From a virus: DNA of 38,174 nucleotides. The translations under genes were made by a program, and so were the position numbers. A model generated the notes under the pieces. It ran no database searches and was not told the DNA's origin. It saw only the letters and a program-made list of their open reading frames with translations. Shown piece by piece: positions 1 to 38,174 of the stretch. The stretch covers positions 1 to 38,174 of the IMG/VR virus record IMGVR_UViG_3300010430_000217; one strand, given 5' to 3'. Each line of letters opens with the position of its first letter. Within the stretch, counting starts at the first letter, position 1.

Positions 1-123
1 CTTTTTCTTTTCTAAATATTGTTCGTATTCTGTATCTTCTTCATCATTAATAGCGGGGTTAATATTATATTTTTGGCTCAATGTTGTTAATATAATTTCA
101 GATATTGCTCCTGAAATAATATC
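1..123. repeat. Exact terminal repeat, left copy (circular contig overlap)
   Basis: Bases 1-123 are identical to bases 38052-38174. The portal reading frame runs uninterrupted from the left copy into the right end, so this is best read as the overlap of a circular assembly rather than a physical terminal repeat. Removing one copy gives a 38,051-bp genome. Confidence 0.95.
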
Positions 124-294
124 ATCTTTTAACATTCTTTTGATTGTAGATGTGTTAATACTTGTTTCTGAATATAATTGTAAGTCATCTAACATACTGC
201 CAAAACAGGATTCACAATAAGAAGTCATATTATCCATAAAATTTGTGAAGTTAGATTTTTCAAGATTTGTTTTTATAGGTTTGTTTTTAGCCAT
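1..294 (-). CDS. Portal-MuF fusion protein, N-terminal part (continues at right end of window)
   Basis: An ATG at 294 opens a minus-strand frame that is still open at base 1. It continues without shift at 38051 into the long frame ending at 36060. The first 71 residues lie upstream of the TTG at position 81, the first possible start codon seen if only the right-hand part (38132) is read. The joined protein is about 761 residues. The start is 23 bases after the terL stop, so terL and portal are one transcript. The portal forms the dodecameric ring at the capsid vertex through which DNA is packaged and to which the tail joins. See the entry at 36060-38174 for the domains. Confidence 0.9.
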   Translation of the reverse strand, partial: MAKNKPIKTNLEKSNFTNFMDNMTSYCESCFGSMLDDLQLYSETSINTSTIKRMLKDDIISGAISEIILTTLSQKYNINPAINDEEDTEYEQYLEKKK

Positions 295-316
295 TAATTT
301 AATTTTCCCTTAAATA

Positions 317-1600
317 TTAAAAAGCCGATTCATAAGTCGACATTGACATATAATTTTTATAACTTCCAATAAGTTTTCTAATTGGTAAATATTGATTAAC
401 ACAATAACCTAATGCATCTGATATATGAGTTAATTTATGGTTTCTGCTGTCAACATCTCCATTATCTTTATATACAACTTGCTCTAAATCTCTTATAATA
501 TTATCACATAAAATTTTAAACGTCAACTTACCCTTTGATAAAGCTGAATTTACATTGTTAATTCTGTCCTTAATTGCTCCATTTGACTTCGGTACTTTCA
601 TTTGAACTGAATTAAAATGCTCTAAAAATATATTGTATATTATTTTAAAATCTGTTTCAGAAGATTGTGTGCTTCTACTATTACCTGATGCATCACCACA
701 AATTATAGCATTAATAGATTTATTATATTTATTACATATTTCGTGCGCCATTTTCTCTGTATTACTGTTTTCTAAATAAAATTCATCTATTACTTGAAGT
801 TCTTTTCTATTCCATTGTACAACACAACAGGTCATCGGATTAACATTGAAGTCAAATGTGAATATAACAGGTAAGCAATCTTGATATTTTATATCTTTTC
901 TAACGTGCTTTTCTCTGTCAAAAGCGTAGTAAACTTGTCCTGAATTAAGATTAACAAATTCTCCGTTTATATATTGTTTAATCAACCTTTCGTCATAGTT
1001 ATCATATAATGCTTGAATATAATCTTTAGGAAGAAAGGGATTGTCTGTGGTTTTTGCTTTAATAAGTTTTTTGCTATTATCTTTATTCTCTGTAACAAAA
1101 AGATTATAAAGAAAACCATAACCTTCGGGAGAGCTACACAAACCTGCTGTTGCATCCTCTACTGTTCTTATTCTTGCCAATAATTCGTTAAACACGTCTC
1201 TTGCTTTTCTTTCGGGTAAACTATCGATTTCATCTGCAATGAAATCAGTAACATTTAACCCTCTCAATCGTTCAGGTCTATCTGCACTCCTCAACATTAT
1301 TTCCCCAAATCTTGTTATTATTTTGCCTTCACTCGCTTTATAAACATATTTAATTCTATAACGTTCAAAAATTTCAGAAAAACAAGGCAACACAATATCT
1401 TTATTCATAGACACTGTAGGTTCTATAACTAAAACCCTTGCCTTACCATTTCTTTTTTTAAATATTGACAATGTTCTATAAACTAATCCTTGAGTTTTTC
1501 CACTTCCTACTCCGCCAACTAAACCTGTTATTTTAGCAGAAGTTAAATCACAAAACTCGGATTGATGTCTTAATATTTTTATTTCAGGAATTATTTTCAT
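317..1600 (-). CDS. terL: Terminase large subunit (packaging ATPase and nuclease)
   Basis: 427 residues, the usual size for a TerL. The ATPase half has a Walker A, GGVGSGKT, at residues 29-36 and a Walker B ending in DEID near 123-126. The RNase H-fold nuclease half shows acidic residues in TFDFN (D250), CGDASG (D303) and HISDALGY (D395), the three-Asp metal site typical of the family. It would drive DNA into the prohead through the portal and cut the concatemer. It starts 3 bases after the terS stop and is followed directly by the portal gene. I cannot tell from sequence alone whether packaging is cos or headful. Identification is firm. Confidence 0.96.
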   Translation of the reverse strand: MKIIPEIKILRHQSEFCDLTSAKITGLVGGVGSGKTQGLVYRTLSIFKKRNGKARVLVIEPTVSMNKDIVLPCFSEIFERYRIKYVYKASEGKIITRFGEIMLRSADRPERLRGLNVTDFIADEIDSLPERKARDVFNELLARIRTVEDATAGLCSSPEGYGFLYNLFVTENKDNSKKLIKAKTTDNPFLPKDYIQALYDNYDERLIKQYINGEFVNLNSGQVYYAFDREKHVRKDIKYQDCLPVIFTFDFNVNPMTCCVVQWNRKELQVIDEFYLENSNTEKMAHEICNKYNKSINAIICGDASGNSRSTQSSETDFKIIYNIFLEHFNSVQMKVPKSNGAIKDRINNVNSALSKGKLTFKILCDNIIRDLEQVVYKDNGDVDSRNHKLTHISDALGYCVNQYLPIRKLIGSYKNYMSMSTYESAF

Positions 1601-1603
1601 ATA

Positions 1604-1972
1604 TTAATCTTTTTTAGATACTGTTTTAAAATCAAAATCTACTGCTTCTAAATTTGTATCGTTATCGTCGAATATAGATGGTTCTCTTTGTTTAAGAATA
1701 ACTTTGCCTAACCATATTGCCATAGGCACTGAAGTTTGTGCGTGTTTGAATTGTATTCTCCTTAAAGACATTTTTCCCGTTTCTGCGTATTTTATATATA
1801 TATCGGAAAAACCCATCTCATATTGTTCTATCAGTCTTTTGTTTAATGTTTTATCGGTAACTCCCAAAACAGAACAAATTTCAGATTGAGTACAATGTAT
1901 CTTGCACAGTTCTTCAAATAATTTAAAGTCAATTTCCTTACGAGGTCTCCCGCCTTTATTTTTATTTTCCAT
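1604..1972 (-). CDS. terS: Terminase small subunit
   Basis: 122 residues. The N-terminus GGRPRKEID is followed by a predicted helix-turn-helix (about residues 22-50, containing TQSEICSVLGVTDKTL), the typical DNA-binding part of small terminases that recognises the packaging site. It lies directly before terL. There is no Shine-Dalgarno sequence before the ATG. Instead a promoter -10 box ends only 6 bases upstream, so the mRNA is probably leaderless. Family assignment rests on the HTH, size and position. An unrelated HTH regulator is the less likely alternative. Confidence 0.88.
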   Translation of the reverse strand: MENKNKGGRPRKEIDFKLFEELCKIHCTQSEICSVLGVTDKTLNKRLIEQYEMGFSDIYIKYAETGKMSLRRIQFKHAQTSVPMAIWLGKVILKQREPSIFDDNDTNLEAVDFDFKTVSKKD

Positions 1973-1978
1973 TTAACA

Positions 1979-2007
1979 AATATACAACATAATATTATTA
2001 TTTTCAA
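1979..2007 (-). promoter_or_regulatory. Late promoter before terS (leaderless)
   Basis: Minus strand TTGAAA (2007-2002), 17-base spacer, TATATT (1984-1979). Only 6 bases separate the -10 box from the terS ATG at 1972, which places the expected transcription start at or next to the A of ATG. No SD is present between them. The element sits exactly where late (packaging and virion) genes begin. Confidence 0.6.
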
Positions 2008-2028
2008 CCCATTAATAAATTATTAGTA

Positions 2029-2739
2029 TTAAAATCTTTTTTTCCTAATTATCTTATTAATATAAGTATGACACATATTGAAAATTTTACCCAATTCTCT
2101 TTGGGTATATTTTTTTGTTTTATAGAACATTCTTATTTTTTCAGCCTTTTTATTATCGCACACCACAGAATAGTTAACACTTTCTTCGTTATTTACAAAA
2201 CCATTACATTCGCACCAATTTTTGTTATTTATAATGCCATAAAGTTGGTCTTTAGAGATTTTAAAAATTCTTATTATTTTTTCTATGCCTATTTTATGTT
2301 TTTTAAAAATACATCTTATTTGTGTGGCTTTTTTAAAATTCAAATTAGAATTAACAAATAAATCGTTTTTTAATGCGTGGATTGAATTCTCTTTTTGTGT
2401 ACACCATTCAATGTTTTCGACTCTATTATCGTCTTTAATAACATTTTTATGGTTAATATATGGTTTGTTATCTTTGTTTTCAATAAAATGTGTAGCTACT
2501 ATCCTATGTATTAAAAAAGAGTTTTTTATATTGTTTTTAGACAACACAACTCGAACATAATTACCTTCTTTAGATTTGTATGCCATAATACTTTCTTTTG
2601 TTTTATATTTAATCCCTGTATAATGCTTTTTTAACCTTGATAAACTCTTAACCCTACCCAAACTACTAACTTCATACAACCCTTCATAATCCCTAATTGG
2701 TTTCCAAATTTCTTTTTGATTTTCTTTAAGATTTGTCAT
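2029..2739 (-). CDS. NUMOD4-HNH homing-type endonuclease
   Basis: 236 residues. The NUMOD4 motif is at residues 11-35 (EIWKPIRDYEG, then YEVSSLGRVKSL). An HNH_3-type nuclease follows at about 78-115, with H78, INHKN at 95-99, N105/N109 and EWCTQKENS, the conserved His-Asn-His set. Two C-terminal segments (about 135-175 and 195-235) look like small DNA-binding helix-turn-helix modules, as in free-standing homing enzymes. It stands alone between the early operon and terS, has its own promoter and a structured leader, and does not interrupt a gene. Such enzymes spread by cutting lineages that lack them. The target is unknown, but the neighbouring packaging genes are a usual choice. Confidence 0.9.
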   Translation of the reverse strand: MTNLKENQKEIWKPIRDYEGLYEVSSLGRVKSLSRLKKHYTGIKYKTKESIMAYKSKEGNYVRVVLSKNNIKNSFLIHRIVATHFIENKDNKPYINHKNVIKDDNRVENIEWCTQKENSIHALKNDLFVNSNLNFKKATQIRCIFKKHKIGIEKIIRIFKISKDQLYGIINNKNWCECNGFVNNEESVNYSVVCDNKKAEKIRMFYKTKKYTQRELGKIFNMCHTYINKIIRKKRF

Positions 2740-2747
2740 TTTATAAA

Positions 2748-2834
2748 CTCCTACGATAAATTTATTATTGCAGAAACTATTTCAGCTAATCGTAGTAACT
2801 GAAAAAGGGTGCTACCCTGTTCATTCCTGCAACA
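2748..2834 (-). ncRNA. Structured 5' leader of HNH gene with SD-sequestering pseudoknot (riboswitch-like)
   Basis: Minus-strand RNA. An outer stem pairs TGTTGCAG (2834-2827) with CTGCAATA (2773-2766). Inside it are two hairpins: AGGGT-AGC-ACCCT (2818-2806) and TTTCAG/CTGAAA (stem arms 2804-2799 and 2785-2780) with a 13-base loop. CTACGAT in that loop (2795-2789) is exactly complementary to ATCGTAG (2757-2751), which overlaps the first bases of the AGGAG ribosome site (2752-2748) of the HNH gene. The outer stem starts at the predicted transcription start. This three-way-junction plus pseudoknot could switch translation. It matches no riboswitch class I recognise. The ligand or trigger is unknown and the structure was read by eye. 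Confidence 0.6.
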
Positions 2835-2839
2835 TTAAT

Positions 2840-2868
2840 ATTATAACATATTTTATTCAGATATGCAA
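2840..2868 (-). promoter_or_regulatory. Sigma-70-type promoter for HNH leader
   Basis: TTGCAT (2868-2863), 17-base spacer, TATAAT (2845-2840), with TG one base before the -10 box (extended -10). The predicted start near 2834-2833 coincides with the first base of the structured leader. The promoter overlaps the 3' end of the preceding small membrane-protein gene (2873) only at its upstream side. Confidence 0.75.
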
Positions 2869-2872
2869 GAAA

Positions 2873-3046
2873 CTACATATCAAAATCTCTTGTATCCACA
2901 TCAAATTCAACATATAGCATCATTTCAATATCGGCAATTTTACTGTTTAATTTATTAATAATATTATAAACATCATTAATAAAATAATAATTAACACCAA
3001 CTAAAACAATAAATATTGTTATTAATATTATATTTTTTAAATTCAT
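2873..3046 (-). CDS. Small single-pass membrane protein
   Basis: 57 residues starting MNLKNIILITIF. One strong hydrophobic segment (about residues 3-23) is followed by a helical, partly coiled-coil-like tail and an acidic end. The start at 3046 is chosen because AGAGGTAAAG precedes it and its ATGA overlaps the stop of the upstream gene. The longer frame to 3082 has no SD. The topology (short N-terminus in, long tail out, or reverse) resembles small phage holin/Rz-like or superinfection-exclusion proteins, but no family is recognised. Confidence 0.65.
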   Translation of the reverse strand: MNLKNIILITIFIVLVGVNYYFINDVYNIINKLNSKIADIEMMLYVEFDVDTRDFDM

Positions 3047-3924
3047 TTTGTCTTTACCTCTTGACATAACTGCTTGTACCATAACTTTTGTTGTTTGCTC
3101 ATTTTAACACCAATAATGTCTATTATATCAACTTTAATCTTATTCTTAACTAATCCTAACCCTAAATTAATTATCTCAATATTTTGTCTTAAAATCCAAT
3201 AATAACATAACACAAAAAATTCATTAGTCAACATACCATCTTCTAATTCATATTGTTGTAATTCTTGTGATTTTTCTGTTTGTTCTTTAATATTATCACT
3301 ATCTTCAGTTCTTTTTAATTTAAAAACAAAATCAGAATAATATTTATCTTTTTTGTAGGCATAATCACAACCTAAAATGTATATTTTGTTACAACCTAAA
3401 TATTTACATAACGATATTGCGGTATTGCCTACTACAAAACCTGCATCTAATTTACATTGAATGTTAAATTTGTCTTGGATTTGCCTTTGATATTCTGTTA
3501 TATCATCATAAACAAAGTAAAAAGCCTTTGGAAACAGCTTTTTTATTCTATAATCAACTACCATAGGCAATATTATATCAAAATCTTTATCTTTATACTT
3601 ATATAATTCTTGATATAAATTTAACAATACTTCATTCGGGTCTACTGAAATAATATAATCGGGAATTAACCCTTGTTTAATTAATTTAACCGCAACTAAA
3701 TCAACATAAATAATAATATGATTTTGTTTTAGCTTATCAAAATTATATTTAAGTTCATCAAAATTATCATCTAAACTTGTACCTGCACCAACAATAATTG
3801 CAGATTTATTAACATAAATATCTTTTAATATAACCAAATCATTATGAATTATATTAGTTGCATTTTCAATGTTATTAATCCAAATATCAATAAATTTCTT
3901 TTCTGTTTCTAAAGATAAATCCAT
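3043..3924 (-). CDS. Maf/MptE-like (DUF115) protein
   Basis: 293 residues. A Rossmann-like core with AIIVGAGTSLDDN (residues 42-54), VDLVAVKLIKQG (about 74-85) and IPDYIISVDP (87-96) matches the MAF_flag10/MptE-like family. This family includes flagellin-modifying motility accessory factors and 6-hydroxymethylpterin pyrophosphokinases. Later GNTAISLCKYLGC and YILGCDYAY also fit. The substrate cannot be read from sequence. A nucleotide-sugar transferase acting on phage or host glycan, or a nucleotide-modifying enzyme, are possibilities. It follows the DPPY methyltransferase by one base with its own SD and overlaps the next gene by 4 bases, so it is co-transcribed. Confidence 0.7.
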   Translation of the reverse strand: MDLSLETEKKFIDIWINNIENATNIIHNDLVILKDIYVNKSAIIVGAGTSLDDNFDELKYNFDKLKQNHIIIYVDLVAVKLIKQGLIPDYIISVDPNEVLLNLYQELYKYKDKDFDIILPMVVDYRIKKLFPKAFYFVYDDITEYQRQIQDKFNIQCKLDAGFVVGNTAISLCKYLGCNKIYILGCDYAYKKDKYYSDFVFKLKRTEDSDNIKEQTEKSQELQQYELEDGMLTNEFFVLCYYWILRQNIEIINLGLGLVKNKIKVDIIDIIGVKMSKQQKLWYKQLCQEVKTK

Positions 3925-3925
3925 A

Positions 3926-4930
3926 TTATATTCCTTTAAATAATTTAGTATCTTCTATATTATGCCAATCAGATATTCTTTTAGTTATTATATTATAATA
4001 ATCTTTGTCTAATTCAAACCCTATATATCTTCTTTTAGTATTTAGGCAAGAAATAGCTGTTGTTCCACTCCCCATAAAGCAATCCAATATAATGTCATTT
4101 TCATTTGATGAGTGTAATATTATATTTTCTATTAAATCTGTTGGTTTAGGTGTTATATGCCCATTATTTTTAGCTATTTCATAATTCCATATTGAATGAT
4201 GTGTTTTTTGATTGTTAAAAGTATATCTTAAACTTTCGTATTCTTGTCTTAAACTTTCGTATTCTTTAAAGTTTGGATATTGATTTATTTTAAAAGCATC
4301 AATTAATTCATTGTATGTTTTTTCTGTTGGCAAATCCCATTGTGTTGATTTCCATCTAAAACAATGGTCGGCTTTCCCTCCAATTCTATCAATGATATTT
4401 TTTTTGGTTACATTAATAAATTTCTGCAAACATTCAAAATAATCTCTTAAACTTTTAAAATTATTACAATCGTGTTTGATTTTTTTTAATCCTGTTTCAT
4501 CTTGAAAAGTATAGAACAAACAATATTCTGCCATTAATTTATAATTCCTCAACATATTTATTTCTAAATGTCCTTGTAGATAGTGTTCTATTTTACAACC
4601 TTTAAACTTTTTATTCCAAACTATCAACTGTTTAAAAACAAATTCAGTATTATTATTAATATAATTCTGCAATTCTACTATCTGCATAAAATCATTATGG
4701 AAAAAATAAAAACTTCCGTTATCTTTTAAAACTCTTTCCAATTCAACAAAAACTTTTCCCATAAAATCAACATAATCATTAACATTTTTCCACTTATCCC
4801 ATCTTTTATCCTTTCCTATGTTGTAAGGTGGATCTATAACGATTAAATCAATACTATTATCGGGTATTTTTTTCATACCTTCTAAACAATCCATATTATA
4901 AACTGTATTATATACTACATCTAAATCCAT
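3926..4930 (-). CDS. DNA adenine-N6 / cytosine-N4 methyltransferase (beta-class order)
   Basis: 334 residues from the ATG at 4930, which follows GAGGTGATAAT. An upstream in-frame start at 4957 lacks an SD. The catalytic motif DPPY is at residues 33-36 and the AdoMet-binding motif FMGSGTT at 285-291, so the order is catalytic first, as in the beta class. It methylates an exocyclic amino group of DNA. For a phage the role is probably protection from host restriction, or epigenetic marking. A 21-bp tandem duplication (4226-4243 and 4247-4264) inside the gene repeats EYESLRQ in the target-recognition region. The target site is unknown. Confidence 0.93.
   Translation of the reverse strand: MDLDVVYNTVYNMDCLEGMKKIPDNSIDLIVIDPPYNIGKDKRWDKWKNVNDYVDFMGKVFVELERVLKDNGSFYFFHNDFMQIVELQNYINNNTEFVFKQLIVWNKKFKGCKIEHYLQGHLEINMLRNYKLMAEYCLFYTFQDETGLKKIKHDCNNFKSLRDYFECLQKFINVTKKNIIDRIGGKADHCFRWKSTQWDLPTEKTYNELIDAFKINQYPNFKEYESLRQEYESLRYTFNNQKTHHSIWNYEIAKNNGHITPKPTDLIENIILHSSNENDIILDCFMGSGTTAISCLNTKRRYIGFELDKDYYNIITKRISDWHNIEDTKLFKGI
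4226..4264. repeat. 21-bp-period tandem repeat inside the methyltransferase gene
   Basis: The 18-base unit TCTTAAACTTTCGTATTC occurs at 4226-4243 and 4247-4264. The period of 21 keeps frame and duplicates seven residues (EYESLRQ/EYESLRY). It probably arose by slippage and sits in the variable middle region of the enzyme. Confidence 0.9.
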
Positions 4931-4934
4931 ATTA

Positions 4935-5108
4935 TCACCTCGTAACATAAAAATCACTTAGTTTAACATCCAAATTTTCTTGAATTGTAGTTGTATCAGG
5001 CTTTTCTTTTTTATCAGGTTGTTTATTCCAATCAATATTAGCAAACCCTTTATCGAATTTTTCTTTTTGTAATTTTCCGATATTCTTCATTCCCATTATA
5101 TAAACCAT
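4935..5108 (-). CDS. Small hypothetical protein (57 aa)
   Basis: 57 residues, MVYIMGMKNIGKL at the N-terminus, then a lysine/proline-rich linker and a hydrophilic end. The AGGAGG-type SD (CAGGAGGAAAAGTA) lies in the end of the preceding gene, whose TAA overlaps this ATG by one base (TAATG). It ends 4 bases before the methyltransferase start. No family is recognised. Its tight translational coupling on both sides argues that it is real. Confidence 0.6.
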   Translation of the reverse strand: MVYIMGMKNIGKLQKEKFDKGFANIDWNKQPDKKEKPDTTTIQENLDVKLSDFYVTR

Positions 5109-5332
5109 TACTTTTCCTCCTGTTTTTTAACTATATATGGTGTAATTAATCCAATTGTTGTTTCTAAATCATAATCAGAATAAAAACATTTATATTGACC
5201 ATTATTTAAAGTAATAACTTCTGTTTTTTCTTCGCCTATTCTTAAAGTATCTATTGTAATTGCAGTAACCATCTCAGGATTAACATAAGTGTCTTTATTT
5301 ATTTTAACTAATTTTATTTTTTTAAAATTCAT
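5108..5332 (-). CDS. Hypothetical protein (74 aa)
   Basis: 74 residues, MNFKKIKLVKINKDTYVNPE, predicted mostly beta with alternating hydrophobic residues (VTAITIDTLRI, EVITLNNGQYKCF). The architecture resembles small phage proteins of unknown role with a single beta sheet. AAGGAGGAAGA precedes the ATG, and both ends overlap neighbours by TAATG. No function can be assigned. Confidence 0.75.
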   Translation of the reverse strand: MNFKKIKLVKINKDTYVNPEMVTAITIDTLRIGEEKTEVITLNNGQYKCFYSDYDLETTIGLITPYIVKKQEEK

Positions 5333-5493
5333 TATTCTTCCTCCTTAATTTCTTTTTCCATAATTTTAATATAAGTATCTAAATAATTATCAGCATAAGT
5401 TTTATTTCTACAATCTTGACATTCACCATAAATTTCGCTTTTATTATCATTTTTATTAAAATCTGTATATTGAATGCCACAATTACAAATCAT
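5332..5493 (-). CDS. Small Cys-rich (zinc-finger-like) protein (53 aa)
   Basis: 53 residues. C3-N-C5 and, about 20 residues on, C25-x2-C28 (CQDC) form a plausible CxC/CxxC zinc site. A charged helical tail rich in Lys and Glu ends in EIKEEE. Its ATG overlaps the stop of the nuclease gene upstream (ATGA) and its stop overlaps the next ATG (TAATG). A nucleic-acid- or protein-binding accessory is likely, but this is inferred only from the cysteines. Confidence 0.6.
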   Translation of the reverse strand: MICNCGIQYTDFNKNDNKSEIYGECQDCRNKTYADNYLDTYIKIMEKEIKEEE

Positions 5494-6029
5494 TTTATTA
5501 CCTCCGAATAAGTTTTATAATTAATCCATTTTTTACTAATCTTACCTGTTTTGGTTAATCTTAACTTTTCAGGCAACCAAGTTTTCATAAAAAACTGTTC
5601 AGGAACTAATTTATTAATATAAATATTATGATTATGATAAATAACCTTCTGTAATATTGAAAATTTAGTTAAATCATTCTTGAAATTGTAATTAGATTTA
5701 ACATCAATCCAAACTTTACCATTAGAAGCTCGTAAACCCATCAAATTTGCATTATTATCTTTAAACCATATAATATAGTCTGTTGTATAGTTTAATGCCA
5801 TAAAAAGTGTCTTATCAACGATTTTGCTTTTTGTTTTAAGTTGTTTTGTTACTTGATATGTTTTTTTAGGTATAACTTCAATAGATTTAGGGTGAAATTC
5901 AAAACTTTCAATAATATCAAATCTAATTGCTTCATAGCACCAATATAAAAACCATAATTCTTCATTTGAGTCAAAAGTCTTACCTAACAATCGTTCTTCA
6001 AACAACATTTGTTCTGATTTATTTTTCAT
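5490..6029 (-). CDS. Putative DUF1064-like PD-(D/E)XK nuclease
   Basis: 179 residues. The core reads YTTDYIIWF (Asp near residue 83) followed, after a short strand, by VWIDVKSNY (D-x-K near 108-110), the spacing of a PD-(D/E)XK metal-dependent nuclease. DUF1064 phage proteins share this layout and are treated as Holliday-junction-resolvase-like or single-strand nucleases. EELWFLYWCYEA at residues 23-34 supplies the N-terminal helix. In this replication operon it could resolve branches before packaging. The family call is by pattern. A different endonuclease of the same fold is possible. Confidence 0.55.
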   Translation of the reverse strand: MKNKSEQMLFEERLLGKTFDSNEELWFLYWCYEAIRFDIIESFEFHPKSIEVIPKKTYQVTKQLKTKSKIVDKTLFMALNYTTDYIIWFKDNNANLMGLRASNGKVWIDVKSNYNFKNDLTKFSILQKVIYHNHNIYINKLVPEQFFMKTWLPEKLRLTKTGKISKKWINYKTYSEVIK

Positions 6030-6105
6030 TTTTTAACTCCATCATAAAAACTCTATAGCAAATAACTACACATAATATTATACCAATACAAGATAATAAT
6101 AGCAT
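6019..6105 (-). CDS. Micro-membrane protein (28 aa)
   Basis: 28 residues: LLLSCIGIILCVVICY is one membrane segment, followed by a short charged end. AAAGGAG lies 10 bases before the ATG at 6105 and the gene overlaps the nuclease start by 11 bases. It may serve mainly for translational coupling, or be a small membrane peptide. It is too short for a family call. Confidence 0.4.
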   Translation of the reverse strand: MLLLSCIGIILCVVICYRVFMMELKNEK

Positions 6106-6132
6106 TTTATCCCAACTCCTTTTTAGCCTTTT

Positions 6133-6345
6133 CTAAACTGCATCCCAAATATTAAAAACATACATAGTTTTAGTTTTATGACAACTAATATGATAATTTC
6201 TATTATTAGAAAAAATTTTAACCCCTATACCTTTTTTTGTAACTTTTAAATCTTTATTATTTATTTTATATTTTTCAATATATTCAGAAACAACATTCAA
6301 ATTATTTTGATAAGATTTAAAAACAGAATTTATTTTAATCTGCAT
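6133..6345 (-). CDS. Hypothetical protein (70 aa)
   Basis: 70 residues, MQIKINSVFKSYQ. Basic, mixed alpha/beta, ending YVFNIWDAV. The ATG at 6345 is preferred over the in-frame GTG three bases earlier because AAAAAGGAG sits 6-7 bases before it. No recognised family. It lies in a run of coupled small genes. Confidence 0.65.
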   Translation of the reverse strand: MQIKINSVFKSYQNNLNVVSEYIEKYKINNKDLKVTKKGIGVKIFSNNRNYHISCHKTKTMYVFNIWDAV

Positions 6346-6400
6346 CACAAAACTCCTTTTTAGCCTTTTCGATTTTTTCTCTCATCTCATCCCAATTCAT
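6335..6400 (-). CDS. Possible 21-aa peptide ORF
   Basis: MNWDEMREKIEKAKKEFCDAD: a short amphipathic charged helix with AAGGAAG 5 bases before its ATG. Its stop lies inside the next gene, so ribosomes ending here could restart on the 70-aa gene. It is real by SD and coupling only and may be a regulatory uORF. Confidence 0.35.
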   Translation of the reverse strand: MNWDEMREKIEKAKKEFCDAD

Positions 6401-6539
6401 TTTGCACTTCCTTAATATTATTATCCCAACATTCTTTCCTACTATCATCTAAATCCTCAAAAAATTTTGTTAATTGATTTTGATAAGTCCATATACTTTT
6501 TATACCTAATTTTACACTCATTGGTGTTTCAAAATACAT
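6387..6539 (-). CDS. Small hypothetical protein (50 aa)
   Basis: 50 residues, MYFETPMSVKLGIKSIW, then a helical acidic stretch (FFEDLDDSRKECWDNN). GGTTGGGGGAAAATA precedes the ATG at the end of the upstream gene. The following 21-aa ORF starts inside its end. No family is recognised. Confidence 0.5.
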   Translation of the reverse strand: MYFETPMSVKLGIKSIWTYQNQLTKFFEDLDDSRKECWDNNIKEVQNELG

Positions 6540-6540
6540 T

Positions 6541-6780
6541 CTATTTTCCCCCAACCTTTTCGGTTATTGTTTTAATAATTTTTTGTTGGTTTCGGATTAC
6601 CCTATTAAACATAAATCTAAATGTAGATAATTGTTCAACTTTAATCATTTCTTTTATATACTCAAACCCCAAATCCGTTTCTGATTTTTCAGTAGTCAAG
6701 GATTTCTTGTCTGCTGTTTCCGTTTCAGGCTCTGATACGATTTTATACCAACCTTTCTCATATCTTATGTTTTGGTTCAT
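6541..6780 (-). CDS. Hypothetical protein (79 aa)
   Basis: 79 residues. The N-terminal beta-like part (RYEKGWYKIVSEPE) leads to an acidic/Thr-rich linker and a basic helical end (FRFMFNRVIRNQQKIIKTI). Its ATG overlaps the stop of the 70-aa gene upstream. No recognised domain. Confidence 0.7.
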   Translation of the reverse strand: MNQNIRYEKGWYKIVSEPETETADKKSLTTEKSETDLGFEYIKEMIKVEQLSTFRFMFNRVIRNQQKIIKTITEKVGGK

Positions 6781-6989
6781 TTCAACATTCCTATAATTTT
6801 ATCCAATTTATTATTTTGATTTGCGATATACATTCTCATATCAATATTAGTTGTAGTCACTTTAACTAAACTGTCTGAAATGTCTACTAATTCCTGAATA
6901 ACACAATACAATAATTCATCTGTTTCTGTAAATCCTAATTTCTTTCCAAAATTTTTATTTAATGTTTCTTTTAATCTGTCTGTTGTCAT
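6777..6989 (-). CDS. Hypothetical helical protein (70 aa)
   Basis: 70 residues, almost all helical: LKETLNKNFGKKLGF, then long amphipathic helices (LLYCVIQELVDISDSLVKV, NQNNKLDKIIGMLK). This is typical of small oligomerising phage proteins. An AGGAGGAT SD precedes the ATG. It lies directly after the SpoVG-like gene, in the same transcript. Function unknown. Confidence 0.7.
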   Translation of the reverse strand: MTTDRLKETLNKNFGKKLGFTETDELLYCVIQELVDISDSLVKVTTTNIDMRMYIANQNNKLDKIIGMLK

Positions 6990-7004
6990 TGTATCCTCCT
7001 AAAA

Positions 7005-7322
7005 CTAAAAAGGGATTTCTTTATCATCTAAATTTTCAGCAACTACATCTCCTTTAGGTTCTTCTGTAAGTTTTTTGTTGTAGGCTTCTAAAACTAAATC
7101 TATTAATTCCTGTCTCGCTTCTTTTGTTATAGGGAAAACCAAATCTTCATACTGCATATCTTTTTTTTGTCTACTTGGCATTGAAATAAAAAGTCCGTTT
7201 CTGCCATCAATTACACGAAAAGACTTACAAACAAATTTGCCTCCTATTGTTAAATCTGCAAATGCTTTTGTATTCCCAAAATCAACCAAATTAATTCTAA
7301 CATTTGAAATTAAATTTTTCAT
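7005..7322 (-). CDS. spoVG: SpoVG-family nucleic-acid-binding protein with SSB-like acidic tip
   Basis: 105 residues. NVRINLVDFGNTKAFADLTI, FRVIDGRNGLFISMPSR and FPITKEARQELIDLVLEAY follow SpoVG along its full length (about residues 5-88). SpoVG proteins bind DNA and RNA and act as regulators in Firmicutes and spirochaetes. The remaining tail, ending in DDKEIPF, looks like the acidic DDDIPF tip by which bacterial SSBs recruit partner proteins. It has the strongest promoter in the genome (TTGACA/TATAAT) and sits beside the helicase genes, so a single-strand-binding or replication-hub role is plausible but inferred. Confidence 0.85.
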   Translation of the reverse strand: MKNLISNVRINLVDFGNTKAFADLTIGGKFVCKSFRVIDGRNGLFISMPSRQKKDMQYEDLVFPITKEARQELIDLVLEAYNKKLTEEPKGDVVAENLDDKEIPF

Positions 7323-7352
7323 ATTCTTGCTCCTTTTTTAATTATTTGTTAT

Positions 7353-7380
7353 ATTATATTTATTTTATAAAAAATGTCAA
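7353..7380 (-). promoter_or_regulatory. Consensus sigma-70 promoter for SpoVG-like gene
   Basis: TTGACA (7380-7375), 16-base spacer, TATAAT (7358-7353): both hexamers are perfect consensus. The expected start near 7346 leaves a leader of about 24 bases with AAAGGAGC before the ATG at 7322. It would drive the downstream small-gene, nuclease and methyltransferase operon. Confidence 0.8.
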
Positions 7381-7397
7381 TAGTTATTTTGTTTTTT

Positions 7398-7474
7398 TTA
7401 AATATGTTTCCATTTGTGATTATAAATAACTCCTGATATACAACCTACACTAAATTTAAAAATTGTTCGTTCAT
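7398..7474 (-). other. Micro-ORF with possible -1 frameshift site
   Basis: ATG at 7474 with TTAGGAGAATAAA before it encodes only nine residues (MNEQFLNLV) to TAG at 7445-7447. Within it A-AAT-TTA (7457-7451) has the X-XXY-YYZ form of a -1 slippery heptamer in the correct phase. After slippage the frame would run to TAA at 7398, giving about 25 residues ending NHKWKHI. Either a decoded frameshift, a decayed small gene or chance. No clear downstream stimulator is visible. Confidence 0.25.
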
Positions 7475-7483
7475 TTTATTCTC

Positions 7484-7747
7484 CTAATAATTCAAATATT
7501 TTCTAATTATATCAATACCTTTGTCATAATCATTACTGTTAATTGGTTCTTTTGCATTATATTGAAAATAATTTATCATTATTCTTTTGCATTTAGAATA
7601 ATCAATACATTTTCCTGTGTTTCTTTTTATTTTATTTTGTTCTAATAATTTCACTAAATTTTCTTTATTAAATTCTGTATTGTTTAAATTATCTAAATTC
7701 CTATTCATATTTTCATTAAAATATTTATCTATCCAATTATTTTCCAT
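7484..7747 (-). CDS. Hypothetical protein (87 aa)
   Basis: 87 residues, Asn-rich helical N-terminus (WIDKYFNENMNRNLDNLNN) and a basic C-terminal half (CIDYSKCKRIMINYFQYNAK). Its ATG overlaps the helicase stop (TAATG), so it is translated from the helicase message. It has no recognised motif. Its place right after dnaB hints at a replication accessory, on position only. Confidence 0.7.
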   Translation of the reverse strand: MENNWIDKYFNENMNRNLDNLNNTEFNKENLVKLLEQNKIKRNTGKCIDYSKCKRIMINYFQYNAKEPINSNDYDKGIDIIRKYLNY

Positions 7748-9123
7748 TAAAAATCATCTCCCATTTTATTTTTAATATCAATATCACAAAATCTCATTCC
7801 TTTTTCTCCAATAAATTCACTAAAACAAGTTCCCAAAGAACCATTACGATTTTTTCTTATTATAATTTCAGCAATTTTATCATTTGAAAATGTATGTTTG
7901 CAATTATTATAATATACTTCCATATCTCTGCCTTTGTTATATTGTTCATCTCTATATAACATTAAAATTAAATCAGCATCTTGTTCTATTGCACCTGACT
8001 CTCTCAAATCTGACATTATCGGTCTTTTATCCTGTCTAATTTCTAATGCTCTTGATAATTGAGATAATACTAAATGAGCAGTATTGGTTTCATCTGCAAT
8101 AGATTTCATAACTGCTGATATTTTTGTTACTTCCTGTTGTCTGTTTCCATTAAATCTATTCATATATAATTTTTGAATATAATCTGTTGCAAATAATTTT
8201 ATTCCCAATGATTTTTTAACTCTTTTAGCTTTAACTAACATTTCATAAGGGTCAACTGTTTTACTATCATCAAAATGTATTGGTAAAACTTCTAAATCTG
8301 CTATTGCAGTATTATATTTAGTCCATTCATCTTCTGACATTTGCCCACTTTCTATTTTAGAAAAATTAATTCCTGATATCATTGCTATTAGTCTGATTGT
8401 TAATTTATAGTTAGGCATTTCTCTTGAAAATATATAAACAGGATTACCTTGTAATGCTGTTGCATAACATACCTTTAACATTAAAGATGTTTTACCCATT
8501 GAAGGTCGAGCCGCTAAAATTATCATATCTGAATTTTGAAAACCATTTGTTAATTTATTTAATTTTTTTAAACCTGTATTATATCCTGTTAATTTTCCTT
8601 TATTTTTAGATGCTTTTTCAACCATATCTAATACTAAACTTAATTCATTTTTTATAGAACTAAATTGATTATCTACAACATTTGCTCCTATGTTTATTAT
8701 ATCTCTTTCAGCTTTTGATATTATATCATTTGCATTTTCATTATCCATTGAACATTCTTTTAAAATTTCGTCTGTTTTCTTTATTAATTCTCGTTTAATA
8801 TATTTATCCTTAATAATATCCACATAAAATTTAAAGTTGTTAAAAGCTTCTCCATTGTTTATTAATTCTGTTAAATAAACTCCACCTGAAATTTCACTAA
8901 TATCATTTTTTTTTTGAAAACAATCTAAAACTGTAAATGTATCAATAGCAATATTATTTTTAAATAAATATAATATAGTTTGATATATTTTTTTGTTTTT
9001 ATCTGAATAAAAATAATCAGAATGTTGTAAATCATCAACTATTTCTGTTAGATTATCAGGATTAAAAAATATTGCCCCTAACAATGCTTTTTCGATTTCT
9101 ATATCATAAGGTAATTTAATCAT
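7747..9123 (-). CDS. dnaB: DnaB-family replicative helicase
   Basis: 458 residues from the ATG at 9123, which follows GGGGGAT and overlaps the upstream stop. The in-frame start at 9144 lies inside the previous gene. The N-terminal domain PYDIEIEKALLGAIF (residues 4-18) is DnaB-like. The RecA-like domain has Walker A PSMGKTS (207-213), the DnaB motif FSREMP, Walker B TDYIQKL (about 313) and LRESGAIEQDADLILML with an arginine-finger region. It forms a hexamer that unwinds DNA at the phage fork. The small protein just upstream is the likely loader. Confidence 0.95.
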   Translation of the reverse strand: MIKLPYDIEIEKALLGAIFFNPDNLTEIVDDLQHSDYFYSDKNKKIYQTILYLFKNNIAIDTFTVLDCFQKKNDISEISGGVYLTELINNGEAFNNFKFYVDIIKDKYIKRELIKKTDEILKECSMDNENANDIISKAERDIINIGANVVDNQFSSIKNELSLVLDMVEKASKNKGKLTGYNTGLKKLNKLTNGFQNSDMIILAARPSMGKTSLMLKVCYATALQGNPVYIFSREMPNYKLTIRLIAMISGINFSKIESGQMSEDEWTKYNTAIADLEVLPIHFDDSKTVDPYEMLVKAKRVKKSLGIKLFATDYIQKLYMNRFNGNRQQEVTKISAVMKSIADETNTAHLVLSQLSRALEIRQDKRPIMSDLRESGAIEQDADLILMLYRDEQYNKGRDMEVYYNNCKHTFSNDKIAEIIIRKNRNGSLGTCFSEFIGEKGMRFCDIDIKNKMGDDF

Positions 9124-9391
9124 CGTATAAATCCCCCATTTCATCTAAATTGATTACTGTTGTTGGTTGATTGTTATCATTATAATGCTTAATAAATTTA
9201 TTAGGTTTTGGAAAATGTTCTTCCGTTTGAATAATATGTTGTACTGCTATTTCAAAATTTTCATTATCTATATGTTGAACAGCCTCATAATAAATTCTTA
9301 AATATTCATTTGATAAATCTTTTGTTATTGCATTATGATTAAATATTAATTTTAATTTGTCTATTCCTTTTTTAAATTCTGTTTTAGTCAT
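9116..9391 (-). CDS. Putative helicase loader / G39P-position protein
   Basis: 91 residues. Helical N-terminus with LRIYYEAVQHIDNENFEIAV and then a turn, HFPKPNKFIKHY, similar in pattern to the small helicase-loader proteins of the SPP1 G39P type (repeat of helices ending in a Pro-rich FP-xP-xE/KF turn). An acidic flexible C-terminus (MGDLYDD) follows. It lies between the primosome-like gene and dnaB, overlapping both, which is the usual position of a loader. The assignment depends mainly on position and the FPKP motif. Confidence 0.5.
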   Translation of the reverse strand: MTKTEFKKGIDKLKLIFNHNAITKDLSNEYLRIYYEAVQHIDNENFEIAVQHIIQTEEHFPKPNKFIKHYNDNNQPTTVINLDEMGDLYDD

Positions 9392-10091
9392 TTAAAAATT
9401 CCTCCATTGCTTTATTGTAATTATCATTTGATTTTATATTATTATTTTTATTTGTAAAGTCTTTTTTATTTCTCATCCAAGTTTGTGATTGTAGTTTCCA
9501 ATTTTTTATTTTTTCCCCTTTTCTAAACCAATCAACAGCTCCATAATGATTATAAAATTTATATGCTTCTTCTTCAGGAAAATTTTTATCTTTAAAATAA
9601 GCTAAAATTTCTTGTATTACAGGTTCTTTAAATTTTTTAGTTTTTTTCTTCTTAACTTCTTTATTAATAATAATATCTTTATCCTTTTCTTTATCTTTAT
9701 CTTTATCTTTAACCCTTTCCTTGAGGTCTTTTAGACCTCTACAAGAAGTCAATTCTATTCCATTTGTTTTATACAAATTATATATAGATTTGTGTACTTT
9801 ATTATTTAAATTCATTTTAGTTCCATATTGGAAAATAAAAAAATCAGGCAAGAACCATTTCTTTTCATTTAATGGGATAATTCTTTCTTTATCAGAATTA
9901 AAATAATTTAAAGCATCTATTGAGTTCACTTTGACCTCGTATAGACGACAAAATAAGGTCAAATTAACCTTAAATATTCCTGAATGGTCGCAATTATCTT
10001 TTAAATAAAACCAAAATAATTTATAATCTATTGGAATATCAATAAACCAATCTTGCTTCCATATTTCTGTATCTGTAAATCTTTTAGCCAT
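9384..10091 (-). CDS. Phage replication-initiator / DnaD-like replisome organiser
   Basis: 235 residues. The N-terminal part (FTDTEIWKQDWFIDI, FYLKDNCDHSGIFKVNLTLF) is the winged-helix seen in many phage replisome organisers. A charged linker with five KD/EKD repeats (DNA at about 9681-9712) precedes a C-terminal motif, FYNHYGAVDWFRKGEKIKNW, that recurs in phage initiators. It should bind the origin and bring the helicase-loader pair encoded next in the operon. The SD AATAGGAGTAG precedes the ATG. A structured RNA unit lies just upstream. The family call is strong in pattern, though the exact group is uncertain. Confidence 0.75.
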   Translation of the reverse strand: MAKRFTDTEIWKQDWFIDIPIDYKLFWFYLKDNCDHSGIFKVNLTLFCRLYEVKVNSIDALNYFNSDKERIIPLNEKKWFLPDFFIFQYGTKMNLNNKVHKSIYNLYKTNGIELTSCRGLKDLKERVKDKDKDKEKDKDIIINKEVKKKKTKKFKEPVIQEILAYFKDKNFPEEEAYKFYNHYGAVDWFRKGEKIKNWKLQSQTWMRNKKDFTNKNNNIKSNDNYNKAMEEFLND

Positions 10092-10141
10092 TACACACTA
10101 CTCCTATTAATAATTTTATTATTTTTAATTTGATTGGGTAT

Positions 10142-10208
10142 AAAAAATGCGTCCGAGTAGGTGTGATAGTAAAGAACCTGATTGGTTACTTTTGTATCCT
10201 CGAACGCA
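10142..10208 (-). terminator. Terminator-like stem with U6 tract
   Basis: Ten-base stem TGCGTTCGAG / CTCGGACGCA (one wobble) followed immediately by six U. The 41-base loop is long for an intrinsic terminator but contains its own hairpin. It lies 51 bases before the replication-initiator start codon. Confidence 0.5.
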
Positions 10209-10269
10209 ATATTATTTAATTTAATTTTTTTCATAATAATCAATCATAAATTCTAAACTATAACACCTA
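10142..10269 (-). ncRNA. Candidate ~128-nt pseudoknotted small RNA (or attenuator) upstream of replication operon
   Basis: Starting at the predicted transcription start, TAGGTGTTATAGT (10269-10257) pairs with ACTATCACACCTA (10170-10158), 12 of 13 positions. TGCGTTCGAG (10208-10199) pairs with CTCGGACGCA (10157-10148) with one G-U. The two 3' arms abut, so the helices interlock as a long H-type pseudoknot. An extra hairpin AAAG(T)AACC/GGTTCTTT lies at 10192-10171. TTTTTT (10147-10142) follows directly, as in an intrinsic terminator. The unit therefore has promoter, structured body and terminator, like an independent sRNA. Alternatively it attenuates the replication operon. It matches no family I know. 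Confidence 0.65.
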
Positions 10270-10274
10270 TTAAT

Positions 10275-10303
10275 ATAATACACCATAACAAAAAAAAAGT
10301 CAA
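10275..10303 (-). promoter_or_regulatory. Sigma-70-type promoter of the pseudoknot RNA
   Basis: TTGACT (10303-10298), 17-base spacer, TATTAT (10280-10275). The start predicted near 10269-10268 coincides with the first paired base of the RNA structure. It lies just after the end of the upstream HTH gene (stop at 10318). Confidence 0.75.
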
Positions 10304-10317
10304 CTCTAAAATTAATT

Positions 10318-10656
10318 TCAATCAAAATCCAAAAGTAACTGCATAGAAAAAGCATTGTTAATATTATTTTTAAGTTTATTAATATTCTTATAACAAGTTG
10401 AATATTTTTTTAATTCAGTTAAGAAATAATCATTAGCTTCAATTTTAGTTTCAACTAAATAATAACCGCCTGTAACAATATCAGATGCAATTAAATGTCC
10501 ACGATGTCGAAGTATTTCAATTTCTTTTCTAACTTTCCTATCACTATAACCTGTTGCATCAATTAATTCTTTTCTTGTTACTGCATTAGATTTTCCTTTC
10601 TTCAATAAATTTATTATCATTTTTTCTGTCCTTATATTGTAATTTGATTTAATCAT
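10318..10656 (-). CDS. Winged-HTH phage protein (112 aa)
   Basis: 112 residues from ATG at 10656 (GGAGTTAAAA before it, overlapping the end of the methyltransferase). The longer frame to 10827 runs over methyltransferase code and has no SD. NIRTEKMIINLLKKG, then AVTRKELIDATGYSDRKVRKEI and ILRHRGHLIASD and GGYYLVET, form a winged helix with wing. Phage proteins of this type often act in replication or transcription control. The C-terminal half is helical and unknown. It is the last gene before the sRNA-like unit. Confidence 0.8.
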   Translation of the reverse strand: MIKSNYNIRTEKMIINLLKKGKSNAVTRKELIDATGYSDRKVRKEIEILRHRGHLIASDIVTGGYYLVETKIEANDYFLTELKKYSTCYKNINKLKNNINNAFSMQLLLDFD

Positions 10657-11800
10657 TTTTAACTCCATTATAATAATCGTACGGATTTCGTTTAATTTCA
10701 TAATCGTTTTTGAATAGTTCATAAAATATAAATTCAAGTACATTAACACAAATTGAGTTTCCTGCCTGACGATATTTTTGTGTATTAGAAATAATATCAT
10801 CAATCTTATTAAAATCATCATCTGCAAATGCCATTAATCTCCAACATTCTTTAGGAGTTAGTTTTCTTATTCTGTAATTACCATTAGTTTTAATTGCAGT
10901 TTTTAAATATTCATTGTTTTGTATTGTTTTCAAACAAGGGCTATTCCCATTTTCACTCCATATCCTTTGTTCCTGTTCAAACTTTGGTTTCATATCACAA
11001 CCACAAACACCACCTTTTTTATATTTAATTTCATCAATTTTCAAATACTGTGAATTTTTTTCGGTTTTATAATAACAGGCTAAAATAGTTTTTGAAAATT
11101 CTGTATCTTCAAAAGAATCATTGCCCTGTCTTTCAAGATATTTAACTCTTGTATCACTCAAATAATACTTCTCATCAACTTTATCCTCCAACACATCTTT
11201 TAACCTAATACCATTATCAAAACCTATTGGAAATTTATAAGTCAACCTATCAAACAATCCGTATTCTTCAACTTCCCTATTTTCATTAACATCGTTTCTA
11301 ATAGACACAACAAAAACTCTTTCTCTGTTCTGTGGGGTACCATAGTTTTTAGCATTTAAAACTGCGTAATAATTCATATATCCATAATTTCTTAATATAC
11401 CCAACCATTCAAAAAAATAAGGTTTCATTTCTTCTGTTATTAATCCTTTAACATTTTCTAATAATAAATATGTTGGTTTTTTTTCTTTTATAGTTCGTTC
11501 ACATTCCCAAAGTAAACTCGACCTTGTTCCTGAATCTCTGCTTAATCCTTTTCGTTTACCTGCCATTGATAAATCTTGACAAGGGAAAGAATAAGTAAAT
11601 AAATCAAAATCAGGCACATCATTCCAATCTACTTTAGATATATCGCCATAGTTTTTAGTTTCTCCGTGAATAGCATTATAAGATTGAATTGCATATTTAT
11701 CTATTTCAGCAATACCGATACTTTCAAAAGGTAATCCCAAATTTCTTAATGCCATAGCTTGAGAACCTACACCTGCAAATGCCTCAAATAATTTAATCAT
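10649..11800 (-). CDS. DNA cytosine-C5 methyltransferase
   Basis: 383 residues with all main motifs: I, EAFAGVGSQAMAL (residues 6-18); IV, FPCQDLSMAGKRKGLS with catalytic C74; VI, ENVKGL (115-120); VIII, NRERVFVVS; IX/X, LTPKECWRLMAF and RQAGNSICVNV. The variable target-recognition region lies about residues 200-310. It makes 5-methylcytosine, probably for anti-restriction. There is no cognate nuclease beside it, so it is not a complete restriction-modification system. Its ATG overlaps the previous gene and its end overlaps the winged-HTH gene. Confidence 0.96.
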   Translation of the reverse strand: MIKLFEAFAGVGSQAMALRNLGLPFESIGIAEIDKYAIQSYNAIHGETKNYGDISKVDWNDVPDFDLFTYSFPCQDLSMAGKRKGLSRDSGTRSSLLWECERTIKEKKPTYLLLENVKGLITEEMKPYFFEWLGILRNYGYMNYYAVLNAKNYGTPQNRERVFVVSIRNDVNENREVEEYGLFDRLTYKFPIGFDNGIRLKDVLEDKVDEKYYLSDTRVKYLERQGNDSFEDTEFSKTILACYYKTEKNSQYLKIDEIKYKKGGVCGCDMKPKFEQEQRIWSENGNSPCLKTIQNNEYLKTAIKTNGNYRIRKLTPKECWRLMAFADDDFNKIDDIISNTQKYRQAGNSICVNVLEFIFYELFKNDYEIKRNPYDYYNGVKND

Positions 11801-12038
11801 TTTTAAGTTCCTCTAACTTATTTTCAATCTCATTAATACAATTATTGTAGCCTGTAAATTCTTTAATATAATTATCTGTAAATTTATCAGTTAAATTAAC
11901 ATCAATTTTATTAGGAATAATGCTTTCAATTAACTCAATCATATTATCTCTAATATGTTTATGTGCAGTTGTTAAATTCATTGTATTGTGATTTACATCC
12001 CATAATATTTTGCTTAATAAACAATCAAATTGTTTCAT
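11793..12038 (-). CDS. Hypothetical helical protein (81 aa)
   Basis: 81 residues starting MKQFDCLLSKIL. The ATG at 12038 shares its A with the upstream TGA (TGATG). The GTG at 12041 is the alternative. Predicted all-helical with an acidic coiled C-terminus (INEIENKLEELKND). No family is recognised. It sits between the Cro-like gene and the C5 methyltransferase. Confidence 0.65.
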   Translation of the reverse strand: MKQFDCLLSKILWDVNHNTMNLTTAHKHIRDNMIELIESIIPNKIDVNLTDKFTDNYIKEFTGYNNCINEIENKLEELKND

Positions 12039-12253
12039 CACTCAACCTCCCTCAATTCAAATAATTCTGTTGGTTTTTTTTTTAAACTTCTACAAATTTT
12101 TTTAACTGTTTTAGTTCCTGTTGGAATTAAATTATTAACTAAATCATTTAAGTATTTTTTGTGTGTGCATATTCTATCTGCAAATTCTTTTTGTGTCAAT
12201 AACTTTTCCGATAATACTTTTTTAAACTCTTCTTTTTTTATATACCATTTCAT
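12038..12253 (-). CDS. Cro/XRE-like HTH regulator
   Basis: 71 residues. The helix-turn-helix covers about residues 19-47 (LTQKEFADRICTHKKYLNDLV), followed by a third helix (TKTVKKICRSLKKKPTELFEL), the classic XRE layout. The size is that of a Cro-type repressor. The likely operators are the ATCAAC/GTTGAT sites at 14893-14932, but that link is only inference. No partner repressor gene is visible, so this may be an early-gene damper rather than a lysogeny switch. Confidence 0.8.
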   Translation of the reverse strand: MKWYIKKEEFKKVLSEKLLTQKEFADRICTHKKYLNDLVNNLIPTGTKTVKKICRSLKKKPTELFELREVE

Positions 12254-12256
12254 AAT

Positions 12257-12466
12257 TTACTCCCTAATTTCTTTTAACTTTGCATTCAAAATATTCTTTA
12301 ATAAATTTTCATAATGTTCAGTACATTCGTTTAATTTATCAGTTTTAAAATTATATTGACATTTCAAATCTCTAATATATTCTTCTAATTTACTATTAAT
12401 ATCACTTAAAAAATAATTTTCTTTTTCTAATTTTATTACTTTTTTTTCCAATTCTTTTTTTAACAT
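12257..12466 (-). CDS. Coiled-coil protein (69 aa)
   Basis: 69 residues starting MLKKELEKKVIKLEKENYF. Heptads of Leu/Ile run through residues 2-60, so a helical coiled coil is expected. The ATG at 12466 overlaps the upstream TGA by one base and is preferred over the upstream in-frame ATG at 12547, which lies inside that gene. Function unknown. Oligomerisation or bridging to the recombination proteins is possible. Confidence 0.65.
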   Translation of the reverse strand: MLKKELEKKVIKLEKENYFLSDINSKLEEYIRDLKCQYNFKTDKLNECTEHYENLLKNILNAKLKEIRE

Positions 12467-12819
12467 CACTTCACCCTTACTGCAGGTTTCATTGAACCAA
12501 ATGCCTTTATTGTTTGTACTTCTAATTCTATTGCTTTTCCTTGCCATTCTTTAACCTTATTAGTTCCCAACCTATAAACTATCAATTTTATATTAGTTGC
12601 ATTTAATTTTAAAGGTTTTGGTGTTTCCTGAAAATGTATTAATAAAGCATTTTTTTCTGAATTACCATTATCATATTTTAATAATGCGTGTTTTTCAACT
12701 CTATCAATTGTTAATTTAATTGGTTTCTGTCCTATAAAATCTAATGATGATAAAAATCTTCTATCCATTTCTTTAATAATACTTCCTGTTATTTCTTTTC
12801 CTTTTGGTATCTGTGTCAT
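12466..12819 (-). CDS. Exonuclease-associated phage protein (117 aa)
   Basis: 117 residues. FIGQKPIKLTIDRV, LLIHFQETPKPLKLNATNIK and VYRLGTNKVKEWQGKAIEL match a small beta-rich phage protein often encoded beside YqaJ/lambda-type exonucleases and single-strand annealing proteins. Role unproven. A partner for strand annealing, or an OB-like single-strand binder, would fit. It follows the exonuclease by 23 bases with its own SD (AGGAGTTAAATT). Confidence 0.6.
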   Translation of the reverse strand: MTQIPKGKEITGSIIKEMDRRFLSSLDFIGQKPIKLTIDRVEKHALLKYDNGNSEKNALLIHFQETPKPLKLNATNIKLIVYRLGTNKVKEWQGKAIELEVQTIKAFGSMKPAVRVK

Positions 12820-12842
12820 AATTTAACTCCTATATAATAATT

Positions 12843-13541
12843 TTAATTAAAATCTAAATCTACTTCTATTTCATTGTTTTCTAACAAAAACATTTCAAGC
12901 TTTTCTTTGTCAATTTCAAAACTTTCTTTTCCTGTTATGTCAATCATCATCTTATTCATAATAGTATGAAATTCAGTTAGTTTTGCTATCATATTTTTAA
13001 TGTAAGCGTCGTTTCTTTCAATTCTAATAATGTGAATTTTAATTTCTGAATTTGCTATTCTCGGGTCATAACTTATAAAATCACACCAACTTCTGCCTGT
13101 ATTCCATAAGTTGAATTGACATTGTGCAATGTATTCTTTTTTAATATTATCTGTTAATACTGTATTTATATGATTAGCAGTATTCGGGCATTTAACTTCT
13201 ATAATACCATCATAATCTACCAATCCATCGGGAGAACCGCTTGTATATTTAAAAGTTGGATTATCAATACTTCCTACTAAATTAACTTTTGTTTTTGTTA
13301 CATATTCATAAGTTTTAATAGCTTCAGGTTCATATAATACTCCGTGCTCTATTGCTATATTTTTTCCAATTAATTTTGGTATTCCTGTTAGCCTTTCACT
13401 TATAATTTCAAGCATATATGTTTTAGCAGTTTGAGATAATTCTCCTGATTTTCTACTATTAGTTAATATTGCTGATACTTTAGATGCTGTTACTTTTCCC
13501 AATCTGTTTGCAAACCATTCTAATGTTCTTTGTTGACACAT
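12843..13541 (-). CDS. YqaJ / lambda-exonuclease-family recombination nuclease
   Basis: 232 residues. The N-terminus QRTLEWFANRLGKVTASKV (residues 4-22) is the YqaJ signature. YEPEAIKTYEY gives the first catalytic Glu (about 71/73). SGSPDGLVDYDGIIEVKCP gives D105, E115 and K117 of the PD-(D/E)XK site. QCQFNLW (about 136-142) is the conserved Gln motif. It degrades one strand from double-stranded ends to start recombination or concatemer formation. The small protein encoded next could assist annealing. Confidence 0.93.
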   Translation of the reverse strand: MCQQRTLEWFANRLGKVTASKVSAILTNSRKSGELSQTAKTYMLEIISERLTGIPKLIGKNIAIEHGVLYEPEAIKTYEYVTKTKVNLVGSIDNPTFKYTSGSPDGLVDYDGIIEVKCPNTANHINTVLTDNIKKEYIAQCQFNLWNTGRSWCDFISYDPRIANSEIKIHIIRIERNDAYIKNMIAKLTEFHTIMNKMMIDITGKESFEIDKEKLEMFLLENNEIEVDLDFN

Positions 13542-13550
13542 AATTCACTC

Positions 13551-13697
13551 CTAATAATTATTTTTAAATTTTTCTATAATAACTTTTTCGTTAATTTCTT
13601 TTTCAAGTTTTTTAGCTTCATATAAAGCTTCTCTTTTAGTTCCACTTTGACAACCAATTTTAGCATTGTCAGAAACTCTTATAAAAATCCAATCCAT
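13551..13697 (-). CDS. Small hypothetical protein (48 aa)
   Basis: 48 residues, MDWIFIRVSDNAKIG, then a basic helix (REALYEAKKLEKEINEKV). Perfect TTAGGAGGATATT before the ATG, and its stop TAG is part of the next SD (TTAGGAGTGAATT). No family recognised. The strong SD and spacing support it as real. Confidence 0.6.
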   Translation of the reverse strand: MDWIFIRVSDNAKIGCQSGTKREALYEAKKLEKEINEKVIIEKFKNNY

Positions 13698-13706
13698 AAT
13701 ATCCTC

Positions 13707-13808
13707 CTAAACTAAATCTATATCTTCATCAACTTCATCTATTGTAATATCGTATTCACTATAATCATCATCATAATCAATATTCATAACCTGTATATAA
13801 TCTTCCAT
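13707..13808 (-). CDS. Very acidic micro-protein (33 aa)
   Basis: 33 residues with about 14 Asp/Glu and no Lys or Arg (IDYDDDYSEYD, IDEVDEDIDLV). Perfect AGGAGG SD seven bases before its ATG. Its stop overlaps the next gene's SD. Highly acidic phage peptides can be DNA mimics that block DNA-binding host enzymes, but that is only a suggestion from composition. Confidence 0.55.
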   Translation of the reverse strand: MEDYIQVMNIDYDDDYSEYDITIDEVDEDIDLV

Positions 13809-13817
13809 AATATCCTC

Positions 13818-14132
13818 CTAATTATTAAAATTATACTCTGCTAAATAATTTTCTATTGCAGATACAATTCTTTTTTTGTTTTTATCTTTCAAACTATTAA
13901 AATTAATCCACTTGTTTCTAATTTTAATTTCTAATGTATCATCAATAATATTAATATCATCTATTTCTTCAATATAAATTCCTCTATTACCATCTGCATC
14001 TGCTCCATAATTATTTTCTGAATAATAAATAACTTCTGCATACAAATCAAAATCAATATAAAGTTCACATATTTTTGATTCAACTTCCAATCCATATTCC
14101 TCAACATTATATTCTTCTTTCCAACTTCTCAT
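13818..14132 (-). CDS. Hypothetical acidic protein (104 aa)
   Basis: 104 residues, strongly acidic (YNVEEYGLEVESKICELYIDFDLY, GIYIEEIDDINIIDD), mixed alpha/beta with a more basic end (DKNKKRIVSAIENYL). Its ATG overlaps the stop of the upstream membrane peptide (TAATG). No domain recognised. Its early position suggests a host-takeover or anti-defence role, by position only. Confidence 0.65.
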   Translation of the reverse strand: MRSWKEEYNVEEYGLEVESKICELYIDFDLYAEVIYYSENNYGADADGNRGIYIEEIDDINIIDDTLEIKIRNKWINFNSLKDKNKKRIVSAIENYLAEYNFNN

Positions 14133-14269
14133 TATAATATACCGCCATAATTTAATACATTAAATATTATAAAACATCCTAAAATTAAAACCATTGCTAA
14201 ATATATCATCAAACAAGCTAAATCATTTTCTGTAATAACTTCAATGTCATCATTGTAATTAATTTTCAT
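14132..14269 (-). CDS. Small membrane protein (45 aa)
   Basis: 45 residues: a short acidic N-terminus (MKINYNDDIEVITENDLA) and one long hydrophobic segment (LMIYLAMVLILGCFIIF, about residues 20-37). AAAAGGAGAAATAAA precedes the ATG at 14269. Its stop overlaps the next ATG. Probably inner membrane. Function unknown. Confidence 0.55.
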   Translation of the reverse strand: MKINYNDDIEVITENDLACLMIYLAMVLILGCFIIFNVLNYGGIL

Positions 14270-14282
14270 TTTATTTCTCCTT

Positions 14283-14447
14283 TTAAATAAAAATTCTATT
14301 ATCAATTATTTCTTTTTGCTCTACTTTTTCTGTTGGATGTTTTTTTAAAAAAAACTTTATTTTTTCTTTTACTTCTTGCATATCCCAACCTGTTCCTACA
14401 TAAATATGATTTGTAGTTGTTAAAGTAAAATTAACTATACTTTCCAT
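14283..14447 (-). CDS. Small hypothetical protein (54 aa)
   Basis: 54 residues, MESIVNFTLTTTNHIYV, then a helical basic part (VKEKIKFFLKKHP). AAGGAGTTTAAA lies directly before the ATG at 14447 and belongs to the conserved leader element (14454-14508) shared with the upstream gene. It has no sequence similarity I can see to that upstream protein, so the shared leader is not simply a gene duplication. Confidence 0.6.
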   Translation of the reverse strand: MESIVNFTLTTTNHIYVGTGWDMQEVKEKIKFFLKKHPTEKVEQKEIIDNRIFI

Positions 14448-14453
14448 TTTAAA

Positions 14454-14508
14454 CTCCTTAATAAAAATTTAATAGACTACCCTACCGAAGTAGGATAGTG
14501 TATAAATC
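14454..14508 (-). promoter_or_regulatory. Repeated structured leader, copy A
   Basis: On the minus-strand RNA: GATTTATACA, hairpin CTA-T-CCTAC-TTCG-GTAGG-G-TAG (14498-14477, UUCG tetraloop), then a 23-base flank starting TCTATTAAATTTTT and ending AAGGAG. Both flanks are identical to copy B at 14778-14833, while the hairpin stem is different but equally paired. ATTTA and TAAAT in the flanks can extend the stem. Precedes the 54-aa gene. Confidence 0.7.
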
Positions 14509-14515
14509 TTTATTA

Positions 14516-14770
14516 TTATTCTACAATTATATAATCAATTCTTTCGCTTTGTATTTTTGTTATTTTATTCTCAAAAGAAAAAGCCGTATAATAAACTTTT
14601 GAATTTTTAAATTTCAAATCAACTGAATTAGTATAAACATTTCCAATCCATTCAATGGTTTTTGTTATTCTTTTAGCATTTTCATAATTTCCGTGATTAA
14701 CTCCAATGGCATTTATTGATTTACGATAAACAACTATTTTTTTTCCAACTTCTAATTCTTCTAATTTCAT
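14516..14770 (-). CDS. Hypothetical early protein (84 aa)
   Basis: 84 residues, MKLEELEVGKKIVVYRKS, predicted all-beta with alternating hydrophobics (TIEWIGNVYTNSVDLKF, KVYYTAFSFENKI), possibly an SH3- or OB-like small barrel. First gene of the leftward early operon, behind promoter, operator-like sites and copy B of the repeated leader. Function unknown. An RNA-binding autoregulator acting on both leaders would fit but is untested. Confidence 0.7.
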   Translation of the reverse strand: MKLEELEVGKKIVVYRKSINAIGVNHGNYENAKRITKTIEWIGNVYTNSVDLKFKNSKVYYTAFSFENKITKIQSERIDYIIVE

Positions 14771-14777
14771 TTTTTTA

Positions 14778-14833
14778 CTCCTTAATAAAAATTTAATAGA
14801 TAGCCATATTAAAAATATGACTATGTATAAATC
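14778..14833 (-). promoter_or_regulatory. Repeated structured leader, copy B
   Basis: GATTTATACA, hairpin TAG-T-CATATT-TTT-AATATG-G-CTA (14823-14801), then the same 23-base flank ending AAGGAG before the ATG at 14770. Compared with copy A, every stem pair except the conserved U-G wobble has been exchanged in a compensatory way or re-spaced, which is evidence for a selected RNA structure. An 11-codon ORF (14856-14821, SD-like AGGAT before it) ends inside this hairpin and could be a leader peptide. Confidence 0.7.
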
Positions 14834-14892
14834 GTTATTGATTTAGTAACTTGCATTCTATGTATCCTGCAAATGTTATATTACTTTTTGGT

Positions 14893-14932
14893 ATCAACAA
14901 AAGTTGATGTTGTTTTGTTTTTTTAAGTTGAT
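14893..14932. promoter_or_regulatory. Operator-like repeats ATCAAC/GTTGAT
   Basis: A perfect inverted repeat ATCAAC-AAAA-GTTGAT (14893-14908) and a third half site AGTTGAT (14926-14932) lie at and just downstream of the start of the leftward early promoter, where a bound repressor would block transcription. Alternatively the inverted repeat acts as an RNA hairpin in the leader. The Cro-like protein (12038-12253) is a candidate binder. Confidence 0.5.
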
Positions 14933-14935
14933 AAA

Positions 14936-14964
14936 AATATATAATAAAAAGTCCATATTGTAAA
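14936..14964 (-). promoter_or_regulatory. Leftward early promoter
   Basis: TTTACA (14964-14959), 17-base spacer, TATATT (14941-14936). Predicted start near 14929, giving a leader of about 160 bases to the ATG at 14770 that holds the ATCAAC repeats and leader copy B. First promoter of the long leftward operon. Confidence 0.6.
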
Positions 14965-15075
14965 GATTTATTTTTGATATTATATTAACTCTTTATTTTT
15001 CAAACAATTATATTTAATATTATTTGTTATATTATATAAAATATTATACAATATTAAAATAAATAAAAAAAGTTA
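14942..15075. other. Divergent AT-rich intergenic region
   Basis: Part of the ~340-base gap between the divergent genes at 14770 and 15111. Beyond the two promoters it holds an almost pure A/T tract (about 15005-15070, with repeated TATTATA/ATATTA motifs). Such a stretch could serve as a DNA-unwinding element or simply as promoter UP-like DNA. No gene or tRNA is visible in it. Confidence 0.4.
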
Positions 15076-15104
15076 TTGCATTTTTTTTATTATTATACTA
15101 TTAT
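15076..15104 (+). promoter_or_regulatory. Rightward promoter (leaderless) for zinc-ribbon gene
   Basis: TTGCAT (15076-15081), 17-base spacer, TATTAT (15099-15104). The ATG at 15111 begins 6 bases after the -10 box, the same geometry as terS, so the message is probably leaderless. No SD is present. The -35 hexamer is the same as in the HNH promoter. Confidence 0.6.
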
Positions 15105-15110
15105 ATATAT

Positions 15111-15611
15111 ATGATTAATTACAAAAACATTTATGTTGCAGAAGAAACTCAAAAATATAAATTCCTTTTAGCTGATTGTGTTAAAGATACAATAAGAACT
15201 TTAGATAAATATATATATGTGCTTGAAAATCATTCTCCATATTTTAATTTCTTTCAATATGAAACTTATGAAAATGAAATAGAATTTGTAGAAACAGGTG
15301 GATTATATAATCTATTAAAATATCTTGATGTTAGCAGAAATGAATTTGTAGAACTTGCAAAATACAAAATAAAATTAATAAAGAAATTGAGAAAAGGAAA
15401 CAAAGTTATTAAAAAATTTAAAAAGTTATCTATTAAAAATAAAGTTTCTAAAATAATTGGTAAATATAACACTAAATCTAAAATTATTGATGGAAAAAAG
15501 AAATGTTCTAAATGTTCAGAAATTAAAGAACTTAAATTTTTTTATGTTGACAAAAGATTGAAAGATGGATACAGGTCAAGCTGTATTGAATGCAAAAAAG
15601 TATTAAATTAA
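15111..15611 (+). CDS. Zinc-ribbon protein (166 aa)
   Basis: 166 residues. The N-terminal 110 residues are helical with a basic end (KKLRKGNKVIKKFKKL). The C-terminal 35 residues hold CSKC and, about 25 residues later, CIECKK, with FFYVDKRLKDGYRS between. This four-Cys ribbon is common in phage proteins and HNH-associated zinc fingers, but no HNH residues are present. It is the first plus-strand gene, next to the early promoter, so a DNA-binding regulator is plausible. Translation probably starts without a leader. The next ATG with an SD is not seen nearby. Confidence 0.7.
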   Translation: MINYKNIYVAEETQKYKFLLADCVKDTIRTLDKYIYVLENHSPYFNFFQYETYENEIEFVETGGLYNLLKYLDVSRNEFVELAKYKIKLIKKLRKGNKVIKKFKKLSIKNKVSKIIGKYNTKSKIIDGKKKCSKCSEIKELKFFYVDKRLKDGYRSSCIECKKVLN

Positions 15612-15669
15612 CTACTTAATTAATAGTAAACAACTTAATCAAATAATAAAAATAAATGGTTAAATCACA

Positions 15670-15698
15670 TTGTTTTCAATGTTTATTTATGATATAAT
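15670..15698 (+). promoter_or_regulatory. Rightward promoter with palindrome over -10
   Basis: TTGTTT (15670-15675), 17-base spacer, TATAAT (15693-15698). The perfect 17-bp palindrome GATATAAT-T-ATTATATC (15691-15707) covers the -10 box and could be an operator, though AT-rich palindromes also arise by chance. It precedes the 79-aa gene. Confidence 0.6.
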
Positions 15699-15734
15699 TA
15701 TTATATCAAATCTAATTTTCAAGGATATAAAAAT

Positions 15735-15974
15735 ATGAAATGTTCTAATCTTTTTTGTGTTAATTATACAAAAAAAATCAATAATAAATATAATTGTAAA
15801 TTAAATACTATGATTGAAGTAAGAACCTGTAAACAAAGAAAAAATTACAATTGGTTTTACAGAAATTTATTCTTGCTAATTAATGAAAGATTAATTATAG
15901 ACCAAGACCATTTACTAAAAATTAAATTAAAATTAAAACAAGTTAGAGAATATTGGAAAAGGAAATTATTATGA
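15735..15974 (+). CDS. Small Cys-rich protein (79 aa)
   Basis: 79 residues. C3-x4-C8 and later C21 and C32 could bind a metal. The remainder is basic and helical (INERLIIDQDHLLKIKLKLK). AAGGATATAAAAAT precedes the ATG. Similar short proteins with CxNxxC starts occur across phages, with unknown roles. Its TGA overlaps the next ATG by ATGA, so the two are translated together. Confidence 0.7.
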   Translation: MKCSNLFCVNYTKKINNKYNCKLNTMIEVRTCKQRKNYNWFYRNLFLLINERLIIDQDHLLKIKLKLKQVREYWKRKLL

Positions 15975-16126
15975 AAATAACAATAGAACATTATGAAGAA
16001 AAATATATTATTGAAACTGAATATGACGATGTATCTGTAGAAGATATGATTAATTATTTTAATAAAATTGGATTTTTTGCAGGTTTTCAGATTAAAGTTG
16101 AAGAAAAATTTGAAACCGAACAGTAA
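15971..16126 (+). CDS. Small hypothetical protein (51 aa)
   Basis: 51 residues, MKITIEHYEEKYIIETEYDD, then VSVEDMINYFNKIGFFAGFQIKV and an acidic end: a beta-beta-alpha-beta pattern. The SD AAAGGAAATT lies within the end of the upstream gene. It ends the only plus-strand operon. No family recognised. Confidence 0.65.
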   Translation: MKITIEHYEEKYIIETEYDDVSVEDMINYFNKIGFFAGFQIKVEEKFETEQ

Positions 16127-16189
16127 CCTTACCCCATAATTTTACTAACATAAGGTATCATTTAGGGTAACTTTTTGTAACTAAAAACA

Positions 16190-16267
16190 TATACTTTTTG
16201 TTAAAAATGTATACACATTGTAATTACTTATATACTTTTGACTAAAAAGGTATACAAAAATGTATAC
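16190..16267. repeat. TATAC iteron-like cluster
   Basis: Five TATAC half sites in 78 bases: 16190-16194, GTATAC 16209-16214, 16231-16235, GTATAC 16250-16255 and GTATAC 16262-16267. They are flanked by T or A runs so that they form nested near-palindromes (TATACTTTTTG...AAAAATGTATA; TATACTTTTGACTA...GGTATA). Spacing is irregular. Possible protein-binding array (origin, partition or operator) or a set of RNA hairpins at a convergent end. Confidence 0.55.
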
Positions 16268-16280
16268 TTTTCAGAGGAAA

Positions 16281-16300
16281 TATAGACAAAAGTGTCTATA
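16281..16300. promoter_or_regulatory. Perfect palindrome TATAGACA-AAAG-TGTCTATA
   Basis: Eight-base arms around a 4-base centre in the convergent gap between the plus-strand genes and the metallophosphoesterase gene. It fits either a dimeric-protein operator or a short RNA hairpin. It lies 14 bases from the TATAC cluster. Confidence 0.5.
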
Positions 16301-16345
16301 AATACTTCTAAAATACAATTTATTACCACTATAACAGTAAATTGG

Positions 16346-16389
16346 TTAGAAATAGCACCTAAATTTAATAAAAGGTGCTACCTTTAACC
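16346..16389. terminator. Convergent-end hairpin (probable two-way transcription end)
   Basis: TTGGTTA (from 16343) pairs with TAACCAA (to 16390). Inside, TAGCACCT pairs with AGGTGCTA (8 bp) around a 12-base AT loop. On the minus strand the same bases can also fold as AAAGGTAGCACCTTT. It lies between convergent operons right after the metallophosphoesterase stop (16397). It lacks a run of five or more U, so it may be an RNA end-protecting hairpin or Rho-assisted terminator. Confidence 0.45.
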
Positions 16390-16396
16390 AAAATCA

Positions 16397-17707
16397 TCAC
16401 AAAATTAAATTGTTTTCAATATGACAATCTAAACCTTTTTCATAATCCCATATAAAACTATCTATTCCTTTTGCTGAACCTACAAAACCCATAGCCTTGT
16501 GCCAACTATCTAACGGAGCCATACTCTTTAAATATCTTATATTTGTTCCCTTAGTATCTTCAACAGATACAAATTTAACTTCTTTTTTATGATGTAAATG
16601 TCCTAATTGAAATTCTCTATAATTAGAATTTGCCCATAATAAAGGTTGTTCTGTTGCCATTATTAAAGGTAAATCATTTACTTTTATTTTATTTCCGTGT
16701 GCTAATCCTAAAAGAACTTTGCCGAAAGAATAATATTTTCTAATAGAATGACTATTATCAACATTAACATTGTTACACTTTTTGAAATACCAATCAATAG
16801 CACATCCTAAATAATAACTTCTTTCAAAATCGTGATTACCTTGTATTATTACTACATCAACAGGTGCTTTTTGTCTTAACATATTTATTGCTTGAATATT
16901 TAATTGTATTCCTAAATCGAATAGTTTTCTCCATAATACAGAATCGTTTTGAGGTGTTCCATAAGATGTTGTCTGATGTCTTGTGTCTGTATTAAAAAAA
17001 TCACTCCCAACTATAAATAAAATTTTATCATAATTGAATATTGCATTTTGTTCAACAATATCATTTATTGTATCTAAAAATATTCTTGATGTTATTTTTT
17101 CGTTATAACCTTCCCCAACTTCATCAATATCTGATAATTGTCCTAAATGAACATCAACAGGAGATATTTCTAAAAGTTTCTTTGATTTTTTTTTATTTCT
17201 TTTTATTTTTTTGAATGTTGGTAATTTTTTTTTATTTATTTTTTTAAATAAATTATCAATATCATTAATATCAAAACCAATTTTCTTTTTTTTAAAAGTG
17301 CTTCTAACTTGATAACTTGTATATTTAATTCCTTTAGGATTTGTTTTGTCATTAGCAATACAATTAAATGCAGTACATTCCCATTTATTAGAATCAATAT
17401 TGTGATATTTATACAAATCTTCAATAGTTAAAGGTGTATCAGAAGTTATTGTGCCTGATTTTAAATTATTATTAGAACTAACATTATTTTTAAATTTATT
17501 TTCAGCATTAACCTTATTATAATTATAAGAATTAAGCACAAAGCCTTTTAATCTCCATTTAATGAACAATTCTGACAAATACCTATTATTAGTTACATTA
17601 GGAAAAAGGTCTTTATTTTGGCTTAAAAATAGCTTTGTTGTTGTTGGTTTTTCATTCCATTTAGATACTATTTTAGCAATAGTATTTTTATCATATTTTA
17701 TACCCAT
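16397..17707 (-). CDS. Calcineurin-like metallophosphoesterase
   Basis: 436 residues. The phosphoesterase domain fills the second half: DVHLG (D-x-H), VGSDFFN (G-D-x2-N type), QGNHDFE (GNHD), LAHGNKI and LGHLHHKK (GH-x-H), the complete two-metal set. The first 170 residues are a basic, Asn/Lys-rich region with an HTH-like start (KWNEKPTTTKLFLSQN). Substrates of such phage enzymes include nucleic acids, nucleotides or phosphoproteins. It is the last gene of the late operon, after the fibre-tip gene, so a role in late DNA processing or in the host is possible. SD AAGGAT, 7 bases before the ATG. Confidence 0.88.
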   Translation of the reverse strand: MGIKYDKNTIAKIVSKWNEKPTTTKLFLSQNKDLFPNVTNNRYLSELFIKWRLKGFVLNSYNYNKVNAENKFKNNVSSNNNLKSGTITSDTPLTIEDLYKYHNIDSNKWECTAFNCIANDKTNPKGIKYTSYQVRSTFKKKKIGFDINDIDNLFKKINKKKLPTFKKIKRNKKKSKKLLEISPVDVHLGQLSDIDEVGEGYNEKITSRIFLDTINDIVEQNAIFNYDKILFIVGSDFFNTDTRHQTTSYGTPQNDSVLWRKLFDLGIQLNIQAINMLRQKAPVDVVIIQGNHDFERSYYLGCAIDWYFKKCNNVNVDNSHSIRKYYSFGKVLLGLAHGNKIKVNDLPLIMATEQPLLWANSNYREFQLGHLHHKKEVKFVSVEDTKGTNIRYLKSMAPLDSWHKAMGFVGSAKGIDSFIWDYEKGLDCHIENNLIL

Positions 17708-17744
17708 ATATTATATCCTTATATATTAAATTTTAATTTTTTAG

Positions 17745-18161
17745 TTAAACACCTATTGCCATCCAATTTAAACCGATATCCACTGTTCCAAATGTAACAG
17801 AACCTCCTAAACTCCATTGAAAATCGCCATTTGTTTGATTTCTTAATACAAGTTGAGTATTATCAAAACCTGCGTTAAAACTCGTACCATTAAGAGTTAG
17901 ATATAATGATGCTGTTATTGTGTATGTTGTTGTAAAAGACTTTGGGAAAGATACTGTGTACCATATATTGTTCCCTGCTGTTCTTGGTGCTAAAGGTTCT
18001 TTTCCATATTGTATTATTAATCCTCCTTGAAAATCTATTGAGCCATCATTTGTTCCAACTATTGTTCCTACACTTGCATCGTTTTCTGCAAGTTGATTTA
18101 AATCACTTGCTTTAATTAAACCCTTATAACTTGCAAAACTTGTCATATCTACATAAGCCAT
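17745..18161 (-). CDS. Tail-fibre tip-like protein (gp53-like C-terminal fold)
   Basis: 138 residues. NDGSIDFQGGLIIQYGKEPL, then IWYTVSFPKSFTTTYTITASLYL and a final GLNWMAIGV match the C-terminal receptor-binding domain of many tail fibres (G-x-I-x-Q-W/Y-G ... F-P-x-x-F ... W-x-A-I-G). Here it is a separate gene. It probably binds the host surface, either as a trimeric tip or as a subunit attached to the large fibre protein. It follows the 505-aa tail protein. Confidence 0.75.
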   Translation of the reverse strand: MAYVDMTSFASYKGLIKASDLNQLAENDASVGTIVGTNDGSIDFQGGLIIQYGKEPLAPRTAGNNIWYTVSFPKSFTTTYTITASLYLTLNGTSFNAGFDNTQLVLRNQTNGDFQWSLGGSVTFGTVDIGLNWMAIGV

Positions 18162-18177
18162 ATCTTTTTACCTCTTA

Positions 18178-19695
18178 TTAATAATAATATACATATCCTA
18201 AATTCTCTGCTTCTGTATCTCCTGAAAACCAACCAAATGATTGAGCATTATAATTATCATCATCATAATCTGTTGGAGAAACATATTCTACCCCACCATC
18301 ATTTCCGTTTCCATTTCCATCTGCGTTTGTATTCCAATAAAATCCCCAATTAAAATCTCCTAAATCATATACTTCTGCATTATAACATTTAATCGAACCT
18401 TTTTTAGCTTCATAATTTTTTGTTAATCCGATTATTTCATATCTTGCATTTTCTAATCCTGTTGATTTATCGGTAATTTTAATGAAATCTGTTAATTCAT
18501 AAGTCATATTTTCTAAAGTTGTATTTGCTGTAACAAAAGACATTCCCCTTCCAAATCTTGCTACTATTCTATCAGCTAAATCTTCTGCATTAACACTATT
18601 ATCTAATAATTTGCTTTCTATTGTAAGTGATTTAACACCATATAAATCAACACTTGTACTATCAACTAATACATAATAGTCATCATATTTTTCTGTTGTA
18701 CTATTCCAATTATATTTAATTATAACTTGATTATAAATATACTTTTCATCTACTTCATAAGATACATCTGTTAAATTTTTTGCTGTAATACTATCATCTA
18801 ATTCAGGAATATCTGTTGCCAACCATTTAGGAGCAAATGTTCTCCATTGAAATTTTCCTGTATTTGTAGAAAAAAATGTCGAACCAAAAGAAACTTTAAT
18901 AACTTCTGCAATAGCTTCTGCAATAGTTTCATTATCATAAAATCCAACAGTATTATTAAAAATTATATTATCTGTATTTGTTTTACTTTCTAAATATCTT
19001 GTATAATTAATGTCGTTATTAGATGTTGATTGTGTATAGTCTAATTTACCCGATGTTTCATACCAACTTAATTTAGTATTAGTATCATAATCATATCCTG
19101 TTAATAATGCCCATATCCACCAAGAAACATCTTTACCTGTTGCTTCAACTAAATATGTATCAGAAGTTGTATCAGATGCATCTTCTTTTGTTTTCATTTC
19201 ATTATCAAGAAACTCTTTATATTTATCAACTAATTGTAATGTTGCTTTTTCTTGTTTTAATGTTAGTTTTTTTATGAATCCTGAAAATTGTCTTATAAAT
19301 TCATTTGGTAAATCTTTTAATCCAATATCTACTGTAACAGGTCTTGTCATATATTTTCTATTATAAAACAAACTTGTATTTTTTAATTCAGAAAAATATC
19401 CTGTTGAATTATCAAGCATCAAACTAATATTATTTGATTTACCTTGTTTTTGTTCTGTTTCAATATTAATGCTTTCAGTTATTGTAGGAAGATTTTTAAT
19501 ATAATCAGATATATTAAAATTCGTTGGAGTTTCAACTAATGTAGGAGAACCAAAAGCACCTGTTCCAAAAGCACCTGTTCCAAAACCTTTGGCTTCCGTT
19601 GTTGCAACAATTAAATTAACATTAATTTCTTTATCAAATAAAGGAGTATTTTGATTTTTAAGTTTATTTTCAAATTCACTTGAAACTGTTATCAT
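18178..19695 (-). CDS. Tail hub / baseplate-like protein (505 aa)
   Basis: 505 residues. Central IKNLPTITESINIETEQKQG and FSGFIKKLTLKQEKATLQLVD resemble the beta-barrel parts of siphoviral tail-tip hub proteins. A later LADRIVARFGRGMSFV and FIKITDKSTGLENARYEI support a hub of the gp27-like type. A short tandem repeat, GTGAFGTGAFG (about residues 40-50), comes from a DNA duplication near 19548-19590. Position after tape measure and fibre supports tail-tip assembly. The exact family is uncertain. Confidence 0.6.
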   Translation of the reverse strand: MITVSSEFENKLKNQNTPLFDKEINVNLIVATTEAKGFGTGAFGTGAFGSPTLVETPTNFNISDYIKNLPTITESINIETEQKQGKSNNISLMLDNSTGYFSELKNTSLFYNRKYMTRPVTVDIGLKDLPNEFIRQFSGFIKKLTLKQEKATLQLVDKYKEFLDNEMKTKEDASDTTSDTYLVEATGKDVSWWIWALLTGYDYDTNTKLSWYETSGKLDYTQSTSNNDINYTRYLESKTNTDNIIFNNTVGFYDNETIAEAIAEVIKVSFGSTFFSTNTGKFQWRTFAPKWLATDIPELDDSITAKNLTDVSYEVDEKYIYNQVIIKYNWNSTTEKYDDYYVLVDSTSVDLYGVKSLTIESKLLDNSVNAEDLADRIVARFGRGMSFVTANTTLENMTYELTDFIKITDKSTGLENARYEIIGLTKNYEAKKGSIKCYNAEVYDLGDFNWGFYWNTNADGNGNGNDGGVEYVSPTDYDDDNYNAQSFGWFSGDTEAENLGYVYYY

Positions 19696-19974
19696 TTATT
19701 TGTTGTCCTTTATAGATTGTAATAAATTTGCTTCATTTTGAATATTAATTAATACCTCTGATGTCAATTCATAATTTTCTAAAATATAAATAATATTATT
19801 GTCTACTTCAATATCTTTTAATTTTAAGCTGTATTTTTCTCTTAAACTTTTTGATAATTCATAAGCCTGTATGTTGTAATTCATTTGATTAAATTTATAT
19901 ATATATTCAACTTCTATTGCTATTGCAATATTTGATATTAATAAAAATAACATTAAAAATAATATTTTTTTCAT
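19696..19974 (-). CDS. Exported small protein (92 aa)
   Basis: 92 residues with a clear Sec signal peptide (MKKILFLMLFLLISNIAIA, cleavage after about residue 19) and a charged helical mature part (YELSKSLREKYSLKLKDI, EVLINIQNEANLLQSI). It lies between the 830-aa fibre and the hub gene, 1 base from each neighbour. Export to the periplasm or cell surface is expected. Role unknown. Confidence 0.7.
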   Translation of the reverse strand: MKKILFLMLFLLISNIAIAIEVEYIYKFNQMNYNIQAYELSKSLREKYSLKLKDIEVDNNIIYILENYELTSEVLINIQNEANLLQSIKDNK

Positions 19975-19975
19975 A

Positions 19976-22468
19976 TTAATCTCCTATTGGATTTAAAACT
20001 TCCACTTTTAAATAAACTGAATATAAATTACCATCAACTTCTGTAAAATCATCTTCACTCGACACCGCTATATCTGTCCATTCAACAAAATTTAATGCGT
20101 ACGAAGGAATATAAACTTTTGCTGTTACACTTATAAAATCTGTACTTGAACCTGTTGCTTCTGTATCACTTTCGTAAGTTGTTCCTAATGCTCTTACTCT
20201 ACCTTTAGTAATACATTCACTATCAGCACCATTTCCACGATGTCTATAATTAATATAAAACACTACACTATCTTCCGATGATTCATTTATTGGATGTGTT
20301 GAAGTATCAAGAATTGTTATAAAATCTGCATCAATATCATTTTGTCCTTTTGAAGTGAATGCAACAGATGAATTTGTAAAAGAACTTGAAGAACTTCTTA
20401 AAGTAAATCCTAATAATTCATTTGCATATAATGTTTCACCTGATTTTGTTTTAATTCCATTTACATAAGCTGTATCTACATAAACTTCACTAATTAAAAG
20501 TTTATTATTATTTGATGTTAATATCGTTCCATCTGTATCAGGAATTGTTAATGTTCTTGTTGTTCCTATTGTTATTCCACTATTTTGTAATTTAACTATT
20601 TTACTTACATCTGCATCATCATAAACATTAAAACTTGCATCTGAAAATGTTGAAGTTGTAGAAGAACCAAGTCCCCCACCTCCGATTCCGAATGGAAAAG
20701 ACCTTCTGTCTTGTACTTCCGAGCCACCTAAAACATTAGTCAAAGTATTACTTGATGTTTGAAACCTTAAAACAACTCTACAAATTCTGAAAGCTGTTTG
20801 TCTTAATTCTGTTGGTACAGAAGTTATTGAATAATTACTTGCATCGGCTATAGCCTCATCAGAACTTCCATACTCTCCACTTGGTAATAATACAAATAAA
20901 TTTCCATCTTCATCTTGACTGTTTTGATTTGCAAATATTTCTAAACCATAATAAGTATTATTTCCTCTTAATGAATTTCCCTCTGCATCAACATCAATTT
21001 CTCCTAAATGGGAAACTTTTTTATAAGGTTCATTTGGATAATTAACAACATAATAAAAAGAAGTATCTGCACTAAAATTTTGTCTGTGCATTTGATATAC
21101 TAAACCACTTGTAACATTTAATTGAATTGTATCAACTTCTGGTGCTTGTATAGTTCTTTCTAATGTTGATTCAACTCCACTCCACCAAGTTGCACCTAAT
21201 ACTCTTATTTTTTCAGATATATGAGATATTCTACCACGATAATTGTTTTCCCTACTATCTGTGTATCTTTGATAATTTAACACACCATAATCAATTGTTG
21301 ATTGAGTATCAAAACAAGCAATTTTTCCTATCCAAGCAAAAGTATCTGTTGGAAGTTCTGTTGTTGCATTTAATGTAACAACTCCACTTGATAAGCTATA
21401 ATAAATATTGTTTTGAACAGGTGTTGTAGAATCTCCTAAATTTAATGCTACTGTATCAACAGGAACGAATCTTTCAATACCATCTAAATTAACAATTATT
21501 TCTTCTGTTTCATCTGAATTATTATAAACACTTGCATATATTTGTGTATCGGTTACTGTTAAATATACTTTAGGTTTTGTTTCAACTGTTCCTGATAATA
21601 AAAATTCTAATTGTTTTGATGTATTCGGTCTGCCTGTTCTTAATTGAGTTATTAATATACCTGATGTTGAACTATTATCTAAAACTAAAGCAATTAATAC
21701 TTCTTGATTTGGTAATGTAGGTACTATATTTGTTAATGTTCCTTCTGTATCTGCAGATAAATATAACAAATCATTATTTGAAAATTCTGATAAATCTAAA
21801 TCCCTTACCAATCCAAAAGTTGTTATTCTACCTGTTGTTCCGTTTGATATATCTTGTGTTGCTATTCCAATTATTCTTGTTGTAATAAAAGAACTATCTG
21901 CTATTGCTAATGATAAACTTGGAAAACCTCCAACAATATCTGAAACATAACAAACATTTCCGTTGTAGATTGTGTCTCCTGTTAAATTAATTCCTTGTGC
22001 ATATTGTTCTTGTCCTATTGTTAATCTACCATCGTTATTCAAATCTAATTCAAGTGTACCTGTAACATTATCCCAATGTAGTCTCCCTTCTGTATGAATA
22101 TCGTTGTTTTCAAAACCTGTATCAAAAATAATATTAGAAGTAACTAATGTATCTATTGATAATGATGGGTCAAAAGAAATACTATCAATATTAATATTTT
22201 CATTTGCAAATCTAAAATAATTACTGTCATTAATATCGTTTGCATTATGATAATGAGGTGTGTCTGCTTTTGTTGATATAGTATCGGCATAATGACTAAA
22301 CATTGTGTCTGCCATTTCCCAATTATCTATTAACAATCCTCCCCAAGTATCTGTATCTTGCCCTACTTGTGGTAGCTTGAACACATTTAATAAAGGAGCA
22401 GTTTCATATGCCTGAATACTAACGGAAAACATTAGCATTAAAATAAAAAATAAAATAAACTTTTTCAT
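19976..22468 (-). CDS. Large tail-fibre-like protein with signal peptide (830 aa)
   Basis: 830 residues. It begins with a signal peptide (MKKFILFFILMLMFSVSIQA) followed by PLLNVFKLPQVGQDTDTWGG and LIDNWEMADTM, the LPxVGxxxDTWGxxLNxNF motif that opens many tail fibres. The rest is beta-rich and repetitive, with YAQGINLTGDTIYNGNVCYV (about 155-175) typical of phage fibre domains. A fibre that appears Sec-exported is unusual, since virion proteins normally assemble in the cytoplasm. It directly follows the putative distal tail gene. Confidence 0.75.
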   Translation of the reverse strand: MKKFILFFILMLMFSVSIQAYETAPLLNVFKLPQVGQDTDTWGGLLIDNWEMADTMFSHYADTISTKADTPHYHNANDINDSNYFRFANENINIDSISFDPSLSIDTLVTSNIIFDTGFENNDIHTEGRLHWDNVTGTLELDLNNDGRLTIGQEQYAQGINLTGDTIYNGNVCYVSDIVGGFPSLSLAIADSSFITTRIIGIATQDISNGTTGRITTFGLVRDLDLSEFSNNDLLYLSADTEGTLTNIVPTLPNQEVLIALVLDNSSTSGILITQLRTGRPNTSKQLEFLLSGTVETKPKVYLTVTDTQIYASVYNNSDETEEIIVNLDGIERFVPVDTVALNLGDSTTPVQNNIYYSLSSGVVTLNATTELPTDTFAWIGKIACFDTQSTIDYGVLNYQRYTDSRENNYRGRISHISEKIRVLGATWWSGVESTLERTIQAPEVDTIQLNVTSGLVYQMHRQNFSADTSFYYVVNYPNEPYKKVSHLGEIDVDAEGNSLRGNNTYYGLEIFANQNSQDEDGNLFVLLPSGEYGSSDEAIADASNYSITSVPTELRQTAFRICRVVLRFQTSSNTLTNVLGGSEVQDRRSFPFGIGGGGLGSSTTSTFSDASFNVYDDADVSKIVKLQNSGITIGTTRTLTIPDTDGTILTSNNNKLLISEVYVDTAYVNGIKTKSGETLYANELLGFTLRSSSSSFTNSSVAFTSKGQNDIDADFITILDTSTHPINESSEDSVVFYINYRHRGNGADSECITKGRVRALGTTYESDTEATGSSTDFISVTAKVYIPSYALNFVEWTDIAVSSEDDFTEVDGNLYSVYLKVEVLNPIGD

Positions 22469-22471
22469 ATA

Positions 22472-23074
22472 TTATACCTCTTGTAAATTTATTTGGCCTG
22501 TATATGTAACATTGTTTTCATCTAATGCAAACTTTGGTTCGTTTGCAAATGCTACTTCAAAATAATTTTTTTTATATATTGTTGTTCCTATTGGATATAC
22601 TGTTGTTATATCTCTATCAACTGTTATTATTTGTTCTGTTGCATCGTTTTTTACTAATTTAACAATAAAATATTCGGCTGTTGTTGATAATCTTATTACA
22701 TCTCCTTCTACAAAATTATCGTTTCCATCCAATTTTAATATCTTTTTATCTGTTGCTATATATTGTGATGCTTGATTTAATGTTGTTGTTGATACAAAGT
22801 CTGCCAAATCACTATCAACATAAAAATTAAATATTTTATCATTATATCCAACCATATTATTTTTTTGGTCAGCAGTTAAATGTAAAAAATTCAAATCAAT
22901 AAAATATTTTTCAACACCTTTATATATTTTTAATGATTGATTATTTAATCTATATTTTTTTTCTCCTAATTTCTTTGTATATATATTAAATGGTAATTCA
23001 GGATTTTGTTCAAAAGTATAATTAAATGTTGTACTACTATCGTCAGCAGTATATTCAAACTTACAATTTCCCAT
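22472..23074 (-). CDS. Putative distal-tail protein (200 aa)
   Basis: 200 residues, all-beta. N-terminus CKFEYTADDSSTTFNYTF, then LTADQKNNMVGYNDKIFNF, and a middle module (about residues 110-180: KKILKLDGNDNFVEGDVIRL to VYPIGTTIYKK) like a beta-rich insertion also seen in the tail tube. Position after the tape measure is that of a distal-tail (Dit-like) protein. Its ATG overlaps the tape-measure stop (TAATG). Confidence 0.5.
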   Translation of the reverse strand: MGNCKFEYTADDSSTTFNYTFEQNPELPFNIYTKKLGEKKYRLNNQSLKIYKGVEKYFIDLNFLHLTADQKNNMVGYNDKIFNFYVDSDLADFVSTTTLNQASQYIATDKKILKLDGNDNFVEGDVIRLSTTAEYFIVKLVKNDATEQIITVDRDITTVYPIGTTIYKKNYFEVAFANEPKFALDENNVTYTGQINLQEV

Positions 23075-24876
23075 TATAGTTGTAATCCTCCGTTTTGTAA
23101 TTCTGATTCTTCTTCTAATACAGGCAATACATTTGTTCTTACAAATTCCCTTGTTGCATCTGTTGGTTCTGATTGTGTGCCTAATGCATCTATAACTACT
23201 ATTTTAACACTTGTTCCATTTTCTTGTGGATTAATATTATTTATAGAAGGAATATCTGAATTTGGAGTAGATACACCTGCACCTCCACCTGATATAGTCA
23301 TTCCACCACCTCCACCATTAAATGATGTTGATGCTATTTTTTGAACTTGTGCTATAGCTATTGCTCCGTGAGCCGCCGCTAAAGGAATATTAAACGGAAA
23401 AGGATATGTTCCTAAAGTTTTTGCAACACCTTGAAAACCTGATATAGTTGCTTCTGCTATTGCACTTGCTTTTCCTATTTCAAATAATTTTCTGCTGTTT
23501 GTATTCATTAAACCCGACATTAATTTTAAACCACTTTTAGTCATTTTTATTTTATTTTTCCAAACTATTTCATCAAGTTTCATTCTTGCTTGATTATTGT
23601 CATATTCAAGAAAAAACATATCTCCTAAATGTGATTGCAACATTTGGAATTCTTGTTGGTTAAAATCTTGAAAATTTGTCATTCGTTCTTCCATTAAAGC
23701 ATCTTCAAATTCAAGTCTTGCTTGTCGTTGCTGTGCCCACTGTTCCCGCAATTTATCTATTGCTCCTGCTTCAAACTCATCTTCACTATCATTACCTGTA
23801 CCTGCAAGTCCTTCTGATTTTGCCACTTCATCCATAGCTTTTCTTTCAATAATAGCTTCTAATAATTTTTGTCTATATGCTTCCCAATAATTAGTCATTT
23901 CAACAATTTCTGCTGATTCTTCATCAAAACCTGCATCAACAAAATTTTTAAAATCAAGAAATTGGTCTACAACTTTTTTTTCTTCTTTTGCTAACTTTTG
24001 ATATTCCATTTGTAAATCATCTAATTTTATTGACGATAATCTTTGAACAATATCTATTTGTTCCTCTAATGTTGTTTGTAATGGTTTTGTTTTTTTTACT
24101 GTTGTGTCCATAACTTCTGCCAAATTATTTGCAACAATCTTTAAACCTTTTGCTATATCTTTTACTAATGGAGCAAATCTCTTACCTATAGCTTCAATCA
24201 AATCTCCCATTGAATTTGTAGCTTGTTTAACAGAACCTGACAGAGTTTCTCCCATTGCTTTTGAAAATCCACCAATCTGTCCTTCTATTTCATCAAGAAT
24301 AATTCCCTGTGCCGATGCAACATCATTCATATCCATAAAATTTTTTATCATATCTTTTTGAACATCTGTTAGTTTGATTCCATTCCTTTGAAGAGCAGTT
24401 ACTCCTACAATTGGGTCATTTAGAGCCTTTCCTAACAACAAACTTGCATTTGTCATATCTGTACCCATAAACGATGCCAAATCAGATGCTGTTTCTAATG
24501 CTCTTGGAAATACTTCTCCTCCAATTTCTTTGAAAGTTAATAGCATTGCCTGTGCAGATAATATTGTTTCATCTCCAAATTCTGTTACATTTTGTAATTC
24601 TGATGCCATTTTTTTTAGTTCGTTAGATGTTAATCCTACTACATTATTCGTTGCTTTTAATACCGCATTGAGTTTTTTTTCTGCTCTTTCTTGTACTCCA
24701 TAGATTTGAACCATTTTTCCAACAGCTACTGTAACACCTGCAAAACCAACAGCTAAAGTTTTAAGTGATACTTTAATATTGTCAAAGTTTTTCTTTGATG
24801 TTTTAGTAAATCTATTTAATTCTTTTTCTGCTTGTTTTGTATCGGCACTTACTTTCAGTTTTACTTCTTCGGTCAT
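23074..24876 (-). CDS. Tail tape-measure protein
   Basis: 600 residues. An N-terminal helical coat-like part (TKQAEKELNRFTKTSKKNF) leads to the conserved tape-measure domain (SELQNVTEFGDETILSAQAM, FPRALETASDLASFMGTDMT, ALNDPIVGVTALQRNGIKLT), a hydrophobic segment and a Gly-rich end. Its length sets tail length: at about 1.5 angstrom per residue, a tail near 90 nm is expected. It follows the frameshifted chaperone ORF with ATGA overlap. Confidence 0.93.
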   Translation of the reverse strand: MTEEVKLKVSADTKQAEKELNRFTKTSKKNFDNIKVSLKTLAVGFAGVTVAVGKMVQIYGVQERAEKKLNAVLKATNNVVGLTSNELKKMASELQNVTEFGDETILSAQAMLLTFKEIGGEVFPRALETASDLASFMGTDMTNASLLLGKALNDPIVGVTALQRNGIKLTDVQKDMIKNFMDMNDVASAQGIILDEIEGQIGGFSKAMGETLSGSVKQATNSMGDLIEAIGKRFAPLVKDIAKGLKIVANNLAEVMDTTVKKTKPLQTTLEEQIDIVQRLSSIKLDDLQMEYQKLAKEEKKVVDQFLDFKNFVDAGFDEESAEIVEMTNYWEAYRQKLLEAIIERKAMDEVAKSEGLAGTGNDSEDEFEAGAIDKLREQWAQQRQARLEFEDALMEERMTNFQDFNQQEFQMLQSHLGDMFFLEYDNNQARMKLDEIVWKNKIKMTKSGLKLMSGLMNTNSRKLFEIGKASAIAEATISGFQGVAKTLGTYPFPFNIPLAAAHGAIAIAQVQKIASTSFNGGGGGMTISGGGAGVSTPNSDIPSINNINPQENGTSVKIVVIDALGTQSEPTDATREFVRTNVLPVLEEESELQNGGLQL

Positions 24877-25103
24877 TTATTTTTCCTTTGATTATTATAA
24901 TAATCTGACTTTGCTTTATCCATAATATCAAATAATCTCATTATATCCCATCTCTGTTCATTGATACTTCCTGAATCAGGTAAACAATGAAACTTTTCAC
25001 AATTATTATACAAACTTAATACATAACTTTCAAAGGTTGTTAAGTTCAATTTCTTTAGTTTAAAAGTCCACCCTTCTAAACTACACCTAACAACCTGTTT
25101 TAG
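24873..25103 (-). CDS. Tail assembly chaperone, frameshift extension (T part of GT)
   Basis: From the slippery site at 25103 the -1 frame stays open for 76 codons (LKQVVRCSLEGWTFKLKK ... YYNNQRKNK) and ends in a TGA overlapping the tape-measure ATG. It has no own start with SD, so it is only reachable by -1 frameshift from the upstream gene, exactly as lambda G/GT. The fusion would coat and recruit the tape measure to the tube protein. Confidence 0.85.
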   Translation of the reverse strand, partial: LKQVVRCSLEGWTFKLKKLNLTTFESYVLSLYNNCEKFHCLPDSGSINEQRWDIMRLFDIMDKAKSDYYNNQRKNK

Positions 25104-25513
25104 TTTTTTGCTGATTTCTCTAATTCTTTTTCGTTATTCATTTCATCAACAATTCTTTCTAATTCAGTTAATACATAATTAGATGTGATTTGCAAAAGCA
25201 TATCTTTAGTTACTTTTTCATCATCAATAGAAACTAATCCTTTTTCAAGTTTAATTAATCTTAATTCATTATTAAATTTTTGTAATTCTCCAAACTTTTC
25301 AGATTTGATTTTGTTTACCATTTCTTTTTCATTATCTGTTTTAGGTGTTTCTTCAAAAAACTCCATTGATTTAGCAGATAATTCTTGCAATTCAAATCTA
25401 TCTTTTAAAGTAAAGATTTGAGCAACTACAACAGACTTATTTGTATCGTCTGCCGAGTTGCCCACCATAAAATTTTTAGTTTTATTAATCTTATTTCTAA
25501 ATTCTATACCCAT
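25100..25513 (-). CDS. Tail assembly chaperone (G-like)
   Basis: 137 residues. FTLKDRFELQELSAKSMEFF and a helical basic/acidic C-terminus fit the small siphoviral G-type chaperone. The stop TAA (25102-25100) comes directly after A-AAA-AAC, so most ribosomes make this short form and some make the 213-residue fusion. It lies between tail tube and tape measure, where the chaperone pair always stands. Confidence 0.85.
   Translation of the reverse strand: MGIEFRNKINKTKNFMVGNSADDTNKSVVVAQIFTLKDRFELQELSAKSMEFFEETPKTDNEKEMVNKIKSEKFGELQKFNNELRLIKLEKGLVSIDDEKVTKDMLLQITSNYVLTELERIVDEMNNEKELEKSAKN
25103..25109 (-). other. Programmed -1 frameshift site A-AAA-AAC
   Basis: Canonical X-XXY-YYZ heptamer in the correct phase (GCA-AAA-AAC, stop follows). 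Downstream TAGTTTA and TAAACTA can form a 7-bp stem about 20 bases later, and a nearer weak CTAA/TTAG hairpin is possible. Confidence 0.85.
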
Positions 25514-25549
25514 TATATTAACTCCATATATTAATAATAATTTTTATTT

Positions 25550-26980
25550 TTATGCTGTATAAGTATTGTTAATTGAACTAATTTTAAAATGATAACTGTC
25601 TGATGTTGAATATTCTGCAATACCATTTAATGAACTTGACAATACTCCATCAGTTAATTCCATCGGCATTTCTGTAAGTCTGAGTTGTGGAATGTCAATT
25701 GTAATACTATAAGGAGATGTATCGTGTGATAATGTTAATAAAATATCTAATGTTGTTCCGTCTTGATATTTATCAAAAACTGTATCATCATAATATTCTA
25801 AATCAAAACCAAATGTAATTTCTCCTCTTAAAGCAGTAAGTCTACCAAGATTATCTCCTGAACCTAAACATTTACCTGCATCAAGATTATTGTTTACATT
25901 AAGATTAAAAGATGTAACACAACCAAAATCACTTCCACCTTCTGTTATTGTTCCGTTTGCAAATGTATATGGTTCATCTACTGAACTTGCTAATGCATCA
26001 ATATCTGTTGCTGATAACATAAAAGGAGATGAATATATTTCATAAGCATCTCCACTTACCATTATATCATTTTCTAATACCAATGTTGTATCGTTTGTTA
26101 CAGAAGTTACATAACTCCAAGTATTATCTGTTGTATTTTTAACTAAATAATTAATTGTTGTTGGTGTTGGTAAAGTTGTTTCAAAATTTTGTGTGCTATC
26201 AACTAAACTTCCCGCTACTGTTGAATCTGTTGTTCCACTATCTACTAATACATCTGAACCATCTGTATCATCATCAATTTTTTCTTGTTCTTTACCTATT
26301 AAATCAAAACTACCTGAAATCATTTCTCCGATTGCAGAACTCATTTCAATCGAATTTACACGAACTCCTTTAAATCTCTCACCAAAAGCAGTACCTAAAT
26401 ATTTATCAAGTGAAAAACTTTCTAAATCTGCATTTGTATCAAAAATAAAATTATGTGTAAATGGTGCAATTACTTCAATAGTTGCTTCTGCATCTGAATG
26501 AGCATAAGCCAAAGGTCTTTCAATTGTAAATGTAGGACTTGCTGTTATGTCTGTTATTTTAGCACATTCTGAAGTTGTTCCTGAGCCAATCTGTACTATA
26601 TCGTTTGCTAATATTCCTGTACCATCTGTTAAAGTTATTGATGTTGCACCTTTAACTACTGCTCCATCTAAATCTGTACTCCAACTATCAGCTGTTCCTG
26701 TTGAATAATATTTGCAACCTGCTCTTAATAAAGTTTCAAATCCACTTGCAGGTTTTACTTCTACAGGTAAACTTCCTGTTCTACTTGCATTTACTTCAAC
26801 TGTTGTTCTTGGAGCTCTTGTTCTATTTAAAGCATTACTTGAAACTACTTCTTTTTGTAATCCTAAACTACAAGAAAGTGCCTCAACTGTGTGTTCATTA
26901 CCTAATTCAGGAAATTCTCCCCAAGTTTTTTCAATCCCACTTATTATTACTGCTCCGTTGTTTCCTATTAATCCACCCAT
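25550..26980 (-). CDS. Tail tube protein (476 aa, with inserted beta modules)
   Basis: 476 residues. An N-terminal SGIEKTWGEFPELGNEHT and a C-terminal FGFDLEYYDDTVFDKYQDGT, LTLSHDTSPYSITIDIPQLR and GVLSSSLNGIAEY match the tube-protein core (Mu/lambda-like beta barrel). Two insertions, at about residues 105-175 and 250-330, are beta-rich modules of the kind also seen in the gp36-like protein. It forms the hexameric rings of the non-contractile tail. A perfect AGGAGGATAAA SD precedes it. Confidence 0.8.
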   Translation of the reverse strand: MGGLIGNNGAVIISGIEKTWGEFPELGNEHTVEALSCSLGLQKEVVSSNALNRTRAPRTTVEVNASRTGSLPVEVKPASGFETLLRAGCKYYSTGTADSWSTDLDGAVVKGATSITLTDGTGILANDIVQIGSGTTSECAKITDITASPTFTIERPLAYAHSDAEATIEVIAPFTHNFIFDTNADLESFSLDKYLGTAFGERFKGVRVNSIEMSSAIGEMISGSFDLIGKEQEKIDDDTDGSDVLVDSGTTDSTVAGSLVDSTQNFETTLPTPTTINYLVKNTTDNTWSYVTSVTNDTTLVLENDIMVSGDAYEIYSSPFMLSATDIDALASSVDEPYTFANGTITEGGSDFGCVTSFNLNVNNNLDAGKCLGSGDNLGRLTALRGEITFGFDLEYYDDTVFDKYQDGTTLDILLTLSHDTSPYSITIDIPQLRLTEMPMELTDGVLSSSLNGIAEYSTSDSYHFKISSINNTYTA

Positions 26981-26994
26981 TTTATCCTCCTAAA

Positions 26995-27450
26995 TTATAT
27001 ACATTTTTTTAAAATTTCTAAATTCATTGTCCAACCTTGAACTACATCATCGTCTGCATTAACTTCTAATTGACTTCCACCTGTTATTGTTAATTCTGTC
27101 CAATAACCTGAAACCTGTGTATTGTTATTTAATACTGTTCTTACATCGTCTGCAATTTTTAAATATCCAACTTTCTTTTTAGTATCATATCCAACTTGAA
27201 TATTACTATTATGTGTTGATTTAATTAATATTTGTAAATCAACTTGCATTGTTTGATTGATTTTATTATTTAATACATTTTCTGTATCAACTGATGTTAC
27301 TTCTATATTAATAAAAGGTGTTCTTGGAAAACTTCTTGACAATAAATTAGTCAATTTATCATTTTCTATTTCTTCAATATAATATAATGTGTTACCTTTT
27401 GTTATTTGTGCTTTTAATATATCTTTTAATTTATTTACTGTATTTAACAT
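26995..27450 (-). CDS. Tail terminator / tail-to-head joining protein
   Basis: 151 residues: helical start (NTVNKLKDILKAQITKGN), then FPRTPFINIEVTSVD and QVDLQILIKSTH and WTELTITGGSQLEVN: the alpha-beta-beta layout of siphoviral tail terminators (gpU-like). It sits between the gpG-like completion gene and the tail tube, the expected place. The call is by layout and position. Confidence 0.6.
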   Translation of the reverse strand: MLNTVNKLKDILKAQITKGNTLYYIEEIENDKLTNLLSRSFPRTPFINIEVTSVDTENVLNNKINQTMQVDLQILIKSTHNSNIQVGYDTKKKVGYLKIADDVRTVLNNNTQVSGYWTELTITGGSQLEVNADDDVVQGWTMNLEILKKCI

Positions 27451-27452
27451 AT

Positions 27453-27911
27453 TTATTTAATACCCGATTTTTTAATTGAATCTTTTATATATAAATCAAA
27501 AATTCTTTTTATCCTTTTTCTATTTTTAGGACTAAATCCCATAAATCTTCTCATTCTTTGCTGATAAGGAGCATATTTTTTAGCCTCGTTACTTATTCCT
27601 ATTATAACATACTTTATTGTTTGTTTCAAGAAATCAACACCGAGTCTTAATTTTCCTGTATCTTGAAGTAATTTAGCTGATTTATCCAATCTTCTTTTTG
27701 TGTCTTTTCCAACCCATCTTCCACCCGCTTTAAATGGTTGCCATTTATTTTTTTCAGGTGTTTGTTCTTTCCCTATGTTTTCCCTTGTTGTTTGAGTTAT
27801 CATATAAGAACCTGCATCATTTAATGGTTGAGTTGTTTTTGCTATTTTCTTTGATGCAGTAGTTAATTTTCTTAATATTTTGTTGGTTTTAAAGGTTGCA
27901 TTTATTTTCAT
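27453..27911 (-). CDS. Tail completion / virion morphogenesis protein (Mu gpG-like)
   Basis: 152 residues, basic. TTRENIGKEQTPEKNKWQPF, LLQDTGKLRLGVDF and APYQQRMRRFMGFSPKNR match the phage virion-morphogenesis family (Mu gpG, P2 gpS, HK97 gp10-like), with the RRFMGFS end motif. It joins tail to head or completes the tail. Four-gene block with the terminator and gp36-like genes. Confidence 0.82.
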   Translation of the reverse strand: MKINATFKTNKILRKLTTASKKIAKTTQPLNDAGSYMITQTTRENIGKEQTPEKNKWQPFKAGGRWVGKDTKRRLDKSAKLLQDTGKLRLGVDFLKQTIKYVIIGISNEAKKYAPYQQRMRRFMGFSPKNRKRIKRIFDLYIKDSIKKSGIK

Positions 27912-28597
27912 TATTCCATTATATCAATAGATGGAGTAAATGTATCATAAGCACTTACAGAACCATCATAAGATGTCATTTTAAACACTTTCTCCCCGTT
28001 GATTGACTCACTATATAGCTGAGTTTTTTTATCGTCATTATCTGTTATATCAAGCTGAATATCTCCTGATATAATTTTATCCAACATTTCTTCTGCTTTT
28101 GTACACATATCTGTTAAATTTTCTAATGCTACTTCTGAAAAAAATCTATAAATTATTTTACCTATTTTGCAAGTTGCTAAATCAATTGCAATCATTTGTA
28201 CTGTTGAGTTTGTTAATAATGTTGTTTCAGGTGTTGCTATTGTTTTTCTTAATCTATCAAATACATAATTAATAATCCTTGTTATATGTTCTTCCATAAT
28301 CAATACATTCATATCTTCATAATCATATACATAATAAATGTCATCTGTTGTTAAAAAAATATTATCATTTAATGTTAATGTGTTTAAATCATCAACTGCT
28401 GTTACATAAGAATATTCTCCTGTTGTTCTATTCTTAACAATCATATTTTCTTTTATTAAATCTGTTACAAAATCTGCTCCTGTATCAACTAATTTATTTG
28501 CTACAACACTTGTATTAGTTCCATCTGATAACTCTGCATTTTTGCTTGTATTTACTTCTATTTGCTTTATTACATCTGTCCAATTTATTAAAGCCAT
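27911..28597 (-). CDS. Mu gp36-like (DUF1320-type) head-completion protein with beta insertion
   Basis: 228 residues. The N-terminal INWTDVIKQIEV and C-terminal helical half (VFDRLRKTIATPETTLLTN, IAIDLATCKIGKIIYRFFSE) fit the gp36-like connector family. Residues about 20-92 (VVANKLVDTGADF, VKNRTTGEYSYVTAV, TLTLNDNI, DDIYYVYD) are an inserted beta module found also in the tail tube protein. Its ATG and stop overlap the neighbours, so it is part of the head-tail joining operon. Confidence 0.7.
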   Translation of the reverse strand: MALINWTDVIKQIEVNTSKNAELSDGTNTSVVANKLVDTGADFVTDLIKENMIVKNRTTGEYSYVTAVDDLNTLTLNDNIFLTTDDIYYVYDYEDMNVLIMEEHITRIINYVFDRLRKTIATPETTLLTNSTVQMIAIDLATCKIGKIIYRFFSEVALENLTDMCTKAEEMLDKIISGDIQLDITDNDDKKTQLYSESINGEKVFKMTSYDGSVSAYDTFTPSIDIME

Positions 28598-28986
28598 TAT
28601 GACACCTTTCCTTTATAATATGCTTTTCTACCTAATAAAAAAACTGCACTAAAATATATTAATGCTCTTATTATTCTTATTGGTAATAAAATTAATGCTC
28701 CTATAATATTATCTAATGGTAATGTAAAACAATCTAAAATATTAACAATAATTAAATTAATTAAATAAATTATATCTGCATATATTTTATAGATATATTT
28801 TTTACCTATAAAATATTGATAATCGTGTATATTAGAACATTCCTTATAGTCAATACCTATTCCACCAATATTATCGAGCATTTTAACTATCCATTTTGGA
28901 GTACCTGCACTTCCCGAACCATTACAAATTTTAGCTTTATATTCTTTTGTTAATAATTTATAATTTTCAGGACTTATTAATTTCAT
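28597..28986 (-). CDS. Membrane-associated protein with PLA2-like CxxHDxxY motif
   Basis: 129 residues. CSNIHDYQY at about 51-59 matches the C-x2-H-D-x2-Y core of secretory phospholipase A2 and of a poorly described phage family that keeps the NGSG/SG-W..HD pattern. Two hydrophobic segments (IYLINLIIVNILDCF, NIIGALILLPIRIIRALIYF) follow. In the lysis region (next to the lipoprotein and holin-like genes) a membrane-lipid hydrolase or lysis helper is plausible, but the activity is inferred from the motif alone. Confidence 0.5.
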   Translation of the reverse strand: MKLISPENYKLLTKEYKAKICNGSGSAGTPKWIVKMLDNIGGIGIDYKECSNIHDYQYFIGKKYIYKIYADIIYLINLIIVNILDCFTLPLDNIIGALILLPIRIIRALIYFSAVFLLGRKAYYKGKVS

Positions 28987-29477
28987 TATTTCCCAAAACC
29001 TCTCGGAGCATTTACATCTAATTTTAATTTTGTTTTTATTGCTAAATTTAATCCTTCTAATATTATATCTGCTTTTTTCATCTGATTTGCCATTTTTGAA
29101 ACTGCTTTTTTATATTCTAACCAAGTCAAATATTTTACAGTTAATGTTTTATCTAATTCAATTAATTTTCTATCAAGTTTTCTCATTTCTTTATCTAAAA
29201 AAACAAGATTAATAGTTAATTGTTTTTCGTTAGCAATTAAATATTGCCATATTTCTGTATTACCATCTTTGCCATATATTGTTTCTTTTAAATTGTTATA
29301 TGTATATCTTTTCTGTATATACATAGCTTTTTGCACTTCATATAATTCTTTTATATCTTCTATTTTCACATCAACTTTTGCTACTATTTCATCTGTTTTA
29401 TTTGCCCATTTACCGAGAAAGCAACCTTGCAATAATAAACAATATACTAAACATAATAATAATTTTTTTAATTTCAT
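28986..29477 (-). CDS. Lipoprotein, possible spanin-like (163 aa)
   Basis: 163 residues. Signal peptide with lipobox LLLQGC (Cys 18), then a mostly helical coiled-coil mature part (VDVKIEDIKELYEVQKAMYI ... LDKEMRKLDRKLIELDKTL) and a C-terminal LDVNAPRGFGK. In the lysis cluster this looks like an outer-membrane-anchored spanin component or a unimolecular spanin lacking the second anchor. An outer-membrane lipoprotein with this function would support a diderm host. Alternative: immunity (superinfection exclusion) lipoprotein. Confidence 0.65.
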   Translation of the reverse strand: MKLKKLLLCLVYCLLLQGCFLGKWANKTDEIVAKVDVKIEDIKELYEVQKAMYIQKRYTYNNLKETIYGKDGNTEIWQYLIANEKQLTINLVFLDKEMRKLDRKLIELDKTLTVKYLTWLEYKKAVSKMANQMKKADIILEGLNLAIKTKLKLDVNAPRGFGK

Positions 29478-29507
29478 TTTCCATACCCCTATATCATATC
29501 CATAAAT

Positions 29508-29858
29508 TTATTTTATATATTTGAATAATAACAATGTTAAACTATTTAATAACATTATTAATCCACCAACTTTTAAATAAAAATCTATTTTAATATTTTT
29601 CTTTTTAGTATCTTTTGTTTCTTGTTCATCTAATATTTCCTGTACTTGATTATGCCTTTTCAAACATTCTTCGGGTTGCATTTTATCGTTACAATCTTTT
29701 ACAGTTCTATATTCAATTTTAATGCTATTAAATTTTTCAAATAAACTATAAATCATTTCTGCTAATTTTAAATTTTGTTCTTTTTCAGATAATTTAGAAA
29801 AAAATTCTAAAAACTGTTCCATATTTAAGTTTAAATCTCCGTTGTTTTCTCGTAGCAT
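29508..29858 (-). CDS. Holin candidate (C-terminal membrane segment)
   Basis: 116 residues from ATG at 29858, 7 bases after AAGGA. The earlier ATGs lie within or directly after the SD. A long charged helical N-terminus (MEQFLEFFSKLSEKEQNLKL) ends in one membrane segment (FYLKVGGLIMLLNSLTLLLF). Next to the M15 peptidase. A holin of unusual topology, or another membrane anchor, is inferred from position. Confidence 0.5.
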   Translation of the reverse strand: MLRENNGDLNLNMEQFLEFFSKLSEKEQNLKLAEMIYSLFEKFNSIKIEYRTVKDCNDKMQPEECLKRHNQVQEILDEQETKDTKKKNIKIDFYLKVGGLIMLLNSLTLLLFKYIK

Positions 29859-29868
29859 ATTCATTTCC

Positions 29869-30327
29869 TTAATCAAATTTAATATGTTCTAATAAATCTA
29901 AATTATATCTCTCATAATTCCATTTATTTTCTGTTTTACCAATTGCCATCCATCTTCTTTTATATCCGTTTGAATAATCTAAATGAAAACTCATATATCC
30001 TTTGTCGTTAATATAACAACCAAAACCAACATCTTCTGAAAAATGCAACATTTTTAAACACAAATCAATTAGTTTTGTTGTAGCATAATATTTTTTATTT
30101 TTTGTTTTATCTTTAAAATTAATCCAAAAATCAACAGCTAAATTTTGATAATGTTTAGATTTAGAATTGTGTTTATGATAAACTTCATTTGATGAAATAA
30201 TATTAAAACTACAATCATAAAAAACAGAAACTTTTTCTCTTAATTTATCTAAAATAAATATTATAAAAGGATTCATATCATCATATAAATGAAATTCACT
30301 TTTATTGAAATGTTTCGATTTATACAT
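29869..30327 (-). CDS. Peptidase M15-like endolysin
   Basis: 152 residues, no signal peptide. SKSKHYQNLAVDFWINF carries H and D of the M15 zinc site (S-x-H-x5-A-V-D), and GYMSFHLDYSNGYKRRWM the later H. The fold is that of D,D-/L,D-carboxypeptidase-type phage endolysins that cut peptidoglycan stem peptides. Followed by the holin candidate and the lipoprotein: a lysis cassette, expressed with the late genes. Confidence 0.85.
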   Translation of the reverse strand: MYKSKHFNKSEFHLYDDMNPFIIFILDKLREKVSVFYDCSFNIISSNEVYHKHNSKSKHYQNLAVDFWINFKDKTKNKKYYATTKLIDLCLKMLHFSEDVGFGCYINDKGYMSFHLDYSNGYKRRWMAIGKTENKWNYERYNLDLLEHIKFD

Positions 30328-30584
30328 TATCTTAATCTTCTTCTTTTTCTTTGTTTTATATATAAGTTAATATAATATTTTTTTTCTACAGGTATTATTG
30401 CAATAATTGATGTATCGTATATAACAAAAGTATCAACAGAACTTTCGGTAAATTCTGTAAAATCAGCATAATTAAAGAAAACAAATGTATCTACCTGACT
30501 ATCAACAAAAATAGTGTATGTATCATAAGCCTTAACAGATACAGATAAACATAAAACAAATATTAAAATTAATAAATTTTTCAT
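30327..30584 (-). CDS. Exported small protein (85 aa)
   Basis: 85 residues. Signal peptide MKNLLILIFVLCLSVSVKA, then beta-like repeats (DTYTIFVDSQVDTFVFF, SSVDTFVIYDTSI) and a strongly basic end (YIKQRKRRRLR). The motif VDTFV/IYDT also occurs in the 522-aa neighbour (DTITISDT). Probably a periplasmic or surface protein. Role unknown. Confidence 0.65.
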   Translation of the reverse strand: MKNLLILIFVLCLSVSVKAYDTYTIFVDSQVDTFVFFNYADFTEFTESSVDTFVIYDTSIIAIIPVEKKYYINLYIKQRKRRRLR

Positions 30585-30594
30585 TATTTACACC

Positions 30595-32154
30595 TTACCA
30601 TAATGGTAATTTTAAAGGTTTGGCTTTTAAATAATATGTATCTGTAATTGTTATACTGTCTGCTAAATCTATTGATAAAACATCTAATGTTTGGAAAGTA
30701 TCTGATATTGTTATTGTGTCAAATGTATTTGTATCAGATATAATTATAACAACACCATTAGCACCTTTTTTACCATAATAATCGAAATTCAAATCATCAC
30801 CCAAAAGAAATGAAGCACCATTAAATAAACTTATATTGGGAGCAAAACTATTATAGACGAATCTTCCTATCAAAACATCACTATCTGCAATATTATATGT
30901 AACATAGTTAATCTTTGTAGTATCAGAATTGTTATTATCAAATAAATAATATGCTTGTTCCATTGTAAAACCATTGTCAATAATAGTTGTTAAATTATCT
31001 GTATCTAAATTGTTTTCACTTATTATTAAACCTGACTTGTCTAATCCATAAGCACTATTTAATAATACTTTTGCTATTGTTTCTGCATCTAAAGAACAAT
31101 CATTAATAATATAAGCTATTGTTTCTGTTGTATTATTGCTATATATTAAAAAATTTTCAACTACATCATTTGCAATTCCGATGTTTTTTAAATCAGAACC
31201 TGTGTCTTGTAATGCAGATTTTGATTGCATAAATGGATATGTGTCAATGCCGTAATAAATTAAATATGCACTTGTATCTCGTCTATTAATTTCAATTCCT
31301 ATGCCATTAGTATTTCCAAAATTAGAATTATCTGTTATATCAAGAGTTCCTGATGAATAAGTAGAACTATCAACCAAATTTCCACCAAACAATAAAACAT
31401 TATTTTCAAAGATATTATTTTTCATTGAAAGAGAATTTACAACATCATTAATTCTTAATAATCCCTCAAATCCCGAACCTCCAATATCATAATTATCAAC
31501 TATTGTATTATGTTCTATAATTGTTGTTGGAACATCTGAACCACTTCCAAACACATAAAACATCACACCTGCTTTGATTTGATTATTAATAACAAAATTA
31601 TTTTTAAATGTTCCTCCACCACTGTTCGATGAAAACCCTGTAACATATAATTGCCCTACTGTATTGTTTCTTAATATACACTCTTCGACATTTATAGTTC
31701 CGTTATTATTAACATAAATCATTTGATAAACATCATTATTAGAACAACTGTCGAAATCAATTTTTTTTATATTATATGTTTTTGCATTTGTGCTTAATAC
31801 AATGCTTTGATTTGCACCACTTTGAGTTACTTTAGGTTGATTGTTTTTATAAATACCGATTATATTTATATTATAATCAGGCATAGATGTAAAGCCATTC
31901 CAATTTGTATATGTTTTAGTATCTCCTACAACAAAAATAGTACAAGCGCTTGAAATATTTGCAAATGCTTGAACAATGGTTGTAACAGGTTGTGTTTCGC
32001 TTGTTCCGTTTGTATCAAAACTTTTATAAATTGTTACAGTATCGTTTAATTCTGAAATAAATAAAGTTATTGTATCACCATTATTTACCCATTGTTGACT
32101 TGCACTTAAACTAAAGCTATAAAATAAAATAAAAATAAATATTAATTTTCTCAT
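30595..32154 (-). CDS. Exported beta-helix protein (519 aa)
   Basis: 519 residues from the ATG at 32154 (SD GGTGG five bases upstream, in-frame GTG at 32163 is the alternative). Signal peptide MRKLIFIFILFYSFSLSAS. The mature part has pectate-lyase-like rungs (CILRNNTVGQLYVTG, GGTFKNNFVINNQI, TIIEHNTIVDNYDI, NNIFENNVLLFG), i.e. a right-handed parallel beta helix typical of tailspikes and surface depolymerases. C-terminal part repeats ITISDT/ITITDT. Export plus beta helix suggests a surface-acting fibre or an enzyme. Which one is not decidable. Confidence 0.7.
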   Translation of the reverse strand: MRKLIFIFILFYSFSLSASQQWVNNGDTITLFISELNDTVTIYKSFDTNGTSETQPVTTIVQAFANISSACTIFVVGDTKTYTNWNGFTSMPDYNINIIGIYKNNQPKVTQSGANQSIVLSTNAKTYNIKKIDFDSCSNNDVYQMIYVNNNGTINVEECILRNNTVGQLYVTGFSSNSGGGTFKNNFVINNQIKAGVMFYVFGSGSDVPTTIIEHNTIVDNYDIGGSGFEGLLRINDVVNSLSMKNNIFENNVLLFGGNLVDSSTYSSGTLDITDNSNFGNTNGIGIEINRRDTSAYLIYYGIDTYPFMQSKSALQDTGSDLKNIGIANDVVENFLIYSNNTTETIAYIINDCSLDAETIAKVLLNSAYGLDKSGLIISENNLDTDNLTTIIDNGFTMEQAYYLFDNNNSDTTKINYVTYNIADSDVLIGRFVYNSFAPNISLFNGASFLLGDDLNFDYYGKKGANGVVIIISDTNTFDTITISDTFQTLDVLSIDLADSITITDTYYLKAKPLKLPLW

Positions 32155-32163
32155 TTTTCCCAC

Positions 32164-32544
32164 CTATTCTTTTATACAATAATATTTTTTTCCAATAACA
32201 GTAATATTATCGTCTGCATAAATAAATTCCCAAATTGTTTTTAAATTATTATATATATAATAACCGCTATAAACTCCGCCATCAGAATGTTTTAATTTTA
32301 TTTCTTCTACATCTTTTGCTGAATACCATTCAACCAAACCATTATATCCGTTAGATTTGTTTACAACAAAACTTTCATCATAAATACCAATTTCAAAAGT
32401 ATCTGATGCTATTGCATTTTCTGTAGCAACATCAAAATTAGTATAAACTATATTAGTCCTACTATTTTTTATTGCAGGTACATTTTCTGCCAATAAAATA
32501 TTACTAATTAGCATTATTCCTATTAGTATAATTAACTTTTTCAT
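32164..32544 (-). CDS. Exported protein (126 aa)
   Basis: 126 residues. Signal peptide MKKLIILIGIMLISNILLA. Mature part beta-rich (DTFEIGIYDESFVVN, GYNGLVEWYSAKDVEEI, TIWEFIYADDNITVIGKKYY). No recognised family. In the exported block between capsid and lysis genes. Confidence 0.7.
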   Translation of the reverse strand: MKKLIILIGIMLISNILLAENVPAIKNSRTNIVYTNFDVATENAIASDTFEIGIYDESFVVNKSNGYNGLVEWYSAKDVEEIKLKHSDGGVYSGYYIYNNLKTIWEFIYADDNITVIGKKYYCIKE

Positions 32545-32556
32545 ATTTTTATCCTC

Positions 32557-33294
32557 TTATTTTTTTTCTGCGTGAATGTAAACTGTTCCTGATGCAATTC
32601 CTTCTTTGTTTTTGATATATATTGTCTGAATATCATTAACAATTATTGTTCCTTTTTCCCATATAGCATTTAAACAAGTTCCATCTACTGTTGATAATAA
32701 TACATCTGTATCGGCTGTTATTGTAATTATATTATACAAACTACCTAAATCTATTGTATCAGCAGTTATCGATAAGCTAACATTAGTATCAATATGAGTT
32801 GAATATAAATCAGCAACTGTTATTGATGTATCTTGATTCTGTAAAGTGGAATTAACATTTAAACTTGAATTTGTAATATTAACATTTGTATCAAAATTAG
32901 ATACTTCTACTATTTTTGTATCTGCATTATATATAGCATTTATTATATCGTCTTGTTTGGCTTCTGTTGATAAATTTGTAGTATCTGATGTTGCAGTAAC
33001 ACTAATATTATTTATTGCATTAACTATATTTCCTGTTGTACTATCTATTTTATTGTCTATTGAAGTTAAAGTATCTCCATTGCTTCTTACTATACCTTGT
33101 AAAATTGTATCAGGGTCTACTGAAATACTACCAACAGAAATACTACCACTTAAAACAACTGCTCCTGCTGTATCTGTCTGTATTTGTACATTAGTTATTC
33201 CCGCATCAGGTGTTCCATATATTTCTACAGGTGGTAATGCTTTAACTTGACTAACACCAAATAATAACAAACAACCTAAAATTAATTTCTTCAT
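32557..33294 (-). CDS. Exported Thr/Asp-rich beta protein (245 aa)
   Basis: 245 residues. Signal peptide MKKLILGCLLLFGVSQVKA, then low-complexity beta-like segments (VSIDNKIDSTTGNIVNAINN, DTSITVADLYSTHIDTNVSL) rich in T, D, S and N, ending in VYIHAEKK. This composition is common in surface or fibre-like proteins. First gene of the exported block downstream of the capsid gene. No family recognised. Confidence 0.7.
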   Translation of the reverse strand: MKKLILGCLLLFGVSQVKALPPVEIYGTPDAGITNVQIQTDTAGAVVLSGSISVGSISVDPDTILQGIVRSNGDTLTSIDNKIDSTTGNIVNAINNISVTATSDTTNLSTEAKQDDIINAIYNADTKIVEVSNFDTNVNITNSSLNVNSTLQNQDTSITVADLYSTHIDTNVSLSITADTIDLGSLYNIITITADTDVLLSTVDGTCLNAIWEKGTIIVNDIQTIYIKNKEGIASGTVYIHAEKK

Positions 33295-33319
33295 TTTTTT
33301 ACCTCTTATATTATAAAAT

Positions 33320-33478
33320 TTATTTCTTTATTTTATCAGTTTTATTACTGTTTTTTTTAAGTTTAGTTTTGAGTTTTTCCATTATAAATCCACCTGCCGA
33401 AACACATACTAATTTATAATTTTCTTTTCCCTTTTCTTGTACTTCTGAAAATGTCTGCACCCTTATATATTCAATCAT
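33320..33478 (-). CDS. Small hypothetical protein (52 aa)
   Basis: 52 residues, MIEYIRVQTFSEVQEKGKEN, a VCVSAGGFIME core and a very basic Lys/Asn end. The ATG at 33478 has GGAG 7 bases upstream. The longer frame (start 33535) would run through the hairpin region without an SD. Between capsid and exported block. No family recognised. Confidence 0.55.
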   Translation of the reverse strand: MIEYIRVQTFSEVQEKGKENYKLVCVSAGGFIMEKLKTKLKKNSNKTDKIKK

Positions 33479-33501
33479 CTTTAACTCCATATATTTTAAT
33501 A

Positions 33502-33533
33502 GGCAGTTTGTTTTGAAAAGGTCAAATACTGCC
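33502..33533 (-). other. Hairpin between capsid gene and next gene
   Basis: GGCAGT...ACTGCC with inner TTTGA/TCAAA pairing around a 5-base loop. No U-run follows, so it may be an mRNA-stabilising or processing hairpin downstream of the capsid message. TTGACC...TATTAA on the same strand has 18-base spacing, a weak promoter possibility. Confidence 0.45.
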
Positions 33534-33582
33534 AAAAACCTTATATTAATATATGGATATAATATATTAGTTTATTTTATCC

Positions 33583-34494
33583 TTATGAAATGGTATTCGT
33601 CATTTTGTAAACTGCGGAATCCTGTAAGAGTTTTACATCGTAATCCTCAGAGCACAAAATTTTTATACCACTCGGGTCGCTTACTTTACCTTTTTTAATA
33701 GTCTGATTTTTATACTGAAATACTTTCAAAGCACTAAATGAATTTCTTGTTGGAGCTTCCTGATGTAAGAAATACATTGTATCTCCTAAAATTTGATTTA
33801 ATGATTCTGTATTTCCAAGATTTGCATTGTTATAAGATGCTCCTGCAATAACTACTTTCATACCAAATAAAATCTTTGGTAAATTAATCATAGGTATCAT
33901 ACTGTCTGAAGTGGTGTATTTATATAAGTCCAAAATATCAGGATGTCTTGACAATGCAAGCGCTGTCTGAACATTCATTACAATGTGAGTTGGTAAACTT
34001 TTTGAGTTAGAATAAACAGCTGAAATTCCTGTGTTAAAATCATTAATCGGTGTTGAATTCGTATAATCATCGAATTCGTGTGTAATTGCAGAAGTATTTG
34101 AAGCTGTTCCTAATGCTGTTAATACTTCTCTATCTTTACCTAATGAAATAATACTTGATAATGTTAAAGCACTTTCCTGTTCTAACATTACAGGTGCATC
34201 TGTATTAGCAATCTGTCTATCTGTAATTATTTCGTGTAATGCTCTTTCTTCTGTGAAATACTGAACATTTGTTCCTTCTGTTGAATCAAAGTTATTAGAT
34301 GATGCTTTACCTGTTCTTAATGTATCAGGTTGTGAAAATTTATCATTACTTCTTATTCTTATTTTGTCTGAAATGCTACCAACATTAACAACTGCATCAA
34401 GTTGATTAAATACATAATCTCCCTGTGGCTGTTCCTGTGAATAACCTGTCAACATTTTATCTATTTTTAATACTCCTAAATCTGCTATAGCCAT
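33583..34494 (-). CDS. Major capsid protein (HK97 fold)
   Basis: 303 residues. IRSNDKFSQPDTLRTGKASS, ERALHEIITDRQIANTDAP, SIISLGKDREVLTAL and PTHIVMNVQTALALSRHPDI follow the N-arm, E-loop and P-domain plan of Mu-type/HK97-fold capsid proteins. LFGMKVVIAGASYNNANLG ends the A domain. No long delta domain, so assembly uses the separate scaffold encoded upstream. It follows the decoration gene in the usual order. Confidence 0.88.
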   Translation of the reverse strand: MAIADLGVLKIDKMLTGYSQEQPQGDYVFNQLDAVVNVGSISDKIRIRSNDKFSQPDTLRTGKASSNNFDSTEGTNVQYFTEERALHEIITDRQIANTDAPVMLEQESALTLSSIISLGKDREVLTALGTASNTSAITHEFDDYTNSTPINDFNTGISAVYSNSKSLPTHIVMNVQTALALSRHPDILDLYKYTTSDSMIPMINLPKILFGMKVVIAGASYNNANLGNTESLNQILGDTMYFLHQEAPTRNSFSALKVFQYKNQTIKKGKVSDPSGIKILCSEDYDVKLLQDSAVYKMTNTIS

Positions 34495-34531
34495 TTTATA
34501 TTTCTCCTTTTTTTAATTTTTTAAATAATAA

Positions 34532-34945
34532 TTATGAACCTGAAATCACTAATTTTACAGGTATAATTTCGTTTGCAACACCTGATTTCATAGCATAACC
34601 AATTTCATAGTTTGAACCTGCTGTTGATTGTGCAAGTCCTGATGCTGTTGCTTCAAGGTTATCTCCTGCTGATACTGTTGCAGAGGTTAATTTAATCATT
34701 GCAATACCACCTGTCTGAATATCTACTGATTTTGTTAATTGTGAAGCTGTTGTTGATACATTGTTAAGAGTTACACCTATTGGATAATCTGTTACAGCAC
34801 TTGTTTCTTTTACATCGTCATTTCCTGCATCAAAAGTTACTACTCTATTTGCATAATGGTCTGTTGCACTTGCATCAATAAAATTTTTTGTTATTACATC
34901 TGAAGCTTCATATCTTGCTCCTATATTTCCTACTACTAAAGCCAT
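34532..34945 (-). CDS. Capsid decoration protein (DUF2190-like)
   Basis: 137 residues, all-beta, with Ala/Thr/Gly-rich strands (VVTFDAGNDDVKETSAV, IGVTLNNVSTTASQL, GIAMIKLTSATVSAGDN, EIIPVKLVISGS). The size, position directly before the capsid gene and composition match small decoration (cement) proteins. They bind the outside of the expanded capsid. Confidence 0.75.
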   Translation of the reverse strand: MALVVGNIGARYEASDVITKNFIDASATDHYANRVVTFDAGNDDVKETSAVTDYPIGVTLNNVSTTASQLTKSVDIQTGGIAMIKLTSATVSAGDNLEATASGLAQSTAGSNYEIGYAMKSGVANEIIPVKLVISGS

Positions 34946-34984
34946 TTTTATCTCCTTTTTTTTATTTTAATAAACTTTAATTTC

Positions 34985-35521
34985 TTATAAACCTTTTGGA
35001 TATACACTAACGAATGCTTTATAAAAATCTTCGTTTGTTTCTTCCATTCTTTTAATTATTTTAGGGTCAGCTTTTGTTCCTAAAACTTTTTCATCAATTT
35101 TTGAGTCTACTTTGTTTTCTCCTGTAAATTCTTGTAATTCTTTTAATTCATCTCTTGATGATACTAATTCAATTACTGTTTCTTTGTCTACTTCCCAAAG
35201 TTTCTTCATTGATTCCATTTCTTTTGGTAATACTTTTTTTGCATTATCTTTAAAAAATGATTCCTTTTCAGCTAATGCTTTTTCACTTTCAATAGTTTCT
35301 AACTTTTCAGATAGTTCCTTTTTTTCAGTTTCAACTGTTTCAAGTTTTTCTGATAATGTTTTAATTTCTTCTGATAAACATTTTACATTTTCTTCTAATG
35401 CTAATTTTTCATCTGCTAATACTTTTAATTCATTATCTTCTTTTACTTCTTCAACAACTTCTTCTGATAAAGCAACTTCTTCAACTACTTCTTCAACTAT
35501 TGCTTTTTCTTCTGATGCCAT
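34985..35521 (-). CDS. Nested scaffold protein (in-frame internal start)
   Basis: 178 residues from ATG at 35521 (MASEEKAIVEEVVEEV), the C-terminal half of the protease gene. AAGGAGG ends 5 bases before that ATG, inside coding sequence, which is a classic nested scaffold arrangement (as Mu gpZ within gpI or lambda Nu3 within C). The product is an almost pure coiled coil (KCLSEEIKTLSEKLETVETE). Confidence 0.8.
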   Translation of the reverse strand: MASEEKAIVEEVVEEVALSEEVVEEVKEDNELKVLADEKLALEENVKCLSEEIKTLSEKLETVETEKKELSEKLETIESEKALAEKESFFKDNAKKVLPKEMESMKKLWEVDKETVIELVSSRDELKELQEFTGENKVDSKIDEKVLGTKADPKIIKRMEETNEDFYKAFVSVYPKGL

Positions 35522-36058
35522 ATTATCCTCCTTTTTAATTTCACTTAAATATGTATAATTATTTAAATCTATGTCATTCAAAGCATAACTCGGAGTTAAA
35601 TTAGGTTGGAATGGATTTGATGTTAAACATAATCCAACCATTGTATTTCCCTTCTTTTTCCCTTCGATTTTATCCATATAATTAGGGTGTAAGTCAGGAC
35701 TAACATATTGATATTCTCCTGATAATAATTTTTCTTCTGCTGTTTCGTTTACAGGTTGCAACTTCACAATAAGTTCATTATCTCTTATGTATCCATCCTT
35801 CACAATGGCTAAACTTTTGGTTTGTCCTCCGTGAGGTGTTCCATCGGATTTAAGAACTTCATAAGCAGAAATTAAATATCCTGTTACCTTTGATTTTAAA
35901 TTTTTTAATGCTTCTGATAATGTTTGTTTTGTAATTTCCCAATTTCCATATCTGCCACCTTTATATTTATTTGTTTTTAAAGCAGAAAATTCAATAGTAC
36001 CATCATCTTTTTTTATTGGTTTAAAATAACCACTTTCTAATTTATATAATTCGTTCAT
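34985..36058 (-). CDS. Capsid maturation protease with C-terminal scaffold (Mu gpI-like)
   Basis: 357 residues. The first 179 residues carry GRYGNWEITKQTLSEALKNL, AIVKDGYIRDNELIVKLQPV, LLSGEYQYVSPDLHPNYMDK and VGLCLTSNPF, the Mu I-protein (phage protease) pattern with the YxSP serine region. Residues 180-357 form a long acidic coiled coil (scaffold). The Met at 180 has its own strong SD, so a separate scaffold protein is produced in frame. Starts 1 base after the portal stop. Confidence 0.85.
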   Translation of the reverse strand: MNELYKLESGYFKPIKKDDGTIEFSALKTNKYKGGRYGNWEITKQTLSEALKNLKSKVTGYLISAYEVLKSDGTPHGGQTKSLAIVKDGYIRDNELIVKLQPVNETAEEKLLSGEYQYVSPDLHPNYMDKIEGKKKGNTMVGLCLTSNPFQPNLTPSYALNDIDLNNYTYLSEIKKEDNMASEEKAIVEEVVEEVALSEEVVEEVKEDNELKVLADEKLALEENVKCLSEEIKTLSEKLETVETEKKELSEKLETIESEKALAEKESFFKDNAKKVLPKEMESMKKLWEVDKETVIELVSSRDELKELQEFTGENKVDSKIDEKVLGTKADPKIIKRMEETNEDFYKAFVSVYPKGL

Positions 36059-36059
36059 T

Positions 36060-38174
36060 TTATTGTTCCTTTATTAAAGGTCTTGTTGTTTTGTTGCCAC
36101 CAAATGCAGATGGAGTTTCATCTAATCCCTTTTGTATGTCTGATTGCATTGTATTACCTTTTTCGGCAACATAATCTGTTAATGCTTCATTATAATCATC
36201 TTCAAATAATATCGGGATAATTGTACTTCTGCAATTAAAATGCATTGGTGGTTTAACATATTCAAGTCTTTCATCTGTCGGTCTAAATACAGATAAATGC
36301 AACTTTTGACATTGTGTAGTTGTTCTTCCATCTAAAATTGCTACATATTGATATCCCTGTAATAATTTAGATTTTTTTGATACTTCAAATCTGCCAAAAT
36401 TCATAGCACTTGTCATTGATGTATTTACTAATGCAGTATATTTATAATCTTTAATGCCTAACAATCCTTGTGTTTCTAATTCTTTGTAACTATTATCAAT
36501 TACTTTTTTTGCAGTTAATCCATTTTCTATTCCTGAAACAACTTGTTCTGAATATACATTTAATATTTCTGTTGATATTTTTGTTTTATTTTTTAATGCT
36601 ATTGCTTTTAATGATTCTGCAACTTCTTTTGATGCTTCTTCTGATATTACAAAATCAACCAACTCTTTTTCTGTTTTTGCATTTATTTCATCTTTTTGAA
36701 TGTTTTTAGATATTTTGTAAAATTTATTCATATCCGAATACATTACATCTTGCATTTCTTTTGTAAAAGGCATTTTCGTTTTGTTTATTGCTTCATAATC
36801 CTTTTTTTTTAATATCTTTTCTATTTTTTTATAATCAAATAATGTTTCTATTTGTTTAAAACCTACTTTTTTCAGTCTTTCAGTTCCTTGTGCAGTAGCT
36901 AATTCGTGATTAACTTTTAATGTATCAATTTGACTATCTGTTAATAGTTTTGTATTAATCCATTTAGGCTCACTCACTTTTTCAGCAAGTTCTTTATTTT
37001 CAGTAGTTTGTATATCAATATCATTATTTTCATCATTAATATTATCATTTATTTCTGTTTCTTCTTCAATTATTTCTTCATCTTTTAATTCAATAACAGG
37101 CATACCCAAATATTCTAATGCTGTTTTGTTATATCTGCTGTCAACAATTCTATTTTTATATAATGTTTCTAAGTTAAGTCTTTTATTATCAAGTGTTAAT
37201 TCATCTAAATCGGGAAAATTAAATGTGGAAAACTTGTTTAAATTAAAGTTCAATGATTCTAATTTATATATAACTTCATTCATTAAGCATTCTAAATCTC
37301 TTTGAATGTATGATATTTTAGATAAAAAATTAGATGTTATTGTTTTAGCTAAAGCATTTGAACCAACACTATCATTTTCAGAAGTTAATTTACTAATACC
37401 GAGTTTTCTTCTCATTGACTCATTGTATTTTTCAATAGCATTATCAAATTCTTGTCCTTTATTTGTTGTTGTTACATCTGCTACTGTAACATCTAAATCA
37501 TCAGGAAAGAATGCAACAGCACCTTTACTGAAATTACTTAACATTGATTTTAATGCTTGAGCCTTTTCAGGTTCTTCTGTTGTGTCAGGAATATTCCCTT
37601 TGCAATAGATGTTTATTTTCCCAACCAACTCTAAGTATATATTTCTCAATGATTTAAGGGTTTCTTTACAGTACCAATCACGATATAAACTATCAAATAG
37701 TGATGGGTCGGAAAACAACTCATCACTATCTGAATAAAAATAAATCAATAATTTATCAACAGGAATTTCTCTACTGTTTTGTGTTACTTTTGTAATATCC
37801 CCATTGTTATCTGCATATAATTCAAATTCTCCTTCACTATATGCTTTATTACGAACCTTTATACTATCAAGAACTATAAAGCCTTGATAATTGCCTTTAT
37901 CTTCAATTCTATAATTAATTTCAGATATACTTACCTCATAAGAGATTGCTCCTTTCAAAATAGCATAAAGGATTTTGTATATATTGTTACCCATTCTTTT
38001 TTTGCCTTTAGGATAATATTTTAAACTATCATTAAAGCAGTATTCGGTAAACTTTTTCTTTTCTAAATATTGTTCGTATTCTGTATCTTCTTCATCATTA
38101 ATAGCGGGGTTAATATTATATTTTTGGCTCAATGTTGTTAATATAATTTCAGATATTGCTCCTGAAATAATATC
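36060..38174 (-). CDS. Portal (Mu gp29-like) fused to MuF/SPP1 gp7-type protein, C-terminal part
   Basis: Together with 1-294 this forms one frame of about 761 residues. The first ~440 residues look like a Mu gp29/DUF935 portal (DDIISGAISEIILTTLSQKY, LDSIKVRNKAYSEGEFEL, KGAVAFFPDDLDV, SVGSNALAKTITSNFLS). The last ~150 contain the MuF/SPP1 gp7 motif (VAILDGRTTTQCQKLHLSVF and PPMHFNCRSTIIPI, about residues 665-710). In Mu these are separate proteins. The fusion puts the minor head protein, often ejected or involved in head-tail linkage, on the portal. The TTG at 38132 is not the start. Confidence 0.85.
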   Translation of the reverse strand, partial: DIISGAISEIILTTLSQKYNINPAINDEEDTEYEQYLEKKKFTEYCFNDSLKYYPKGKKRMGNNIYKILYAILKGAISYEVSISEINYRIEDKGNYQGFIVLDSIKVRNKAYSEGEFELYADNNGDITKVTQNSREIPVDKLLIYFYSDSDELFSDPSLFDSLYRDWYCKETLKSLRNIYLELVGKINIYCKGNIPDTTEEPEKAQALKSMLSNFSKGAVAFFPDDLDVTVADVTTTNKGQEFDNAIEKYNESMRRKLGISKLTSENDSVGSNALAKTITSNFLSKISYIQRDLECLMNEVIYKLESLNFNLNKFSTFNFPDLDELTLDNKRLNLETLYKNRIVDSRYNKTALEYLGMPVIELKDEEIIEEETEINDNINDENNDIDIQTTENKELAEKVSEPKWINTKLLTDSQIDTLKVNHELATAQGTERLKKVGFKQIETLFDYKKIEKILKKKDYEAINKTKMPFTKEMQDVMYSDMNKFYKISKNIQKDEINAKTEKELVDFVISEEASKEVAESLKAIALKNKTKISTEILNVYSEQVVSGIENGLTAKKVIDNSYKELETQGLLGIKDYKYTALVNTSMTSAMNFGRFEVSKKSKLLQGYQYVAILDGRTTTQCQKLHLSVFRPTDERLEYVKPPMHFNCRSTIIPILFEDDYNEALTDYVAEKGNTMQSDIQKGLDETPSAFGGNKTTRPLIKEQ
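38052..38174. repeat. Exact terminal repeat, right copy (circular contig overlap)
   Basis: Identical base for base to positions 1-123. A real short direct terminal repeat would cut the portal gene in the packaged molecule, which is unlikely, so an assembler overlap of a circular or circularly permuted genome is preferred. Confidence 0.95.

What the first reader, a model, noticed from the sequence alone, without database searches (positions are those of the whole stretch)
10142..10303. Undescribed promoter-pseudoknot-terminator RNA unit before the replication operon
Near-consensus promoter (TTGACT-17-TATTAT). The transcript starts with TAGGTGTTATAGT, which pairs 12/13 with ACTATCACACCTA. A second helix TGCGTTCGAG/CTCGGACGCA interlocks with it so that both 3' arms abut. 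A local hairpin AAAG(T)AACC/GGTTCTTT fills the interval, and six U follow. A ~128-nt RNA with two long interlocked helices and its own start and end looks like a dedicated sRNA, an attenuator sensing something before the replication genes, or an anti-defence decoy. I recognise no known family.
Basis: partly seen in the sequence, partly recalled or inferred. Interest (0 to 1): 0.85.

Follow-up and report, generated by a model that had tools for sequence, protein, structure and literature searches.

The report
RNA switch before phage replication genes
A short stretch of RNA with two interlocked helices and a stop signal sits just before the DNA-replication genes of this phage and, with almost no shared sequence but the same architecture, of many other uncultured phages; it looks like a previously undescribed switch that uses translation of a tiny leader gene to decide whether replication genes are made.

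Summary
The promoter, both interlocked helices (A/A', B/B'), the inner hairpin and the U-run are at the stated places; 0 of 3000 dinucleotide shuffles score as well. Upstream of homologous replication genes in metagenomic phages the same order (promoter, A, B, A', B', U-run) recurs in about 35-49 sequence clusters, strongly enriched over other T-runs of the same contigs. In near-identical relatives the A/A' loops change together through four variants. A' lies in the loop of a hairpin nested inside the terminator stem. In relatives this leader ORF recurs with unrelated peptides, stopping at the next gene's start. One near-identical element precedes several replication-initiator families. No Rfam family matches. 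Most likely it is a cis-acting, translation-gated transcription attenuator of the replication operon, working like P4, IsrK and RepZ/Tap leader controls but a member of none. A trans-acting RNA of the P4 CI kind is not excluded. No RNA has been measured.

The parts
10275..10303 (-). sigma70-like promoter TTGACT-17-TATTAT
   Evidence: read; promoter-like sites lie within 40 nt 5' of A in 15 of 35 independent elements against 4.1% of random positions
10257..10269 (-). arm A (TAGGTGTTATAGT), at the predicted transcript 5' end
   Evidence: 12/13 complementary to A'; A+B score above all 3000 shuffles
10091..10234 (-). leader ORF, 47 codons, MKKIKLNNIAFEDTKVTNQVLYYHTYSDAFFIPNQIKNNKIINRSSV*; stop overlaps next start (TAATG)
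   Evidence: no family match; equivalent ORFs in relatives
10199..10208 (-). arm B, 5' half of terminator stem (TGCGTTCGAG)
10171..10192 (-). inner hairpin H (AAAG(T)AACC / GGTTCTTT), nested in B/B' just 5' of A'
10158..10170 (-). arm A' (ACTATCACACCTA)
10148..10157 (-). arm B', 3' half of terminator stem (CTCGGACGCA), abuts A'
10142..10147 (-). U-run of the intrinsic terminator; the predicted short RNA ends here or in the few bases after
   Evidence: end not measured
9384..10091 (-). first operon gene, replication-initiator-like protein (MAKRFTDTEIW..., 235 aa, phrog_15768); own AGGAG upstream
   Evidence: a relative (L503 product) matches phrog_678 'replication initiation O-like'
7747..9144 (-). 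DnaB-like replicative helicase, same operon

Best explanation
It is the leader of the phage's replication operon and acts in cis as a translation-gated transcription attenuator. RNA polymerase starts at about 10269 and makes A, then the start of a short leader ORF, then B, the inner hairpin with A', and B' followed by a U-run. If ribosomes load on the leader ORF early, they follow the polymerase, keep B and A' from pairing, and the polymerase reads through; the ribosome then ends at the TAATG junction and helps start the replication gene. If translation is slow or blocked, A pairs with A' (closing the leader's ribosome-binding region) and B pairs with B', so transcription ends at the U-run and the replication genes stay off, leaving a short inert RNA that has no stop codon in the leader frame. 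Shown by sequence and comparison: the conserved order of parts, pairing and covariation in relatives, promoter placement, leader ORF and its coupled stop, and association with replication initiators. Inferred: termination and read-through, the role of the ribosome, and the signal that sets the switch (unknown).
For: Same architecture in 35-49 sequence clusters. Structure hits with an ATG-started, coupled leader ORF: 28 of 2059 T-runs upstream of the replication gene against 3 of 17,688 elsewhere. Frames that carry a leader ATG stop within -10..+15 nt of the next start codon in 21 of 33 cases against 7 of 51 for frames without one (Fisher p = 3e-6), and the ATG lies a median 20 nt before B. Peptides are unrelated and even the frame differs between near-identical elements, so ribosome passage rather than the product seems to be what is kept. 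Loop pairs GUGAAAC/GUUUCAC, GUAGAAA/UUUCUAC, GUGAAAA/UUUUCAC, GUAAGAA/UUCUUAC. Pair count on 14 distinct sequences: 98% of cells paired (20-47% when slid), 13 double changes against 4.0 in shuffles, 0/500 shuffles as high. A' core unpaired in the inner fold 81% against 45% for the rest. Promoters just 5' of A in 15/35 against 4.1% background. Near-identical elements lie in front of different initiator or primosomal families (phrog_16167, 1408, 9327, 270, 678), an SNF2-like helicase or HNH genes, joined at a conserved ATGA.
Against: No transcript, termination or read-through has been measured. In the window the leader ATG has no clear Shine-Dalgarno and the replication gene has its own AGGAG, so coupling may be weak there. 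Some members have no long ATG leader ORF (L091, L059, L300, L315, L151) or stop earlier (L168, L018, L470). A purely cis attenuator does not obviously need the A/A' contact. One G1 member (L490) has partly mismatched loops, although it looks like a recombinant. Two placements away from the replication gene (L109, L074) show that the element is not tied to replication genes alone.
Confidence: 0.5

Rival explanations
1. A trans-acting control RNA. The short terminated RNA accumulates and its loops (A or A') pair with the complementary loop of newly made leader RNA of the same or an incoming phage, forcing early termination or blocking the leader's translation, as CI RNA does in satellite phage P4. 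It would limit replication-gene expression and could give heteroimmunity groups.
For: A and A' are presented as loops and swap in concert between near-identical elements, as kissing-loop specificity determinants do in plasmid incompatibility (PMC10724649). The unit has its own promoter and terminator and lies before replication genes, as P4 CI/seqA does (described in PMC4825925).
Against: Intramolecular pairing explains the covariation just as well. In the G1 family the linker and upstream DNA vary more than the loops, so there is no sign of loop-specific diversification. No integrase among the 30 window proteins scanned, and the gene family is rare in sampled cellular genomes, so lysogenic immunity is not an obvious need.
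Confidence: 0.25
2. A stand-alone structured RNA (sRNA or protein-binding RNA) whose job is unrelated to the next gene; the leader ORF is incidental.
For: RNA structure is better conserved than the ORF. The ORF frame differs between near-identical G1 members, and a few elements lack it.
Against: The leader stop sits at the next start codon far more often than in other frames (21/33 against 7/51). The element keeps the position directly before replication genes while the genes themselves change.
Confidence: 0.12
3. An ordinary small protein gene of 47 codons at the head of the operon; the pairing is a by-product.
For: An open frame with a TAATG overlap to the next gene.
Against: No homologue in families or in the related loci. 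Peptides differ completely in relatives while the pairing persists. In L301/L304 two base pairs of A/A' are swapped by compensatory changes at the cost of an amino-acid change.
Confidence: 0.08
4. Chance inverted repeats in AT-rich DNA, or an RNA decoy against host defence.
For: 26% GC sequence makes AU pairing easy.
Against: 0/3000 shuffles; strong positional enrichment; covariation. Nothing found links it to defence.
Confidence: 0.05

Closest known systems
P4 satellite phage immunity (CI RNA with seqA/seqC)
   Same: Leader RNA with internal complementary segments, premature transcription termination that keeps replication genes off (as described in PMC4825925; P4 details otherwise from memory)
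   Different: Here the complementary segments form an intramolecular pseudoknot around a single intrinsic terminator; no processed CI-like RNA or lysogeny shown; a leader ORF runs through the structure
IsrK / orf45 / anrP of Gifsy-1 prophage (PMC4825925)
   Same: Own promoter, short terminated RNA versus read-through mRNA, short ORF whose nucleotides but not amino acids are conserved, AUGA overlap and translational coupling to the next gene
   Different: In IsrK the terminator lies before orf45 and the sRNA activates translation in trans; here the terminator lies inside the leader ORF and the gene controlled is a replication initiator; no Rfam match
RepZ (ColIb-P9) and RepA/Tap (R1) plasmid replication control
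   Same: Leader peptide translation coupled to the replication initiator; pseudoknot or kissing loops; small loop changes set specificity (PMC10724649 and the titles it cites; details from memory)
   Different: Those use an antisense RNA from the opposite strand and no intrinsic terminator in the leader; no antisense transcript identified here
pT181-type attenuation of plasmid rep genes
   Same: Conditional terminator in the leader of a replication initiator (cited in PMC10724649; otherwise from memory)
   Different: Antisense-driven; different architecture
thiS / HMP-PP riboswitch with terminator-embedded aptamer (PMC6478431, title and abstract only)
   Same: A regulatory structure embedded in an intrinsic terminator
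   Different: No conserved ligand-pocket sequence seen here; association is with replication genes

Membership tests
Any Rfam 15 family (including IsrK, C4) | match at or above gathering score | tested here: not met
   none in the window or 16 related loci; at relaxed thresholds only chance-level matches
P4-type CI immunity | complementary leader segments in front of replication genes | tested here: met
   A/A' before replication-initiator genes
P4-type CI immunity | processed trans-acting CI RNA pairing with two sites and conferring immunity | not testable with these tools
   needs RNA mapping and superinfection tests
Translation-coupled leader (RepY/RepZ, Tap/RepA kind) | short ORF ending at the initiator start codon | tested here: met
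   TAATG in the window; 21/33 against 7/51 in other frames
RepZ / Tap antisense control | countertranscript from the opposite strand against the leader | not tested
   no opposite-strand promoter scan was run on the leader
Transcription attenuator | intrinsic terminator between promoter and regulated genes | tested here: met
   B/B' plus U-run; recurs in relatives
Transcription attenuator | regulated read-through | not testable with these tools
   needs reporter or RNA-seq data
Conserved small protein family | conserved amino-acid sequence | tested here: not met

The most novel reading that the evidence does not exclude
A widespread, undescribed phage RNA in which two mutually complementary loops, one at the transcript's 5' end and one inside a terminator, work in trans between co-infecting or successive genomes, as plasmid incompatibility RNAs do. 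The loop sequence would define exclusion groups for replication, and the cassette would be passed between phages with unrelated replication initiators.
Probability: 0.2. Interest if true: 0.9.

Novelty: new variant of a known kind. Interest (0 to 1): 0.78.

Why it matters
It would be a new RNA control class at the step where a phage commits to DNA replication, found in many uncultured phages with both sigma70-type and Bacteroidota-type promoters, and easy to miss because only topology, not sequence, is conserved. It puts translation, transcription termination and replication start in one 120-nt cassette, and the switching loop pairs give a direct, testable prediction about specificity. Sequence-based RNA family searches do not see it.

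Tried and rejected
DNA similarity of the region to named phages: none. Rfam at gathering and relaxed thresholds: none. Named or deposited phages with related replication proteins (Pan5, P12026, Tyrion, psageB2, F10, pCB2047-C and one unnamed): no convincing element upstream. The replication protein gave one hit among named phages and none among plasmids. Cellular genomes: few copies of the gene family, and none of the 12 loci checked had a convincing element. Loop-specific diversifying selection was considered and not supported, because linker and upstream DNA vary more; B and H conservation in that family is biased by the search pattern. Covariation of the window's own arms could not be tested for lack of intermediate relatives. 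Papers: six of eight searches aimed at such a phage RNA, none described it. An antisense promoter on the opposite strand was not scanned for.

Full report
What is in the window. The window is a 38-kb, 26% GC virus record with terminase, portal, capsid and tape-measure genes and no integrase among the 30 proteins scanned. Keeping the T-run and shuffling the rest, none of 3000 sequences reached the observed pairing score.

A 47-codon ORF starts at 10234, between A and B, crosses every 3' element of the structure and ends TAATG on the replication gene. It has no homologue in Pfam, PHROGs or the first set of related loci. This raised the dull possibility that the 'RNA' is just a small gene, so relatives were needed. 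The only close relative found is 99.99% identical and uninformative.

Relatives share the architecture, not the sequence. Homologues of the replication protein were collected from viral contigs. Reading the DNA in front of their start codons showed, in sequences with no similarity to each other, the same order: promoter, A, start codon, B, A', B', U-run, next gene. With a fixed scoring script, T-runs near the replication gene score 50 or more in 10 of 104 cases against 32 of 10,780 at other T-runs of the same contigs, and 60 or more in 5 of 104 against 2 of 10,780; the best 'null' hits were further copies a few hundred bases upstream. With 293 distinct loci, 64 elements at score 44 or more (a score that gives 10 points for a promoter) fell into 49 sequence clusters; the weakest of these include chance hits. 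A stricter choice that uses structure alone gives 35 independent elements, 15 of which have a sigma70- or Bacteroidota-type promoter within 40 nt 5' of A, against 4.1% of random positions.

The pairing is under selection. In a family of near-identical elements (31 contigs, found by a 19-base pattern inside the element) the seven-base A/A' pair exists as GTAGAAA/TTTCTAC, GTGAAAC/GTTTCAC, GTGAAAA/TTTTCAC and GTAAGAA/TTCTTAC, always complementary except for one partly mismatched, recombinant-looking member (L490) and a six-of-seven variant. On 14 distinct sequences the three helices are paired in 98% of cells, against 20-47% when slid by 1-3 bases, with 13 double changes against 4.0 expected (the innermost three A/A' pairs were left out because of an alignment gap). 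Other pairs of close relatives show the same: L301/L304, L421/L075/L439, L481/L473. In many members A also sits in a small 5' hairpin loop, and A' sits in the loop of the hairpin nested in the terminator: A' bases are unpaired in the local fold in 81% of cases against 45% for the rest. The interaction is then a loop-loop pseudoknot.

The leader ORF is a recurring part, the peptide is not. Among independent elements the last ATG lies a median 20 nt before B. Frames that hold such an ATG stop within -10..+15 nt of the next gene's start in 21 of 33 cases, against 7 of 51 frames without one (Fisher p = 3e-6). Typical junctions are ATGA or TAATG. Over whole contigs, structure hits with such a coupled ATG ORF number 28 of 2059 near the replication gene and 3 of 17,688 elsewhere. 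Yet the peptides are unrelated, and within the near-identical family even the reading frame over the conserved RNA differs. What is kept appears to be ribosome traffic through the structure.

It belongs to replication control. In the near-identical families the same element is joined, at a conserved ATGA, to different first genes: the window's initiator family, a DUF1376/primosomal type, two further initiator types (phrog_16167/1408 and phrog_270), an unclassified MNWINIQT type, an SNF2-like helicase, HNH endonucleases or small ORFs. The cassette has therefore probably been recombined between phages as a unit while staying at the head of the replication operon. Two look-alikes lie elsewhere (L109 near 236, L074 near 7270).

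Mechanism. The simplest account is a translation-gated attenuator: a ribosome on the leader ORF prevents B/B' and A/A' and allows read-through and coupled initiation; without it, A/A' closes the leader's initiation region and B/B' ends transcription. The anatomy, covariation and coupling are shown; termination, read-through and the controlling signal are inferred. The main rival is a trans-acting RNA using the same loops.

Comparison. The closest working parallels are P4 CI/seqA and IsrK-orf45-anrP, the second with the same 'nucleotides conserved, amino acids not, AUGA overlap' signature (PMC4825925), and plasmid initiator control by kissing loops and leader peptides (PMC10724649). None is met in full: no antisense transcript, processed RNA or immunity has been shown, and no Rfam model matches. 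No paper found in six topic-directed searches describes it, and no convincing copy was found in the seven named or deposited phage records checked or the twelve cellular-genome loci checked, so it appears so far to be a feature of uncultured phages.

Noticed in passing
L503, L008, L011, L071 and most relatives of window:9384-10091(-): The replication-initiator family carries a long KDKDKD...E repeat linker between its N- and C-terminal domains, of varying length between close relatives.
   Followed up: no
L485-L515: One near-identical RNA cassette precedes several unrelated first genes, always joined at ATGA, which suggests frequent recombination at the cassette edge.
   Followed up: partly
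L490:9677-9777: Natural chimera: the A loop of one type and the A' loop of another (two A/A' positions no longer Watson-Crick), a ready-made test of whether the loops must match.
   Followed up: no
L074 near 7270, L109 near 236: Elements of the same architecture away from the replication gene; the L074 one lies before a 211-aa gene.
   Followed up: partly
L122, L125, L130, L137 upstream of the replication gene: A different recurring two-hairpin arrangement (CCTAG...CTAGG hairpin followed by a GGGGAG/CTCCCC terminator), possibly a second class of leader RNA.
   Followed up: no
window:10649-11800(-) and window:3926-4957(-): Two DNA methyltransferases of different kinds in one small phage, one directly in the early region before the element.
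   Followed up: no
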